A stretch of DNA of 64,000 nt, taken from the NCBI RefSeq assembly GCF_002863565.1, contig NZ_PGUW01000004.1:558001-622000 (forward strand), given 5' to 3'. This DNA comes from Bacillus sp. V5-8f (GTDB lineage Bacteria > Bacillota > Bacilli > Bacillales > DSM-1321). Shown in pieces: positions 1 to 64,000 of this stretch (position 1 is its first letter; every line of letters starts with the position of its first letter). The notes beneath the pieces are model-generated. The model had not been told where the DNA came from, made no database searches, and saw only the letters and a list, made by a program, of their open reading frames with translations. A program made the position numbers and the translations under genes.

Positions 1-1080
1 CCATTATCAGGTTTAGCAGATGGCCCAGTTACATTCACAGTTTTTCGTGTAATAGCAGGCCTTGGTTTAGGCGGAGTAATGCCTAATGTTATAGCTTTAA
101 CCACGGAATATGCACCAAAACGCATTAGGAATGTAATGGTTTCTTTTGTATTCTGTGGATATTCGGTTGGTGCTATTGCGGCAGCTCTTGTAAGTAAATC
201 CATCTTGCCTTCGATGGGATGGAAGCCTATTTTTTGGATTGCGGGCCTGCCACTATTGCTATTGCCTTTCATCGTGAAAGCAATCCCGGAATCTGTAAGC
301 TTCCTTTTAGATAAAGGAAAGGATCATGAAATTAAAAAAATACTTAATAAACTGAACACAAAGCTAGAATTGGGAGCGAATACGGGCTTAATAAGAAATG
401 AAACACTAGAAAAACAAAGTTCGCCGATTATCAAATTATTCGAGAAAAAACGCGCCTTTAGTACAATCATGTTTTGGATTTCATGCTTTTGTTGTTTTTT
501 GCTGATTTACGCAATGAATACATGGCTACCAAAATTAATGCTTCAGGCTGGTTATAGTCTAGGTTCCAGTTTGATCTTTGTTGCCATGATGAACGTGGGT
601 GCAATTGTAGGGACAATCGCTTTTAGCGGGCTGACAGATAAATGGGGATTTAAAAAAGTGATGATCCCTTTATATATATGCGGTGCTATTGCACTATCAG
701 CAATCGGACTGACAAAAAATACATTGGTGGCTTATCTTTTAATAGGTGTTATTGGAGCGGCCTCAGTAGGTGTACAAAATATCAGTAATGCTTTTGTTTC
801 ACAGTATTATCCGCCTTCCGTGCGTTCAACCGGAATAGGTGCGACAATGGCTTTTGGGAGAGTGGGTGGAATTGTAGCCCCTACTTTTGTAGGGATTTTG
901 CTGACCATGAACTTGCCGGCTCAGATGAATTTTACGGTTATTGCCATTTTTGCGGTATTGGGAGCCATATCAATCTTTTTTGTCCAGGAACGGTACGCTC
1001 ACTATAACAATGAGGCCGAAGGGGTAGAAGGGTCGGAAGACAATAACCAAGACAAACAAATTACCGCCTTAAAAGCATAG
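1..1080 (+). CDS. MFS transporter, aromatic-acid/H+ symporter-like (5' end outside window)
   Basis: The frame is open from base 1, so the true start lies upstream and only the last ~359 residues are here. The protein is very hydrophobic, with repeated membrane helices. The GLGLGGVMPN segment followed by ATEYAPKR-like residues (TTEYAPKRIRN) is typical of MFS helix 4-5 in the aromatic acid:H+ symporter group (PcaK/BenK-like). A conserved loop (LTDKWGFKK) marks the start of the second six-helix half. It should be an inner-membrane proton symporter; the substrate cannot be read from sequence. The charged tail after the last helix is followed at once by a strong terminator, so it ends its transcript. 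Confidence 0.75.
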   Translation, partial: PLSGLADGPVTFTVFRVIAGLGLGGVMPNVIALTTEYAPKRIRNVMVSFVFCGYSVGAIAAALVSKSILPSMGWKPIFWIAGLPLLLLPFIVKAIPESVSFLLDKGKDHEIKKILNKLNTKLELGANTGLIRNETLEKQSSPIIKLFEKKRAFSTIMFWISCFCCFLLIYAMNTWLPKLMLQAGYSLGSSLIFVAMMNVGAIVGTIAFSGLTDKWGFKKVMIPLYICGAIALSAIGLTKNTLVAYLLIGVIGAASVGVQNISNAFVSQYYPPSVRSTGIGATMAFGRVGGIVAPTFVGILLTMNLPAQMNFTVIAIFAVLGAISIFFVQERYAHYNNEAEGVEGSEDNNQDKQITALKA

Positions 1081-1095
1081 CAGTGTAAACACTAG

Positions 1096-1124
1096 AAAAA
1101 CGTGGAGATTTTCCACGTTTTTTT
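1096..1124 (+). terminator. Rho-independent terminator after the MFS gene
   Basis: An 11-bp perfect stem (1096-1106 with 1112-1122), 5-nt loop, followed by a T run. It lies 16 bases after the MFS stop codon. Confidence 0.85.
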
Positions 1125-1247
1125 ACTATATCAACGTAATTACAGGCGAATTGGGTTTAAAACTCTTTCCCATTCATTTTTCTTTCTGAAAGAACTATGA
1201 GAAAATATAGTTGACAAAGAGTGGACCGAACAGGAGGGTAACAAGTA

Positions 1248-2078
1248 ATGGTCAGCAGCATACAAGATTGTACAACCTTACATAACGGTGTAAAAATGCC
1301 ATGGTTTGGTTTGGGAGTTTATAAAGTGGAGGAAGGAAAAACAGTTATTGAGGCAGTGAAAGCAGCACTCCATCATGGATATCGGAGTATTGATACTGCT
1401 TCATTTTATAAGAATGAGGAGGGGGTTGGACATGCTATAAGGGAATCAGGTGTTCCGCGGAAAGAGCTTTTTATTACGACAAAAGTATGGAATACAGATC
1501 AAGGTTACAAAAGCACACTACAATCATTTGAAGAAAGCATGAACAAACTTGGCTTGGAGTATTTAGATTTATACTTAATCCACTGGCCTGTCAAGGATAA
1601 GTATAAAGAAACATGGAAAGCGCTTGAAACACTATACAAAGAAGGGCGTGTCCGCGCTATTGGTGTAAGCAATTTCCATAAACATCATTTAGAGCATTTG
1701 TTAACTGATGCGGACATTAAGCCGATGGTTAATCAGGTCGAATATCATCCACGCTTAACCCAGTTGGAACTGCATACATACTGCCAAGAAAATAGTATTC
1801 AGCTTGAAGCGTGGTCTCCACTAATGCGTGGACGGCTATTGGACAACAAAATACTAAACGAAATCGGTGAGAAATACAGTAAAACTGCTTCCCAAGTGAT
1901 TTTACGATGGGATTTGCAGAACGAAGTAGTGACGATACCAAAGTCAATTAGGGAAGATCGTATTATTGAAAATGCAAGTATCTTTGACTTTCAGCTGACT
2001 AGCGAAGACATGGCAAGAATCAATTCCTTAAATGAAAACACCAGGGTTGGAACAAATCCGGACAGCTATGATCTATAA
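1248..2078 (+). CDS. Aldo/keto reductase (YvgN/2,5-diketo-D-gluconate reductase type)
   Basis: A cytosolic NADPH-dependent carbonyl reductase of 276 residues, the usual family length. The catalytic tetrad is visible: Asp49, Tyr54, Lys79 and His112 (in LIHWPV). The family signature [11 protein letters not shown] is at 44-54 and IGVSNF lies in the middle; IPKS near the C-terminus is the cofactor-phosphate segment. The B. subtilis relatives reduce glyoxal and methylglyoxal, so aldehyde detoxification is the likely role, though substrates vary within the family. The start is set by AGGAGGG at 1232-1238. It is a single gene between two terminators. Confidence 0.9.
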
Positions 2079-2135
2079 ATAGTCACCTGGCTTGCATATA
2101 TAGAATAAAGCTAAAATAGATGTATGACAGAGCCG

Positions 2136-2165
2136 ATAGAGCGGAGTGGTGGTTCTTCGCTCTAT
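2136..2165. terminator. Hairpin between convergent aldo/keto reductase and sspH
   Basis: Arms 2136-2143 and 2158-2165 (8 bp) lie between two converging genes; it probably serves both strands. The T run is short, so the call is moderate. Confidence 0.5.
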
Positions 2166-2345
2166 TTACCCTTCTTCTAGGTCATCGATCAAAACCACCC
2201 GCTTTACATCATGTGTTCCTCTGGCATGCACCGTTGCCATGTTTGAAGTTTCATCCACACCTTCAATCCACACGGGAACTCCATGGTAGTGGACTGTGAT
2301 TTCTCGCTCAGAATTCACAATTTCTATTGCTCGATTCATTTTCAT
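2166..2345 (-). CDS. sspH: Small acid-soluble spore protein, H type
   Basis: A 59-residue protein that matches the SspH family in length and pattern: an N-terminal RAIEIVNS segment, then VHYHGVPVWIEGVDE in the middle and an acidic end (LIDDLEEG). B. subtilis SspH has the same layout (RAKEILNS, VTYNGVPVYIQHVDE). H-type SASPs are minor proteins of the spore core, made in the forespore; their exact role is unclear. The start at 2345 is chosen because GAGGTG lies 6 bases upstream; a longer frame to 2363 has no ribosome site. It is monocistronic and converges on the aldo/keto reductase. Confidence 0.85.
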   Translation of the reverse strand: MKMNRAIEIVNSEREITVHYHGVPVWIEGVDETSNMATVHARGTHDVKRVVLIDDLEEG

Positions 2346-2528
2346 GTTCATCACCTCAAACATATTATCCCCAGGTGTATCACTTTTAAAAGAGCTAAAT
2401 GTTTATTCCTCATTTACGTAAACATACTACTTATTACTATACTCTTAGGAGCAAACAGAAGGATATTATAACAACTATTCATGTATTCTTGTACATGACA
2501 TACATCAGTTATAAAAATTCTGCCTTGC

Positions 2529-3305
2529 TTATCCTATGGAAAAGAAGGAGGATGTATTTTGGTATAGCCTTCGATATGTTTCTTTAATGGGTATTTGTTT
2601 AATTGTCGCGATGGTTTTAATGGATTCATGGATCATCATGGAGTGGGTTTGTTTACCATGAAAAGGGCCTTCAAATGGCCACGGACCATCGGTTTCAACC
2701 ATCATTTGTCCAATCGGGAAAACTGACACAAGATCCCGTGTTCTCTGCTTATAAAGGATATCCGGCGTGACAGAAATATTGTGCCCATTCGATGCAATTC
2801 TCTCTATAGTTTTTGTATCCCCTTTAAACCAGTGAAAATGAGCCTTCGCAATTGAATGTTTCTCAAGGAGACTGCATACGGATGGTGCGTCTTCATAGAT
2901 AGCATGCAAAACAATTGGTTTGTTCCATCGTCTGGCATGCAAGATAAACGTTTCTAAGATTTCTTTATATTGTTCCTTAGTGGAATGGCTTTTCCCCAGG
3001 GTCTCTGTTCTGTAATAAGGGAGACCGACCTCCCCTACGGCAACCATGGAATCCTGATGGGAATCCATCCATTTCAACAGGTTCTCTAACTCTTGATCTG
3101 AGGGTATATCCTGTTCTGGATGAAACCCGAAGGCTGGCTGCACCCTAGAGTCGCTTAAAAGTAATCGATGGTTTTTCATACAGGATTTTAAGTCTGTGGA
3201 TACCGCAATGACAAATTCAAGGGTATTGTCAGCATTGAAATATTCTTCCACCGTTTTTAAATCAAATTGGTCTAGGTGGATATGTGCGTCAATAATGTTA
3301 TTCAT
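2529..3305 (-). CDS. TatD-family metal-dependent hydrolase
   Basis: A 258-residue TIM-barrel amidohydrolase. The metal motif DAHIHLD is at residues 6-12, GEVGLPYY carries the bridging acidic residue, VLHAIYED and HFHWFKGD carry the later histidines, and VETDGPWPF carries the final Asp. TatD proteins are cytosolic Mg-dependent nucleases or phosphoesterases. This one is diverged from the housekeeping TatD/YabD type (its last motif reads TDGPW rather than TD.P.L), so the substrate is open. Start ATG at 3305 is preceded by GAGGGG. Confidence 0.8.
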   Translation of the reverse strand: MNNIIDAHIHLDQFDLKTVEEYFNADNTLEFVIAVSTDLKSCMKNHRLLLSDSRVQPAFGFHPEQDIPSDQELENLLKWMDSHQDSMVAVGEVGLPYYRTETLGKSHSTKEQYKEILETFILHARRWNKPIVLHAIYEDAPSVCSLLEKHSIAKAHFHWFKGDTKTIERIASNGHNISVTPDILYKQRTRDLVSVFPIGQMMVETDGPWPFEGPFHGKQTHSMMIHESIKTIATIKQIPIKETYRRLYQNTSSFFSIG

Positions 3306-3688
3306 TGTTTCCCCTCGCCTATTTTAAAGCCTGTGCTTTGATGCTGTATACATATTCCTTTTCTCATAATTTTATCACCAAATCGGTCTGTCATATCAAG
3401 AAACAGAAGATTGATCACAATAAATTCGCCCCTGATATTAAGAAAGAGAAAAATAGTAATAAACTGACATGTGAGGAATCAAAGATTGGATAATATGTGG
3501 TCCGTAGCTTGCCTAGGATATGAAGCAATTCTAAAGGTTGTTTTCAGGCAATGCTACGATCCATGGAGGAATTCTATAAAAATAACAGAATAATTAATAT
3601 GAATGTCAGATAATAGCAGTCAAAAGGGTAAGGACTTTTAAGAATGAATAATAGTATGACATTAATTTGTGGAAGGGGAGGAATTTGG
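3306..3688. other. Intergenic gap
   Basis: About 380 bases between divergent genes; it must hold both promoters. Reading frames here have no ribosome site or coherent protein. I see no hairpin of note. Confidence 0.6.
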
Positions 3689-4630
3689 ATGACGATACAT
3701 CCTAAAATGCAATTCTTTTTGGATAATCTATTGCCAGTTTACCCGGAAGGATATACTCCAACGTTGGAAGATATCCGTGCAAGGAACAAAAATGTGCCTA
3801 AAGGCTCAGTGGAGGCTATTCATAGGGTGGAAGACCGGACGATCAAAGGACCGGAAAGCGAAGTCCCGATTCGTATCTATACCCCGGAAGGAAGCGGCCC
3901 ATTCCCGATGATCGTTTTTTTCCATGGCGGGGGATTTGTATATGGTGATCTTGAAAGCCACGACTCCGTTTGCCGGAGTATTGTAAAAGCTTCCCAGCAC
4001 ATTCTTGTTGCCGTCGATTACCGGCTGGCTCCGGAACATCCGTTTCCCGCTGCCCCCAACGACTGTTACGCCGCCACTAAGTGGGTGTATGACCATGCTG
4101 ACGAATTGAATGGTGACAAAGAAAGATTGTCAGTAGCAGGCGATAGCGCCGGCGGAAATTTGGCAACAGTCGTTTCCATTATGTCGAGAGATTTAGGCGG
4201 ACCGCCAATATACAAACAGGTATTGCTGTATCCAGCCACGGACCGCTACCAACCAGGCAATTATGCCTCTTACGAAGAGAATGGAAGTGGTTACTTCTTA
4301 ACAACTGAAGCGATGGCCCTTTTCAGCAAACTGTATGTCCAAAATAATGAACTTCCAAACCAACATTATTCATCGCCAATTAATGCGCCAGACTTAAGTG
4401 GATTGCCTCCAGCCTATGTGATCACGGCAGGGCTCGACCCACTCCGTGATGAAGGGGAGCTGTATGCAGAAAAGCTGCGTGAAGCAGGGGTGGACGCAGT
4501 TGTGAGAAGGGAAGAAGATCAAATCCATGGATTCTTTAATATTTTTGCAATTATGGACTCCAAGGATGATATAAAAGAAGTGTATGAGTCCATCGGATCG
4601 TTCTTGAATGGGGCAGCTGTGGTAAGATAG
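3689..4630 (+). CDS. Alpha/beta hydrolase, hormone-sensitive-lipase (fold-3) esterase
   Basis: A 313-residue esterase/lipase. The oxyanion-hole motif HGGG is at 79-82, the nucleophile elbow GDSAG has Ser153, and the conserved YRLAPEHPFPAA segment follows the first helix. DPLRDE near the C-terminus carries the acid residue and IHGFF the catalytic His. The family hydrolyses short to medium acyl esters in the cytoplasm. The start at 3689 is preferred over an in-frame ATG at 3644 because GGGGAGG sits 7 bases upstream. It lies ahead of an acyl-CoA ligase and the PHA genes but has its own strong terminator, so it is not co-transcribed with them. Confidence 0.87.
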   Translation: MTIHPKMQFFLDNLLPVYPEGYTPTLEDIRARNKNVPKGSVEAIHRVEDRTIKGPESEVPIRIYTPEGSGPFPMIVFFHGGGFVYGDLESHDSVCRSIVKASQHILVAVDYRLAPEHPFPAAPNDCYAATKWVYDHADELNGDKERLSVAGDSAGGNLATVVSIMSRDLGGPPIYKQVLLYPATDRYQPGNYASYEENGSGYFLTTEAMALFSKLYVQNNELPNQHYSSPINAPDLSGLPPAYVITAGLDPLRDEGELYAEKLREAGVDAVVRREEDQIHGFFNIFAIMDSKDDIKEVYESIGSFLNGAAVVR

Positions 4631-4681
4631 CTGAACTAAATGATGATTAAAAATAATTAAAAAACTAATATAGTATTACTT

Positions 4682-4712
4682 GGTACTTAACAGATGTTAG
4701 GTACCTTTTTTT
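4682..4712 (+). terminator. Terminator after the esterase
   Basis: A 10-bp stem (4682-4691 with 4696-4705, one G-U pair), 4-base loop, then a seven-T run. Confidence 0.85.
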
Positions 4713-4966
4713 CGGAAGTGTACCATGAAAGAATGTGTGTTTTAGGATAAATCTACCCATAGTTAAGGTACAGTTATATTTCCAATGGAGCTTGTGTTCT
4801 AGATTTAACACGAATAAAGGTCTGTTAAATAGATTTTTTATCTGAAATAATATTAGACGTTTTTGTAAAATCAAAAGAACTTTAGATAAAAAGAGACAAG
4901 ATTCGGAAAAAATTTCAGAAAATGCACATAAAAAAATAGTGTTTTTAGGAGTTTAGCAGCATAGTT

Positions 4967-4980
4967 TGTAATCGTTTTCT
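4967..4980 (+). promoter_or_regulatory. cre-like CcpA site ahead of acyl-CoA ligase
   Basis: TGTAATCGTTTTCT matches the cre consensus TGWAARCGYTWNCW except for one base (T at the R position). It lies ~155 bases upstream of the ligase start. A second acyl-CoA ligase in the window has a better cre at 36126. Confidence 0.4.
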
Positions 4981-5134
4981 AAGTATTTATCAGAATTAGT
5001 TGAATATTGTCGATATTTCATTATTTACACTCCCTCGTTTGTCATTAATAATTTTATTAGTATTTAAAAATAAAAATATTCCGTCAATTACAAGAAGAAA
5101 AGATGGAATATATAACTTCAAAGGGGAGAAATCA

Positions 5135-6763
5135 ATGGATCGTACAGAAAAACCTTGGCTTAAATATTATCACCCAAAGCTAAATGAGTTTGCCACTGTC
5201 GAAAATATTTCTTTATTCAAAATGTTCAAAAATGCTGTGGAATGCTATTCCAATGATACTGCTTTAACATTTTACGATAAGAAATTTACATATGAAGAGG
5301 TGGCTGGCATTGTTGAAAAATTTGCTGCTTCTCTACATAATTTAGGCTTTAAAAAAGGCGACCGGCTTTCTATCATGCTACCTAATTCACCTCATTATAT
5401 TTTCTCTCTTTTTGCCGCTTTCCGTTTAGGTGGAATTGGGGTCCAGGTGAATCCGATGTATGTGGAAAGGGAAATCGAGCATGTATTAAAAGATTCCGGT
5501 TCAGAGTTTATCGTTGTGTTTGAAGCTTTATACCCTAGAGTGAAGAAAGTCCAAGGGTCATCATCTCTTAAGCATATTATTGTAGTTGGATTTGAGCAGA
5601 ACAAGATTGATCTGGCTGATGGCGATTTTTATTTTGATAGTCTACTGGCCAGGGAAGTGGAAAATGCTCCAAAAGTAGATATCGTACCTGAAGAAGATGT
5701 GGCTGTTTTACAATACACAGGAGGTACAACGGGTGTATCAAAAGGGGTCATGTTAACCCATAAGAATTTAATGTCAAACATTGAACAAGTAAATGATTTC
5801 ATTTTCAAACCGATCGAAGTACCTCATAACGCAAAAATTATGTCCATTCTTCCTATGTTCCATATATATGGGCTGACATGCAATGTCTTCCTTGGAATTC
5901 ATGTCGGATGCAACCAAATTATTCTTCCGCGGTTTGATGTTCAAGAAGTAATGGAAACGGTAAAACGCGAGCAACCTTTCCAATTCTCAGCAGTACCTAC
6001 CATGTACATTGGATTAAACAGCCATCCTCGCCTTGAAGAGTATGGTTTTGATAAAGTTGCTTTCTTTAACAGTGGAGGGGCTGCAATGCCAATCGAACAG
6101 CTGCATTTATTTGAAAAACGTACCGGCTGCAAATTAAATGAAGGTTTTGGTCTTTCAGAAGCATCACCTGTAACCCATAATAATCCTACGTTCCTTGAGC
6201 GCAGGGTTGGAAGCATCGGCCTGCCTTTACCTAGCCTTGAGGCAAAAATCGTTCGTGAAACGGATGAAGGGTTTACAGAGGTTCCTGTAGGCGAAGCTGG
6301 TGAATTAATCGTTAAAGGGCCTCAGGTGATGAAGGGATATTGGCAGCGGCCAGAAGACACAGCAGAAGCAATCAAAGACGGTTGGCTTTATACGGGTGAT
6401 ATTGCAAGGATGGACGAGGATGGTTATTTCTATATCGTTGATCGTAAAAAAGATATGATCATCGCTAGCGGATATAATGTTTACCCTCGTGAAATTGAAG
6501 AAGTATTATACCAGCATGAGGCCGTACAGGAAGTGATTGTCGTTGGGGTGCCTGATGAGTATCGGGGGGAAACAGTAAAAGCGTTCGTAACGTTAAAGGC
6601 TGGAGCAGCGGTAACTGAAGAAGAACTTATTCTTTATGCAAAGCAATTTTTAGCGCCATACAAAGCTCCAAAATTTGTAGAAATCAGGGACGAGCTGCCA
6701 AAGTCTTCAGTAGGTAAATTATTGAGAAGAAAACTACGGGATGAACCTGTTGTTAAAAATTAA
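5135..6763 (+). CDS. Long-chain fatty-acid--CoA ligase (AMP-binding)
   Basis: A 542-residue ANL-superfamily enzyme that activates a fatty acid with ATP to acyl-AMP and then to acyl-CoA. The P-loop YTGGTTGVSKG is at 194-204; an HIYG segment, GFGLSEASPV, the YTGDIARMD hinge and the catalytic C-terminal lysine (Lys528 in SSVGKLLRRK) are all present. The length is typical of bacterial FadD/LcfA. The start at 5135 has AAGGGGAG upstream; the frame is open further but without a ribosome site. An SDR follows after 30 bases and the PHA genes lie downstream, suggesting delivery of acyl-CoA into PHA or a shared lipid pathway. Confidence 0.9.
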   Translation: MDRTEKPWLKYYHPKLNEFATVENISLFKMFKNAVECYSNDTALTFYDKKFTYEEVAGIVEKFAASLHNLGFKKGDRLSIMLPNSPHYIFSLFAAFRLGGIGVQVNPMYVEREIEHVLKDSGSEFIVVFEALYPRVKKVQGSSSLKHIIVVGFEQNKIDLADGDFYFDSLLAREVENAPKVDIVPEEDVAVLQYTGGTTGVSKGVMLTHKNLMSNIEQVNDFIFKPIEVPHNAKIMSILPMFHIYGLTCNVFLGIHVGCNQIILPRFDVQEVMETVKREQPFQFSAVPTMYIGLNSHPRLEEYGFDKVAFFNSGGAAMPIEQLHLFEKRTGCKLNEGFGLSEASPVTHNNPTFLERRVGSIGLPLPSLEAKIVRETDEGFTEVPVGEAGELIVKGPQVMKGYWQRPEDTAEAIKDGWLYTGDIARMDEDGYFYIVDRKKDMIIASGYNVYPREIEEVLYQHEAVQEVIVVGVPDEYRGETVKAFVTLKAGAAVTEEELILYAKQFLAPYKAPKFVEIRDELPKSSVGKLLRRKLRDEPVVKN

Positions 6764-6793
6764 TAGAGTTTCGACATGGGAGAGGTAAATAAA

Positions 6794-7573
6794 ATGGATA
6801 TTAAAGAATTGTATGACATTCAAGGGAAAACAGCTATCGTTACGGGAGGTGGACGAGGCCTGGGTGAGCAAATAGCATTTGCTTTGGCTGAAGCAGGAGC
6901 AAACGTTGTAGTTTGTTCAAGAAAAATAGAAGCTTGCCAGGAGGTCAGTGACCGTTTGAAGAAGCTTGGTGTTCGTTCCTTGGCGCTACAGTGTGATGTT
7001 TCAAAAGCGGAGGATATCCAGTCTGTAGTCCAAAAAACAGTCGATGAGTTTGGTACAATCGATATTCTTGTAAATAATAGCGGAGCATCGTGGGGCGCAC
7101 CCGCATTGGAGATGGAAGCTGACAAATGGGATAAAGTCATGGATGTAAATGTGAAAGCAATTTTTCTATTTTCCCAGGCAGTCGGTAAAATCATGGTTGA
7201 GCAAGGGTCCGGAAAAATTATAAACATTGCCTCAATAGCAGGTTACGGTGGACAGGATCCAAAGGTAATGGACGCTATCGGTTACTCAACAAGTAAAGGT
7301 GCAGTTATTACTTTTACAAAGGATTTGGCTGTCAAATTGGCGCCGTATAATGTTCACGTTAATGCGATTGCCCCAGGATTCTTCCCGTCAAAAATGACAA
7401 AAGGAATCTTGGACTATGCAGGTGAAAAAATCCTTGAAAGAACACCGGCAGGAAGATTTGGCTCTGATGCCGATATGAAAGGCCCAGCTTTGTTCCTTGC
7501 TTCAAAAGCGTCTGATTACGTGTTTGGTCATGTACTGCTGGTCGATGGCGGTTCGAATGCAGCTGCTATTTAA
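6794..7573 (+). CDS. Short-chain dehydrogenase/reductase (3-oxoacyl reductase-like)
   Basis: A 259-residue classical SDR. The cofactor motif TGGGRGLG is at 17-24, NNSG (usually NNAG) at 94-97, and the catalytic residues are Ser147, Tyr164 and Lys168. The P-G segment APGFFPSKMT follows. It probably reduces a 3-oxoacyl thioester or related ketone with NAD(P)H. It occupies the place near phaR/phaC where B. megaterium has phaB, but its sequence looks more like the general 3-oxoacyl/gluconate reductase type, so I do not call it phaB. The start at 6794 is preferred because GGGAGAGG at 6778-6785 sits before it; an ATG at 6776 overlaps that site. Confidence 0.85.
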   Translation: MDIKELYDIQGKTAIVTGGGRGLGEQIAFALAEAGANVVVCSRKIEACQEVSDRLKKLGVRSLALQCDVSKAEDIQSVVQKTVDEFGTIDILVNNSGASWGAPALEMEADKWDKVMDVNVKAIFLFSQAVGKIMVEQGSGKIINIASIAGYGGQDPKVMDAIGYSTSKGAVITFTKDLAVKLAPYNVHVNAIAPGFFPSKMTKGILDYAGEKILERTPAGRFGSDADMKGPALFLASKASDYVFGHVLLVDGGSNAAAI

Positions 7574-7583
7574 TCTAGGGATC

Positions 7584-7597
7584 AGAAAGCGTTTGTA
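7584..7597 (+). promoter_or_regulatory. Weak cre-like site
   Basis: AGAAAGCGTTTGTA resembles a CcpA site with mismatches at the ends. It sits between the SDR stop and the phasin-like gene. Weak call. Confidence 0.2.
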
Positions 7598-7608
7598 ATT
7601 CTTAAAAC

Positions 7609-7811
7609 ATGGGACAAATTGGATCATCCTCGACGAGCTTGTCTAAAAAATCATACTTAAACAGTATACAATTAGCCAGTCACTCGAGGCTTTTAGTGAA
7701 GCCCTGAGTGATTTCAACAAATTAGTGAACGAGGAATATTTAGAGGAAAAAAATAATAAAATCAAACGTTTAGAAGATGAACTAAAAGAAGTAATCAATC
7801 TCTTTACGTAG
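7609..7811 (+). pseudogene. Possible broken small gene with coiled-coil C-terminus
   Basis: An ATG at 7609 opens a ~32-codon frame that stops near 7706. The neighbouring frame then runs to TAG at 7809-7811 and encodes a charged, heptad-like tail (KNNKIKRLEDELKEVINLF). A one-base frameshift would join the two into a ~66-residue protein. No good ribosome site precedes the ATG. The tail resembles the coiled-coil ends of phasins and PhaR. It may be a decayed PHA-associated gene or a sequence error; the function is unknown. Confidence 0.35.
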
Positions 7812-7839
7812 CTTCATAGAAAAAATGGAGGAACTGAAC

Positions 7840-8421
7840 ATGACAGTAAAACAAGGAACGAAACCAAATGATTCAAGCGTCGATTTATTGTGGAATCAAG
7901 CTTTTCAGGAATTAGATGCGTGGGTGAAACGCTCAAATTTCAGGGAGGATGTGCTTCTTCAATCCGCCAAGCAGTTTTCTGAAAATGTAAAACGCAACCA
8001 AAATAATATAAAGGAACTGTATGGCCAGTTCTCGAAGGAGCTTCGCGATTGGGAAAAAACAGCGAGGGAAGAGCTTTTGACGACAACGACAGGCTTACAA
8101 TATTTATTCCCGGTTAAATCCTATGAGGAGATCAATAAACAGCTGGACGACGCACAAGACAAAAGAACAACTCTGGTTTCTAGTCCGTTGAATCATCTGG
8201 CGAATGGTGACCATGCAGATAACTTCGTATCCGCACTAGAACAATACATTAATTTTAGGCGAAAAAACCGTGCTCTCTATGTGAAGAGTGTGAAGGAAAC
8301 AGCCTCCATCATCCAAGATAACCAAAGGGCTTTCTTGAACATCATGACAAACCAGATAAAGAATCTCTTTTTTCCTATCAATCAATATATAGAACGTTCA
8401 AGCGAAGCGCCAAAATCATAA
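7840..8421 (+). CDS. Phasin-like PHA granule protein
   Basis: 193 residues, mostly helical and highly charged, with no membrane segment or catalytic motif. It begins its helical region with SSVDLLWNQAFQELDAW, which recalls the SFVNTIWNQYEDAL start of the second phasin-like protein at 11670, so the two look paralogous. Phasins coat PHA granules, limit their size and can aid the synthase. The start at 7840 is set by GGAGGA 7 bases upstream; an ATG at 7825 overlaps that site. phaR follows after 21 bases and phaC 23 bases later, so the three form one operon. The family call rests mainly on context and composition. Confidence 0.65.
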   Translation: MTVKQGTKPNDSSVDLLWNQAFQELDAWVKRSNFREDVLLQSAKQFSENVKRNQNNIKELYGQFSKELRDWEKTAREELLTTTTGLQYLFPVKSYEEINKQLDDAQDKRTTLVSSPLNHLANGDHADNFVSALEQYINFRRKNRALYVKSVKETASIIQDNQRAFLNIMTNQIKNLFFPINQYIERSSEAPKS

Positions 8422-8442
8422 CCATCATTAGGGGGACTAAGA

Positions 8443-9042
8443 ATGGCAAAACAGAAGACTTTCGATCCTTACGATATGTTTAAAAAGTTCAGTAATCAAT
8501 GGGAAAAACAAATGAACGATTTTATCTACGTTTGGACAAATAACAGTGATTTTGTTCGTTTTTCCCGGTTAAATTCCGATGTACATGCCCGTTACCTGGA
8601 ATTGTACAAAAGAAATCAAGAGTTTTTCGCAAATCAATTAAATCTTCCAACAAAATCTGACATGGCCAATGTTGCAAAATTAGCCATACAGTCGGAAGAA
8701 AAGCTAGATTCGCTGGAAGAACAGATCTGGACATTACAAGATTCAGTTGATTCATCTAATAAAGAAAATGAAACCATGGTGGAAGTTTCCCGCGATATTA
8801 TAAAACTTGCAAAACAGCTTAAAACAGAGCAGCTGAAAGCAAAAAAAGAACTTGCTGAAACAAAAGAGCTTCGCGCAGAACTTCAGGAAGTAAAAAGTGA
8901 ACTTTCTGAAATACACAGTTTAAGAGAAGAGATTGCGAACCTGAAAGTGTTAATGGCAGGGAATGTAGACATTGGTAATGAAGGAGAAGCACAAGAAGAG
9001 TCTCTAGTGGAAGAACGGGAATTGGAACTTGTTACAAAATGA
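8443..9042 (+). CDS. phaR: PHA synthase subunit PhaR (class IV)
   Basis: 199 residues. The N-terminal half (FDPYDMFKKFSNQWEKQMNDF) and the position just before phaC fit PhaR, the second subunit of the Bacillus class IV PHA synthase. Residues ~80-175 form a long coiled coil rich in Lys, Glu and Leu (KKELAETKELRAELQEVKSE). PhaR has no active site; it is needed for PhaC activity and binds the granule. The ribosome site AGGGGGA lies 6 bases before ATG 8443. Translation is closely linked with phaC. Confidence 0.85.
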   Translation: MAKQKTFDPYDMFKKFSNQWEKQMNDFIYVWTNNSDFVRFSRLNSDVHARYLELYKRNQEFFANQLNLPTKSDMANVAKLAIQSEEKLDSLEEQIWTLQDSVDSSNKENETMVEVSRDIIKLAKQLKTEQLKAKKELAETKELRAELQEVKSELSEIHSLREEIANLKVLMAGNVDIGNEGEAQEESLVEERELELVTK

Positions 9043-9065
9043 TCAGTCTATAAGGAGGAGCACAT

Positions 9066-10127
9066 TTGGCAACGGAGACAGTTAACAATAAAACCTTACC
9101 CACATACGATGTTGAAAAAGAGTTAAACCGTTGGAACAAATTTTTGAATCTTGGAAATCTACCAGAACCTACGGTAGGCCATACGCCAAGAAACGTAGTT
9201 TGGAAAAAGAATAAAGCGACTTTATGGCATTATCCAGCTGTCCAGAAGAAATATGATGTACCTTTATTCTTTGTTTATTCCCTTTTCAACCGGTCGTATA
9301 TTCTTGATCTGGCTCCAGGTTCAAGCGTTATAGAGGGCCTTGTGAACGCTGGCTATGATGTTTATCTATTAGACTGGGGGATCCCAGGCTATGAGGATAA
9401 AGATATTAGTATAGAAGATTATGTTATGGACTATATTAAAAAAGGAGTTCAGCGTACATTAAGGCATTCTGGAGCAAATGAGGTTTCTGTGATCGGGTAT
9501 TGCCTTGGCGGAACACTGGCAGCAATCTATGCCGCAATCGCAGATGAACCGATTAAAAATCTCGCTGTAGCGACAGTCCCAATAGATTTTGGCCCGGCAA
9601 CCATTCCGGATAAATGGGCAGAAGGATTAAAAAATGGTTCATTCAATGTAGACCGGTTTATCGATGTTTACGGTGTAATTCCGCCTCAATATGTGGAAGG
9701 CATGTTCAGGGCAATCAGTTCACCTATCTATTACAGCCCGTATGTTGCGTTTCTGACCCGTGCCACTGATGACCGATTTGTAGAGAAATGGCGCCGTATG
9801 GACAAATGGACAAAAGAACATGTACCTTTTACAGGAGAAGCGTTCCGGCAATTAAATAATGATTTTTTCAGGGACAATAAACTGGTAAAAGGCGAATTTA
9901 GCGTAAAAGGCAAAGTAGTAAATTTGGGGAATATTAAAGCAAACCTTTTGATAGTCACATCGAAAAATGATCATTTGGTACCTGAAGAACAGAGTCTGCC
10001 AATGGTGGAGTTGGTCTCAAGTGAAGACAAAACATATCAGCTAGTCCAGGCGGGCCATGTTTCCTTAGCCTTAACAGGCCAGTTCGCGAAAATCCTGGAT
10101 GCATGGTTGCGCGACCGTTCAAATTAA
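9066..10127 (+). CDS. phaC: Poly(3-hydroxyalkanoate) synthase PhaC (class III/IV type)
   Basis: 353 residues, the length of class III/IV synthases. The lipase-like box GYCLGG carries the nucleophile Cys146; Asp302 (NDHLVP) and His331 (AGHVSL) complete the triad. The enzyme polymerises 3-hydroxyacyl-CoA into PHA on granules, with PhaR as partner. It starts with TTG at 9066, seven bases after AAGGAGG (9052-9058); no ATG or GTG in frame fits better. A bidirectional terminator follows. Confidence 0.93.
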   Translation: MATETVNNKTLPTYDVEKELNRWNKFLNLGNLPEPTVGHTPRNVVWKKNKATLWHYPAVQKKYDVPLFFVYSLFNRSYILDLAPGSSVIEGLVNAGYDVYLLDWGIPGYEDKDISIEDYVMDYIKKGVQRTLRHSGANEVSVIGYCLGGTLAAIYAAIADEPIKNLAVATVPIDFGPATIPDKWAEGLKNGSFNVDRFIDVYGVIPPQYVEGMFRAISSPIYYSPYVAFLTRATDDRFVEKWRRMDKWTKEHVPFTGEAFRQLNNDFFRDNKLVKGEFSVKGKVVNLGNIKANLLIVTSKNDHLVPEEQSLPMVELVSSEDKTYQLVQAGHVSLALTGQFAKILDAWLRDRSN

Positions 10128-10176
10128 AATAAAACCGCCCAACCCCAGTCATAGTTTTTCAGTTGCTTCATACAAT

Positions 10177-10210
10177 AAAAGGTAGGAAGGACGAACTCCT
10201 TCCACCTTTT
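10177..10210. terminator. Bidirectional terminator between phaC and the hydrolase
   Basis: Arms 10177-10190 and 10198-10210 pair with one bulged A. A-rich and T-rich flanks make it usable on both strands between two converging genes. Confidence 0.7.
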
Positions 10211-10997
10211 ATCCAGCTTTTCTGTGAACCCTTTGCCTACTTAGAAATTGGCACAATGTTTGATTGAATTGTTCAGTAACTTCTAGCTTTGCAATATGTC
10301 CCGATTTTTTGAAAATAACCAATTCAGAGTTCGGTATTTCTTCGTGCATGAGAATTTGAATCCAAACAGGGAGGATTGTGTCATATTGGCAGCCGATCAC
10401 GAGTGTTGGTATACTAATATTTGGCAATAAAGAACGGTTATCAACTTCAAGACATGCGTTCATCGACTTTACATATCCCATCTTATTCGGCCTATAAAAT
10501 TTAAAAAATTCTTTCATGTTCTCCTCTCTCCAAGAGTATAAACAGGTCTTGGCAGCGATCATCCTTTGTTGTTGGGGGGTAAGAAATAGCGTACGTGCCT
10601 TTCGATACTGTAAAAACAACTTTCCTAATTGCTTTGGAGCATAATGGAACGTACTAACCAGGATTAATGATCTGCATCTGTCTGGCGCCTGGCGGTACAT
10701 CTCCTGGGCAACAGTTCCACCCATTGATAACCCGCAAATGTGCGCGCTTTCAATTTTTAATTCATCCAGTAACGATAAAACATCTTTAGCAAAGTTCTCA
10801 ATGGATATTCCGTCCATTATTGAATTCTCTCCATGTCCCCTTAAATCTGGAATGATAAGCTCGTACTGATCCGCCAACACGAATTGTTTTTCCCAGCCTT
10901 CTTTTACCTCGCCTAACCCGTGAATGAGTACCAGAGGTTCGCCCTTTCCCATACGCAGGTAAGGCATTTTGTTTTTGCTTAAAGCAGTCTTTTTCAC
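10209..10997 (-). CDS. Alpha/beta-fold hydrolase
   Basis: 262 residues. The oxyanion strand LVLIHGLGE is at 22-30, the nucleophile elbow GLSMGG has Ser91, DTILP holds the acid residue and KSGHIAKLE the catalytic His. It resembles small esterases and 3-oxoadipate enol-lactonase-like hydrolases; the substrate cannot be read. Lying between phaC and phaQ it could be a PHA or oligomer hydrolase, but it carries no depolymerase hallmark. It starts with GTG at 10997 behind AAAGGAGG. Confidence 0.75.
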   Translation of the reverse strand: MKKTALSKNKMPYLRMGKGEPLVLIHGLGEVKEGWEKQFVLADQYELIIPDLRGHGENSIMDGISIENFAKDVLSLLDELKIESAHICGLSMGGTVAQEMYRQAPDRCRSLILVSTFHYAPKQLGKLFLQYRKARTLFLTPQQQRMIAAKTCLYSWREENMKEFFKFYRPNKMGYVKSMNACLEVDNRSLLPNISIPTLVIGCQYDTILPVWIQILMHEEIPNSELVIFKKSGHIAKLEVTEQFNQTLCQFLSRQRVHRKAG

Positions 10998-11184
10998 TTT
11001 GTTTGCCTCCTTTTAGTGTTTTGCTTGGCACGTAGGATAATGGAATTTCCATTTAGCAAAAGCTGAACTGCCTACTGTCTCTGATGTTTCGGTTCTGCCA
11101 GTGGGGAGCTTGGTAATCTTTATTTCCGGATTAGACGAATTATAAACATTTCCAAAATTCTTGTTTTTTTATATATATGCACGG

Positions 11185-11220
11185 TTGACTAAAAATGACT
11201 TATAAGTGTAAAATACACAT
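11185..11220 (+). promoter_or_regulatory. phaQ promoter with overlapping inverted repeat
   Basis: TTGACT (11185-11190) and TAAAAT (11209-11214) form a sigma-A promoter with an 18-base spacer. The inverted repeat GTGTA-AAA-TACAC (11206-11218) covers the -10 box. PhaQ of B. megaterium is known to repress its own operon, so this is a candidate PhaQ operator. Confidence 0.55.
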
Positions 11221-11250
11221 ATAGAGAATTTTTTACAGAGGTGAAATTAA

Positions 11251-11667
11251 ATGGCAAATAGCAACAAAGAGCAATCCTTAGCGCCTTCAAAAAACTTCAT
11301 CATGCCATTCATTTTGCTACTTCTCAGCAGAATGTCCCTTCATGGGTATGAACTTATCCAAAAGCTGCAAAACTTTGGGTTTCGTTCGCTTGATCAGGGT
11401 AACCTGTACAGGCTCTTGCGAAAACTAGAAGAGGATGAGTTAGTGTCTTCAGAGTGGGATACAAATGGGGCCGGACCTGCGAAAAGAAAATATTCAATCA
11501 CGGAAACCGGAATTACCTATTTAAAAGTTCATGCGAACCAGCTGGAAAGCTACCAATCTATGTTGGATCAATTTTTTCGAATGTATTCAAGCTTTCTTGA
11601 GCTCTACATTCCTTCTTTTCCTAAGAAGGATTCAATAGAGAAACCTAAGAGTAAAGGGGAGGAATAA
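11251..11667 (+). CDS. phaQ: PadR-family transcriptional repressor of PHA genes
   Basis: 138 residues with a PadR-type winged helix at ~18-85 (FILLLLSRMSLHGYELIQKL, then DQGNLYRLLRKLEEDELVSS and the wing) and a short dimerisation tail. In B. megaterium PhaQ senses PHA granules and represses phaQ-phaP. The downstream gene here is phasin-like and begins 2 bases after this stop codon, the same arrangement. The start has GAGGTGA 7 bases upstream. Confidence 0.85.
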   Translation: MANSNKEQSLAPSKNFIMPFILLLLSRMSLHGYELIQKLQNFGFRSLDQGNLYRLLRKLEEDELVSSEWDTNGAGPAKRKYSITETGITYLKVHANQLESYQSMLDQFFRMYSSFLELYIPSFPKKDSIEKPKSKGEE

Positions 11668-11669
11668 CC

Positions 11670-12236
11670 GTGAGTCAAAAGAAGAATGAACAAGGTTCAA
11701 AGGAATATGTATCTGATTCATTTGTAAATACGATTTGGAACCAGTACGAAGATGCCTTGCAGCGCTCCCGTAAGCTTCGAGAAAATCGATATGAAGCTTA
11801 TGTAAAGGCTCTTGAGGAAACCGCTAAGTTTAATTCCGAAGTCCGCAAAGCTGTCAGCTCGTTTTATGGCGAAACCAAAAAAGCTAATGAAGAATTAATA
11901 AACTCTTTCCAACGCAATCAATCAGAGGAAGTAGCAATACAAGGAATTGGAGAAAAACGCGAAGCTTTAAGAAATCAATGGAAGGATGTTGCAAGCCGGT
12001 GGGAAAAAATCATGCTCACACCTTTTAAAACATCTTTCGATATTGTTGAAAGAATGGAAAAACGAGTAATTGATAATAGCCAATCCTATCTGCAAGACCT
12101 AAAAAAGCGTTCCCAAGAACGGTCTACTGCCGCGGATGAATACATAAGGCTGGCAAGAACTACACAACAAAGATATGTACGACGTATTGAAGATAGCTTT
12201 AAGGTACTAGTAGGTTCAGGGGAAAATAGACAGTAG
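11670..12236 (+). CDS. phaP: Phasin-like PHA granule protein PhaP
   Basis: 188 residues, almost wholly helical and charged, without membrane segments. It starts with GTG at 11670, with GGGGAGG (11656-11662) upstream inside the end of phaQ. Position directly after phaQ is that of phaP in B. megaterium. Phasins coat PHA granules. It appears paralogous to the protein at 7840 (shared WNQ...AL start and similar helical body). A terminator with a long stem follows at once. Confidence 0.78.
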   Translation: MSQKKNEQGSKEYVSDSFVNTIWNQYEDALQRSRKLRENRYEAYVKALEETAKFNSEVRKAVSSFYGETKKANEELINSFQRNQSEEVAIQGIGEKREALRNQWKDVASRWEKIMLTPFKTSFDIVERMEKRVIDNSQSYLQDLKKRSQERSTAADEYIRLARTTQQRYVRRIEDSFKVLVGSGENRQ

Positions 12237-12253
12237 ACATCTTTCCAATATGC

Positions 12254-12290
12254 AGCAGCTCCACTTGATCATTCAAGAGGAGCTGCTTTT
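12254..12290 (+). terminator. Terminator after phaQ-phaP
   Basis: A 9-bp GC-rich stem (12254-12262 with 12279-12287) extended by an inner stem, followed by TTTT. Confidence 0.85.
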
Positions 12291-12391
12291 TATGTTGCAT
12301 TTTACAGTTTATTCCACGTGAAAAAGGGTATAAATGGATAGCGATATTTGATAATGTTATAGAATGTGCGTCCATCCAAGAATAAATCGCT

Positions 12392-13294
12392 CTATTGGTA
12401 TTGCTCCAACACTGAAAAATGCTGTTTCATAAATTCATAAAATACCTTCTCGGAAGGTGCCAACTCCCTATTTTTGGGAGTGATAATGCCGACTGTACGC
12501 CTGACTTGCGGACTATTAATTGGAATTTTAACAGTTAAGCGGGGAATGGAGTCGTAAAACGTACTGTCAGGCAAAAGACTGACTCCAATACCTGCCGATA
12601 CAAGTCCTTTGAGAGCATCCATATCCTCGCCTTCAGAGGTGATATTCGGGGTGAAGCCTGCTTGTTTGCACGCTTGCACTACTATTTTCTGCAAAATATA
12701 ACCCTGTGGAAAAAGTACAAAATCATCATTTCTCAACTCGTTAAGGGAAAGGCTCTTTTTTTCTGCCAATGGATGTGAAATTGGCAAAAGAGCAGAGATG
12801 CTCTCCGTAAATAATATATCTGCGTCGATTCCGGGTTCACCGGTCGGGACTGGCCCAAGAAAAGCTAAGTTGATATCTCCAATTTTCACAGCTTCCATTA
12901 ATGCTGAGTAGGATCCTTGGCGCAAATGGAAAACGACGTTTGGTTTTTTTTCTTTATAGGCTGAAATAACGGTAGGAAGCAAGTAGCTTGCCAGGCTGGT
13001 AGGATAACCGATCTTAATACTTCCGTGATTGGGGTCGAGGTATTCGTCTACCTTTTCCTTTGCATAGTCAATGGCTTTTATCGCAGATTTGGCATGGGTT
13101 AAAAAAATCTTTCCAATTTGAGTTAACTTCACATTCCTTCCTGCCCGCTCAAACAGTTTCACACCGAGCTCCGCTTCAAGCTTTCCAATTTGGAGGGAGA
13201 TAGCAGACTGTGCTACGTGCAAATGATCGGCAGCCTCCGTAACATGCTGGCGTTCGGCAACCTCTATAAAGTATCGTAATTGACGCAACTCCAT
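12392..13294 (-). CDS. gltC: LysR-type activator of glutamate synthase
   Basis: 300 residues, the length of B. subtilis GltC, and closely similar throughout as I know that protein: MELRQLRYF start, the helix-turn-helix with HLHVAQSAIS, the EYLDP..G..KIG.PTSLAS linker, and VSAGIGVSLLP in the effector domain. GltC activates gltAB when 2-oxoglutarate is high and is inhibited by glutamate. It is divergent from gltA, the expected arrangement. The start at 13294 is set by GGAGG in the leader; six residues further upstream in frame are not needed. Confidence 0.95.
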   Translation of the reverse strand: MELRQLRYFIEVAERQHVTEAADHLHVAQSAISLQIGKLEAELGVKLFERAGRNVKLTQIGKIFLTHAKSAIKAIDYAKEKVDEYLDPNHGSIKIGYPTSLASYLLPTVISAYKEKKPNVVFHLRQGSYSALMEAVKIGDINLAFLGPVPTGEPGIDADILFTESISALLPISHPLAEKKSLSLNELRNDDFVLFPQGYILQKIVVQACKQAGFTPNITSEGEDMDALKGLVSAGIGVSLLPDSTFYDSIPRLTVKIPINSPQVRRTVGIITPKNRELAPSEKVFYEFMKQHFSVLEQYQ

Positions 13295-13321
13295 GATACA
13301 GCCTCCAATCATATCGAATCA

Positions 13322-13336
13322 AGATTATTATAATCT
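13322..13336. promoter_or_regulatory. Dyad in the gltC-gltA intergenic region
   Basis: A perfect inverted repeat AGATTA-TTA-TAATCT, of the size LysR-type regulators bind, lies in the divergent promoter region. It is the likely GltC box. Confidence 0.55.
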
Positions 13337-13428
13337 ATATTATATATTGTTTATATTAATATGAAAACCTAAAATAGGACTTAAGTGATTTTTCCGGAAA
13401 ATATTGAAATAAACGGGAGGAGATAAAT

Positions 13429-16400
13429 ATGACATACAATCAAATACCAAAAGCGCAAGGTCTCTACCGTCCTGAATTCGAGCATGATGCATGTGGAATC
13501 GGATTGTACGCACATATAAAAGGAAACGCAACGCATGAAATCGTAAAAAAAGGACTGCAGATGCTTTGCCAATTAGACCACCGGGGCGGACAGGGAAGCG
13601 ACCCGCTAACAGGGGATGGCGCAGGATTAATGGTTCAAATCCCGGATCAATTTTTCCGCGAATCTTGTCCGGAAATTAACTTGCCTAAAAAGGGTCGATA
13701 TGGAGTAGGGATGCTCTTCTTTACGAAAAATGAGGCTGAGCAATCTTCGATTGAAGATAGTATTAATCATTATATAGAACAAGAAGGCCAGGTTCTTCTT
13801 GGGTGGAGAACTGTACCTGTTGATGTCAGAAAAATTGGAACAGTAGGAAAAGAGACAGCGCCAGTGGTCCGGCAGGTCTTTATCGGGGCTAATGACAACA
13901 TATCTGATGACTTAGCCTTTGAAAGAAAACTATATGTAATCAGGAAGCAGGCAGAACATAAAGCTGCTGTGCAAGGAAATAGGTTCTATTTTGCAAGCTT
14001 GTCAAGCAGAACAATTGTTTATAAAGGGTTATTAACTCCTGATCAGGTAGATGAATTCTATTTGGATCTTCAAAGCGAAGCCTTTAAGTCCGCTTTTGCA
14101 TTAGTACATTCACGTTTTAGTACGAACACGTTCCCTAGCTGGGAAAGGGCGCATCCAAACCGCTATCTAATCCACAATGGAGAAATCAATACACTCAGGG
14201 GAAATATAAACTGGATGCACGCACGCGAAAAGCAATTCATTTCTAATGCTTTTGGGGAAGACATAAACAAAGTAGCTCCAATTTTGGACATTGATGGAAG
14301 CGATTCGTCCATTTTGGATAATGCACTTGAATTCTTTGTGCTGGCTGGGAGAAAGCCTGCCCATGTCGCCATGATGATGATTCCTGAACCTTGGACTGAG
14401 AACCCTCACATTTCAAAGGAAAAGAGGGCGTTCTATGAGTACCACAGTACGTTGATGGAGCCATGGGATGGACCGACTGCCATTTCGTTCACCGATGGAA
14501 AACAAATCGGTGCCATTCTGGACCGCAACGGACTGCGTCCTGCTCGTTACTATGTAACAAAGGATGATTATATTATTTTTTCTTCGGAGGTCGGTGTAAT
14601 TGAAGTTGAACCGGAGAATGTTTTATATAAAGAAAGATTAAGCCCAGGGAAAATGCTATTGATCGATTTGGAACAAGGACGGATTATCTCAGATGAGGAA
14701 ATCAAGTCAGAGATGGCTGCTGCTTATCCTTATCAGCAATGGCTTGATGAACAGCTTGTTGTATTGCCTGATGATGGAGACGCGACGGAAGAAAATCCGA
14801 AGTCTGAGCTTTTCGTTCTCCAAAAAGCATTTGGTTATACGTATGAAGATGTTCATAAATATCTAATCCCTGTCGTAACAGAGGGAAAGGACCCGTTAGG
14901 ATCCATGGGAAATGACACACCTCTTGCGGTATTGTCCGATCGCCCGCAATCATTGTTCAATTATTTCAAGCAAACATTTGCCCAGGTAACGAATCCGCCT
15001 ATTGATGCCATTCGTGAACAAATCGTAACTTCGACTGTTAGTTATTTAGGGGCAGAAGGAAATCTTCTTCATCCGAATGAAGGAAATTGCCGTCGAATCC
15101 AGCTTGAAACGCCAATATTGACAAATGGCCAACTCGCAAAATTGAAAGCGAATGAACTAGAAGGGTTTTCTAGCAAAACCATTCATACTTTATTTACCGG
15201 TGACCTGGAAAGCGGACTCTCACGGATTTTTGCTGAAGCCGAAAAAGCTATTGCTGACGGAGCAAGCTTGCTGATTTTAACAGACCGTAATATCAATAGG
15301 GATGAAGCGGCGATGCCTATTTTGCTTGCTGCAAGTGCATTACATCAGCATTTGATCCGCCAGGGAAGCCGTACAAAGATAAGTCTTGTAGTTGAATCTG
15401 GTGAAACACGGGAAGTGCACCATTTTGCAGCCTTAATTGGTTATGGCGTGGATGCTGTTAATCCGTATTTAGCTTATGAAACTTATAAGCGGGCTATTTT
15501 GGACGGCCATTTGGCTATTAGTTATGAAGAAGCGGTTGCAAAGTACGTAAAAGGTATGACAGAAGGCGTTATTAAAGTAATGTCTAAAATGGGAATTTCA
15601 ACTGTACAAAGCTATCGCGGTGCTCAAATTTTTGAAGCTGTTGGTATTAGTGCAAATGTTATTGAAAAGTATTTCAGCGGTACTCCTTCGCAGATTGACG
15701 GAATTCAACTTGACACGATCGCTAAGGAAGCCTTGATGCGCCATGAGGCAGCATATGGTGAATCAATTGATGATACGCTAGAGGCTGGCAGTGATTTTCA
15801 ATGGAGAAAAACAGGGGAGCATCATGCATTTAACCCTAAGACCATCCATACACTTCAATGGGCGACCCGCAAAGGTGATTATGGATTATATAAACAATAT
15901 TCCGAAATGGCGAACCAAGAAAGAATCGGATTTTTGCGTAATTTATTCTCCTTCGATATGACTCGCAAGCCTGTATCAATCGATGAAGTAGAGAGCGTAG
16001 ATTCAATTGTACGCCGTTTTAAATCCGGCGCGATGTCCTTCGGATCGTTAAGCCAGGAAGCACACGAAACTTTGGCAATTGCTATGAACCGTCTAGGCGC
16101 TAAGAGCAACAGCGGTGAAGGCGGAGAGCATCCAGCCCGTTATACGCTTGACGAAAATGGAGACAACCGTAGAAGCGGTATCAAGCAGATAGCATCAGGA
16201 CGGTTCGGGGTAAAGAGCGATTATCTTGTAAATGCAGATGAACTGCAAATCAAGATGGCCCAAGGTGCTAAACCAGGTGAAGGCGGCCAGCTGCCAGGAA
16301 ACAAAGTGTATCCTTGGGTAGCTGAAGTTCGCGGATCAACACCGGGTGTTGGGCTAATTTCGCCTCCTCCGCATCATGATATTTATTCGATTGAGGATTT

Positions 16401-17985
16401 GGCGCAGTTGATTCATGATTTGAAAAATGCGAATCGTAATGCACGGATTAGTGTTAAGCTAGTTTCAAAAGCAGGTGTTGGAACCATTGCAGCAGGAGTT
16501 GCTAAAGGTGTGGCGGATGTAATTGTTATCAGTGGATATGATGGCGGAACAGGAGCTTCTCCTAAAACGAGCATAAAGCATACTGGTTTGCCGTGGGAGC
16601 TTGGGCTCGCTGAAGCACACCAAACTTTGATGATCAATGGACTGCGTGACCGTGTTGTTTTAGAAACTGACGGGAAGCTGATGACTGGAAGGGACGTAGT
16701 CATGGCTGCATTGCTCGGTGCAGAGGAATTTGGATTTGCGACAGCGCCGCTTGTTGTTTTGGGCTGCATCATGATGAGGGCATGCCATTTAGATACGTGC
16801 CCTGTAGGGGTTGCCACTCAAAATCCAGAGCTTCGTGCAAAATTCACTGGAACGGCCGACCATGTTGTGAACTATATGAGGTTCGTAGCACAGGAAGTCC
16901 GTGAGCTTATGGCAGAGTTAGGATTCAGAACGATTGAGGAAATGGTGGGCCGTACGGATGTCCTAGAGGTAAGCGATCGTGCAAAAGCGCATTGGAAAGC
17001 AAAGCACTTAGACTTAACTACTTTGTTGTTCCAGCCTGAGGGACCTCGTACTTATAAAACACCACAAAATCATAAAATCGACGAGTCCCTTGATATGAAG
17101 GAATTAATGCCGGCTGTGCAGCCAGCATTAGTGGAAGGAAAGCCAGTTGATGTTTCATTCCCTATCACAAATGTCAACCGAGTGGTTGGAACGATTGTTG
17201 GTAGTGAAATATCTAAGCGTTATGGGGAAGAAGGACTGCCGGAAGATACAATTACCCTTCGCTTTAACGGATCAGCGGGACAAAGCTTCGGTGCGTTTGT
17301 GCCTAAGGGTATGACTCTTCGTTTAACTGGCGATGTCAATGACTATATAGGAAAAGGCTTATCAGGCGGAAAGCTTATTGTGTCAGCATCGGAAGAATCC
17401 AAATTGGTAGCAGGCGAAAATGTTATCGCAGGTAACGTCGCATTTTACGGAGCGACAAGCGGTGAAGCATACATTAACGGTCGTGCAGGAGAACGTTTTG
17501 CTGTACGGAACAGTGGAGCAAGCTTGGTTGTTGAAGGAATTGGCGACCATGGCTGTGAATATATGACAGGCGGCCGCGTCGTGATTTTAGGAGACGTAGG
17601 CAAAAACTTTGGGGCAGGTATGTCAGGTGGAGTTGCTTACGTATTTGCTGAGAACCAGGATGAGTTTAAGCAACTATCCAATCAAGAAATGATTGAATTC
17701 GAAGCACTTAGCGATGTAAAGGAAATGAATGACGTTCGTGAAATGATCGTCAAGCATTATGAATATACAGACAGCGCTAAAGCTGCTTATGTGTTGGAAA
17801 ACTGGAAGGATCTTGTTAGTAAATTCGTAAAAGTCATTCCTAAAGACTACAAGCGAATGATGGAGCTAATAAAGGAACAACAGGAAGCAGGATTATCCGA
17901 GACAGCAGCTATCATGAGTGCTTTTCAGGAAAATGCTAACCAAGAGAAAAAAACAGCTGTAAAACAGCTTAATGCAGTAATGTAA
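13429..17985 (+). CDS. gltA: Glutamate synthase, large subunit
   Basis: 1518 residues. A 21-residue propeptide precedes the catalytic Cys22 (EHDACGIG), which hydrolyses glutamine once exposed. The amidotransferase domain runs to ~430, a central domain to ~780, then the FMN-binding synthase barrel (GEGGEHP, KPGEGGQLPG, GYDGGTGASP). The 3Fe-4S cysteines are Cys1113, Cys1119 and Cys1124. A GXGXG beta-helix fills ~1260-1480. With the small subunit it makes two glutamates from glutamine and 2-oxoglutarate with NADPH. The gene name follows B. subtilis use (gltA is gltB in enterics). Ribosome site GGGAGGAG is upstream. Confidence 0.97.
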   Translation: MTYNQIPKAQGLYRPEFEHDACGIGLYAHIKGNATHEIVKKGLQMLCQLDHRGGQGSDPLTGDGAGLMVQIPDQFFRESCPEINLPKKGRYGVGMLFFTKNEAEQSSIEDSINHYIEQEGQVLLGWRTVPVDVRKIGTVGKETAPVVRQVFIGANDNISDDLAFERKLYVIRKQAEHKAAVQGNRFYFASLSSRTIVYKGLLTPDQVDEFYLDLQSEAFKSAFALVHSRFSTNTFPSWERAHPNRYLIHNGEINTLRGNINWMHAREKQFISNAFGEDINKVAPILDIDGSDSSILDNALEFFVLAGRKPAHVAMMMIPEPWTENPHISKEKRAFYEYHSTLMEPWDGPTAISFTDGKQIGAILDRNGLRPARYYVTKDDYIIFSSEVGVIEVEPENVLYKERLSPGKMLLIDLEQGRIISDEEIKSEMAAAYPYQQWLDEQLVVLPDDGDATEENPKSELFVLQKAFGYTYEDVHKYLIPVVTEGKDPLGSMGNDTPLAVLSDRPQSLFNYFKQTFAQVTNPPIDAIREQIVTSTVSYLGAEGNLLHPNEGNCRRIQLETPILTNGQLAKLKANELEGFSSKTIHTLFTGDLESGLSRIFAEAEKAIADGASLLILTDRNINRDEAAMPILLAASALHQHLIRQGSRTKISLVVESGETREVHHFAALIGYGVDAVNPYLAYETYKRAILDGHLAISYEEAVAKYVKGMTEGVIKVMSKMGISTVQSYRGAQIFEAVGISANVIEKYFSGTPSQIDGIQLDTIAKEALMRHEAAYGESIDDTLEAGSDFQWRKTGEHHAFNPKTIHTLQWATRKGDYGLYKQYSEMANQERIGFLRNLFSFDMTRKPVSIDEVESVDSIVRRFKSGAMSFGSLSQEAHETLAIAMNRLGAKSNSGEGGEHPARYTLDENGDNRRSGIKQIASGRFGVKSDYLVNADELQIKMAQGAKPGEGGQLPGNKVYPWVAEVRGSTPGVGLISPPPHHDIYSIEDLAQLIHDLKNANRNARISVKLVSKAGVGTIAAGVAKGVADVIVISGYDGGTGASPKTSIKHTGLPWELGLAEAHQTLMINGLRDRVVLETDGKLMTGRDVVMAALLGAEEFGFATAPLVVLGCIMMRACHLDTCPVGVATQNPELRAKFTGTADHVVNYMRFVAQEVRELMAELGFRTIEEMVGRTDVLEVSDRAKAHWKAKHLDLTTLLFQPEGPRTYKTPQNHKIDESLDMKELMPAVQPALVEGKPVDVSFPITNVNRVVGTIVGSEISKRYGEEGLPEDTITLRFNGSAGQSFGAFVPKGMTLRLTGDVNDYIGKGLSGGKLIVSASEESKLVAGENVIAGNVAFYGATSGEAYINGRAGERFAVRNSGASLVVEGIGDHGCEYMTGGRVVILGDVGKNFGAGMSGGVAYVFAENQDEFKQLSNQEMIEFEALSDVKEMNDVREMIVKHYEYTDSAKAAYVLENWKDLVSKFVKVIPKDYKRMMELIKEQQEAGLSETAAIMSAFQENANQEKKTAVKQLNAVM

Positions 17986-18004
17986 TTAGGAAGGAGAGAA
18001 GGAA

Positions 18005-19498
18005 ATGGGAAAAGCAACAGGATTTTTGGAATATGAGCGTGAGAAGGCAAAAGAACGCAGTCCACTCACGCGCCTAAACGACTGGAAAGAATATTCAACT
18101 CCCTTCTCCGATGAAAAGTTAAGCCGTCAAGGAGCAAGATGTATGGATTGCGGCACTCCTTTTTGCCATATGGGCATGGAAGTTCAGGGCACCACAACTG
18201 GGTGCCCGATCCACAACCTGATTCCGGAGTGGAATGATCTGGTCTATCGTGGCAAATGGAAAGAAGCATTGGATCGTTTGCTTAAGACAAATAATTTCCC
18301 GGAATTCACAGGACGTGTTTGCCCGGCTCCGTGTGAAGGTTCTTGTACGCTTGCTATTTCCGATCCGGCAGTCGCAATCAAAAGCATTGAACGGACGATA
18401 ATCGATAAAGGTTTTGAAAATGGCTGGATCAAGCCACGCATTCCAGCCAAACGCACTGGAAAGAAAATCGCTATCATTGGTTCCGGCCCGGCTGGATTGG
18501 CTAGTGCGGACCAGCTGAATCAGGCAGGTCATACTGTGACAGTTTTTGAACGTGCAGACCGCCCAGGCGGACTATTGATGTATGGAATTCCAAACATGAA
18601 GCTGGAAAAAGGAATTGTTGAACGTCGTATCAAGCTGTTAAGCCAGGAAGGCATCGATTTTGTCACGAACACAGAGGTAGGCAAAGATATTACAGCTGAA
18701 GAGCTTAAACATCAGTTTGATGCCGTCATTTTATGTACGGGAGCACAAAAACAGCGTAACCTAGATATTGATGGGCGTGAAGCGAAGGGCATCCATTTTG
18801 CTATGGATTACTTGACTTCAACAACCAAGAGCCTTTTGGATTCAAACTTCGAAGATGGCCAGTTTATTGATGTGGAAGGTCAGGATGTGATTGTAATCGG
18901 AGGCGGTGATACAGGTGCTGACTGTGTTGCTACTGCGTTGCGCCAAAAATGCCGCAGTGTTGTACAATTTGGTAAGCACCCACTGCTCCCGGCAACACGG
19001 ACTCCTGAGAATATGTGGCCAGCTTATCCAAACGTATTTACACTTGATTATGCATATGAGGAAGCTGAAGCTAAGTTTGGTAATGATCCAAGGCAATATT
19101 CTATTCAAACGAAGAAAATTGTTAATGATGAAAATGGCCATGTAAAAGAATTGCATACCATTCAGATGGAAAAGATCCAGCATGAAAACGGCCAGTACAT
19201 CTTTAAAGAAATTCCAGGAACAGAAAAAGTATGGCCGGCACAGCATGTCTTTATCGCTATAGGGTTTGAGGGTACCGAACAGCCGCTGTTACAGCAATTC
19301 GGCGTGAAAGCAACCAATCAAAAAGTTGATGCCGTTTATGGTGATTTCTCTACCAATGTAGAAGGCGTTTTTGCTGCTGGAGACGCAAGAAGAGGCCAGA
19401 GCCTAATCGTTTGGGCAATCAATGAAGGCCGTGAAGTAGCTCGTGAAGTAGACCGTTATTTGATGGGAAGCACAGTTCTTCCGTCATACAATATATAA
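18005..19498 (+). CDS. gltB: Glutamate synthase, small subunit
   Basis: 497 residues. The N-terminal cysteine clusters hold two 4Fe-4S centres: Cys46, Cys49, Cys54 and Cys67, then Cys106, Cys110 and Cys114. The FAD-binding GSGPAG follows at ~160 and the NADPH site GGGDTGAD at ~300; GDARRGQSL is the C-terminal FAD segment. It passes electrons from NADPH to the large subunit. It starts 19 bases after gltA behind GGAAGGAGAG, so the two are co-transcribed. Confidence 0.96.
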
Positions 19499-19510
19499 AA
19501 TGTTTTTAAT

Positions 19511-19566
19511 GGGGTCAGTCCCCCGGTGCGTTAATGCGTTAGAGCACCAGGGGACTGACCTTTTTT
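19511..19566 (+). repeat. Palindromic GGTCAGTCCCC repeat, also the gltAB terminator
   Basis: Long near-perfect inverted repeat (19512-19529 with 19544-19560) followed by six T. The same element occurs at 21701-21753 with matching loop sequence, so it is a dispersed palindromic repeat that has become the terminator. Confidence 0.75.
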
Positions 19567-19875
19567 ATTTTGTGATGTATACGTTTTTCATAATGTGGGA
19601 TCATTTTTCAGACAAATTGTGTAATGCTTCATGTGTCTAGTTGCCTTCTAATGTTAATTTTATTCCAATATTTTTTTATTAATTATGTAATTTTTAACAA
19701 AATTATAGGGACACCACTCGTCAGGGAGATTGGCTGTTGCTAAACGGCAAATTACAAGGTATGTTTATATGCTATTTAATGTGAGGATTTTGGTGGGGTT
19801 CTTCTCCAAGATGGAAAAAAAGTGCCGGATTCCTAGTTGTTTAATGAACTAGGAATCCAAGCACATTCTCATTTT

Positions 19876-21300
19876 TTAAGCAGAAAGCTTATTTCTTTCT
19901 TTTTCTAATTGTTTTGATGGTTTTACCCATTTATAAAACAGGATTCCGCTCGCTAGTAATATCATTCCAAATGTAAATGTTTTGATATCTGCAGTACCCG
20001 CATAGATGACCCAAACGGAATAAATGGTTGAAAGAGCGGCAATTACTCCATCGGTAATCCTGCTTCTTCCAGTTGTATAGGTTTCTCCAGTAAGAATCAA
20101 TTTTAATTGGAATACGGATGCAATAAAGTAAGGAACAAGGTAGGATAATGTCGCAACAACAATAATAAACTCAAAAGCCTTAGAAATTGTGTTAGAAATG
20201 GTTGAAAATATAAATAATTGACCAAGAATATTAGTGATTGTTAACGAAAAAGTAGGAATTCCTTTTTTGTTTACTTTTAAGAATGCTGGAAGGAATAATC
20301 CTTGTTTAGCCGCTTGATAAGGAACCTCAGAGCTAAGCATCACCCAACCTATTGTGGAGCCGAATAAGCTAATGAGGCCGATAGCCGCTAAAACTTTGCC
20401 GGCAACTGGGCCTAATACTGCCGAAATGGCGTCAATCAGTGGCTTATCAGAGGCTATAAGAACATGATGATTTAACATTCCCATTACGAGTGTGCTAATT
20501 CCGATATAAATGGCAAGAGCCATCAATAACCCTAACATCGTCGCACGCTTGACATCAACCTGTTTTTTTGCGCGAGAGGCAAACACAACAGCGGATTCCA
20601 CTCCGATAAATGCCCATAAAGTAGTAACTGCCGCGTTATTGATTTGGCCGAATAAACCGATAGTATGACCGGCCTCATCGACTCTTGGTGCGACAAATGG
20701 AAGCATATTCGCTTTTTGGAAAGCAAACAATCCAACCAAAATAAATAAGAAGAAGGCAATCACCTTTGCAGCTGTCGCAAGGAAGTTCAATTTTCCGGCA
20801 CTTTCTACACCTCTTAAGATGATGAAGTGAGTTCCCCATAAGAGGGTTGTGCAGACAGCAAATGTTAAGGCATTCCCTACTTTTAACGTAAAGCTCCCGA
20901 TTGTAAACAGTTCAGCCTGATTCGTTAAAGCCGGGAAGAAAGTAGACAAATATCCTGCAAATGTTGTTATGATTGCAATATTACCTGCTAAATTTCCAAT
21001 CCAATATCCCCATGAAGCCATGAATCCAGATAAAGTGGATGCATTGCTGCCAAGCTTAAATAGTTCCTTAGCGTAAATTTGGGGACCGCCTGTTAGCTTT
21101 GGCTTTCTTAATGCTAGGTTCCCAAACACAAGTGTTGTCATCAATACACCAAAGCCTGTTACCAACCAAGCAGAGAGCACACCTGCTGGACTGGCAGCTT
21201 CACTTAAAGACCTTGGCAGCATAAAAATTCCGGAACCGACCATATTTCCAACTACTAACGCAGTTAAAATCCATAAACCGAGTTTTTTGCTGTTATCCAT
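19876..21300 (-). CDS. yvsH: Lysine/basic amino-acid permease under lysine-riboswitch control
   Basis: 474 residues, an APC-superfamily transporter of the basic amino-acid/polyamine antiporter group with ~12 membrane helices. The first helix holds GNMVGSGIFMLP, the substrate-binding unwound segment, and TGGPQIYAKELF follows helix 2. A complete L-box lies upstream, as for B. subtilis yvsH, which supports lysine uptake. The start at 21300 follows AAAGGAGA; an upstream in-frame GTG-type extension to 21378 falls in the terminator region and is rejected. A near-identical-length paralog lies next to it at 21760. Confidence 0.88.
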   Translation of the reverse strand: MDNSKKLGLWILTALVVGNMVGSGIFMLPRSLSEAASPAGVLSAWLVTGFGVLMTTLVFGNLALRKPKLTGGPQIYAKELFKLGSNASTLSGFMASWGYWIGNLAGNIAIITTFAGYLSTFFPALTNQAELFTIGSFTLKVGNALTFAVCTTLLWGTHFIILRGVESAGKLNFLATAAKVIAFFLFILVGLFAFQKANMLPFVAPRVDEAGHTIGLFGQINNAAVTTLWAFIGVESAVVFASRAKKQVDVKRATMLGLLMALAIYIGISTLVMGMLNHHVLIASDKPLIDAISAVLGPVAGKVLAAIGLISLFGSTIGWVMLSSEVPYQAAKQGLFLPAFLKVNKKGIPTFSLTITNILGQLFIFSTISNTISKAFEFIIVVATLSYLVPYFIASVFQLKLILTGETYTTGRSRITDGVIAALSTIYSVWVIYAGTADIKTFTFGMILLASGILFYKWVKPSKQLEKERNKLSA

Positions 21301-21379
21301 ATATAAATGATCTCCTTTCTGGATATCCTCTTGCTGCTCAAAATAGGAGACTATCTTTTTTGTCAAAAATAAGCACAAA

Positions 21380-21408
21380 AAAACACACGCTTGAAACGGT
21401 GTGTGTAA
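21380..21408 (-). terminator. Riboswitch-controlled terminator
   Basis: Stem of alternating AC/GT (around 21383-21390 and 21399-21406) with a seven-T run on the minus strand, between the L-box and the permease. It should form when lysine is bound. Confidence 0.75.
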
Positions 21409-21454
21409 AAAACCGAATCAGACAAAAAGGGATAGTTCAACATAGCTTAACACT

Positions 21455-21625
21455 ATGACAGTCCTGCACCTATTCGGTAACAGTCCCAGCTGCTATAACC
21501 AGAGAATTACAGCGCTTCGGCGAATCGTCCTTTCGTTTGACCTCATCGAGTTCCCTGACTCTCCATCAAAGTACTATTACTCTTCGCGACCTCTACCTCA
21601 TCTTGAGCTGATGAGGGTTATATTC
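21455..21625 (-). promoter_or_regulatory. Lysine riboswitch (L-box)
   Basis: Read on the minus strand, the conserved L-box parts appear in order: AGATGAGGTAGAGGTCGCGA, an AGTAATAGTA segment, GAGAGTCAGGGAA, the CGCCGAAGCG stem, and the closing GCAGCTGGGACTGTT. B. subtilis lysC has the same series. Lysine binding favours the downstream terminator and shuts off the permease. Boundaries are approximate. Confidence 0.9.
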
Positions 21626-21638
21626 AATTACCTGTATA

Positions 21639-21667
21639 ATACTACGGTGAATTCATAGTAGAGTCAA
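21639..21667 (-). promoter_or_regulatory. Promoter of the L-box permease
   Basis: TTGACT (21662-21667) and TAGTAT (21639-21644) with a 17-base spacer, directly upstream of the riboswitch. Confidence 0.7.
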
Positions 21668-21700
21668 TGGTATATTTTAGTTTAGTAAAGTGATAAAGAA

Positions 21701-21753
21701 GGGGGGCAGTCCCCCAGTGCATTAACGCTTTACTGCACCGGGGGACTGACCCC
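21701..21753. repeat. Palindromic GGTCAGTCCCC repeat, second copy
   Basis: GGCAGTCCCCCAGTGC...GCACCGGGGGACTGACC, same arms and a very similar loop to 19511-19560. It ends the transcript of the permease at 21760-23184. Confidence 0.75.
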
Positions 21754-21759
21754 TAAATT

Positions 21760-23184
21760 TTAAGCGGAGAGGATTTCTTTTTCTGGAATTTTTGTTTTTT
21801 GAGGTTTAACCCATTTATAAAAAATAATTCCACTTACTAAGAGTGCCATGCCAAGAGCGAATGTTGTTAGATCCGCCGTGCCGGCGATAATGACCCATAC
21901 GGAATAAATCGTGGCCAGTGTTCCAATCATTCCATCTTTGATACGGCTTTTTTTGTCTGTATAGGTTTCTCCGGTTATAACAAGCTTCAGCTGGAATATT
22001 GAAGAAATCAAATAAGGGACAAGGTACGCTAGTGTTGCAATGACAATTGCAAAATTAAACGCTTTTGAAATCGTGTTGGATATCGTTGAAAAGATTAACA
22101 ACTGTCCAATTACATTTGTTATAATCAGGGCAAATACAGGAATTCCTTTTTTGTTCACCTTTTTGAATGCTGGTAGGAACAGGCCTTGCTTTGCCGCCTG
22201 ATAAGGAACCTCGGCACTCAGCATAATCCATCCCAGAATCGAGCCGAATAAGCTGATCAAAGCAAATCCTGCAAGTACTTTTCCTGCAACCGGCCCCATA
22301 ACCGTTGTAATAGCGTCGATTAATGGTTTATTGGAAGCAGCCAGCGCACTTGGGCTTAACATTCCCATAACAAGCGTGCTGATACCAATGTAGATGGCAA
22401 GTGCGATCATCAATCCAAGCATAGTAGCGCGTTTTACGTCCACTTGTTTTTTCGCGCGGGATCCGAACACAACGGCGGATTCCACTCCGACAAATGCCCA
22501 TAAAGTTGTTATGGCTGCATTATTGATTTGGCTGAATACACCTATAGCTTGTCCAGCTTCATCAAATCTCGGTGCAACAAATGGCATGATATTAGACTTT
22601 TGAAAAGTGAATAAACCAACCACAATAAATAAAAAGAATCCAATTACTTTGCCGGAAGTGGCAACAAAATTCAGCTTTCCTGCGCTATCCATACCTCGTA
22701 AGATAATAAAATGGGTGCCCCATAAAAGAAGTGTACAAACAACAAAGGTTAAGGCATTGCCGATTTTTAATGTGAAGCCGCCTATTGAGAACAGCTCAGC
22801 CTGATTTACTAAGATAGGGAAAAAGGTAGACAGATATCCGGCAAAAGTTGTGATCACCGCGATATTGCCGGCTGCATTTCCTACCCAATAGCCCCAAGAA
22901 GCCATGAAGCCTGACAGAGTGGATGCATTACTTCCAGACTTAAATAATTCTTTTGCGTAAATTTGCGGGCCGCCGGTCAAATTTGGCTTCCTAATGGCTA
23001 AGTTGCCAAACACAAAAGCGAGCATTAATACCCCAAAGCCTGTTATTAACCATGCCGATAGGACACCGGCAGGACTTGCAGCTTCACTTAAAGATCCAGG
23101 CAACATAAAAATGCCTGAACCAACCATATTTCCAATGACGAGGGCTGTTAAAATCCACAGTCCTAATTTTTTATTTGTTCCCAT
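21760..23184 (-). CDS. Basic amino-acid permease, tandem paralog without riboswitch
   Basis: 474 residues, the same length as its neighbour and alike over nearly all of it (same GNMVGSGIFMLP and TGGPQIYAKELF motifs, same helix pattern). It arose by tandem duplication. Its leader keeps the neighbour's promoter and the bases next to the ribosome site but not the L-box, so it should not respond to lysine in that way. It may be constitutive, or carry another basic amino acid such as ornithine or arginine. The ATG at 23184 is chosen, 9 bases after AGGGG; a TTG at 23190 is too close. Confidence 0.85.
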   Translation of the reverse strand: MGTNKKLGLWILTALVIGNMVGSGIFMLPGSLSEAASPAGVLSAWLITGFGVLMLAFVFGNLAIRKPNLTGGPQIYAKELFKSGSNASTLSGFMASWGYWVGNAAGNIAVITTFAGYLSTFFPILVNQAELFSIGGFTLKIGNALTFVVCTLLLWGTHFIILRGMDSAGKLNFVATSGKVIGFFLFIVVGLFTFQKSNIMPFVAPRFDEAGQAIGVFSQINNAAITTLWAFVGVESAVVFGSRAKKQVDVKRATMLGLMIALAIYIGISTLVMGMLSPSALAASNKPLIDAITTVMGPVAGKVLAGFALISLFGSILGWIMLSAEVPYQAAKQGLFLPAFKKVNKKGIPVFALIITNVIGQLLIFSTISNTISKAFNFAIVIATLAYLVPYLISSIFQLKLVITGETYTDKKSRIKDGMIGTLATIYSVWVIIAGTADLTTFALGMALLVSGIIFYKWVKPQKTKIPEKEILSA

Positions 23185-23225
23185 TTTCAAGTTCCCCTTT
23201 CTAGTGTGTTCTTCTCGATGTGAAA

Positions 23226-23317
23226 TAGGAGAGTTTATTTTAAAAAATTTTTAGTTGGCAGATGAGAATTTATTCAATCACCTGTAATAATATACGTGCA
23301 TTTTTATAACAAGTCAA
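23226..23317 (-). promoter_or_regulatory. Promoter and shortened leader of the second permease
   Basis: TTGACT (23312-23317), 17 bases, TATATT (23289-23294). Downstream, the bases reading GATGAGAATTTATTCAATCACCTG on the plus strand are near-copies of those at the 5' end of the other leader, and AAATAGGAGA is a copy of its 3' end; ~20 bases separate them here, against ~270 in the other copy. Confidence 0.7.
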
Positions 23318-23340
23318 TGGATTTTCTTGCATAAAGAATA

Positions 23341-23945
23341 GTAAGGTATATACTTTCAAAAGTGGAAAAACACAGATATGTTTGAATACTAAGTTAAGGA
23401 GATAAGAGTAGGGAAAACGAATTATTGTATTGCGTATCCGGCGGTAATATATTCTTATTGGCTATGTCTTTTTTGATTTAAATACGGCTAATTGAAATAG
23501 TTTTTTTATAAGGGACCTTACTTGGTGAAAAATAATACTGTATATTCTTCTTACCTTGTTAACTCATCAAGTGAATTCAAGCTTGATTATTCCTAATCTT
23601 AGAGTGAAATTATTGCAGAATATACGGTTCATGGATTATAAGAGCAGTGGAAGTCTATTGGTTACCTGAATAGATTAATCTCAAGCTTGTGCAAAATTGC
23701 TTTTCATAATGTTATGATGTTTGTTTGGTTTGTAGGGAGGTAGAAAAAATAGCGGCAGCTAACGAATATTCATAGGAGGAAAGGCGGTGATAGGGATGAT
23801 GAAGGGTATAATGATTACTTCTAAGGTCATTTTAAAAAAGTAACATCGTTTTAAATCCTACTGATAATGAAGTTAAGAGGATATGCGATACCTTCCAAAA
23901 ATAAAGGCATCGCCCGGTTTAAACTCATGATCTCTGTAGTTTCTA
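23341..23945. other. Gap with one very short possible peptide
   Basis: About 600 AT-rich bases. The only candidate is an 18-codon frame (GTG 23787 to TAA 23843) after AGGAGG at 23774-23779. I cannot tie it to any family. Nothing else seen. Confidence 0.4.
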
Positions 23946-25025
23946 TTATTCCCCAGAATAAGAAGGTAGCTGCAAATGGAAAACTGTCCCTTTTCCTATA
24001 GTGCTTTGGACAGAAATTCTTCCGCCATGTTCGTGAATGGTTGTAAATACCTGTGTCAGGCCCAAACCAGTTCCTTCGCTTTTGCTGGTGAAAAACGGTG
24101 TACCGAGCAATTTTAATTTATCGTGCGGTATGCCTACTCCCGTATCACATATTTTGATGCAAATTACTCCATCTTGGTAATAGTGTTCGACTTTTATCTT
24201 TCCTTTGTCTGGGATTGCTTCAAAAGCATTTTTAATAAGGTTGAATAATGCCTTAAGGAATAAATTCCTTTTGCCCATTATTTTCTTGTTTGAATCACTT
24301 ATATCCATTTCTATTTCCACGTTATACAATTTATCCTGGAATAGGTTCACAATAGAATATAGTTCATTGCTTAAATAAATTGGAACAGTAGGTTCTTCAT
24401 GTAAATCAGGTTTTGATACATGCAACAAATTCTCCAGCGTATCCAATGCCTTCTTCAATTCAGATTCAATCGTATATATATACGGATGTGGATTGGATTC
24501 CTTCATTAGTTGCAAAAAACCCTTCACGGATGTCAGGGGATTTTTGACTTCGTGTGCAATTCCTGCTGCTATTTGCCCTAGTGAAGCCAACTTTTCTCTA
24601 TCATTCAACAGCTTTTCAGCCGTTTTTTTGTGTGTTATGTCCTGGATCACCACTTGGGCATATACCTTATCTTTTAAATAATAAGGTGCAATCCTGACTT
24701 CAACATCTATTATTACGCCATCTTTTCTTATCATTTTGGCTTCTGCGAGTTCCATTGACTCTTCTTGCTTTTCCAATACTGTTAATAACCTTTCTTTGCA
24801 GGTAGCATGTAATTCATGAGGAACAAACTCATGCATATTTTTAAATAGGATATCCGATGAAGATGTTGCCTTTAGCAACGTTAAACAAGCGTTATTACAA
24901 TAAAGAATTTTGCAGTCTCCGTCTAAAATCCAGAACGAATTTAACGACCGTTCGACCAATTGGTGAAAATCGATATCATCACACTCAATTTGCAGATTCA
25001 AGTTAACCGCCCCATTCACATACAA
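23946..25025 (-). CDS. PAS-domain sensor histidine kinase (sporulation-kinase type)
   Basis: 359 residues. A single PAS domain (~20-135) with a typical ITHKKTAE linker leads into the phospho-acceptor helix GIAHEVKNPLTSVKGFLQLM, His158, the form found in B. subtilis KinA/KinE-type kinases. The ATPase domain has N (NLIKNAFEA), G1 (DTGVGIP), F (TPFFTSK) and G2 (GTGLGL) boxes. No membrane segment, so a soluble kinase. No response regulator is near, as for orphan phosphorelay kinases. The start is uncertain: TTG 25025, or an internal TTG eight codons later with GGGGCGG upstream. Confidence 0.85.
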   Translation of the reverse strand: MYVNGAVNLNLQIECDDIDFHQLVERSLNSFWILDGDCKILYCNNACLTLLKATSSSDILFKNMHEFVPHELHATCKERLLTVLEKQEESMELAEAKMIRKDGVIIDVEVRIAPYYLKDKVYAQVVIQDITHKKTAEKLLNDREKLASLGQIAAGIAHEVKNPLTSVKGFLQLMKESNPHPYIYTIESELKKALDTLENLLHVSKPDLHEEPTVPIYLSNELYSIVNLFQDKLYNVEIEMDISDSNKKIMGKRNLFLKALFNLIKNAFEAIPDKGKIKVEHYYQDGVICIKICDTGVGIPHDKLKLLGTPFFTSKSEGTGLGLTQVFTTIHEHGGRISVQSTIGKGTVFHLQLPSYSGE

Positions 25026-25403
25026 CTCATAAAACTTTTATTCATAAACCTATATAATCGATCTTATACTATTAGAACCTTTAATTGTGTTAACAATGTA
25101 TATATATGTTAAAAATTTTACTATATTTATAGATAAGGTAACAATATTTTTCAGTATAAAGGCAAGTATATTTTTATATGAAAAGATGGCAGGAATTATG
25201 TAAATGATAATCTTTTGAACATTTCGATGCATTGTTGCTATTTCAAGGTATACAAATAAGCGGGAATCACCTTTTTGTCAGGAAGGTCATTTATACACCA
25301 ATCCGAATGACATCTTTTTGGATGCAGGATAATTTAACAACAATTTAAAGAAAACAAAAATTTAGAAGAAGTAAAAGCCAGGGATCCCACCTTAACAACA
25401 TAT
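25026..25403. other. Intergenic gap between the two kinases
   Basis: 378 AT-rich bases. Neither a clear terminator nor a gene is visible; it should hold the promoter of the kinase at 23946. Confidence 0.5.
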
Positions 25404-26678
25404 TTACGGGCTTTTATCGTCCGTAGTGAAAGGAAAGAGGATGTTAAAACTGGTACCTTTTCCTGGCTCGCTTTCTACTTTGATTGTTCCGTCCATCATT
25501 TCGATCAGCCGATAGCTTAGTGACAAACTGAGGCCGGTTCCTTTTTCTTTCGTTGAATAGAATGGTGTACCGAGGCGTTGCATTTGTTCTTCTTTCATTC
25601 CTATTCCGTTATCACAAATCTTAAGCAACATAGTTTTTTCTTTTGAAATTGTGGTTATTTCTACTTTTCCTTTGCCAGTAGAGGCCTCAATTCCATTTTT
25701 TAATATATTGACCAGACTTTGGGTCAGCTTTTCTGTGCTTCCATTAATAAATATGTTTGGAGTTACGTTGGATACAAGTTTGACATTATGAAAGGCTGCG
25801 TATGGAGACATCATAGAGAGTAAATTTGAAACAAGTGCAGAAATATCGATCTTTTCTAATTCCTCCACCTCGGGCCGAGCAAAGGAAATATAGTCGGATA
25901 TCGTACTTTGTGCGCGGTCCATTTCGGATATAGCCAAATCTATGTAGCTTTGATTTCTTTCATTTGAAATCTCCTCCTTAAGCAATTGCATAAATCCACG
26001 GCTTGCCGTCATTGGACTCCTTATTTCATGTGCTATTGAGGCAGTAAGCTCCCCTAAAACGTTCATTTTTTCTGCGTGATGCACTTCTATTCGCAATCGT
26101 ACAATTTCCAGCAATCGCTCAATGAGATAAATTGATAAGCATACTGTGAATAATGATACTCCACAAAATATTAAGATAAACAGATTGGAAGTCTTTGGAG
26201 CAAACCCGATATGTTGTGCTAATATGATGGGAAAAAAAGACATGCTGGCTACAATAATCGATACAAGGAACAACTTGTTTCTTAAATTGTATCGCAAAAA
26301 GAGAGGCCTTACTGAAATCACAATGGAAATAAATGCAGAGTAAAATAAAATTGTATTGAGGACTCCGCTGCCCCCTAGAAAAAATCGATAAACTACCATA
26401 ATTCCTGTTAAGACTAGCCCTATCCAGGCTCCTCCATAAAAAGTGCCAATTAATATAGGTATTTGTCTCAAATCATAAAAATAACCGGTTGACTGAGAAA
26501 CAGGGAAAGCAATACACAATAAAAGAGAACAGCTGCAAAGTAACGTAATGATGAACTGATTCCGCTTTACAGTCATTATTTTAATTCGGTTAATGTGATC
26601 AGCCCAAAAAATCTGATAGGCGAAAATTGAAAGAATAATGAACAACATATTGAGTAAGAATTCTTGGATTCCGAACAA
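25404..26678 (-). CDS. Membrane sensor histidine kinase with LytS-like 5TM input domain
   Basis: 424 residues. Five or six membrane helices fill ~5-190; RQIPILIGTFYGGAWIG at 71-87 is typical of the LytS/YhcK-type 5TM receptor. The kinase part has SIAHEIRSPMTASRGFMQLL with His217, then N (NILKNGIEA), G1 (DNGIGM), F (TPFYSTKEKG) and G2 (GTGLSLSL) boxes. The H-box resembles sporulation kinases. It starts with TTG at 26678, six bases after GGGGGAG. With no regulator alongside, it probably feeds the phosphorelay, but this is inference. Confidence 0.85.
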   Translation of the reverse strand: MFGIQEFLLNMLFIILSIFAYQIFWADHINRIKIMTVKRNQFIITLLCSCSLLLCIAFPVSQSTGYFYDLRQIPILIGTFYGGAWIGLVLTGIMVVYRFFLGGSGVLNTILFYSAFISIVISVRPLFLRYNLRNKLFLVSIIVASMSFFPIILAQHIGFAPKTSNLFILIFCGVSLFTVCLSIYLIERLLEIVRLRIEVHHAEKMNVLGELTASIAHEIRSPMTASRGFMQLLKEEISNERNQSYIDLAISEMDRAQSTISDYISFARPEVEELEKIDISALVSNLLSMMSPYAAFHNVKLVSNVTPNIFINGSTEKLTQSLVNILKNGIEASTGKGKVEITTISKEKTMLLKICDNGIGMKEEQMQRLGTPFYSTKEKGTGLSLSLSYRLIEMMDGTIKVESEPGKGTSFNILFPFTTDDKSP

Positions 26679-27094
26679 TTGTGGCTCCCCCTATTATGAA
26701 AAAACATCTATTTTATTGTAAATCCATTATCTTTATTTTTCTATATTTTTTACAGATTAACTAAAAAACGGTTATTGTTTAATTAGCCAGACCATGTTCC
26801 TATACCTTGTGGGAAGTAAAGAAACAAAACAGTTTAAGGATAAGGATTCAGATAAAGCATGTACTAGAGTCATTTAACCTTTTACAAATTAGCTAGTACG
26901 TTTATGAGAACTTCTGCAGAGTTTTACTCTCGAATAAAAGAGCCGGCTGCCATTGCTTTATTTAAGAAGAGTTACTTTTTTCTCGATATTTTTGAATACT
27001 ATAGATTGTTGCTTTGGAAAGACAAAGCTTCAAATTTTTTACCAATATATTTTTTACTTAAAACAGGCCAAATGGAAGCTCCTTGAAATGCTCG
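26679..27094. other. Intergenic gap
   Basis: About 415 bases with no convincing gene; a 60-codon frame at 26904 lacks a ribosome site. The sigma-B-like promoter of the next gene lies at its end. Confidence 0.5.
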
Positions 27095-27120
27095 TTTATC
27101 TTTTTTATTTATGGGGAATA
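27095..27120 (+). promoter_or_regulatory. Sigma-B-like promoter
   Basis: GTTTAT (27095-27100), 14 bases, GGGAAT (27115-27120). This fits the sigma-B consensus GTTTAA-N13-15-GGGWAT and sits 35 bases before the next start codon. Confidence 0.55.
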
Positions 27121-27154
27121 AAAGGACTATGATAGGATAGGAGGGACAAGTTTT

Positions 27155-27478
27155 ATGGCCAAATCAAAAAATAGTGTTTTGGGACTTGCTGCTTTGGGAG
27201 CGGCTGTCTATTTATTCCGTAACAAGGAAGCACGTGATAAAGTGTTTAATCAGGTTCAGTCAATGGTCTCCCCGGAGATGCGTGATAAAATCATGACGCA
27301 GGTTAGGGCTTTTACGGGAAATAGTACGGTAACAAAAACTGAGAAAACTTCGGAGAATATGTCTCCTGAACCAAACAGCCAGGCCTTAACAACTGCTGAT
27401 ACAATGAAAGCCCAAACTGAGGAAAGACTGGGTTCTCAAGACAATGACGATATAAAAGAAGTTAAAGTTACAAACTGA
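27155..27478 (+). CDS. Small hydrophobic-start protein, probable general stress protein
   Basis: 107 residues. The N-terminus (VLGLAALGAAVYLFRNKEARDK) is one short membrane segment followed by positive charges, then an amphipathic stretch and a Ser/Thr/Glu-rich disordered tail. This layout is like YtxH-type stress proteins, but I do not see enough to assign that family. The ribosome site AGGAGGG is 10 bases upstream. A sigma-B-like promoter precedes it, which fits a stress role. Confidence 0.7.
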   Translation: MAKSKNSVLGLAALGAAVYLFRNKEARDKVFNQVQSMVSPEMRDKIMTQVRAFTGNSTVTKTEKTSENMSPEPNSQALTTADTMKAQTEERLGSQDNDDIKEVKVTN

Positions 27479-27510
27479 TTACTCTGGTGTTAATAAATTA
27501 CTTCTCATGA

Positions 27511-27535
27511 AAAGCTGTTTTTAGACAGCTTTTTA
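27511..27535 (+). terminator. Terminator
   Basis: AAAGCTGT (27511-27518) pairs with ACAGCTTT (27525-27532), followed by a T-rich stretch. Confidence 0.75.
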
Positions 27536-27602
27536 TCTTTGTGAAAAGCGAAATAAGAGCGGGTTGTACTGTATAAAATAAGCAAGCGGAGGTGAACCAA
27601 TA

Positions 27603-27755
27603 ATGGAAAAAGAAATTTTAAAAAAGGCCAGGGACATGGACCGAGATGTGGAGTATGATTTTAACAATGGAAGTAGAATTAGAGATGAGGTTGATGAAAA
27701 TCGACCGGGGTCAAGGAAAGGAAAGCATGGTGGACATCCACCTGATGTTGAATAA
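27603..27755 (+). CDS. Small hydrophilic protein, 50 residues
   Basis: ATG at 27603 follows GGAGGTGA. The protein is highly charged (MEKEILKKARDMDRD start, GSRKGKHGGHPP near the end) and probably disordered. A strong terminator follows 15 bases after the stop codon, so it is a compact single-gene unit. I do not recognise a family. Confidence 0.7.
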   Translation: MEKEILKKARDMDRDVEYDFNNGSRIRDEVDENRPGSRKGKHGGHPPDVE

Positions 27756-27770
27756 GAGAGGCCAACAAGA

Positions 27771-27797
27771 GGGAGTCCGACTGGGACTCCCTTTTTC
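27771..27797 (+). terminator. Terminator
   Basis: GGGAGTCC (27771-27778) with GGACTCCC (27784-27791), then five T. Confidence 0.85.
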
Positions 27798-27865
27798 AGT
27801 GTTTGATGTTAATCACGTTTAAGCCAAAGCAATTTCTATATCTTGCTCTTACATTCCTGAATCCG

Positions 27866-27894
27866 TTCACTGCGCTGGTATAAAGCGGTATACT
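27866..27894 (+). promoter_or_regulatory. Candidate adaA promoter
   Basis: TTCACT (27866-27871), 17 bases, TATACT (27889-27894). The -10 box ends only 5 bases before the adaA ATG. Confidence 0.4.
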
Positions 27895-27899
27895 AGTAG

Positions 27900-28529
27900 A
27901 TGGAGGTACTCGAAATACAAGAGCCGGTTCTAGCGGATGATTCTATAGGACATGCAAGAGGGAATGGTTCTTTACCATTAACAGAAGAAAAATGGGAAGC
28001 TATTATGCATGACAATGTGGCGTACAACGGAAAGTTTTTTTACGCCGTGAAGACTACACGTATTTTCTGTAGGCCTTCGTGTAAATCCCGACTTCCTAAT
28101 AAGGAAAACGTTCTTGTTTTTGAATATACCCAGCATGCCATTAAAGCAGGTTTTCGTCCATGTAAACGATGCAATCCAACCGAAGGTCTTTTACCAGATC
28201 ATAACTGGGTCGCACTAATTATTGATTATATTGACACACATTATAGTGAAAAACTGACGCTTGAATCACTCGCTGCTGTTTGCCATCTTAGCCCTTACCA
28301 TTTTCATCGGACTTTTAGAAGAATCAAAGGGATCACTCCGATTGAATATGTGCAGCAAGTGAGAATAACAAGGGCTGTGAAATACCTGATTGAATCAAAA
28401 GAGTCGATTGCAAATATTGCCGAGGCAGTCGGCATATACAATACATCTTATTTTACAACATTATTCAAACGGAAATTGGGGCAAACGCCTACTGAATATC
28501 GGAACGTAAATACAAAAAAAGAAAGATAA
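27900..28529 (+). CDS. adaA: AdaA: methylphosphotriester-DNA methyltransferase and AraC-type activator
   Basis: 209 residues, close to B. subtilis AdaA (211). The N-terminal Ada domain has FCRPSCKSR and RPCKRCNP, whose four cysteines bind zinc, one of them accepting methyl from DNA phosphotriesters. The C-terminal AraC domain has two helix-turn-helices (TLESLAAVCHLSPYHFHRTF and SIANIAEAVGIYNTSYFTTL). Methylated AdaA switches on the adaptive response to alkylation, including adaB next door. The N-terminal ~25 residues before LTEEKWEAIM are variable in the family. No ribosome site precedes the ATG; the promoter is so close that translation may be leaderless. Confidence 0.92.
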   Translation: MEVLEIQEPVLADDSIGHARGNGSLPLTEEKWEAIMHDNVAYNGKFFYAVKTTRIFCRPSCKSRLPNKENVLVFEYTQHAIKAGFRPCKRCNPTEGLLPDHNWVALIIDYIDTHYSEKLTLESLAAVCHLSPYHFHRTFRRIKGITPIEYVQQVRITRAVKYLIESKESIANIAEAVGIYNTSYFTTLFKRKLGQTPTEYRNVNTKKER

Positions 28530-28542
28530 GAAGGTGATAAAT

Positions 28543-29082
28543 TTGAAATTAAAAGATAAGCCGGCCATTTATTATTCCGAACTAGAGTATGGTGAGTGGA
28601 GAATTTACATGGCAGCAACGTTAAAAGGGCTTTGTTATGTAGGTTCTCAGGATAAAACATTTGAACAGCTATCTGATTGGGTTAAACGGCACTTTCCTGG
28701 CAGCCTTCTTTTACTGGATAGAGTAAAGTTACAGCCATATAAGGAACAGCTTATTGAATATTTTCAAGGTATTCGCCTAAGTTTTACCTTGCCATTTGAT
28801 TTGCGGGGCACTTCTTTTCAACGCACAGTATGGGAAGCGCTTGGTAAAATTCCTTACGGGCAAACCTGCTCCTATTCGGACATTGCACAAGAAATCCAAA
28901 ACCAGAAAGCCGTTCGTGCAATTGGTGCGGCAATCGGGGCAAACCCTGTGCTGATAACGATTCCATGCCACAGGGTAGTTGGAAAAAATGGGCGGCTCAC
29001 CGGTTACCGGGATGGGTTAGAAATGAAGGAAAAACTCCTGCATTTGGAACAGGGAAATCTTCCCGTTACCTTGAAAAGGTGA
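28543..29082 (+). CDS. adaB: Methylated-DNA--protein-cysteine methyltransferase
   Basis: 179 residues with the acceptor Cys142 in the PCHRV motif, preceded by the helix-turn-helix region around RAIGAAIGANP and followed by GRLTGYRDGLEMKEKLL. It removes alkyl groups from O6-guanine in a single-turnover reaction. The start is taken as TTG 28543, five bases after AAGGTGA, which gives the exact length of B. subtilis AdaB; a GTG at 28534 overlaps that site. It lies 13 bases after adaA, so the two form the adaptive-response operon. Confidence 0.92.
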   Translation: MKLKDKPAIYYSELEYGEWRIYMAATLKGLCYVGSQDKTFEQLSDWVKRHFPGSLLLLDRVKLQPYKEQLIEYFQGIRLSFTLPFDLRGTSFQRTVWEALGKIPYGQTCSYSDIAQEIQNQKAVRAIGAAIGANPVLITIPCHRVVGKNGRLTGYRDGLEMKEKLLHLEQGNLPVTLKR

Positions 29083-29210
29083 CCTTATTTTTTATTGGAG
29101 ATGAAACTGTCTATTGGTCAACTGATAAAAACATAAATTCTTTTAATATCGTATAAATTGACCCAACCATCACACTCTAACGATAGACCATAATAGTTAG
29201 GGTGAAGACA

Positions 29211-30626
29211 TTGCAAAGTGATTGGGTTTCCGTTATTCCCTTTTTAGTTGTGATTCCTATTGCCATGAAAACAAAACAGGTGCTTCCTGGTTTGTTTGCC
29301 GGATTACTGGCGGGTTCTTATCTTCTTCAGCCAACACTTGTTGGTGGTATGGAAAAAATGGTGCAATTCCTCATCAAGGGACTTGTAGATCCAAACAACA
29401 TAAAAATCCTTATGTTTCTTTATTCTTTTTCTGGACTCATAGGAATGATCAAGATCTCAGGAGGAATACGCGGATTTGTTGAAGAAGCTTCTGCTCGGAT
29501 TAAGACAAAAAGAGAGGCTTTGATTCTAACATACGTTTCTACTATTGGGACGTTTGCTGCACCTAGTTTTCGATTTGTGACTGTTGCGCCAATTATGCGT
29601 GCGCTTCTAAAAAAAGTGAACATGTCAACACAGGAATTAGGGTTTGTAATTGAAACCACAGCTGCCCCGCTGATTGTCCTTATTCCCATTGCTACAGCAT
29701 TTGTCGGCTATATGACATCTATTGTTGATATTGCCATTTCGAATGAAAATATAGAAGCCGATCCATATAAGCTATTTTTAAAAAGCATTCCTTATAATTT
29801 CTTTTCATTTGTGATCATTTTGCTTGGGATTTACTTAAGCTTTTTCCATCATTCCAAATCCACTCAAGACAGCAATCCGGAAAAAGTCGGAAAAAAGGGA
29901 ACGGATGGGGAGGATGACTGGCATAATTGTGATCCTGCAGTTTCAAGGGATTTGCCTTCCAAGCCTTTGAATTTGCTGGTCCCGTTATTTTTGGTGGTGA
30001 GTTTAACGCTGCTGCTAACATGGTGGGATGGCTATAAGAAAGAAAAAGGGATAGTCATTGCATTCTTAAAGGCGGATGTTATGGATGCTATGCTGATCTC
30101 GCTTGTTTTCACTACATTATTCACTTTCCTTTTTCTGCGCTTGCAGAAAATGAAAACGGCCGATCTATTGAGTAGCTTTATCACTGGAGGAAATGAGTTA
30201 ATGTCAGTAGTTGTATTGCTGGCAGCAGTTTGGGGACTATCCTCAGTAACAGAGCAGTTGGGCTTTTCCGGTTTTATAGCGAACCATACAGGATGGATAC
30301 CGCCATCCATTGTAGTCCCGCTTTTGTTTATCTTTGGGGCAGCCGTTTCTTATGTTATTGGGTCGGCGTGGGGAACCTGGGGAATTCTGATGCCGCTTGG
30401 AATTACAATGTCCCAGGCAGCAGGCGTTTCCCTTCCTCTTGTTATTGGTGCCGTTTTTGCGAGCGGAACCTTTGGGGCCTTTACCTCTCCCTTAAGCGAT
30501 GACACAAACACGATTGCCAGAATACTAAACTTATCCGCGATGGAATACGCCCGGTTCAAATTAAAGCCAGCCTTGATTGCAGCAGGAATTACCGCTGTTT
30601 TATACGGAGCTACAGTTTTCTTTTAA
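29211..30626 (+). CDS. NhaC-family Na+/H+ antiporter-like membrane protein
   Basis: About 471 residues with ~11-12 membrane helices, length and pattern of the NhaC/ArsB-like antiporter group. Recognisable segments are VIPIAMKTKQVLPGLFAGLL near the N-terminus and, near the C-terminus, GSAWGTWGILMPL and FGAFTSPLSDDTN, whose polar residues are typical of the ion path. It may exchange Na+ for H+ or malate/lactate; the sequence does not decide. TTG 29211 has AGGGTGA five bases upstream; GTG 29202 is possible. Confidence 0.8.
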   Translation: MQSDWVSVIPFLVVIPIAMKTKQVLPGLFAGLLAGSYLLQPTLVGGMEKMVQFLIKGLVDPNNIKILMFLYSFSGLIGMIKISGGIRGFVEEASARIKTKREALILTYVSTIGTFAAPSFRFVTVAPIMRALLKKVNMSTQELGFVIETTAAPLIVLIPIATAFVGYMTSIVDIAISNENIEADPYKLFLKSIPYNFFSFVIILLGIYLSFFHHSKSTQDSNPEKVGKKGTDGEDDWHNCDPAVSRDLPSKPLNLLVPLFLVVSLTLLLTWWDGYKKEKGIVIAFLKADVMDAMLISLVFTTLFTFLFLRLQKMKTADLLSSFITGGNELMSVVVLLAAVWGLSSVTEQLGFSGFIANHTGWIPPSIVVPLLFIFGAAVSYVIGSAWGTWGILMPLGITMSQAAGVSLPLVIGAVFASGTFGAFTSPLSDDTNTIARILNLSAMEYARFKLKPALIAAGITAVLYGATVFF

Positions 30627-30652
30627 TAAAGAATTCGAACTCTAAGAATGAA

Positions 30653-30690
30653 AAAACCACCGTCCAAAGATTGGAAGGTGGTTTTCATAG
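30653..30690. terminator. Bidirectional terminator between NhaC gene and sda-like gene
   Basis: AAAACCACC (30653-30661) pairs with GGTGGTTTT (30677-30685), with additional inner pairs. Confidence 0.8.
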
Positions 30691-30691
30691 T

Positions 30692-30826
30692 TCATCTGTT
30701 TTTAAATGGCTTTAATCCGCGTCTTTGAATTTCATCCTTTAAATACTTAATCAAATCCTGATCCTTATTCGACGATACAGCATCACGATACGAAACAACC
30801 AACAGCTCATTACTCATGATTTTCAT
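30692..30826 (-). CDS. sda: Sporulation histidine-kinase inhibitor, Sda family
   Basis: 44 residues. The core SNELLVVSYRDAVSSNKDQD and LIKYLKDEIQRRGL matches the Sda helical hairpin as known from B. subtilis (SDELLIESYFKA..., IELIENEIKRRSL). Sda binds the dimerisation domain of KinA/KinB and blocks sporulation when DNA replication is disturbed. The start at 30826 is set by GGGAGG 8 bases upstream. It lies a few kilobases from two sporulation-type kinases. I saw no clear DnaA boxes upstream. Confidence 0.82.
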   Translation of the reverse strand: MKIMSNELLVVSYRDAVSSNKDQDLIKYLKDEIQRRGLKPFKNR

Positions 30827-31089
30827 AGTGCATGCCTCCCAGGTAGGATGGATTTGGTGCTCATTGCTATTGTAAATGTTTTGTTAACATTTGAAAAGAC
30901 CGAAAATTCAATAAAATCAAAAAGGTACTTTTGGCGGATTTAAAAGATTAGGAATGTTACGCCACCAGGTTTATTCGGGCTAAAGAGACAGGATCCATCC
31001 CTGTGCTTATCTACCTACTTACAAATGCAATGCGGTGGGACTTGGTATTGGTTTGTCGTAATTTTGCCAATAAAAATTGAGAGACAAAA

Positions 31090-31513
31090 ATGTTATGGGC
31101 TTTAATTAAATCTCAAGTTAAAGCAGGCAATAACTTAGCAATTGCTAACGATGTACATCTTGCCGAAGCAGTGCATTTAAAGGCAAGTTCGGTTTGTTGG
31201 GATTGGATAACCGCTACAGAAAATGCTATAAACAACCCTCAATCGAATGCTTCAACCTCTAAGATTATTGATGAGGCTGGAGTAGATGTTGGTTTAGGGG
31301 CAGTTTCTTTGGCTGGTGGCGTTATTGCCGTATCGCTAATGGCCAGTATTGAAACACCATTCATTGGTGTAGCTACTATAAGATTTGCAGCCTCCGTAGC
31401 CATAACGTCTTTATTTGAGGGATTAAGTTGATAAGGATGAAAAAACGGTGTTAACAATAACAAAAAATGGTGTTCAAAATGGAGTAAAAACGATAGCAGG
31501 CTGGTTTAAATAA
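31090..31513 (+). pseudogene. Remnant of a secreted toxin C-terminus (LXG/type VII-like)
   Basis: A 113-codon frame (31090-31431) has a glycine- and alanine-rich hydrophobic segment (DVGLGAVSLAGGVIAVSLMA) near its end and stops at TGA. One base further, another frame carries the natural continuation (NGVQNGVKTIAGWFK) to TAA at 31511-31513. Such a hydrophobic GxG stretch followed by V..GW(F/L) is seen at the end of LXG and related type VII toxins. So this looks like the frameshifted tail of such a protein, without its N-terminal part. Family assignment is tentative. Confidence 0.45.
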
Positions 31514-31561
31514 AAATTTTATTAAGGGGTTTACGAATATTACATATTAGGTGGGTAGTAC

Positions 31562-31678
31562 ATGTTTAAAATTAGTAAATATGTAAAATACAGGCAGTTA
31601 CCAAACCGTATAAGAGAACAATTAGAACCTTTCTCAACTTTGAAAAGCAAAATCATTATTAGTAGTTTTACAACCTAA
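31562..31678 (+). CDS. Short basic protein after the toxin remnant
   Basis: 38 codons from ATG 31562, with TAGGTGGG upstream. Basic, starting MFKISKYVKYRQLP. Its position after a toxin tail suggests a cut-down immunity gene, but nothing in the sequence proves it. Confidence 0.3.
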   Translation: MFKISKYVKYRQLPNRIREQLEPFSTLKSKIIISSFTT

Positions 31679-31753
31679 AAAAGCAAGAAACCTTTAATAA
31701 AGCTGGCGTGGAATAACTTTAGAAGGTGAGTTCCTTACTTTTTAATGAGTAAA

Positions 31754-31838
31754 GGTGCCATACCCCCACTTAGATATTTCGCGGCGGGGGTATGGCACCT
31801 ATTTCGTTCATACATAAAGGTACAGGGGACTAACCTCA
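31754..31838. repeat. Palindromic repeat related to the GGTCAGTCCCC family
   Basis: A perfect 14-bp stem (31754-31767 with 31786-31799), then a half-element at ~31822-31838 reading AGGTACAGGGGACTAACC, which resembles the right arm of the elements at 19511 and 21701. Confidence 0.6.
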
Positions 31839-32672
31839 TTATAGTAAATATGTTGCTGTACCGATTTCTGCAACAATCAAGTTCGATTGCAGGGCATGCT
31901 GTTCACCGGGCATAGAGTTTTCTCGAGTAGCCGCCAGAGTGAATTGTCTGAAATAGGAACTTTCCAGACCGATAATATGCCGCGTTAAATAGGCTGATTG
32001 GACGGGATTTGGCTTTCTTTTCGTATTTAATACCTGAATAATTCCTTCCTTTGTCGTTATCCCAATGCCGTGTCCATAGAAAAGATTTTCCCCAAGCATG
32101 ATCGCATTTTCTCCTTGCCACTGTGGAGTCTTGGGGTGATGGTCTGGATTTTTGAAGTACAAACAGTCTCCAGGCAGGTAATCGGTTCCCTGGTGAAAAC
32201 GAAGCGCTAAATTCTGATGGTATTCCCAATCAAACAGGTAAATGCCTCTAAAAAGCCGATCAAATTGTTTCGCTCCAATCAGGTCCAAAACAGCCTTATA
32301 AAAAATGATCACCATGGCGGTAGCACACTCAAAAGCATAAAGTTTTCCATTTATATAAATATCTTCAATGGCTGTATGAGGCAAAGCGAATGGCTGAAGG
32401 ATAAACGCTCCTTCGCTGGTAAGCCGCCAAAACTGAGGATTGCATTTGGAATAGTCAAACGTAGTAAATTGAGCTCCGCTTTTATGAAGCTTAAAAGCAG
32501 CTTCCATGATACGCAGACGAGTTTCCACCTCAAATTCAAGTTCCTCTATGCTATCAAATTCATACACATTACGGTACCTGCCCATGAATAGAAGGATTTC
32601 TGCGGCTCTGCCAGAGGAAAAACCTAGCTGGATCTGTTTGGCATCGACCAATTGCTGATTAATCTTAATCAT
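31839..32672 (-). CDS. tgl: Protein-glutamine gamma-glutamyltransferase (spore coat)
   Basis: 277 residues; B. subtilis Tgl has 245. LYAFECATAMVII places the catalytic Cys at 116, the same number as in B. subtilis Tgl, which supports the start chosen at 32672 (AAGGCGG 8 bases upstream) over two upstream Mets. Other shared parts are LHKSGAQF, GDCLYFKNPD and QWRGEN-like (QWQGEN), and GHGIGI with the later His. It cross-links spore-coat proteins through glutamyl-lysine bonds. It is expressed late in the mother cell in B. subtilis. Confidence 0.92.
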   Translation of the reverse strand: MIKINQQLVDAKQIQLGFSSGRAAEILLFMGRYRNVYEFDSIEELEFEVETRLRIMEAAFKLHKSGAQFTTFDYSKCNPQFWRLTSEGAFILQPFALPHTAIEDIYINGKLYAFECATAMVIIFYKAVLDLIGAKQFDRLFRGIYLFDWEYHQNLALRFHQGTDYLPGDCLYFKNPDHHPKTPQWQGENAIMLGENLFYGHGIGITTKEGIIQVLNTKRKPNPVQSAYLTRHIIGLESSYFRQFTLAATRENSMPGEQHALQSNLIVAEIGTATYLL

Positions 32673-32769
32673 GAACTTATCCGCCTTCTTCAGTTTTGTC
32701 ATTCCTAAATTCGGGCTAATTGTTGTCATATTCAGTTTATTCCACAGGTCATTTAATGTTCACCAAAGT

Positions 32770-33159
32770 TTACTTTGCTTGCTCCACATGAAGTTCGATT
32801 AAATTTCCATCAGGGTCGGCGCAAAATATTTGCGCAAAGCCGCTCACACTTTTCGGATTTTCCAGTATTTCCAAATGGTGTGCCTTTAGCCAGCGCAAAG
32901 TCTCCTCATAGCTTTCTACCCTTAGGGCAAGATGCCCCTCTTTAGTATTTAGTTGTTTATCTTTGCGAATAGTTTGTGAATTTGGAAGCACGATCAAATG
33001 TAGCTGTTGATGCTGTCCGATTTGGTACCAGGCGCCTTCAAAATCAAAATCTGGCCGTTCTATTTCTTGTAAACAGAGTATGTCACTGTAAAACCGCTTT
33101 GCTTTTTCTAAATTGGTTACATTTAGCCCTACATGGTGAAGCTGCATATAATTGATCAA
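32770..33159 (-). CDS. VOC-family (glyoxalase/bleomycin-resistance fold) protein
   Basis: 129 residues in two beta-alpha-beta-beta-beta modules. LHHVGLNVTNLEKAKRFYSDIL opens the first, GHLALRVESYEETLRWL the second, and DPDGNLIELH ends it. His8, Glu near the end of module 1 and the C-terminal Glu could bind metal. Substrate unknown. Starts with TTG 33159, seven bases after AAGGAGGG. It lies 97 bases upstream of tgl on the same strand. Confidence 0.8.
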   Translation of the reverse strand: MINYMQLHHVGLNVTNLEKAKRFYSDILCLQEIERPDFDFEGAWYQIGQHQQLHLIVLPNSQTIRKDKQLNTKEGHLALRVESYEETLRWLKAHHLEILENPKSVSGFAQIFCADPDGNLIELHVEQAK

Positions 33160-33411
33160 TCGAGAACCCTCCTTTCTAGGTAAACCAGCACGAATTGTTT
33201 CTTTTAAAATAGTATCATAATTAGGAAAGAACTATCATTGTTTAGACTGGTACTCCGGTGAAAGTGACTTAATGCGATTTGAAATATACTCCAGCCATAT
33301 ATCTAACATCGTGTAAAATTCTAATAATAACACCCATTGTTTTCTAAAAGAGGAACAAATTAATATTCTGTTGTATAATAGAATACAAATACTGTAAAGA
33401 AGCTTAATAAG

Positions 33412-34401
33412 ATGGGTGTGGTTATATTGAGAACATCACAAAAGATAACGGGTGTTGACTTGATTGAACTACCTACTGAATGGCCGGTAGGTCCGGTAAA
33501 CGTTTTTCTAATTTATGGAGAGAAATTAACATTGGTGGATTGCGGGAGAAATATTGATTCAGCGTGGCGGCAATTCAATCTTGCGTTAAAAGATCGTGGG
33601 CTGACAATTATGGACATTGAACAAATCGTATTAACTCATCATCATGATGACCACGTTGGTTTCCTGGATAGGCTGGTGTACTTGAACCCTGTCCCGATCT
33701 ATGCGCACAAGAATTGTCGTCCCTATTTGACAAAGGATGAAGGACATTTTGCAGGTGGTACTCAATTCTTCATTAACTTCTATAAGGAGTTCGGGATACC
33801 GGAGGAAGTCTCTAATGAACTGGCAAATCTAAAAGACTGGAACCAAGGCTTGGAGAATAAATTATATATCACCGAGGAGATAGATGAGGGTACAGCCATT
33901 CCTGGGCTGCCTGATTGGCAGGTGATTCAGACAAAAGGCCATGCGCAAAGCCACATAGCGCTTTACCGGTCAAGTGACCAGGTGTTAATTTGCGGGGACC
34001 ATATAATCAAGCATACACCTGCAGGGGTTTTTCTGGAGGCGCCAATCCATCCGGAAACAGAGCGTAGCAAGCCGCTGAATCAGTATGTCGATAACTTGAA
34101 GAAGTGCCTGGAATACCCGATCACTATAACACTTTCCGGACATGGTGAACCTATTGTGAACACGCATGAGTTTATAAAGGAAACCTTGAAAAAGATTGAA
34201 AAAAGGGCGCAACGGGTCAAAGGAAAATTAGAAAATGCCAGAAAGACCGGTTATGAATTGTTGCAGGAATTGTATCCTGGCAGATATGAAGATGCCTTAA
34301 TCTTGCTCGCATCCGATACAATCGGCTTATTGGATTATTTATTGGAGAGAGGGGATATATTCTCTGAGAAAGAGGATGGGGTCTTTTATTATTTCGCCTA
34401 A
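33412..34401 (+). CDS. MBL-fold metallo-hydrolase
   Basis: 329 residues. The metal motif HHHDDH is at 76-81, GHAQSHIALY and ICGDHII give the further ligands, and SGHGEP the last His. A ~90-residue helical C-terminal domain follows, as in bacterial LACTB2-like/YflN hydrolases. Substrate unknown; thioesters or phosphodiesters are possible. The start is uncertain: ATG 33412 lacks a ribosome site, and TTG 33427 follows GGTGTGG. Confidence 0.8.
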   Translation: MGVVILRTSQKITGVDLIELPTEWPVGPVNVFLIYGEKLTLVDCGRNIDSAWRQFNLALKDRGLTIMDIEQIVLTHHHDDHVGFLDRLVYLNPVPIYAHKNCRPYLTKDEGHFAGGTQFFINFYKEFGIPEEVSNELANLKDWNQGLENKLYITEEIDEGTAIPGLPDWQVIQTKGHAQSHIALYRSSDQVLICGDHIIKHTPAGVFLEAPIHPETERSKPLNQYVDNLKKCLEYPITITLSGHGEPIVNTHEFIKETLKKIEKRAQRVKGKLENARKTGYELLQELYPGRYEDALILLASDTIGLLDYLLERGDIFSEKEDGVFYYFA

Positions 34402-34439
34402 AATGAATGAGTGTTCAGTCGACAGGCGTTTAAGACGAA

Positions 34440-34474
34440 AAAAACAATCCCCCGTAAAACCTGGGGGATTGTAC
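34440..34474 (-). terminator. Terminator of the acyl-CoA ligase
   Basis: 10-bp stem (34444-34453 with 34463-34472); the T run is on the minus strand. Confidence 0.85.
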
Positions 34475-34493
34475 TTATAGGTAGTACTGCTGT

Positions 34494-36053
34494 TTAACTG
34501 ACAGGCGAGTCAGTAGCCTCGTACATTTCCTTTAATTTTCTTTTTAAAATTTTGCCTACACCGTTTCTTGGCAACTGTTCTAAAAACACAACGCGTTTAG
34601 GGGATTTATATTTTGCAAGCTTTTGCTGGGAATACGCAATGAGTTCTTCAGCGCCGACCGTTTTCCCCGGTTTCCGGATGATACAGGCAACTACTTCTTC
34701 ACCCATTTTTTCATCTGGAATCCCAATCACCGCTGCTTCTGCTACCGCGTCATGTGATGCAAGCACTTCTTCAATGTCCCGAGGATACACATTGAAACCG
34801 CCTCGGATTATTAAATCTTTTTTTCTGTCCACGATATATAAATAGTCCTCATTATCCATTGTTACTAAATCGCCAGTATAAAGCCAGCCATCCCTAATGG
34901 TATTTTTCGTCTCGTCCTCCAGACCATAATAACCTGGTGTGATATTATCTCCTTTGACAATCAATTCACCGATTTCTCCTCTTGGGACTTCCCTCCCGTT
35001 TTCATCTACAACGCGCACCTCGACACCAGGAATTGGAACACCGACGGACCCGGGTTTAATTGGCATACCTTCTCGATGAGCGGAAACAACAGGTGCGGCT
35101 TCAGAAAGGCCATAACCTTCCCTGATTTCAGCATTGAACTTGTTCTTGAAAGCCTCAATTATAGCTACTGGCAATGCAGCTGACCCGCTTGCAACGGATT
35201 CGAGGCTTGAAAGGTCATAATTATGGGCATTTGGAGAGGATACCATTCCATAAAGCATAGCGGGAACAGCTGAGAAACTCTTGACCTTAAACTTTTCGAT
35301 GCTTGCAAAAACTTGGTCCACGTCGAATTTAGGGAAAATAACGACAGAGCTTCCTAAAAGAAAGCAAGAATTCATCGCCGTAAACCCATAAACATGGGCC
35401 AAAGGCAAAACGCCAAGGGTAGTCCCTCGTCCTCCGTCTGCGCGGTCCTTCACCAATTCATAGGCAGAATTGGCACTGCTATAAAGATTTTTATGGGTGA
35501 GCATAACCCCCTTTGGCCTGCCAGTTGTACCTGAAGTATAGAGGATGACGGCTACATCATTTTCCGATGCCATGGCTAATTGTTCCAAAGAGGCATCCAT
35601 GGCTTCCATTTCTTTATACAATTCGATGATTTCGAAGCCTTCATAGGCGTTTTTGTTTTCCAATGAATCTACAACGATGAATAATGGTTTGTAAGAAAGA
35701 TTTTTAGAAGCTTCAATCATATTCGGAAGGACTTGAGAAGATGTAATGATTGCTTTAGCTTTCGAATCATTTAAGATGAAGTGGATTTCATTAGGGTGGA
35801 GTAGGAACATAACCGGAATGACAATGCTACGGGAACGTAAAATGCCTTGATAAGAGAATATGACCTCCGGACAATTTGGCATACTGACTAAAACTCTTTC
35901 TCCATCGGCGATGTTGCGGTTTCTTAATAGAATCGAGATTTTCTTTGCCATTTGTTCCACATCAGTATTGGTATATTCCTTATTTCCGAAATACAGAAAA
36001 GGATATTCCCCGTAATGTTCCTTCGTATGGTCTATTAAATTAGTTAAGAGCAT
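34494..36053 (-). CDS. Long-chain fatty-acid--CoA ligase (second copy)
   Basis: 519 residues, ANL superfamily. The P-loop YTSGTTGRPKG is at 172-182, then HVYGF, GYGLSEAAPV, YTGDLVTMD, GFNVYPRDIEE and the C-terminal NGVGKILKRKL with its catalytic Lys. It activates fatty acids to acyl-CoA. It lies next to an acyl-CoA dehydrogenase pair, so beta-oxidation is the likely pathway. Excellent ribosome site AGAAGGAGG, and a good cre 73 bases upstream. Confidence 0.9.
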   Translation of the reverse strand: MLLTNLIDHTKEHYGEYPFLYFGNKEYTNTDVEQMAKKISILLRNRNIADGERVLVSMPNCPEVIFSYQGILRSRSIVIPVMFLLHPNEIHFILNDSKAKAIITSSQVLPNMIEASKNLSYKPLFIVVDSLENKNAYEGFEIIELYKEMEAMDASLEQLAMASENDVAVILYTSGTTGRPKGVMLTHKNLYSSANSAYELVKDRADGGRGTTLGVLPLAHVYGFTAMNSCFLLGSSVVIFPKFDVDQVFASIEKFKVKSFSAVPAMLYGMVSSPNAHNYDLSSLESVASGSAALPVAIIEAFKNKFNAEIREGYGLSEAAPVVSAHREGMPIKPGSVGVPIPGVEVRVVDENGREVPRGEIGELIVKGDNITPGYYGLEDETKNTIRDGWLYTGDLVTMDNEDYLYIVDRKKDLIIRGGFNVYPRDIEEVLASHDAVAEAAVIGIPDEKMGEEVVACIIRKPGKTVGAEELIAYSQQKLAKYKSPKRVVFLEQLPRNGVGKILKRKLKEMYEATDSPVS

Positions 36054-36509
36054 TTTAAACCTCCTTCTAAACTATAGTAAATGGAAGTAACTTATTTATG
36101 GATTTTATCAGATAAAACAATCTAATGAAAGCGTTTTCCGAAAAGTTTTTTACGTTTATTCATCCCTTTCCTTGTATTAAGTATATTGGTATGTACTTGA
36201 AAAATGACAGGTTTCGGGCCTGTAAAATTACTAGACTTGATGTATAAATGGCGACTTAGCCATTTTTTAGAGTAACCTGGATTAATTTTCTGTAGTGGAA
36301 AGAAAAGATCTTACACAAACACGTAAAAGAATTTAATTCAGCTACTACTTATGTTAAAAGGGAAAGGAAATTTATAGAAAAAGTTTTTACTAGGAAAAAT
36401 AAATATGGTAAAGTGGGATAAATAGTTTAAATTTTCAGAATTATTTTCGACAAAAGACGACATAACCCACAAGCTGAAATATAAAAGATTTTTAGGAGGG
36501 ATGAAAAAG
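36054..36509. other. Intergenic gap between ligase and dehydrogenases
   Basis: 456 bases between divergent genes, holding a cre (36126-36139) and an isolated hairpin with T run on the plus strand (36246-36252 with 36259-36265). That hairpin has no gene before it and might end a small RNA. No coding frame seen. Confidence 0.5.
36126..36139. promoter_or_regulatory. cre site (CcpA)
   Basis: TGAAAGCGTTTTCC fits the cre consensus TGWAARCGYTWNCW except for the last base. It sits just upstream of the ligase, so glucose would probably repress it. Confidence 0.65.
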
Positions 36510-37679
36510 ATGGATTTAGCTTTTAGCAAAGAACAGGATGAGTATAGACAACATGTAAGGGAATGGTTAATCAACAACATTCCAGAAGGATGGGGAACAC
36601 CGGAATTCGATTGGCCAAATGATGAAACCGAGAGAGGAAAGATTCTTCGGGAATGGGACCGGAAATTATATGAAGGCGGTTTTGCCGGTATATCTTGGCC
36701 CAAGCAATATGGCGGCCAGGGTTTATCTCATGTAGAAGAAATCATTTACGATGAAGAGGCAGGCAAACTTAATGCCCCAAGTGGTTTAAATGTACTAGGC
36801 AAATTGCTCCTAGGCCCCACATTGCTATTGTTTGGAACGGAAGAGCAAAAACAATGCTTTCTTCCTCCGTTGCTGAAAGGAGATGAGGTCTGGTGCCAGG
36901 GTTTTTCTGAACCAAATGCAGGGTCTGACCTTGCTGCCATCCAGACACGTGCCGAACTGCAGGGCGATAAATGGGTGATTAACGGGCAAAAGGTGTGGAC
37001 CAGCTTTGCCCACCATGCAGATTGGTGTTTTGTATTGGCAAGAACGGACCATGAGCTGCCTAAACATAAAGGCATCACATTCTTTTTAGTGCCGATGGAT
37101 ACGGAAGGAATTACTGTTAGGCCTCTCGTTCAAATAAATGGAAACAGGGATTTTAACGAAGTGTTTTTTGATAACGTTTACATACCTAAGGAAAACGTTG
37201 TTGGCGGCATCAATAATGGATGGAATGTAGCTATGGGGACGCTCGGGTTTGAGCGTGGAACGTTGGCGCTTGGACGCCAGGTGCGCTTCCAGAATGAGTT
37301 CAATACATTGGCCCGGATAAGTTCATCGCTTAAAAAATCTGAAGAAAGCTATTACCGGCAAAAAATGGCGGAACTATTCGCTGAAATCCGCATCCTGAGA
37401 TACCACGGCTTAAAAACGATCAGCCAGCTGCTAAATGAAGGGAAATTAGGGCCGGAAGCTTCTCTGCAAAAACTATTTTGGTCGACCATGCATGTAAACT
37501 TGGGGAAATTAGGCTTGGAAGTACTTGGTGACCAAGGGCTATACATCGGAAAGGAAAGCATAGGTCGCGGCGTTTTGCAGGACATTGATCTGGGATCGCG
37601 TGGTGCGACCATCTATGCAGGTACAACGCAAATACAAAAAAATATCATTGCCGAGAGAGTACTCGGCATGCCAAAGTGA
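36510..37679 (+). CDS. Acyl-CoA dehydrogenase (large-type partner)
   Basis: 389 residues. The three-domain ACAD fold is clear: N-terminal helices (MDLAFSKEQDEYRQHVREWL), the middle beta domain with QGFSEPNAGSDLA and VWTSFAHHADWC that bind FAD and acyl-CoA, and a C-terminal helical bundle ending in GATIYAGTTQIQKNIIAERVL. It introduces the 2,3 double bond in acyl-CoA. It is 11 bases from a second ACAD, a pairing seen in heteromeric enzymes for branched, dicarboxylic or steroid acyl-CoAs (PimC/PimD-like). Start 36510 follows AGGAGGG. Confidence 0.88.
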   Translation: MDLAFSKEQDEYRQHVREWLINNIPEGWGTPEFDWPNDETERGKILREWDRKLYEGGFAGISWPKQYGGQGLSHVEEIIYDEEAGKLNAPSGLNVLGKLLLGPTLLLFGTEEQKQCFLPPLLKGDEVWCQGFSEPNAGSDLAAIQTRAELQGDKWVINGQKVWTSFAHHADWCFVLARTDHELPKHKGITFFLVPMDTEGITVRPLVQINGNRDFNEVFFDNVYIPKENVVGGINNGWNVAMGTLGFERGTLALGRQVRFQNEFNTLARISSSLKKSEESYYRQKMAELFAEIRILRYHGLKTISQLLNEGKLGPEASLQKLFWSTMHVNLGKLGLEVLGDQGLYIGKESIGRGVLQDIDLGSRGATIYAGTTQIQKNIIAERVLGMPK

Positions 37680-37690
37680 GGTGCTTGTAA

Positions 37691-38851
37691 ATGTTTTTTG
37701 GTTTTACTTATGAAGAAAAAATGCTGAGACGAAGTGTAAGGGACATGTTTAAGTCCCGCAATACATCAGAGCATGTCAGGACCTTTATGGAAAATCAATT
37801 ATTGCCAAGCCAGATGCAAAAGCTTCTTGCAAGCCAGGGATTGTTGGGAATTATTGATTTAGACGGTGCCGCTGAAGAAGGAAAAGGGCTCATGAACGCG
37901 ATTTTGGTAGCCCAGGAAGCAGGACGTTATTTGTTGACTTATCCTTTTGTTGAAGCCATGGCTGGGTTGGCTGCACTTAAAACCTGCAAGCAGCAAATAC
38001 GGTTGGCAGAGGAAATTGAGGCAGGAAATAAAGTATTGACCGTTGCTTGGGTGAATGTTGATGCCAAAGTGAAAAAGTCTGAGGATGGATATGTGCTAGA
38101 TGGAACCCTTAGAGAAGTGCCGTTTGCAAAAGATGCTGACGTGATTTTGGCTAATGTAAGAGTTGCCGGAAAAGGGTTTACGCCCGAGGAGGAAGAGACG
38201 CTTGTTGTGATTCACGCAAAAAGTCCAGGCATCATTATCCGAAATACTTATTCAATAGATGAGACGTATCCACTTTATGAAATAAGTCTATTAAACTATC
38301 CGATTCAAACGGAGCAAATTGTGCGAGGGTTCGGCATGGGGCAAGGCCACGCCCTTATGGAGAAAATAAAGAGGATAGGAGCCCTTCTTGTGTCTGCAGA
38401 ACTTGTCGGCTGCTCGGAAAGGGTTTTATATGATACGGTGGAATACACAAAGCAGCGAAAACAGTTTGGTGTTTTGATTGGCACTTTTCAGGCAGTGAAG
38501 CACATGGCAGCCGACATGTATTTAAAGGTGGAAAGTGGAAAAGCCGCTGTAGAATACGCAGCTTGGGCAGCCGACACAGAGAATGAAGATGCGGAATTGG
38601 CAATTTCCATAGCCAAATCCTATACATCGGATGCCGCCATCCAGGTATGCGGCGATGCCATCCAATTGCATGGAGGCATAGGTTTCACATGGGAAAATGA
38701 TATGCATTTATATTTTAAACGGGCAAGGCGAAGTGCGGCTGTCCTTGGAGATGTGTATTCACATCGCGAAAAAATTGCAAAAGCCGCAATCGATGAAGCC
38801 ATAAGCCAGCCGGCATCAGCTTCTAAGATGCCGAAGTCTGTACCTGTTTAA
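37691..38851 (+). CDS. Acyl-CoA dehydrogenase (small-type partner)
   Basis: 386 residues with ACAD domains but weaker motifs: the middle domain is shortened and lacks a clear SEP..GSD segment, while the C-terminal part (QRKQFGVLIGTFQAVKHMAADMY and QLHGGIGFTWENDMHLYFKRA) is well kept, with the arginine that contacts FAD. Such pairs often form a heterocomplex in which one subunit supplies the base. Co-transcribed with the gene before it; GAGGTG is the ribosome site. Confidence 0.85.
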   Translation: MFFGFTYEEKMLRRSVRDMFKSRNTSEHVRTFMENQLLPSQMQKLLASQGLLGIIDLDGAAEEGKGLMNAILVAQEAGRYLLTYPFVEAMAGLAALKTCKQQIRLAEEIEAGNKVLTVAWVNVDAKVKKSEDGYVLDGTLREVPFAKDADVILANVRVAGKGFTPEEEETLVVIHAKSPGIIIRNTYSIDETYPLYEISLLNYPIQTEQIVRGFGMGQGHALMEKIKRIGALLVSAELVGCSERVLYDTVEYTKQRKQFGVLIGTFQAVKHMAADMYLKVESGKAAVEYAAWAADTENEDAELAISIAKSYTSDAAIQVCGDAIQLHGGIGFTWENDMHLYFKRARRSAAVLGDVYSHREKIAKAAIDEAISQPASASKMPKSVPV

Positions 38852-38869
38852 TTTCGTTGAAAAAGGCCG

Positions 38870-38902
38870 GGGGCATTCCTTAAAAGGGCTTGCCCTTATT
38901 TT
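38870..38902 (+). terminator. Weak terminator
   Basis: GGGCA (38871-38875) with TGCCC (38891-38895), then TTATTTTT. Short stem. The rest of the gap up to 39200 shows no gene. Confidence 0.4.
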
Positions 38903-39200
38903 TGATTGTCCCGATTATCGTCTGAAGGTAAAACCGGTGAAGGCAGCTAGAATGGCCAGTACTTTCTTGAACTTAAAATTAAATAGGATTTACAATAAGT
39001 TATCTCTAATTGCTCAACTTTTGCCTAACTGATCATTTCCTGAAAGGAAATACATGAAGATAGAATTTTTTTAATAGTTAGAATATTTTGCGGCTAAAGC
39101 AACATTAATGTTACACTAGTATGGTAAACTAGCGTAGTTGTTGCCCTGCTTCATTTCATTTAGTTACGCAGGTTTTTTAAAAAAGAAAAGGGGGATAAAA

Positions 39201-39380
39201 ATGGCTGAAGACATACTTAAAATCCTGGAAAGCAAGAACATTGTTGTACCTCAACACCACATTGAACCTTTATTGGCACAATGGCAAGGCTATCAACAAT
39301 TAAAAAAGAATGTGGATGCAGTAAAACATGCAGACTATGATATCGGATTAACACATATCCCTGGAGGTGACAGAGCGTGA
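39201..39380 (+). CDS. Small AtzG-like (DUF4089-type) partner of the amidase
   Basis: 59 residues, helical, ending in a Pro/Gly-containing tail (LTHIPGGDRA). It overlaps the amidase start by 4 bases (GTGA). AtzG-like proteins of this size lie before amidases and form a complex with them in cyanuric-acid/urea-derivative catabolism. The resemblance here is in size, helix content and place rather than clear identity. Start at 39201 behind a run of AAAAGGGGG; the longer frame to 39138 lacks a site. Confidence 0.5.
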   Translation: MAEDILKILESKNIVVPQHHIEPLLAQWQGYQQLKKNVDAVKHADYDIGLTHIPGGDRA

Positions 39381-40801
39381 ATCAAGAACTTTCAGCAAAA
39401 TCGATTCAAGAATTAATGCCGTTAATTCGTGATAAAAGCATTTCTCCAGTAGAAGTGACAAAATCTGTATTAGAAAATGTAGAGTCCTATGACGATCAAG
39501 TGAATGCATACATAGAAGTTCAAAAGGACGAGTCAATCAAAGCAGCCCAACAGGCTGAAAGTGAAATCATGAACGGTAACTACCGAGGACAGCTACATGG
39601 GATTCCAATGGCTCTGAAGGATATATTATATTTTAAAAATGAAAAGGCAACAATGGGGTCCAAAATCCATAAAGATTTCATAGCTGGTTTTGATGCCACA
39701 GCAGTATCGAAACTCAAAGATGAAGGAACCATTTTTACAGGTAAACTTAATATGCATGAATATGCCTGGGGTGCTACAACGACAAATCCTCATTTCGGTG
39801 CAACTCGAAACCCTTGGGACTTAACCAAAATCCCGGGAGGCTCAAGTGGAGGTTCAGCAGCAGCAGTTGCCAGCGATATGACGATTGCTTCCCTGGGGAC
39901 AGATACAGGGGGATCAATAAGGATTCCGGCTTCCTGCTGTGGCATTATTGGTTTAAAACCGACTCACGGAAGAATTAGTAAATATGGATGCTTCCCATTA
40001 TCTTGGTCCTTAGACCATATTGGCCCAATGACAAAAACAGTATATGATGCTGCATTACTTCTGGAAACTCTTTCTGGCTACGACCCGCAAGATCCAACTT
40101 CTGCAGATGTCCCCAACAAGAATTTCACAGATTTATTATCAGACGATATTAAAGGTACTGTTATCGGTATAAATGAGGAATATTTTTTTAACAATGTCGA
40201 CAGTAGAGTTGAAGAAAGTGTCAAAAAAGCCATACTTGAACTGGAAAAATTAGGAGCAAAAATTGAAACTGTCCGTATTCCCGCCCTTGCGCTTTCTGAA
40301 TTCGCCGAACTGGTTACGATTACGACCGAAGCTAGTGCCATCCATCATGATAACCTGATTTCACAGCCAGGGAATTTTGGTGATGATGTTCGATTTTTAC
40401 TTGAATTTGGAGAGCTTATCCCTGCTGTCGATTATTTAAAGGCTCAGCAAATCCGTCGTCAGCTTAGTAATGATTTTGCGAAGGCATTTAAGCAGGTGGA
40501 TGTGCTGATTACTCCTACGTTGCCTTTCCTCGCACCTAATATTGGTGAGCTAACTGTGAATATAAATGGAGTACAATTAAGTTTTCTTGACCAGGTTATC
40601 CGTTTTACAGGTCCAGGAAATTTAACAGGCCTCCCGGCTTTAAGTATTCCGTGCGGGATTGCTGACGGCCTTCCGGTAGGACTGCAAATTATGGGACCCG
40701 CATTTAAAGAGGAAAACGTTTTAAAGGTAGCGTATATCATAGAAAAGCTTAACCTCCTGCAAGGGAGGAAAGCAGATTTGCGTGGGGCCGTTTCTAGCTA
40801 A
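39377..40801 (+). CDS. Amidase signature family hydrolase
   Basis: 474 residues. The Ser-cisSer-Lys triad is visible: Lys81 (MALKDILYF), Ser156/157 in PGGSSGGSAA, and nucleophile Ser180 in DTGGSIRIPAS. GLKPTHGRISKYGCFPLSWSLDH is the usual following segment. It resembles GatA in length, but no gatB/gatC lies near, and the small gene before it is not GatC-like in its C-terminus. So a catabolic amidase (AtzE-like) is more likely. Starts with GTG 39377 behind GGAGGTGA. Confidence 0.85.
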   Translation: MNQELSAKSIQELMPLIRDKSISPVEVTKSVLENVESYDDQVNAYIEVQKDESIKAAQQAESEIMNGNYRGQLHGIPMALKDILYFKNEKATMGSKIHKDFIAGFDATAVSKLKDEGTIFTGKLNMHEYAWGATTTNPHFGATRNPWDLTKIPGGSSGGSAAAVASDMTIASLGTDTGGSIRIPASCCGIIGLKPTHGRISKYGCFPLSWSLDHIGPMTKTVYDAALLLETLSGYDPQDPTSADVPNKNFTDLLSDDIKGTVIGINEEYFFNNVDSRVEESVKKAILELEKLGAKIETVRIPALALSEFAELVTITTEASAIHHDNLISQPGNFGDDVRFLLEFGELIPAVDYLKAQQIRRQLSNDFAKAFKQVDVLITPTLPFLAPNIGELTVNINGVQLSFLDQVIRFTGPGNLTGLPALSIPCGIADGLPVGLQIMGPAFKEENVLKVAYIIEKLNLLQGRKADLRGAVSS

Positions 40802-40956
40802 TATTTTTGGAGTATTTGGATTGGTTTTGTTTCAATGGCGATTTATCTGAATACACAAGAGGGCTTTCAGAGACATGCTTCTGCTGCAGTAAAAACGGGC
40901 TGGTTTGATCCTTTTTGATTACAGACAGAACCTAAGGTTTATCGCTAGATCCTGAA

Positions 40957-41080
40957 GATATCAGCCAAACACCCGATTATCAGCTAATTCTAGGTATATC
41001 AGCCAAACACCCGATCAGCTAACTATAGGATATATCAGCCAAACGCCCAGCTAACTTAAAGGATATATCGCCAAAGTCCA
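40957..41080. repeat. Tandem degenerate repeat with ATATCAGCCAAA units
   Basis: Three and a half units of ~33-39 bases, each starting (G)ATATCAGCCAAACRCCC and ending CAGCTAA..(TA)GG; starts near 40957, 40996, 41032 and 41065, the last one truncated. Units shorten along the array. No reading frame fits all units. Confidence 0.8.
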
Positions 41081-41245
41081 AACCTGAAATGTCGGTAAAT
41101 TTGTGATATGGCTTGAAGTGGTAGTTGAAGCTACTCTGTAGCATGAAAAAAGGTATTCTAAAATATGCAAACACAGTGAGGGGGGAGGGATGATTCTTCC
41201 CTCTCCTTTTCATTCATTGTAATACTAATATAATGGAAAGATTCG

Positions 41246-42034
41246 TTATTCATGCTTTTTAACTGCAAGAACCATCCATTCATCTATAGTTAAGGACTGA
41301 ATTTCGCCATTTGTTGTCTCTATGGAGAAATAGCCCTTGATTTTTTCATTAGCAGAAAGTACATGGGAATCTACATTTTTGATTTGTTCTTCAGATGTTG
41401 TTGTACGTCTGACCCAATCAGGGTAAGTAAATGTCTTCTTGCGGGGCGCTGCTTTGAGTAATATTAAGCCCGCAAGCTCCAACCATTTTGTCCATTCCTT
41501 GACGGAATAACTGCGTACATGGCTATCATCACGTAATTTTTCGAGTTTGTTAACAAAATCATCCAGCTCTTGTTCTGCGGGAGCAACATTGTCTATAAGA
41601 AGAAATTTACCGCCCTGCTTAAGTACACGAGCAGCCTCTTTAACAAATTCTTCAGGATGGGAGAAATGATGGGGTGCAATCCTGCAAGTTACCGCATCAA
41701 ACGTGTTATCTAAAAATGGCAACGACTCTGCATCCGCTATAACATAAAACACATTTGTTTGTGTTTGTTCCAAATGGCGTTTGGCGGTTTCCAGCATCTT
41801 GAGAGTGAGATCCGTTGCAAACACTTGGGCGGCATACGGTGCAATAGCTTTTACTACATGGCCTCCCCCAGTTGCGATATCGAGTACGATTGATTCTGTT
41901 TTTAGCTTGAGCCAGTTAGGCAGAAGGGCAAGGTCAGACCCATTTGAATGGGTTGTGCTTGTTACATATTTTTCTGCATATTTTCCAAATTGCTCCTGAA
42001 CTTTCTTTTTAATGGAATCATCTTTTTCTTTCAT
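41246..42034 (-). CDS. Class I SAM-dependent methyltransferase
   Basis: 262 residues. Motif I VLDIATGGGHV is at 50-60, ATDLTLKMLETAK motif post-I, and FDAVTCRIAPHHF and LKQGGKFLLID follow. It resembles the UbiE/YcgJ group of small-molecule methyltransferases. Substrate unknown. Ribosome site AAAAGGAGA 8 bases upstream of ATG. It is monocistronic. Confidence 0.85.
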   Translation of the reverse strand: MKEKDDSIKKKVQEQFGKYAEKYVTSTTHSNGSDLALLPNWLKLKTESIVLDIATGGGHVVKAIAPYAAQVFATDLTLKMLETAKRHLEQTQTNVFYVIADAESLPFLDNTFDAVTCRIAPHHFSHPEEFVKEAARVLKQGGKFLLIDNVAPAEQELDDFVNKLEKLRDDSHVRSYSVKEWTKWLELAGLILLKAAPRKKTFTYPDWVRRTTTSEEQIKNVDSHVLSANEKIKGYFSIETTNGEIQSLTIDEWMVLAVKKHE

Positions 42035-42278
42035 ACGAACATTCTCCTTTTGGAAAAATTGTTAGAAAAAATTTGACGATAAAATAACTTTATATCATTT
42101 TTCTTTGAAGTCCGTAACAATTCCTTCTATTTTATATGTAGTGATAAACGAATAAATGTTTTGATTTCATGCTGGAACTTTCATCAATCGAGAGAATTTA
42201 TACAGAGCATACTCTTGTATAGGAAACATAGAGAAAGCAAATTATATAAACGAAAATTTGGAATAGAGGGTGAGAAGT

Positions 42279-42467
42279 ATGTCGCAGGATCACGTCAAAA
42301 AAGCGGACCGTCTATCAGACAATAATGATGTTCAGCAGCCTTTGAAGGCCACAGGAACGAATGACACGGGCTTTGATTGGGCAACAGATGGTGCAAAACT
42401 AGTGGACAAGCCTAAAAAGGGTGATACCCTAATGGGGGAAGACGGCATCACAGGCCGTATTCGATAG
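42279..42467 (+). CDS. Small hydrophilic protein, 62 residues
   Basis: ATG at 42279 behind AGAGGGTGAG. The protein is polar with a C-terminal KKGDTLMGEDGITGRIR. Together with the next gene (37 bases later) it looks like a pair of short Bacillus proteins of unknown role. A GTG at 42270 overlaps the ribosome site. Confidence 0.65.
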   Translation: MSQDHVKKADRLSDNNDVQQPLKATGTNDTGFDWATDGAKLVDKPKKGDTLMGEDGITGRIR

Positions 42468-42504
42468 GTTTGCTTATTCCATAAATGAAAGACTGGAGGC
42501 GAAA

Positions 42505-42648
42505 ATGTTGAAAACAAAAGATGATTTTTCTAAAGGCGCAAAAGTGACACAAGACAACCAAATATTTGCCGGCGGCGGGAAGAGCAAAAGTGAGAGGACA
42601 AATCAAAGCAATTCAGGCAGCTCTAATGGTTCCCAAAATACAAAATAA
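42505..42648 (+). CDS. Small Ser/Asn/Gly-rich protein, 47 residues
   Basis: ATG at 42505 behind TGGAGGCG. The protein has a polar start (MLKTKDDFSKGAKVT) and a low-complexity tail (SNSGSSNGSQNTK). No family recognised. A strong terminator follows at once, so the 42279 and 42505 genes form one short transcript. Confidence 0.6.
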   Translation: MLKTKDDFSKGAKVTQDNQIFAGGGKSKSERTNQSNSGSSNGSQNTK

Positions 42649-42652
42649 ACTA

Positions 42653-42695
42653 AAAAAGGAAGGCGAAGATATCAAATTCTTGGCCTTCCTTTTTT
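42653..42695. terminator. Bidirectional terminator
   Basis: AAAAAGGAAGGC (42653-42664) with GCCTTCCTTTTT (42683-42694). It lies between convergent genes. Confidence 0.85.
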
Positions 42696-42713
42696 ACATG
42701 TGTTGAAGCTGGT

Positions 42714-43640
42714 TTAAATACTTTTCGTTGACTTTATTTCGATAACCGGTTTCACAGAAGGCATATTCGCAATAAACACTCCAAGCAATACTAACACGCC
42801 GCCAATAATCTGGCTAAGCAGGATTTCATCACCTAATACAAAATGGGAAGCAAGTATGGCGATAAACGGCGGTATATTCATGAACATGGCGGCAGTTCCG
42901 GCCCCGACTGAGGCAATGCCGTTATTCCACCAGAAACCGGCCAGTCCCTGCGCGATAACCCCTGCTGAAATGAGCAAGACCCATAGTAGCGGTGAATGGC
43001 TTATTTCCCAACCGCTGATCAATCCTTCAACGCCTGCGGCCGGAATCATTAGCGCACTTCCAAGCACCGTAGAAAAAATTGTGACAGCGAATGAATTCAT
43101 CGTTTTTGTTAAGCCTCGGACAAATAAAAGGCTAACCGATAAACTTACCATGGCCAGCACTATGTTGAAATCTCCCCATGAAATGCCCAAAGATCCTTGG
43201 GAAATCCCTATGATTGAGAAGACACCAGCCAAGCTGATTACAGCCCCTGCAGCTTTTTTACCTGTCAATTTTTCTTTAAATACGATTCGTTCAAGGATGA
43301 TTGTAGCGATCGGAGACATGGCGATAATCAAGGATGCGTTTCCTGGAGTGGTGTGATTTAGCCCTGTAAAATAAAAGGTTTGATTAAGGAGAGTTCCAAA
43401 AATCCCGACACCTGCGAGGTATTTCCATTCAGTGGAAGTAGGGAACTTCATCCCTTTATGGATGAATGCTACACCAATTAAAAATAAAGATGTAAAACAG
43501 ATTCGTACCGTTGATAAAAAGACAGGGGAGAAATGCCCAAGCAGATATGCGCTAATTGGAAAGTTAAATCCCCATAGGACTGTTACCAGAAATAAGCTTA
43601 TAAAAGCTTTATTAAAACCAAATGACATAACAATTGACAC
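42714..43640 (-). CDS. EamA/DMT-family transporter
   Basis: 308 residues with ten predicted helices in two five-helix EamA repeats: LWGFNFPISAYLLGHFSPVFL opens the first, and the second begins near SWGDFNIVLAMVSLSVS. Probably an exporter of metabolites or amino acids; substrate not readable. The start is uncertain between GTG 43640 and ATG 43628; AAAGG lies close upstream of the first. Confidence 0.82.
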   Translation of the reverse strand: MSIVMSFGFNKAFISLFLVTVLWGFNFPISAYLLGHFSPVFLSTVRICFTSLFLIGVAFIHKGMKFPTSTEWKYLAGVGIFGTLLNQTFYFTGLNHTTPGNASLIIAMSPIATIILERIVFKEKLTGKKAAGAVISLAGVFSIIGISQGSLGISWGDFNIVLAMVSLSVSLLFVRGLTKTMNSFAVTIFSTVLGSALMIPAAGVEGLISGWEISHSPLLWVLLISAGVIAQGLAGFWWNNGIASVGAGTAAMFMNIPPFIAILASHFVLGDEILLSQIIGGVLVLLGVFIANMPSVKPVIEIKSTKSI

Positions 43641-43861
43641 TTACCTTTCTTTAAAGACGTATAACATACGTAAATCGTTTTTAATTATAGCATGGATCCT
43701 CATTAAATAATCCTAAAAATTTCGGGAATCGAAAAATATTGTTGGAATAATTGCTAGTAGTATGGATTCTGAAATAGTTAAATCATCTGCTGGCTTACTG
43801 ATTATTTGAATGTTGAGTATTTTTTCGTTGGCATTTAGCTTTACAGAGTAATTACCAACGA

Positions 43862-43898
43862 AAAAAAGACAGGGTGTCCTTTTTGGAGACCCTGTCTT
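43862..43898 (-). terminator. Terminator of the peptide transporter gene
   Basis: Stem AGACAGGGT..CC with GG..ACCCTGTCT (43867-43879, 43885-43897) and a T run on the minus strand. Confidence 0.85.
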
Positions 43899-43917
43899 GG
43901 GCAATCGCGCTTTTGAA

Positions 43918-45411
43918 TTAGCGGATCCCTTTCATAAAGCTTTGAATTTTTGGAGATATTGCTAATAATAGGACACCAAGCACAAGAGATGCTACACCGA
44001 TTCCTCCGAAGTATGCAATTTCATTATCAGCAGAGTAGAATCGAACAAGCTGGGCATTTAGCGCTTGAGCTGCTGCGCTTGCCAGGAACCATAAGCTCAT
44101 TGTTTGTGCTGAGAAAGAAGCGGGAGCTAATTTGGTTGTAGCGGAAAGGCCGACAGGGGACAAGCATAACTCCCCTAGTACAACTAGGAAGTAGCTTAGT
44201 ACAAGCCACAATGGATTTACTAAAGTATCGTTGCCGCTTAGGTATCCAGGCAGCAAAATAACAAGGAACGAGAGACCTGCAAACAATAAACCAAGTGAGA
44301 ACTTTTGTGGAACCGTTGGCTGTCGGTCTCCCATCTTAACCCATAACCATGCAAATACGGGTGCCAGGATAATTATGAACAATGGATTTAGCGATTGGAA
44401 CCACTCCGGTGCAATCGTGATTCCAGCAAATGTTAAATCAGTACGTTTATCAGCATAGTTGGCTAAGATGGTAGAACCTTGTTCCTGGATTGCCCAGAAC
44501 ATTACGGCCGCGATAAATAACGGGATATAGGCGATTAATCGTGAACGTTCAACGGCGTTTGTTTTCGGGCTGCGATACATAAAAATAAAAAATGCCGTTG
44601 GAATAAGAATACCAAGGATGCCGACCAGGTTAATAAAGCTATCTATTGTTAATGCATTACGAGAGATAGCAAGGGCAATGATAACTGCGAGAATGACAAT
44701 GGATAAACCAATTAATGTGAAAACTTTCTTCTTTTCATCCGAAGATAGAGGATTGGCAGGAATTGTTCCAGCCAGGCCTAGATTATTCTTCTTAGTTGCC
44801 ATAAATACGATAAGGCCCAATAACATACCAATTGCGGCGGCTGCAAAACCTACGTGGAAATTATAATTTGTACGGAGTGCCCCAACAATTAATGGCGCAA
44901 GGAAGCCGCCCATGTTAATTCCCATATAGAATATTGTAAAACCAGCATCACGGCGGTTATCATTTTCAGCATACATTTCCCCTACAACACTCGAAACGTT
45001 CGGTTTTAATAAACCAGTACCAATTACAATCAAAACCATGGATACGAAAAACATTTCAAGGCTTCCGGGAAGAGCTAACACAATATGCCCGAGCATAATC
45101 AAAATACCGCCATAGAACACAGCTTTGGATGTCCCAAAAATCCTATCGGCTAACCAACCGCCGATAATTCCGGACATGTATACCAGTGATCCGTATATAG
45201 AAACGATCGCCATTGCTGTCGTTTCATCTAAACCTAAACCACCTTTTGATACTTCATAATACATATAAAAAACGAGAATCGCTCTCATTCCATAATACGA
45301 GAAACGCTCCCAGAACTCAGTGAAGAAAAGAGTGAACAGACCCTTTGGATGTCCGAAGAAACCCTTTTGAGGCACACTATCCACAATTTTCTGTTTATTT
45401 ATTGATGACAT
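43918..45411 (-). CDS. POT-family proton-dependent di/tripeptide transporter
   Basis: 497 residues and ~14 helices. The PTR2 signatures are visible: FFTEFWERFSYYGMRAIL near the N-terminus (the ExxER type motif) and AGFTIFYMGINMGGFLAPL, the second POT motif. It imports di- and tripeptides with protons, like B. subtilis DtpT (YclF). Excellent ribosome site AAAGGAGGA. Single gene. Confidence 0.93.
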   Translation of the reverse strand: MSSINKQKIVDSVPQKGFFGHPKGLFTLFFTEFWERFSYYGMRAILVFYMYYEVSKGGLGLDETTAMAIVSIYGSLVYMSGIIGGWLADRIFGTSKAVFYGGILIMLGHIVLALPGSLEMFFVSMVLIVIGTGLLKPNVSSVVGEMYAENDNRRDAGFTIFYMGINMGGFLAPLIVGALRTNYNFHVGFAAAAIGMLLGLIVFMATKKNNLGLAGTIPANPLSSDEKKKVFTLIGLSIVILAVIIALAISRNALTIDSFINLVGILGILIPTAFFIFMYRSPKTNAVERSRLIAYIPLFIAAVMFWAIQEQGSTILANYADKRTDLTFAGITIAPEWFQSLNPLFIIILAPVFAWLWVKMGDRQPTVPQKFSLGLLFAGLSFLVILLPGYLSGNDTLVNPLWLVLSYFLVVLGELCLSPVGLSATTKLAPASFSAQTMSLWFLASAAAQALNAQLVRFYSADNEIAYFGGIGVASLVLGVLLLAISPKIQSFMKGIR

Positions 45412-45698
45412 TTTTCTTCCTCCTTTAACATTATTCTATAATAACGAATTACTTTTCTGTGTGTAAATAAAATAATCTAATTTTATGTAAAAAAATACTT
45501 CAAATACATGAAAACAGTGGAAATACAATATATTAGAATAATATTTTAATTGTTAATAGTAAGAATATTTTGATGATAATAGTACATATAATCATTTGAA
45601 GAACACTTAAAAATTCATATAAGCCATTATTTGGTTGGGAGGAAGTTCTGGATGTAAACCACTAATTCGTCAATGGAAGCATTAGGGAGAGTGATTAC

Positions 45699-46568
45699 AT
45701 GAAAGATAAAATTATGGTTTTTGTGTACGGAACTCTTCGCAAACATGAGAGGAATCACCATTTTCTTGAAAATGAAAGGTGTTTTGCGGAACAAGCTTGG
45801 ATGAATGGGAGGCTTATGGAATCAAATTCCGGGTTGCCGTTTTTAGAAGTATCGAAAGAAGGAAAGGTCTTTGGAGAGTTGTATGAAGTGAGTTTCATTC
45901 GGCTTCAACACCTTGACTGGCTAGAAGACTATGAGGGTCCCGGGAAAGATAATTTATACGATAGATTGGTACAAAGGGTGTATACCAATACAGGCTCCTA
46001 TGATGCATTTGTTTATGTAGCGCCTTCTGGAGGCAAACTTGAAGACATGAAAGCTATTAAAGGTGGAGACTGGAGAGTACATCGGTTTCGAAAGGAAAAA
46101 GCAAAATATATATACTTCGCTTATGCGAGCTGTATGGATCATGAACGGTTTAAGTCGTCCGGAGTAGATCATCTTTTTCAAAATATTAAGGGATGCGGGA
46201 CACTGCGTGGCTACTCTCTTAGGTTTACCAAGAAATCATATGACGGCGGCCGCGCTGATATCGTAGAAGAAGGGGGCGTGGTAGAAGGGAAAGTGTACGA
46301 AGTATCACAGGAAGGCCTCGATTATTTATATATGCGAGAGGGAGTAGGGTTAGACATATATAGGCCTGCATTGGTGGATATCGAAATAAACGGAAACACT
46401 GTTGAAAATGTGGTGACATTTATAGTAGTAGACAAGGATGAGGAAACCGCACCGCCTGTTCATTATTTAGAGGAAATATTACGCGGGGGGAGTGGCCTTC
46501 TTAGTGATGCTTACATGCAAGAACTAAAAGATAGGCTGGAAGTAAACTTTCATCTCAAGATAGAATAG
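45699..46568 (+). CDS. Double gamma-glutamylcyclotransferase-like (YkqA-type) protein
   Basis: 289 residues with two AIG2/GGCT-fold domains in tandem: MVFVYGTLRKHERNHHFL at ~5-22 starts the first, YIYFAYASCMDHERF at ~148 the second (the family norm is YFAYGSNM). B. subtilis YkqA has the same two-domain build and a similar length. The enzymatic role, if any, would be cyclising gamma-glutamyl compounds to 5-oxoproline; the second glycine-loop is altered (YASCM), so function is uncertain. RBS AGGGAGAG. Confidence 0.78.
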   Translation: MKDKIMVFVYGTLRKHERNHHFLENERCFAEQAWMNGRLMESNSGLPFLEVSKEGKVFGELYEVSFIRLQHLDWLEDYEGPGKDNLYDRLVQRVYTNTGSYDAFVYVAPSGGKLEDMKAIKGGDWRVHRFRKEKAKYIYFAYASCMDHERFKSSGVDHLFQNIKGCGTLRGYSLRFTKKSYDGGRADIVEEGGVVEGKVYEVSQEGLDYLYMREGVGLDIYRPALVDIEINGNTVENVVTFIVVDKDEETAPPVHYLEEILRGGSGLLSDAYMQELKDRLEVNFHLKIE

Positions 46569-46749
46569 AAAAAGCAAAAACCGCTGTTTGCCTAACCTCC
46601 TATGAAAACTTTGAAAAACAGTTACTACAGTAAATTTATAGAACATACCAAAACTACAAGTAGACTATCGAAAAACAAACGTGGCAGCACCTAAGTACGC
46701 GAAGAAGTTTTCTTAATAATTTTGGAGACTTACAACATTTAATAATAAA

Positions 46750-46785
46750 AATAAGTTCCTGGTGCTGAGGAGCTTATTTTTTTTA
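46750..46785 (+). terminator. Isolated terminator
   Basis: AATAAGTTCCT (46750-46760) with AGGAGCTTATT (46768-46778), then eight T. It lies 180 bases after the YkqA-like stop codon. Confidence 0.75.
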
Positions 46786-47086
46786 TTATAATACACCCCT
46801 TTAGCGGGTTGCTTTGAAAACAATTACTACACCTGCAATTGAAAGAAGGGATATAGAACTCAAGAAGGAATACGCTTTACAACTATGTTTACAATTAGAT
46901 TCTAAAAAAAGATTTGCTACAGAAGAAATTGGATAAAAATGCATAAATACTATTCTGAAAATATTGATAATTCTAAAATTATATGGTTATAATATATTAA
47001 ACTAAATTTAGTTCCCACAGGCTCTTTACTTTTATCGTGAGCAGCATATGTTTGCTTTCCTGTAATAGTTGGAAAGCCTGATAGAT

Positions 47087-47100
47087 TGAAAGCGTTTCAT
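47087..47100 (+). promoter_or_regulatory. cre site (CcpA)
   Basis: TGAAAGCGTTTCAT, a good cre, 270 bases before the MHS transporter. Confidence 0.5.
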
Positions 47101-47371
47101 CGTAGAGTTTTCTATGGGTGTAACACACTTTACTAAAGTTATTGCTACCCTAGATTGCGCCAATGTACTGCTTTTCTTATGATGCAAACTTTAAACATGG
47201 GGGCTGGCGAGGAGGGATGGTTAAAAAGCAGTGAATATTTTGAAATATCAATATCGGCAACATGAAACCACTAGAACAGCTGTTGTTACATTTAAATAAT
47301 TTTGCACTCATTATGGAAGGTTTTGTTTTATATTACAGTTACTGCACGAGATTAGGAAGGAGTTAGCTTCA

Positions 47372-48667
47372 ATGAAAAAAAGTCGAATTCTTTTTGCCAG
47401 CCTTTCTGGATCGGTCATTGAGTGGTATGACTTCTATTTATACGGAACGGCTACAGGTTTGGTTTTCTCAACTCTCTTTTTTCCTTCAGGTGACCCAGCT
47501 GTGTCGCTTCTACTAGCGTTTGTCACCTTTGGCGCAGGATATGCGGCCAGGCCGCTTGGCAGCATTCTGTTTGGCCACATGGGCGACCGCTTGGGGCGAA
47601 AAGCATCGCTTATTTTTACCCTTGTAGGTATGGGAGGCAGTTCCGTGCTTATGGGCCTGCTTCCAACTTATGAACAAGTTGGTCTGCTTGCCCCAATTCT
47701 ATTGGTTATACTACGGCTGATCCAAGGTCTCTCCCTTGGAGGTGAATGGGGTGGCGCTATCCTTCTTGCAACTGAGTATGCACCGAAGGGAGTCCGCGGA
47801 CTTTATGGTTCCATTCCTCAGTTGGGAGTACCAATTGGGTTGGTCGCAGGATCCTTTAGTTTAACTCTTATTAGCTCCTTAACTACTGATAGCCAGTTTT
47901 TAGCCTGGGGTTGGAGGATACCGTTCCTTTTAAGTGGGGTATTGATTGCTCTTGCGGTTTGGGTCCGGAGCGGAATCGAGGAAACACCGGACTTTCAGAA
48001 GCAGAAGGAAAGTGGGGATATTGCGAAGGTTCCTATTATTGAAACGTTCCGGAACGATGGAAAAACCGTGTTTCGTTTGATTGGGCTAAAAGTTGGTGAC
48101 GGCTTCTTTAACGTATTTATTATGTCTTTTATACTCGTTTATACAACTGTGTATATTGGTTATTCACGTGATACAGCTCTAACCGGGCTTACGATTGGGT
48201 GTGCCACCATGCTTTTAACTATTCCTATTGTGGGATACATTTCGGATTTTATTGGACGAAAGGTTATATACATAGGGGGCTTGTCGCTATTATTCGTATC
48301 TGCTGTTCCATATTTTACATTGATAGGGAAAGGAGAGGTTCCGTTTTTCATCATGCAGGCAGTTGTGCTTGGGATCTTATGGGGAGCGGTATTTTCAACA
48401 CAAGGTACATTATTTTCAGAGCTTTTCCCGGCCAAAGTCCGGTATACTGGGTTGTCTGTTGGATATCAGGTTGCAGCGGCATTAGCGGGATTTGGACCTT
48501 TGATGTGGACACCAATGGCAGAAAAATTCGGTCCGTCTCCATGGGTCTTTGGCGGCTTTATGATGGCTGGACTGGCAATCTCCTTGATTTTGTGCCTCAC
48601 TCTATCAGATACTCGGAAAGCAGAAAATTCACGTTACGAAGAAAATGTGAAATCTGTAGGAAGCTGA
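47372..48667 (+). CDS. MFS transporter, metabolite:H+ symporter (MHS) family
   Basis: 431 residues, 12 helices. The N-terminus SGSVIEWYDFYLYGTATGLVF and the GHMGDRLGRKASLIFTL loop, then LRLIQGLSLGGEWGGAILLATEYAP, are hallmarks of the MHS group (ShiA, KgtP, ProP, citrate carriers). It carries a small organic acid or betaine with protons; the substrate is not readable. A cre site upstream suggests a carbon-source role. RBS AGGAAGGAG. Confidence 0.88.
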   Translation: MKKSRILFASLSGSVIEWYDFYLYGTATGLVFSTLFFPSGDPAVSLLLAFVTFGAGYAARPLGSILFGHMGDRLGRKASLIFTLVGMGGSSVLMGLLPTYEQVGLLAPILLVILRLIQGLSLGGEWGGAILLATEYAPKGVRGLYGSIPQLGVPIGLVAGSFSLTLISSLTTDSQFLAWGWRIPFLLSGVLIALAVWVRSGIEETPDFQKQKESGDIAKVPIIETFRNDGKTVFRLIGLKVGDGFFNVFIMSFILVYTTVYIGYSRDTALTGLTIGCATMLLTIPIVGYISDFIGRKVIYIGGLSLLFVSAVPYFTLIGKGEVPFFIMQAVVLGILWGAVFSTQGTLFSELFPAKVRYTGLSVGYQVAAALAGFGPLMWTPMAEKFGPSPWVFGGFMMAGLAISLILCLTLSDTRKAENSRYEENVKSVGS

Positions 48668-48790
48668 TATCAATTTGACAAATTTTTTTGGGAGATGATG
48701 CGAGGGTTTTCTCGCTTCCATTCATTTGTTGTCAATTGTTAAGATTGGCGGTTAATGATTCTAGAAGAATGGAAAAGATAGAAAGCTTAA

Positions 48791-48820
48791 GGGCACTCTA
48801 ACTTTGGAGTGTCTTTTTTG
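48791..48820 (+). terminator. Terminator
   Basis: GGCACTC with GAGTGTC around a short loop, then six T. It ends the MHS transcript. Confidence 0.7.
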
Positions 48821-48929
48821 TGCAGTACTTGCCGGGAAGATGTGCTGCCACTCCTGCATTTTCACATCATAATATTCCTGCTTTTTTGCGGCACAATAAT
48901 TTTTAATTTAACAGTCAAGGGGGTTCGTT

Positions 48930-49664
48930 ATGAAATTAGTGATTTCTACGCTTCTATTTCTTGTAGCCCTATGGGTTCCCTCAGAGGTTTTCGGAGCTCA
49001 GGCGGTTCCTATTTTAATTTACCATTCCATCGACGAGTACAAAGGGATGGGATCTAAAGAATTATTCGTAACACCTGATAACTTTGAGAAACAAATGCAG
49101 TACTTAAAGAATCAAGGATACACACTGCTTACATTTGAACGTTGGAACGAGATTAGCCGAGTGGATAAACCAATTTTTGTCACATTTGACGATGGTTATA
49201 AAAATAATGAAAATGCGTTTCATATCTTTAGGAGTCTGTCTAGTGATACATTTAAGCCTGTTGGTACGCTTTTTGTAATATCTGATTTTGTCGGACGTCC
49301 GAATCGATTATCAAAAACGGAACTTAAGAACATGTCCGATTCGGGATATTTCTCCATACAGTCCCACACTGCCACACATCCTGATTTAACAAAAACAACT
49401 GACTATCAAACTGAGCTTAAGGGGTCAAAAGAAAAGATTGAAAAAATCACAGGCAAACCCGTGATTGCTCTTTCTTATCCGTATGGAAACTTCAATGACC
49501 GTGTTGTTGCGGAAACCAAAAAATACTATCGGTTTGGAATCACCACCACTCCTGGACCATATATAGAAAAAGGGATGAAAAACGAACAATATTTGTTGCC
49601 GAGGACTTATGTCAAATATTCAACTACGCTAGAAGACTTTGCAAAGTTAGTGCGATTAAATTAA
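48930..49664 (+). CDS. Secreted polysaccharide deacetylase (NodB domain)
   Basis: 244 residues. A signal peptide (MKLVISTLLFLVALWVPSEVFGA) is followed by the NodB fold: PILIYHSI, VTFDDGYKNN with the metal Asp pair, SHTATHPDL with the two metal His, and SYPYGNFND. It removes N-acetyl groups from peptidoglycan or another wall glycan outside the cell; relatives are YxkH and YheN. RBS AAGGGGG. Single gene. Confidence 0.87.
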   Translation: MKLVISTLLFLVALWVPSEVFGAQAVPILIYHSIDEYKGMGSKELFVTPDNFEKQMQYLKNQGYTLLTFERWNEISRVDKPIFVTFDDGYKNNENAFHIFRSLSSDTFKPVGTLFVISDFVGRPNRLSKTELKNMSDSGYFSIQSHTATHPDLTKTTDYQTELKGSKEKIEKITGKPVIALSYPYGNFNDRVVAETKKYYRFGITTTPGPYIEKGMKNEQYLLPRTYVKYSTTLEDFAKLVRLN

Positions 49665-49807
49665 ATCAAGCAGAAGCATTCACTCGATGGGCGATTGCGG
49701 TTAAAAAGTGGAATGTTTCAACCCTGAACGAATACATTAGTGGTGTGGGGATAGTGGTAGTTTTGCAATTTGGATGTCTACAGGATTAGTTGTCATTGTT
49801 TTTCCTT

Positions 49808-49920
49808 CCGTAAAGGGGAGTAGCGTCAGGGATATCCTGAAATAAAGTCGTCATTACATGGAATTTTCCATCGGCTTTATTGGCCTATTTGCTCTAGGCT
49901 CAGCGAGACCTTTGCCTTCA
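49808..49920 (+). promoter_or_regulatory. yybP-ykoY manganese riboswitch
   Basis: The leader has AAAGGGGAGTAGC, then GTCGTCATTACATG, ATCGGCTTTATTGGCC and GCGAGACCTTTGCC, the conserved parts of the Mn2+-sensing yybP-ykoY RNA. A terminator overlaps its 3' end. Mn binding should prevent the terminator and allow expression of the TerC gene. Confidence 0.92.
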
Positions 49921-49938
49921 TGGCAGAGGTCTCTTTTA
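49905..49938 (+). terminator. Terminator controlled by the Mn riboswitch
   Basis: GAGACCTTTGCC (49905-49916) with GGCAGAGGTCTC (49922-49933), then TTTT. Confidence 0.85.
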
Positions 49939-49961
49939 TGTTTTAAAAAGGAGGCGCGCAT

Positions 49962-50654
49962 ATGGAATTTATAACAGGATTGTTTGCCATCATTATGATT
50001 GATTTGGTTCTGGCCGGTGACAATGCCATCCTTATTGGCCTGGCAGCTCGTAAACTTCCGAAAGAGCAGCAACGAAAAGTTATAATTTGGGGATCTGTCG
50101 GAGCTATTGTGATTCGAATCATTGCGAGCATGCTTGTGGTAGTGCTCTTGGATATCCCTGGACTACATCTAGTAGGCGGCTTGCTTCTGGTATGGATTGC
50201 TTATAAGCTTTTGCTGGATGAAGAAGCACATCAAGTTAAGGCGGCTGATTCCATGTGGGCAGCGATAAGGACTGTGATCATAGCGGATGCTTTGATGGGA
50301 TTGGATAATGTGCTAGCAGTTGCGGGGGCTGCACATGGGAATTTCCTTCTGGTAGTAATCGGCTTGCTTGTTTCGATTCCGATCGTCATGTATGGAAGCA
50401 CAATGATACTTAAATTGATCGAACGCTTTCCTATTATTATCACCATAGGCGCAGCAATCCTTGGATGGACAGCAGCTAAAATGATGGTTTCAGAGCCGTT
50501 TTTAAGTGGGTATTTTTCAAATGTTTTCATAAAATATGGGTTTGAGGCATTGGTGGTTGCCGCCATTTTATTTGTGGGCAATTATAAACAGCAAAAAATT
50601 GTTCTTGAACGGGAAGCGGGGAATGAATTACTACTAAAACAGAATGTCCAATAG
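49962..50654 (+). CDS. TerC-family membrane protein, manganese export (MeeY/YkoY type)
   Basis: 230 residues, seven helices. The TerC signatures LVLAGDNAILIGLAARKLP and ADALMGLDNVLAVAGAAHGN carry the conserved Asp and Asn residues of the metal site. B. subtilis YkoY (MeeY) exports Mn2+ and helps to metalate secreted enzymes, and it is under the same riboswitch. The RBS AAAGGAGG lies outside the terminator. A terminator follows. Confidence 0.92.
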   Translation: MEFITGLFAIIMIDLVLAGDNAILIGLAARKLPKEQQRKVIIWGSVGAIVIRIIASMLVVVLLDIPGLHLVGGLLLVWIAYKLLLDEEAHQVKAADSMWAAIRTVIIADALMGLDNVLAVAGAAHGNFLLVVIGLLVSIPIVMYGSTMILKLIERFPIIITIGAAILGWTAAKMMVSEPFLSGYFSNVFIKYGFEALVVAAILFVGNYKQQKIVLEREAGNELLLKQNVQ

Positions 50655-50670
50655 CGATTGAGACGATGAA

Positions 50671-50703
50671 AGAGGCTTTTCTTTATGGAAAGTCTCTTTT
50701 TTA
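50671..50703 (+). terminator. Terminator after the TerC gene
   Basis: AGAGGCTTTTC (50671-50681) with GGAAAGTCTCT (50687-50697), then TTTTT. Confidence 0.8.
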
Positions 50704-51041
50704 TGGTACTTGATAGGAAATTTAACTGGTCAAGTAGAAAGAAATAAAGAACCTGAACATAAAGCATTCACAGCAAAAAAAGGAGTTTTTTAACTTTTGG
50801 AAATAATTATCATCTTTATATTGTAAACTTAAAAAATATGTGATAAAATATCAGAATATTTGAAATAAACAAAAAATAATTTCTGTACCAAAAGTGTTTT
50901 AACTTCTCAGTGTTTCCGAATGATGTAATTGTTTTTGCCAATCAATAAAAACAGTGTTTTGTAATAAGAAACATATTTCGTCGCATTTTAATTTTTTGTT
51001 TTTCATGTAAATAAAATAAGCGATATTAAGGGGATGTAAGG

Positions 51042-52253
51042 ATGAGAAAAATTAGAGAACAGGCCTTGGAGCTTCATAAGCAAGCAAAAGGAAAATTAAG
51101 TGTAGAATTGAAGGTTGGGTTGAAAGATGCCCATGATTTAAGCTTGGCGTATTCGCCTGGTGTTGCAGAGCCATGCACCGAAATCCATCAGGATCCAGGA
51201 AAAATTTATGATTATACGATAAAGGGGAATTTGGTTGGGGTGATCTCGGATGGTTCTGCTGTGCTCGGCCTTGGAAATATTGGCGGAGCGGCTTCCATGC
51301 CTGTTTTAGAAGGGAAAGCAGCACTATTTAAAGCGTTTGCGAATGTAGATGCCTTCCCTATTGCATTGAATACTACTGACCCGGAAGAAATCATTAAAAT
51401 TGTGAAGGCTATGGAACCTACATTTGGGGGAATCAATTTAGAGGATATCTCAGCGCCTAATTGCTTTATCATTGAAGAACGGCTGAAAAAGGAAATGAAT
51501 ATACCAGTCTTCCATGATGACCAACATGGAACAGCCATTGTCACTGCTGCGGGACTTATCAACGCCTTGAAGGTTGTAAACAAAAAGCTGGAAGATATCA
51601 CTATAGTCATTAATGGGGCGGGAGCGGCTGGCATTGCCATTGCCAAGCTGCTTCATGGAATGGGTGTATATGACATCATTTTGTGTGACACTAAAGGTTC
51701 CATTTATCAAGGGCGCACTTATGGCATGAATACAGTGAAGGAATCCATTGCACGAATTACAAATAAAAATAAGGTATCTGGGAATTTGGATGAAGTGATT
51801 GAAGCTGCCGATGTCTTTATCGGGGTTTCCGTTGCAGGGGCGCTGACACAGGGAATGATAGGCCAAATGAATGAAAAACCGATTGTTTTTGCAATGGCCA
51901 ATCCAAACCCTGAAATCATGCCAGCTGAAGCGATAGCTGCTGGGGCAGCTGTAATCGGGACCGGCCGTTCGGATCTGCCCAACCAAGTAAACAATGTACT
52001 TGCCTTCCCTGGAATTTTCAAAGGGGCACTCCGAGTGCTGGCCTCAGAAATCAATGAAGAGATGAAATTGGCTGCCGTGTACGCTATTGCGGACCTAGTT
52101 GGCCCTGAAGATCTTACGCAGGATTATGTCATCCCGAACGCGTTTGATACCAGGGTAGCAGAAGCTGTCTCATATGCTGTGGCAAAGGCAGCTGTGGCTA
52201 CCGGTGTAGCTAGAAGGAGATTGGATGCTACAGCTGCGACTGTAATAATTTAA
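51042..52253 (+). CDS. NAD(P)-dependent malic enzyme
   Basis: 403 residues, the short bacterial form without a phosphotransacetylase domain, like B. subtilis YtsJ. Tyr37 (LAYSPGVAEPC) is the catalytic base region, EGKAALFKAFANVDA holds the catalytic Lys, VFHDDQHGTAIVTAAGL the metal Asp residues, and INGAGAAGIAIAKLL the nucleotide site. It converts malate to pyruvate, CO2 and NAD(P)H. NADPH from here could serve PHA and lipid synthesis. RBS TTAAGGGGA. Confidence 0.92.
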   Translation: MRKIREQALELHKQAKGKLSVELKVGLKDAHDLSLAYSPGVAEPCTEIHQDPGKIYDYTIKGNLVGVISDGSAVLGLGNIGGAASMPVLEGKAALFKAFANVDAFPIALNTTDPEEIIKIVKAMEPTFGGINLEDISAPNCFIIEERLKKEMNIPVFHDDQHGTAIVTAAGLINALKVVNKKLEDITIVINGAGAAGIAIAKLLHGMGVYDIILCDTKGSIYQGRTYGMNTVKESIARITNKNKVSGNLDEVIEAADVFIGVSVAGALTQGMIGQMNEKPIVFAMANPNPEIMPAEAIAAGAAVIGTGRSDLPNQVNNVLAFPGIFKGALRVLASEINEEMKLAAVYAIADLVGPEDLTQDYVIPNAFDTRVAEAVSYAVAKAAVATGVARRRLDATAATVII

Positions 52254-52275
52254 AAATTTATGTTAAAGAACGATG

Positions 52276-52304
52276 GACCACGGCGTTTTGCCGCGGTCTT
52301 TCTG
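52276..52304 (+). terminator. Terminator after malic enzyme
   Basis: GACCACGGC (52276-52284) with GCCGCGGTC (52290-52298), then T-rich sequence. Confidence 0.8.
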
Positions 52305-52509
52305 TATGTAGATGGGTATTACAGCAAAAGAAAAAAGTGATAAAACTATATAAGGAATAATTTTGAATTATGAAGCCATATTACGCAAAACTATATGATT
52401 ATTAAATAAGTCAAAAAAATGTCGTTTTAAAAATAGGTTAAAATAATTGGTATTTCCCCCGATATTATAAAGAAATAAACTTTAGCAAAACCACGGAGGT
52501 GACAATACC

Positions 52510-54594
52510 ATGAAATTAAAACAACGCATGCTTATCGTAATTTTAGGATCAATATTGGCAATATTGGGTGCAATGATAACTTACATAAGTACCAACACAA
52601 ATCAAAGTGCTGTGAACTCGGCAACCTCATTGGCGTCGGTATCAAGTGAAAAGATTGCTGGGTCTGTTAAGAACGACATTGACATGGCAATGGATACAGC
52701 TCGGACCATTTCTCAGGGGTTTGAAGGGATGATAAGTGCCAAGCAAGAAAATCGAGAGATGGTTAACTCCATGTTAAAACGGGTCTTAGAGGGTAACGAC
52801 TCATTTTTGGCCACCTGGACAGTGTGGGAACCGAATGCATTTGATGGTCTAGACCAGAAGTATTCAAAAACCAAGGGAACCGATGGGACAGGGCGACTTA
52901 TTCCCTACTGGTCCAGAACGGACGATCGTGTTTCTTTGACGGCATTGACCGATTATGATAAACCAGGTGCTGGGGACTATTATCTACTGGCAAAGAACAG
53001 TGGAAATGAAACCATATTAAATCCGTATATGTATAAAGTAGGAAACAAAGAAGTACTAATAACATCTGTGGTATCACCTATTAAAAAGGATGGGAAGGTC
53101 ATTGGGGCTGCTGGTATCGATATAAGTCTTGACCGTTTACAATCCATGATGGAAGACTTTACATTATATGAAACTGGTTTTGCATCGATTTTCGCAAACG
53201 ATGGATCCATTGTGACTTCACCAAAGCCTGACCATATTAATAAAAGATTAGATGAAGTATCTAAAGGTTCAACTGTTGCTGTAATCATGAAGTCAGTACA
53301 ACAAGGAGAATCATACAAGTTTGTTTCAAACGATGAATTCAAATTCTTTACACCTATTGAAATCGGTCGTAGCAAAACACCTTGGTCAGTTGGTATCACT
53401 ATACCAATGAATGAGATCACTGCTGAGTCTGACCAGTTGCTCCTGTCAACTGTGTTAACTGGAGCGTTTGGGTTAATCCTGTTAGGTATCGTTGTCTTCT
53501 TCACAACAAATTCAATTGTGAAACCCATTATTTCTTCTGTAACAATTGGTGAATATATGGCCAAGGGAGATTTTACACATACTGTTCCAGACCGCTATTT
53601 GAATCGAAAGGACGAAATAGGAACCTTGGCCAGGGTTTTTCAAAGCATTACGAGCAGCATGAAGACGATGATAGGCCAAGTGAATCTTAATGCGTCACAA
53701 GTAGCTGCTACCTCAGAGCAATTATCAGCTGGTGCGGAGCAAACAGGAAAAGCCACTGAACAAATTACGATAGCGATTCAGGAGGTAGCTTTAGGCGCAG
53801 ACACACAAGTAAATCATGCATCCCAGGCGACCACGGTAGTAACAGAAATTTCACAGGGGATGAGTAAGGCGGCAGCCTCGATTCAGGCGGTAGCGGATTT
53901 AGCAGATACTGCAAACCAAAAGGCACATGCAGGTAACCACGTAGTCGGGGACACGGTCAATCAAATCAATACCATTCAACAAAAGGTAGGCTCAACGGCA
54001 GAGGTTGTCGAAACGTTAGAAAAAAAATCAAAAGAAATTGGCCAAATTGTTGATATAATTACTCAAATTGCGGACCAAACTAACTTATTGGCATTGAACG
54101 CAGCGATAGAAGCTGCAAGAGCAGGAGAACATGGAAAAGGATTTGCTGTTGTTGCAGATGAGGTTCGGAAATTAGCTGAACAGTCAGGCCATGCTGCAGG
54201 AGAAATTAAAGCATTAATCATGCATATCCAAATGGAATCAACCAAAGCAATGCAATCGATGCATGAAGGAACAGTCTCGGTGGGGCAAGGAATTGATATG
54301 GTCCATCAAACAGGTAAGGCATTTAAGGAAATTTCAAACCTGATTGAAGAAGTTTCCTTTATGTCTCAAGAAGTTTCTGCTATTATTGAACAGGTTAATG
54401 CCAGCTCCAAAAATACAGTAGATATGATGGAAGAGATCAGTTATATATCCAAACAGTCCGCAGCAAATACGCAAAACGTTGCGGCATCTGCAGAGGAACA
54501 AAATGCATCGATGGAAGAAATATCTGCTTCATCAGAAAGTCTTAGCAGAATGGCACAAGAGCTACAAGAGACTGTTAGTCAATTTAAATTATGA
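52510..54594 (+). CDS. Methyl-accepting chemotaxis protein with dCache sensor
   Basis: 694 residues. One membrane helix at ~8-28, a large extracellular sensor to ~310 (dCache type, with [16 protein letters not shown] and [14 protein letters not shown]), a second helix at ~312-333, a HAMP domain, then a long cytoplasmic coiled coil with the conserved tip [21 protein letters not shown]. Ligand unknown; dCache domains often bind amino acids. It passes signals to CheA/CheW. RBS GGAGGTGA. Terminator follows at 54601. Confidence 0.92.
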
Positions 54595-54600
54595 TGTATT

Positions 54601-54629
54601 CCACCTGGGGGATTCCAGGTGGTTTTTTA
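54601..54629 (+). terminator. Terminator after the chemoreceptor
   Basis: CCACCTGG (54601-54608) with CCAGGTGG (54615-54622), then six T. Confidence 0.88.
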
Positions 54630-54847
54630 TTAATGGAGTTTACTTTCTTAGGTCTTTATAAACGAATCATTCAGCAATCATTAGCTTAGCGGTGACTCCT
54701 TTAGCTTTAATATAAAAGTGTAATCTGGCAAATGACAATTACCAGTAAAGCGTAATATAAAATATAAATAGGGGGATAAAAATCTAGTTGGGAATGTTTT
54801 GGGATTGTATAGTGAAAAAAAGGCTAAAAAATAAAGTATGAATCTTT

Positions 54848-54869
54848 ACATACCGTACCAGGGTATAAT
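54848..54869 (+). promoter_or_regulatory. CsoR operator over the csoR promoter
   Basis: ACATACCGTACCAGGGTATAAT: a pseudo-palindrome of the CsoR type (TACC..GGGTA) that includes the -10 box TATAAT (54864-54869). Confidence 0.6.
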
Positions 54870-54895
54870 ATAATGCGGATAAAGGAGGCGAAGCG

Positions 54896-55240
54896 ATGTC
54901 TTTAGAATTAAATAATGAAGAAACAATGGCCGAGGAATGTTGTGGATTAGAACACAGTGACAGAAAGAGCCATCATTCAGATAAAGTGAAGAAAAATCTA
55001 GTGACACGGTTAAACCGAATAGAGGGACAAATCCGTGGAATTAAAGGATTAATTGAAAAGGATACCTACTGTGATGATGTAATAACCCAAATATCAGCAA
55101 CCCAATCAGCTCTAAATAGTGTAGCAAAGCTTTTGCTTGAAGGACATATGAAAAGTTGTGTGGTTGAACGGATTCAAGAAGGAGATCTTGAAGTTCTGGA
55201 TGAGGTTCTCATCACTGTACAAAAATTAATGAAAAAATAA
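54896..55240 (+). CDS. csoR: Copper-sensing repressor CsoR
   Basis: 114 residues, all helical. The Cu(I) ligands Cys59 (DTYCDDV), His84 and Cys88 (EGHMKSCV) are present. The N-terminal ~27 residues are extra and rich in Cys and His. It represses the copper efflux genes until Cu(I) binds. It starts behind AAAGGAGGCG. copZ follows 15 bases after its stop codon. Confidence 0.93.
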   Translation: MSLELNNEETMAEECCGLEHSDRKSHHSDKVKKNLVTRLNRIEGQIRGIKGLIEKDTYCDDVITQISATQSALNSVAKLLLEGHMKSCVVERIQEGDLEVLDEVLITVQKLMKK

Positions 55241-55255
55241 CGGAGGAGATCAACA

Positions 55256-55462
55256 ATGGAAAATGTAACGTTAAATGTAAAAGGCATGTCTTGTGGACAT
55301 TGTGTTAAAGCGGTTGAAGGAAGTGTAGGAAAGCTTAACGGTGTAGAAAGTGTGAAAGTGGATCTTGATAAAGGCCAAGTTGCAGTAAAATTTGACTCGA
55401 ATGTTGCTACACTTGATAAAATTAAAGAAACAATCGATGATCAAGGGTATGACGTTGAATAA
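55256..55462 (+). CDS. copZ: Copper chaperone CopZ
   Basis: 68 residues, a single HMA domain: GMSCGHCVKAVEG binds Cu(I) through Cys13 and Cys16, and the ferredoxin-like fold ends with KIKETIDDQGYDVE. It hands copper to CopA. RBS CGGAGGAG. A terminator follows, so csoR-copZ form one unit and copA another. Confidence 0.95.
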   Translation: MENVTLNVKGMSCGHCVKAVEGSVGKLNGVESVKVDLDKGQVAVKFDSNVATLDKIKETIDDQGYDVE

Positions 55463-55475
55463 TTGCTTTGACACA

Positions 55476-55511
55476 AGAACGTGACTGATTTTTCAGCACG
55501 TTCTGTTTTTC
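55476..55511 (+). terminator. Terminator after copZ
   Basis: AGAACGTG..CTGA (55476-55488) with TCAG.CACGTTCT (55493-55504), then TTTTT. Confidence 0.8.
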
Positions 55512-55556
55512 ATTTTACGGGCTGAAGGTTCTACATATAGCGTTATAAAAAAGTGA

Positions 55557-55588
55557 TTGACTTATACGGTAGGAGGGTATAGTATTAC
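55557..55588 (+). promoter_or_regulatory. copA promoter with CsoR operator
   Basis: TTGACT (55557-55562), 17 bases, TAGTAT (55580-55585). The spacer holds TATACGGTAGGAGGGTATA, like the element upstream of csoR. Confidence 0.65.
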
Positions 55589-55633
55589 TGTATTAAATAA
55601 TTAATCTTTCTTTATAGAAGGAGTGGTTTGAAG

Positions 55634-58066
55634 ATGAGTAGTGGCGCTTTGAAAGAGGTTCAATTGCCTATTTCAGGTATGACCTGTGCCGCCTGTGCAA
55701 CCCGCATTGAAAAAGGATTAAACAAACTAGAAGGCGTTGAGAATGCCAATGTTAATCTAGCGTTGGAAAAAGCGTCTGTGATGTACAATCCAGAGGTCAC
55801 TAAGGTGGAGGACTTAGAGAAAAAGGTTACTGACCTTGGCTATGGGGTTGTTAAGGAAAAGATTGACTTTGATTTGATCGGAATGACCTGTGCCGCATGC
55901 GCAGCACGGATTGAAAAAGGATTGAACAAACTGGAGGGTGTCAGTAATGCTACAGTCAATTTGGCCCTTGAAACAGGAACGGTAGAATATAACCCTTCAG
56001 AGATCACCATTCAAGACATGATCAAGAAGGTTGAAAGCATTGGTTATGAAGTAAAATTAAAGCAAGAAAATAAGGAAACGGCAGATTATCGGGCGATGGA
56101 AATTAAAAAGCAGAAAGGAAAATTCATTTTCTCGTTAATCCTTTCTCTTCCATTACTGTGGTCTATGATAGGGCACTTTGAATTTACATCCTTCCTCTAT
56201 GTACCTGATCTGTTTATGAATCCTTGGGTACAGCTTGCGCTTGCTGCACCGGTACAATTTATTATTGGCAGGCAGTTTTACGTGGGAGCTTATAAAGCGC
56301 TTCGTAATAAAAGTTCCAACATGGATGTGCTCGTTGCATTAGGGACTTCCGCCGCGTTTTTCTACAGTTTATACCAATCGATCCTATCAATTGGCTCTCA
56401 TGCGCATAGGGTAGAGCTATATTATGAAACGAGTGCTATTTTGATTACATTGATCATCTTAGGTAAACTGTTTGAGGCCCGAGCAAAAGGGCGGTCATCA
56501 GAAGCTATTAAAAAATTGATGGGCCTTCAGGCGAAAACAGCCATGGTGGTTCGAGCGGGAGAAGAAATGGAAGTTCCTCTTGAAGAAGTGGCAGCTGGTG
56601 ACATCGTCTATGTGAAACCCGGAGAAAAGGTACCAGTTGATGGTGAGATTGTCGAAGGGCGGTCCGCACTTGATGAATCCATGTTAACGGGCGAAAGTGT
56701 GCCGGTAAGTAAAACAGTGGGGGATTCCGTCATCGGTGCAACCCTTAATAAAAATGGCTTTTTGAAGGTAAAAGCAACGAAAGTAGGGAAAGATACAGCC
56801 CTTGCCCAAATCATCAAGGTGGTAGAAGAGGCACAAGGTTCAAAGGCTCCTATCCAACGTGTGGCGGACCAAATTTCTGGCATATTTGTGCCAATTGTAG
56901 TAGGAATTTCAATTGCCGTATTTCTGATTTGGTATTTATGGGTGAGTCCCGGCGAATTTGCGGAAGCACTGGAGAAGTTGATTGCAGTTCTGGTCATTGC
57001 TTGTCCTTGTGCCCTTGGGTTGGCAACTCCAACTTCAATAATGGCCGGCTCTGGACGTGCGGCCGAGTACGGGGTCTTGTTTAAAGGCGGGGAACATTTG
57101 GAAGCAACGCACCGTATCACAACTGTCGTTTTAGATAAAACAGGTACGGTTACAAACGGAAAACCGGTGTTAACGGATGCAATGGTGGAAGGCAGCATAA
57201 ATGAAGCCAAATTCCTTGCCCTTGTAGGTGCAGCCGAAACACAATCTGAACATCCTCTTGCTGAAGCGATCGTTCAGGGCGTTAAGGAAAAAAATATTTC
57301 CTTGCCGGATGTGCAAGAATTCGAAGCAATTCCAGGCCACGGAATAAAGGCAACAGTCGAGAACCAGCAACTTTTAATCGGTACCAGAAGATTAATGGCA
57401 AAATATAATGTCTCCATTAATAATGCGGCCAATGAAATGGAAAGATTTGAAGATAACGGAAAAACCGCAATGCTTGTCGCGATTGATGGTGCTTATGAGG
57501 GAATAGTGGCTGTAGCAGATACTGTTAAAGAAACATCCAGGGAAGCAATTAAACGATTGAAAGATGCTGGACTTGAAATAATCATGATGACAGGTGACAA
57601 TCAGCGCACTGCACAGGCCATTGCAAATGAAGTAGGCATTGATAAAGTAATTGCGGAAGTCCTGCCGGAAGGAAAAGCGGATGAAGTGAAGAAGCTACAG
57701 GAACAAGGCAAGCGGGTCGCGATGGTTGGTGATGGGATCAATGATGCGCCAGCGTTGGCCATGGCTGATATAGGAATGGCAATTGGAACCGGAACGGATG
57801 TGGCTATGGAAGCGGCCGATATTACCCTCATGAGAGGTAATTTAAATAGCATTGCTGATGCAATCGTAATAAGTAAGAAGACGATCCGAAATATCAAGCA
57901 AAACCTGTTCTGGGCATTGGCGTATAATTCGCTCGGTATACCGGTAGCAGCAGCAGGATTTCTTGCCCCATGGCTTGCGGGTGCGGCGATGGCGTTTAGT
58001 TCCGTATCTGTTGTGTTAAATGCACTGCGCTTGCAACGGATAAAGTTGAATGAAAAGACAATGTAA
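55634..58066 (+). CDS. copA: Copper-exporting P1B-type ATPase CopA
   Basis: About 810 residues. Two N-terminal HMA domains (GMTCAAC with Cys18/Cys21 and Cys86/Cys89), eight membrane helices, the transport-site CPC at 457-459, the phosphorylated Asp501 in [18 protein letters not shown] and GDGINDAPA. It pumps Cu(I) out of the cell. The ATG at 55634 is used; a TTG at 55628 is closer to AAGGAG, so the start may be two codons earlier. Confidence 0.95.
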
Positions 58067-58108
58067 CACATTTTATTGCATCACTAAGACAATTTTGCAA
58101 AAGTAATG

Positions 58109-58144
58109 TTTCGCCCCGGGAATTAGTCGATTTCCGGGGCGAAA
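58109..58144. other. Hairpin after copA
   Basis: TTTCGCCCCGG (58109-58119) with CCGGGGCGAAA (58134-58144). A strong stem but without a T run, so a terminator role is uncertain. It lies between convergent genes. Confidence 0.55.
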
Positions 58145-58230
58145 ATATGAATAAAATTGAGTAAATTTATAATACTAAACGTACAATAGGGTTACTAGTT
58201 ACATGGTTCAAGGATGTGTTGTCCTGAAGG

Positions 58231-58389
58231 TTATAGCAATTCTGGTTTGAAAGTTTTACAATCCGTTTCTTTGCTATCTGATGCATGGTTGCCATTGTGG
58301 CTTACTACATAAATGGAATCAGCCTTACATTTATTTCCTGTTCCCCAATACGTACAGTTATTCACTTCACAAAGTACATCTTTCGCCAT
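58231..58389 (-). CDS. DUF1540-domain cysteine-containing protein
   Basis: 52 residues. LCEVNNCTYWGTGNKC and ETDCKTF match the DUF1540 pattern: four Cys likely to bind a metal. Function of the family is unknown; members are common in spore-formers. ATG 58389 follows CAGGAGGTG. It converges on copA. Confidence 0.82.
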   Translation of the reverse strand: MAKDVLCEVNNCTYWGTGNKCKADSIYVVSHNGNHASDSKETDCKTFKPELL

Positions 58390-58923
<534 letters not shown>

Positions 58924-59191
58924 TGAATTCATAAAGATCCTATCACAAAAAATGATGGAACAAGGGTTTGAGTCCATGTTTAACGAAAAGAGGATAGATG
59001 AGTAGAGATCGTGCTCTGCTGATTTATCCTTTTTGTGTTTCCCTATTTTCTTATAAATCAATCTAACTATAGTTGTGGGAAAATTGACATTTTTTGAAAA
59101 AATTCGTACCATAAGACCAATCATGAGATTTCACAATTTTTAAACGTTATATAAACCGAACACAAAAATCATATGGTTTAGGGGGATTTCG

Positions 59192-60013
59192 ATGAGCCAA
59201 TCTGATAGCAGCAGTGTCATCTCGATAAGGAACGTCACTTGGAAACAAGAGGGAAAGGCTATATTAAACAACATATCCTGGGAGATCAAGAAAGGTGAAA
59301 ATTGGGCTCTGTTGGGTTTGAATGGTTCTGGGAAAACCTCCATTCTCAAGATGATTACAGGGTACCAATGGCCGACTACTGGAGATGTTTCTGTGTTGGG
59401 GAACCAGTTTGGCAAGACAAACATTCCAATGCTACGAAGGTCAATAGGCTGGGTAAGTACGTCCTTGGACGACAAATTTCATATCAGGCAGTTTGATACA
59501 GGTCTTGAAGTCGTTCTTAGCGGCAAATTTGCTTCGGTCGGCCTCTTTGAAGATATTACAGAAAAAGATTTAGACAAAGCCTATCATTTACTTGAACAAT
59601 TTAACATAGGTCATCTGGCAAACGAAGTGATTACGACCTTCTCACAAGGAGAGAAACGAAAAGCTATGATTGCAAGATCATTAATGGCTGGTCCGCGTGT
59701 GTTGATTTTGGACGAGCCCTGCAATGGATTGGATATTAAATCAAAGGAACAGCTTTTATCGACAATCGAACAGATGTCTGCCATGCCTGATGGCCCGACG
59801 CTATTATATGTAACTCATAATGTCGAGGAAATTATCCCTTCCATATCCCATGTTATATTGATGCATTCAGGAGGCATTATTGCTCAAGGAGATAAAGAAC
59901 ACACCCTAACAGAACCGTTGCTTCAAAACACCTTTGACGTGCCATTATCACTTGATTGGGAAAATGATCGTCCTTGGATCCGGGTTAAATCAGAACATAT
60001 GATTTTTGATTAA
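59192..60013 (+). CDS. ABC transporter ATP-binding protein (YlmA-type)
   Basis: 273 residues. Walker A GLNGSGKTS is at 42-50, the signature reads FSQGEKRKAMIA (~150-161; usually LSGGQ), Walker B VLILDEP at ~170-176, and the H-loop is in YVTHNVEE. It looks like the single ATPases YlmA/ModF. There is no membrane partner gene nearby, so it could serve a distant permease or act in another process. RBS TAGGGGGA. Confidence 0.85.
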   Translation: MSQSDSSSVISIRNVTWKQEGKAILNNISWEIKKGENWALLGLNGSGKTSILKMITGYQWPTTGDVSVLGNQFGKTNIPMLRRSIGWVSTSLDDKFHIRQFDTGLEVVLSGKFASVGLFEDITEKDLDKAYHLLEQFNIGHLANEVITTFSQGEKRKAMIARSLMAGPRVLILDEPCNGLDIKSKEQLLSTIEQMSAMPDGPTLLYVTHNVEEIIPSISHVILMHSGGIIAQGDKEHTLTEPLLQNTFDVPLSLDWENDRPWIRVKSEHMIFD

Positions 60014-60111
60014 ACTTGGAGTTTATTCAAAACGTGTGAATAGGGGTCAGATTGTTTGGCCTCTTTTCAAACACAAGAAGATGATTTCAACACTGTAAAA
60101 AACCTTGAAAT

Positions 60112-60125
60112 TGAAAGCGTTTTCA
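60112..60125. promoter_or_regulatory. cre site (CcpA)
   Basis: TGAAAGCGTTTTCA, a perfect symmetrical cre, between the ABC gene and the small gene at 60306. Confidence 0.65.
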
Positions 60126-60305
60126 ACTATAGTTGATACATGAAGTGAAATTTCCATATAGTCGTGGATATGCCAGCCATTTTCGGCCTATTCATGGCAT
60201 TTGAAATTGTAATTATTTGAATCGTAAATTTGATGTTAGTAGAACTGTTTTTTGGGGAATGTAATATATAAATTATAGGAGAGTAAATGAAGGAGGAGAA
60301 AATCA

Positions 60306-60434
60306 ATGGAAGAATATAAACTGACTGATTTTGCGCACGAAGAGGGATTTGAACTAAACACATATTTAACCTATCTGTTTGAACATGCAAAAGCAGGTGC
60401 TCCTGAACGAGATCTTCAGGCTATCAATGAATGA
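60306..60434 (+). CDS. Small protein, 42 residues
   Basis: ATG 60306 follows AAGGAGGAG, an excellent site. The sequence is acidic and helical (GFELNTYLTYLFEHAKAGAPERD). It has its own hairpin downstream. A perfect cre lies ~180 bases upstream. No family recognised. Confidence 0.65.
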   Translation: MEEYKLTDFAHEEGFELNTYLTYLFEHAKAGAPERDLQAINE

Positions 60435-60475
60435 AGCAAAAAATGAAGTCAAATATTAGGATACATTACTTAATA

Positions 60476-60530
60476 TAGGCGGTCTTGCATGTTCTGAATA
60501 GAAGAACTGGCAAGCCGTTTATTTTTTTGC
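60476..60530 (+). terminator. Imperfect terminator
   Basis: GGCGGTCTTGCATGTTCT pairs imperfectly with AGAACTGGCAAGCCG, then TTTATTTTTTT. It ends the 42-residue gene. Confidence 0.6.
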
Positions 60531-60618
60531 TTAAAGGGTGTTTCGAAAAATACAACTGACAATTATGGGACACAACAATAAAGAGATAGTAAAGCCCTAT
60601 CTCTTTATCAAAGGCAAG

Positions 60619-60783
60619 TTAAAAGCTTTCAAAAAAATCCTCAAAAAATTCTTTGGTTGAAAAGAACTCACCGTCACACCCGCAGTTGCAACCAGAGTTG
60701 CAGCTGCACTTTTCATTTCTTTCACAATTACACCCTTTTACTTCGTTAAAGTTACAGTTTTTGTTCCATTCGCAGAAAGACAC
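60619..60783 (-). CDS. Cysteine-rich small protein, 54 residues
   Basis: GTG 60783 follows AAGGAGGTG. Nine cysteines, most of them in the middle: GCNC, KCSC and GCNCGC. The C-terminus is aromatic and acidic (FFEDFFESF). Such CxC clusters suggest metal binding (metallothionein-like) or a coat/surface peptide. A tRNA-like RNA on the same strand ends ~130 bases upstream. Confidence 0.65.
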   Translation of the reverse strand: MSFCEWNKNCNFNEVKGCNCERNEKCSCNSGCNCGCDGEFFSTKEFFEDFFESF

Positions 60784-60910
60784 TAGGTTCACCTCCTTGA
60801 TGATGGAATATTTTATTCACATCAAGAAGGTTAATTGAGGGCAATAACCTAGAGATAATGCGGTTTTTATTTTTGTCTATTTTGTAATTGAACAGGAAAA
60901 TAAATTGAAG

Positions 60911-60996
60911 CGGACTTGGTGGGATTTGAACCCACAAGACACACAACAGTTTGCGCCTAAAACTGCTGGTTGCTCTGTGCTTTGAGCTACAAGTCC
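60911..60996 (-). ncRNA. tRNA-like RNA with extended anticodon stem
   Basis: 86 bases with a 7-bp acceptor stem (GGACTTG/CAAGTCC), a 4-bp D stem (GCTC/GAGC), and a perfect T arm with TTCAAAT loop. The D loop lacks the GG pair, the anticodon arm is a 9-bp stem (CAGCAGTTT with AAACTGTTG) and a 7-base loop TAGGCGC without U33, and no CCA is encoded. It is therefore not a normal decoding tRNA. B. cereus has a pseudo-tRNA (tRNA-Other) with regulatory effects; this may be a relative, which I could not test. Confidence 0.7.
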
Positions 60997-61363
60997 ATAC
61001 AAATATTATTTACAGAATGGATCAGTTTATTCATGGAGATGTGAAACATTAAAGACACTGTTTTTAAAGCAATAGATGCAGTTGACCAATTCGAAATGAT
61101 TCTAGGTAAACGGCAGTACTATATTCTGTTCGAAATTAGACCGTTAACGTATAAACAACCAGTGGAGGCTGCATTCAAATGAGGATGATCTTATCGGATT
61201 ACACTTTTTTTGGCTTTTTTTGTGCGTATAGGCCCGCAATTTGAATTGAAAGAATAAGTTAGAGGGATATTTGCAAATTGTTATTCAGAATATTATTTAC
61301 GTTTCCGGTCCATTGGGATATAATCGCATAAGACAACTCGGATTTAAAATGGGAGGCAACACG
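60997..61363. other. Gap with a short broken frame and a promoter
   Basis: A frame from ~61046 to TGA at 61180-61182 codes for 45 plausible residues (DTVFKAIDAVDQFEMILG) but has no proper start; a 10-codon ATG frame lies just upstream in another phase. A sigma-A promoter (TTTACG 61296-61301, 17 bases, TATAAT 61319-61324) precedes the TSUP gene. Confidence 0.4.
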
Positions 61364-62131
61364 ATGACTGTCGGTATTACGGTTTTGGGTTTAATAGTAG
61401 GCACTCTAGTTGGCATGACGGGAGTAGGGGGAGCAGCCCTTTTGACGCCTTTTTTGATAGTAATGGGCATTAATCCGACGATAGCAGTAGGAACTGATCT
61501 CGTCTATAATTCAATTACAAAAGTATTCGGGGCAGCTCAGCATTGGCGGCAAAAAACCATCAATTTTCAATTGGTAAAATATTTAGCGTTTGGGAGCATT
61601 CCCAGTGCCGTCATAGCAATCGGCTCCTTGCACCTATTTCCAGCATTTCAACAGCACCAGGAAAACATCATTAAACATACACTTGGTTATGTGCTCACAT
61701 TGGTCTCGATTTCTATTATTCTGCGAGTCTTTTTTGATAAGAAAATGGGACTGAATCGTTGGCAGAAGCTGCCCTTGGAAAACAAGAAGACATTAACCAT
61801 TCTGGTTGGTGCATTCTTTGGATTTATCGTTGGCTTAACTTCACTTGGTTCAGGATCTTTATTTGCGATTGCAATGCTATATCTTTTCAACATGAAAACC
61901 TCCGAGCTAGTGGGGACAGATATCGCGCACGCTTTCTTGTTAGTCACGGTTGCTGGCATTCTTAATGCCAGCTTTGGTAACGTTGATTATTTGTTGGCAG
62001 CCAACTTGCTATTGGGTTCGATTCCGGGGGTACTATTAGGCAGTAGGCTATCGCTCAAGGTATCACCGAAACCGCTCCAGGTCATTATCGCTACCATTAT
62101 CTTAATAAGTGGTATTAAGCTCATCAGTTAG
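61364..62131 (+). CDS. TSUP-family (TauE/SafE) permease
   Basis: 255 residues, seven or eight helices in two repeats. GMTGVGGAALLTPFLI near the N-terminus and GLTSLGSGSLFAIAML in the middle are the paired family motifs; VGTDLVYN and VGTDIAHAF follow each. Members carry sulfite, sulfonates or organosulfur compounds. The start at 61364 has GGGAGG 7 bases upstream; the longer frame from 61271 contains the promoter and is rejected. Confidence 0.87.
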   Translation: MTVGITVLGLIVGTLVGMTGVGGAALLTPFLIVMGINPTIAVGTDLVYNSITKVFGAAQHWRQKTINFQLVKYLAFGSIPSAVIAIGSLHLFPAFQQHQENIIKHTLGYVLTLVSISIILRVFFDKKMGLNRWQKLPLENKKTLTILVGAFFGFIVGLTSLGSGSLFAIAMLYLFNMKTSELVGTDIAHAFLLVTVAGILNASFGNVDYLLAANLLLGSIPGVLLGSRLSLKVSPKPLQVIIATIILISGIKLIS

Positions 62132-62155
62132 AAATGTTTTACTGTATACAAGTAT

Positions 62156-62200
62156 GAAAAAGACGATTCTCCACTAATCTGTGAGCATCGTCTTTTTTTT
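62156..62200 (+). terminator. Terminator after the TSUP gene
   Basis: AAAAGACGAT (62157-62166) with ATCGTCTTTT (62187-62196), then T. Confidence 0.85.
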
Positions 62201-62257
62201 ATTCTGTAAGTTGATGTATAGTAGGAAAGGAGAATTTTTGATAAAGGTCGTGTGTAC

Positions 62258-62632
62258 ATGATCCCATTACTCATATTGACGATGTTGGCAGCAACCTGGT
62301 TCGCTTACACGCGCCATTTTCCGGTGAAAAAAGTGGATTGTAGAAAAAAAGAATATATCATCAAGGACGATAACATCATTATGTTGGATATAAGAGATTA
62401 TAATGAGATACATGATTCGGACAGCCGTACGTTGAACATTCCGTATGCGTATCTTAGACGATTTAATAACGAAATTTCCAATGGAAATATACATGTGATT
62501 GCGGCCAATCAATTAGAATTGAATTTAGGGGTACGCTTTCTTAGGAAAAAAGGCTTTAACGTAACGAGCTATGAAGTTAAGGATTGTCCATGTAAGGGGA
62601 GCAGCAATAAAGGGCCAACTCGTTCCAATTAA
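62258..62632 (+). CDS. Membrane-anchored rhodanese-like protein without catalytic Cys
   Basis: 124 residues. A membrane anchor (IPLLILTMLAATWFAY) precedes a rhodanese-like domain: MLDIRDYNEIHDSD and TLNIPYAYLRRF match the usual start of such domains. The loop after HVIAANQ, which should hold the persulfide Cys, has none. Two Cys are in CPC at the C-terminus. So it may bind rather than transfer sulfur. ATG 62258 is used; GTG 62252 is closer to AAAGG. Confidence 0.65.
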   Translation: MIPLLILTMLAATWFAYTRHFPVKKVDCRKKEYIIKDDNIIMLDIRDYNEIHDSDSRTLNIPYAYLRRFNNEISNGNIHVIAANQLELNLGVRFLRKKGFNVTSYEVKDCPCKGSSNKGPTRSN

Positions 62633-62855
62633 GGAGGAAGCTTTAGCAATAAAGTTATTTCCAATATTACTATTATAGGTTTATAAAATGGGCTTGAGAA
62701 AATCAAAAATGGGTGTAACAATAAGAATAAAGAAAGAAATTTACGCAGAACCATACCTAATAAGAATTATCTTATAATCAATACGATTGCTAAACATAAG
62801 AGCAGTATTTCTCAAGGGTTCTCAGCACATCCTCAGAAGGAAGGGTGTGGTGCTG

Positions 62856-62939
62856 ATGACGGCCTTTGAAGCGTTGATGTTTGCATGTGCGTTTGCAAGC
62901 CTGATCGTGGCTGTTCTGTCATTTAACCAAAAAAAATAA
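62856..62939 (+). CDS. Type I toxin-like small hydrophobic peptide (TxpA/BsrG-like)
   Basis: 27 residues: MTAFEALMFA, a hydrophobic helix, then NQKK. TxpA, BsrG and related membrane toxins have the same order: M(S/T)xxEALM start, one helix, lysine end. AAGGAAGGG lies 10 bases upstream; two in-frame GTG codons (62847, 62850) are possible starts. Two hairpins follow. An antisense RNA would be expected from the other strand. Confidence 0.6.
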   Translation: MTAFEALMFACAFASLIVAVLSFNQKK

Positions 62940-62976
62940 TTCACCCGCAAGAGACGATGTGACAAGGGTGAATTAT
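62936..62976 (+). other. Hairpin at the stop codon of the toxin
   Basis: ATAATTCACCC (62936-62946) with GGGTGAATTAT (62966-62976). It includes the stop codon, as in other type I toxin mRNAs. Confidence 0.7.
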
Positions 62977-63020
62977 TCCTCATAATCGCTGGTCCCCTTG
63001 TGAAGGAACCTCATAATTTA

Positions 63021-63052
63021 GACCGTTGGTTGGCCACTGACGGTCCTTTTTT
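63021..63052 (+). terminator. Terminator of the toxin mRNA
   Basis: GACCGT (63021-63026) with ACGGTC (63040-63045), then TTTTTT. Confidence 0.75.
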
Positions 63053-63230
63053 ATTGTATGTAAATTTCCTCCTGATTGATACCTGCCTCTTTCCATTGTA
63101 TTTCGCCGTGCATGGCGATCAGAAAATGCCATATAAAAAATGGCCATCTGCTGAAATACAAAGGGTTGTCTACCTGTTTTTCGAAAATATATTATAACTG
63201 ACAATACTTTTAAAGAAAGCAGGGCTGGGC

Positions 63231-63581
63231 ATGAAGAGCAAAATCCATCGATGTAATTGCAAGAAGGTCTGGACTGTGCAAAACCGAAAAGTGACAATGA
63301 GCGCCAATACCGTGCTCTTGAATGGTGATTGGATTACGGAGGTGAAACCTGATAGGAGCTCTAATCCTAAAGGATTTGTTACAACAAGTAAAAGTGATGA
63401 AATTATCTTGAATCCGTCCATTGACTTTTTAACACATTTTAACAAAGTAGCCAAGCTGATTTATGATAAACAAAGGGTATACTTCAATGTGAGCAGCGGA
63501 AAGTATTTGTATTTTGATGTGGATGGCTCTTGTTACATACTTAGTAAAAGAAACGGGTTACATTGGAGTCGTGGGTATTAG
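63231..63581 (+). CDS. Hypothetical protein, 116 residues
   Basis: Unknown family. It starts MKSKIHRCNCKKVWTVQNRK, with a CxC near the N-terminus, then alternating beta-like stretches (VYFNVSSGKYLYFDVDGSCYIL). No signal peptide or membrane helix. The ribosome site is weak (CAGGGCTGGG). It lies alone between the toxin-like gene and a chemoreceptor, with no terminator after it. Confidence 0.55.
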   Translation: MKSKIHRCNCKKVWTVQNRKVTMSANTVLLNGDWITEVKPDRSSNPKGFVTTSKSDEIILNPSIDFLTHFNKVAKLIYDKQRVYFNVSSGKYLYFDVDGSCYILSKRNGLHWSRGY

Positions 63582-63738
63582 ATATCGCTATTTTCGCTAT
63601 GAGGCACCCTGTTTTGTTATGAGAATATAGTTTACCGGAAATATTGGTCGGTATTTTTTTTTGAATATTTGTGAAAAGATGTAGATTTATGTCGATGTTT
63701 ACCATAGTAAATATATTTAAAGGGGAATATAAAAAGAA

Positions 63739-64000
63739 ATGAAGAAGGTAAACATCAAGAAAAAACTCGTGGGATGCTTTATTATTGTATCTCTCATCTT
63801 TGGAATGGCAGTAGGCTATTCCTATTTCAAAATTAAGCAAATGCATGATTCTTACGCATATTTACTTAAAAATGCGGCAGCAATGAACATGCTTGTTCAA
63901 AACATGGAAAAAGACTTGGCCATGAAGATCGCGGATTTAAGAGGGTATTTGCTGTACGGTGATCCTGAAATGGTGGAACAAATGAAAGAAACACATGAAA
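63739..64000 (+). CDS. Methyl-accepting chemotaxis protein, N-terminal part
   Basis: 87 codons are present; the frame runs off the window. A basic start (MKKVNIKKKLVG) leads into a membrane helix (CFIIVSLIFGMAVGYSYF) and a helical extracellular part (LVQNMEKDLAMKIADLRGYLLYG), the four-helix-bundle sensor type of MCPs with the typical D.RGYLL pattern. RBS AAAGGGGA ~12 bases upstream. Confidence 0.75.
   Translation, partial: MKKVNIKKKLVGCFIIVSLIFGMAVGYSYFKIKQMHDSYAYLLKNAAAMNMLVQNMEKDLAMKIADLRGYLLYGDPEMVEQMKETHE

Follow-up and report, generated by a model that had tools for sequence, protein, structure and literature searches.

Lysine riboswitches (L-boxes) upstream of yvsH-type permeases are already known (Rodionov 2003, as cited in PMC8124236 and PMC5584792), and for the leader of BMMGA3_01150 in Bacillus methanolicus MGA3, whose product is reported as 51.64% identical to YvsH, the reporter output falls as lysine rises (PMC8124236). 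Across species, a figure legend in PMC5584792 presents lysine transporter genes that have the riboswitch in some species, while others keep the gene but lack the riboswitch. The locus described here lies in the window, namely the whole stretch of 64,000 nucleotides from Bacillus sp. V5-8f that was analysed, and it has in common with the yvsH-type L-boxes as cited there a YvsH-like permease, hereafter A, whose leader contains a full aptamer followed by a terminator; it differs in that an adjacent homologous permease, hereafter B, is without an aptamer, and in that orthologues are found in stages of decay. The likeness of A to the B. methanolicus system is drawn through strain PB1 and not through the MGA3 gene: the PB1 orthologue (L067/L074) is 79% identical to A, and its aptamer is by eye nearly the same as the one printed for MGA3 (PMC8124236). 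A patchy occurrence of the riboswitch before lysine transporter genes is likewise common to PMC5584792 and to our results, whereas the words 'loss', 'lost' and 'paralog' have 0 uses in the main text of that paper and we find intermediates as well as a pair within one genome. A narrow check of the literature, covering titles and the beginnings of abstracts, found no description of a decay series or of a mixed L-box pair. Presence and absence among species is thus known already, and it is the graded decay series that is the interesting part.

Two adjacent permeases and their leaders

Permeases A (19876..21300) and B (21760..23184) are encoded in tandem on the minus strand, B upstream and A downstream, with a promoter-like site before each. 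A is a YvsH-like amino-acid permease of the APC family located downstream of the L-box, and B is its paralogue with a leader without L-box. Both have 474 aa from ATG, and 375 of the 474 residues (79%) are identical without a gap, just as the first-pass annotation had described two permeases of 474 residues alike throughout. AA_permease_2 (PF13520) spans both proteins (151.3 and 169.4 bits against a gathering threshold of 27). The best NCBIfam model is TIGR00905, basic amino acid/polyamine antiporter, and since A and B stay below its cut-off (351.8 and 365.3 against 409.05 bits), we infer lysine as their substrate only from the riboswitch and from YvsH.

The leader of A bears the one Lysine aptamer that Rfam finds in the window (L-box, RF00168; 21425..21603, minus strand), which scores 108.2 bits against a gathering threshold of 30 with an E-value of 6.6e-28 and covers the model from 1 to 182, that is its full length. 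It retains 64 of 64 conserved columns, a column counting as conserved when it is the same in all, or in all but one, of 34 other permease-linked aptamers. Lysine riboswitches number three in the whole genome, and the other two presumably precede a putative LysP-type permease and an aspartokinase, as we name these genes from their sequences. Promoter A (21639..21667, minus strand) reads TTGACT, a 17-nt spacer and TAGTAT, and is recognised by consensus resemblance only, while the intrinsic terminator (21376..21406, minus strand) consists of a hairpin at 21383-21406 and a T run, and comes from a terminator scan of the leaders run without shuffled control. As an intact L-box is followed here by an intrinsic terminator, lysine binding should favour early termination, and by homology A should be lysine-repressible. 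RNAfold gave no clear switch model for leaders A and B, and no competing antiterminator could be made out in leader A. Elsewhere in the window, Rfam also matches a Manganese (yybP-ykoY) riboswitch at 49803-49901 (49.9 bits against 45) and BsrG (RF01412) at 62794-63042 (58.8 bits against 55), the latter of which we take to be an sRNA of toxin-antitoxin type.

The leader of B (23185..23317, minus strand) begins with a promoter TTGACT-17-TATATT (23317-23289), again called by consensus resemblance only, which is followed by some 100 nt that contain neither aptamer nor terminator. In fact, the 4 Rfam matches at E<=10 in 23150-23450 include no Lysine (RF00168), an aptamer profile made from 17 lysine aptamers has no match in the 700 nt upstream of B, and the terminator scan yields no terminator in this leader. 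A hidden aptamer in leader B is ruled out by Rfam at E<=10 and by the aptamer profile.

The two leaders have several blocks in common. AGTCAA, which is TTGACT on the minus strand, is located at 21662-21667 and 23312-23317, GATGAG at 21610-21615 and 23261-23266, and AAATAGGAGA on the plus strand at 21341-21350 and 23223-23232; a CTCCTATTT block (21341..21349, minus strand), common to both leaders, is moreover complementary to the Shine-Dalgarno region of A. When aligned between A and B, the promoter-side block scores 69.5 (z 9.2), where the best of 2000 dinucleotide shuffles reaches 51.5, and the start-side block scores 45.5 (z 4.5), a narrow margin over the best of 2000 shuffles at 43.5. The first-pass annotation, which had assigned the L-box to one leader and not to the other and had taken their flanks as homologous, is borne out by the Rfam match in A with no Lysine match in B and by an alignment that 0 of the 2000 shuffles equals at either block, thinly at the second; the gaps it gave as about 270 and about 20 bases are right in substance, the distance from GATGAG to AAATAGGAGA being 259 bases in A, as against 28 in B. 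Because leader B has a homologous promoter region and neither aptamer nor terminator, B should be lysine-blind, and thus one copy is likely lysine-repressed and the other not.

The L-box across orthologous leaders

To see the pair in the context of its family, 77 orthologue leaders were classified, which are a sample, since the 397 genomes were drawn evenly from a larger order and 36 of 80 stretches were confirmed. Among them 37 have an L-box, 39 have none, and one (G023) has decayed past Rfam detection, while the aptamer profile puts 38 leaders above 5 bits. Left out of the 77 are L125 (G092), for which no start was found, and the partial copies at locus edges L004, L070 and L106; for L083 (G107) the contig ends after 300 nt upstream, which makes its label 'none' uncertain.

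Several leaders look as if caught in the middle of the loss. The aptamer of G002 scores 64.7 bits with 57 of 64 conserved columns kept and 7 changed, and in its sister G023, which matches P. saganii, the leader is 78% identical to that of G002 while its aptamer keeps 42 of 64 columns and has about 22 changed, a count somewhat too high because the 5' end of this aptamer is misregistered; Rfam finds no match to it at E<=10. For comparison, the median of the reference aptamers in a leave-one-out count is 0 columns changed (L058, whose aptamer passes the 700-nt limit, is not in the conserved-column count). Moreover, a terminator without aptamer is present in 4 of the 39 L-box-free leaders, namely those of G003 (which matches P. 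cavernae), L040 (P. deserti), L081 and L088, according to the scan without shuffles, and the four terminators are of the same kind at roughly the same place.

Some further leaders and genomes deserve mention. The L-box of L107 (G358), 265-103 nt upstream of the permease, has 12 of 67 columns changed and is a candidate for decay. In L131 and L103 (G029 and G010) the CTCATC...GACGA start of the L-box leader is by eye kept and then followed by an insert of unknown origin, and in G010 (L012) the permease gene has a group II intron on its downstream side. Neobacillus niacini AT2.8 has one permease with L-box (L056) and one without (L060), on different contigs and apart in the tree, and therefore the coexistence of L-box-bearing and L-box-free copies is not unique to the window.

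On the permease tree, for which 9 of the 12 distant outgroup proteins were omitted and in which G002 is labelled 'L-box' though partly decayed, the L-box states need 11 changes, at least 7 of them forced by well-supported branches, against a mean of about 27 for shuffled labels. If gain is forbidden, the best tree needs 15 losses, or 14 without L083. Rate models on the 77 leaders, with G023 counted as L-box, give a log-likelihood of -30.9 for a root with L-box and -32.5 for a root without, and -31.0 for loss only and -32.7 for gain only, so within the family they mildly favour an L-box root and loss. The family root has a posterior of 0.92 for an L-box, the ancestor shared with G002 one of 0.98 and the A-B ancestor one of 0.55. 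Further out, the aptamer scored in 0 of 12 distant homologues (about 52%), and when 3 outgroups are included, with the root at the outgroup node, an L-box-free root is preferred (-32.2 versus -46.9), with fitted losses about four times the gains. Given these outgroups and this root, a gain on the stem followed by losses fits as well, and the L-box may thus have been gained on the stem of the family. Within the family the direction of loss is drawn mainly from the mutated-aptamer and terminator-only leaders of relatives, and we infer that the L-box was lost repeatedly, through mutations in the aptamer in some lineages and through deletion in others. Where the first-pass annotation had left it open whether the element was removed or inserted, removal is hence the better supported, mainly by these remnant leaders and mildly by the rate models.

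The sister species, the palindromes and the origin of A

The nearest relative of the window's genome (G000) is G032, which matches Peribacillus glennii. Its gltB is 88% identical, where the next best genome has 81%, and the two are sisters at 100/100 in a gltB tree of 14 genomes. The order of the locus in G032 is gltB, gltD, a single permease and a kinase, and the flank common to both species in the window is 13429..19498 on the plus strand, whose genes we take to be gltB and gltD (glutamate synthase). The single permease of G032 is an orthologue of B (86%, paired at 100/99), and the aptamer profile finds no L-box in its leader. A B-type permease without L-box at the same locus means that the B lineage was riboswitch-free before the two species split. 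At fourfold sites the identity is 48.4% between B and G032 and 48.8% for gltB, and on account of this equality B most likely came down by vertical inheritance already without an L-box; the identity is 32.7% between A and G032 and 37.1% between A and B, and this last value, against 48% for B and G032, places the A-B split before the species split. Thus A is not a fresh duplicate of B but either a paralogue of older date or a copy that was acquired.

In G000, A and its leader are flanked by two 48-nt palindromes, the first (19513..19560) between gltD and permease A, the second (21704..21751), which is different in one end base, between leader A and permease B, while G032 has one between gltD and its permease. 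The homology of leader A to congeners stops at about 21698, beside the second palindrome. The copy in G032 is closest to the gltD-side copy, inverted, with 4 mismatches in 48, a closeness met by 1 of 120 pairs among 16 exact-pattern copies. The palindromes have the form GGTCAGTCCCC(C)-interior-(G)GGGGACTGACC and a length of 48 nt (50 in one copy), and their interiors vary strongly; the exact pattern, in which 11 bases at either end are fixed, has 28 copies in G000 and 21 in G032, and it occurs in 2 of 36 congeneric genomes, namely these two sister species, with 0 for a reversed control. In 48 copies the interiors show mostly two-letter variation per position, and for pairing inside the palindromes no position exceeds the maximum of its shuffles. 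As far as the sequences go, this layout fits an insertion of A as well as a deletion of A from G032.

As for the route of A, the permease (E<=1e-190) is present in 12 of the 36 congeneric genomes, with two copies only in G000, and comparison over 14-19.5 kb reveals 7 different types of neighbourhood in the 12 genomes, for which reason we call relocation of the gene common. The nearest relative of A is the permease of G003 (87% aa), which has a different locus, although the grouping is weak (81/55). At third positions the identity of A and G003 is 5.7 points above that of gltB, a greater positive excess than in any other of the 44 pairs, and their ratio of amino-acid divergence, 0.59, is the second lowest, which leans toward a transfer of A without proving it; as in other pairs permease and gltB differ by up to 11.5 points in the opposite direction, it gives no clear verdict for lateral transfer.

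With these data the possible histories can be weighed. In the first-pass annotation the L-box change came after a duplication that made the tandem pair; with the change taken as a removal, this means a tandem duplication in this lineage with an L-box on both copies and then a clean loss in B. The tandem layout, the homology of the leaders at both ends and the lack of a third copy in G000 at E<=1e-190 would suit such a history, but it is contradicted by the L-box-free B at the same place in G032 and by the A-B divergence at fourfold sites, and we hold it for hardly probable at all. The recent tandem duplication itself is ruled out by the synteny with G032 and by the silent-site identities, and the comparison of the locus in related genomes speaks against this part of the annotation, since G032 has B alone and without L-box. 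An old tandem pair, in place by the time of the common ancestor of G000 and G032 if not before, from which G032 lost A, perhaps by recombination between palindromes, deserves more weight and is still unlikely: a deletion between the two copies would also leave the one palindrome of G032 where G000 has two around A, but no second genome among the 36 congeners has two copies, and over the 14-19.5 kb compared the gene has different neighbours in the remaining 10 congeners that possess it, among them G003.

It is also conceivable that the ancestor of the A/B group had no L-box and that A regained it by recombination, as A is the only L-box row in a clade of 11 rows (99/91) and the posterior of 0.55 at the A-B ancestor is low. 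However, leader A is collinear with the leaders of its relatives, including the terminator and the GATAGT of the L-box-free G003, and the aptamers nearest to A by path in an aptamer tree are permease-linked (0.23-0.42), the lysC aptamer of its own genome being far away, so that a regain seems very improbable. The aptamer tree is itself of little use for placing the L-box of A, because 21 of its 37 inner branches are open; the lysP aptamer of the same genome falls inside the permease set, and by pairwise identity to the A aptamer (lysC 77%, lysP 80%, others 70-89%) the groups are not separated.

The explanation we prefer, with a probability of roughly 0.7, is that a lysine-repressible A stands beside a resident L-box-free B, that A is not a fresh duplicate, and that L-box loss is recurrent in the whole family. 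It is built on the sequence states, the synteny, the divergence and the tree, which are observed. A would be repressed by lysine through its intact L-box and intrinsic terminator. B would be the resident copy of the locus, with a homologous promoter, in a lineage from which L-box and terminator had both disappeared by the time it separated from G032, so that lysine should not attenuate B. The ligand response and the difference in expression are thus predicted. A would have separated from B before the G032 split and would now occupy the gap between gltD and B, between the two palindromes, and as to its route, lateral transfer or relocation may have brought it there together with its riboswitch, or else it may be the old tandem partner that G032 lost. 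The direction of change would be loss, and the pair would be one case of the recurrent loss of the L-box within the permease family.

A possible translational layer and the meaning of the pair

In leader A the terminator is followed by GATAGT-CTCC, in which GATAGT (21350..21355, minus strand) is complementary to the 3' strand of the aptamer helix P1 (ACTATC); the duplex of GATAGT with this strand has a z of -3.2. The CTCC region complements the Shine-Dalgarno region with a z of -2.9, compared with -0.4 in leader B. Of the 77 leaders, 7 contain GATAGT within their last 150 nt, each time 45-55 nt before the start, and it is also retained in the L-box-free leader of G003. A downstream complement to the P1 3' strand with z<=-3.0 is found in 9 of 38 leaders, among them A, the Ectobacillus-group and B. 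methanolicus, some of the complements being inside the terminator, and in many other leaders it is near chance. For pairing against the Shine-Dalgarno region, the mean z is -0.55 in the 37 L-box leaders and -0.10 in the 39 without, with z<=-2 in 8 of 77; with such means, a translational switch of this kind across the whole family is unsupported. GATAGT-CTCC could, judged from its complementarity, couple the closure of P1 to translation in the sub-lineage of A, and not family-wide.

A more far-reaching reading would see the L-box as a module that can be shed and was lost independently many times, with species at every stage (intact; mutated; aptamer gone and terminator kept; all gone), and with a lysine-repressible and a lysine-blind importer as a pair at one place in the genome of the window. 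Through GATAGT-CTCC the P1 3' strand would moreover compete with the Shine-Dalgarno region for adjacent bases, and the ancestral switch may in this sub-lineage act on translation too. We put it forward tentatively, at somewhat less than even odds.

To sum up, the loss of a riboswitch is usually deduced from patterns of presence and absence alone, while orthologous leaders with a common promoter region appear to show its steps. Such leaders make the decay of a ligand-sensing RNA, together with a possible turn of the leftover terminator into a fixed attenuator, testable with reporters. Moreover, the A/B pair allows two predicted forms of what is nearly the same transporter, one lysine-repressed and the other lysine-blind, to be compared within one genome and thus with an internal control.
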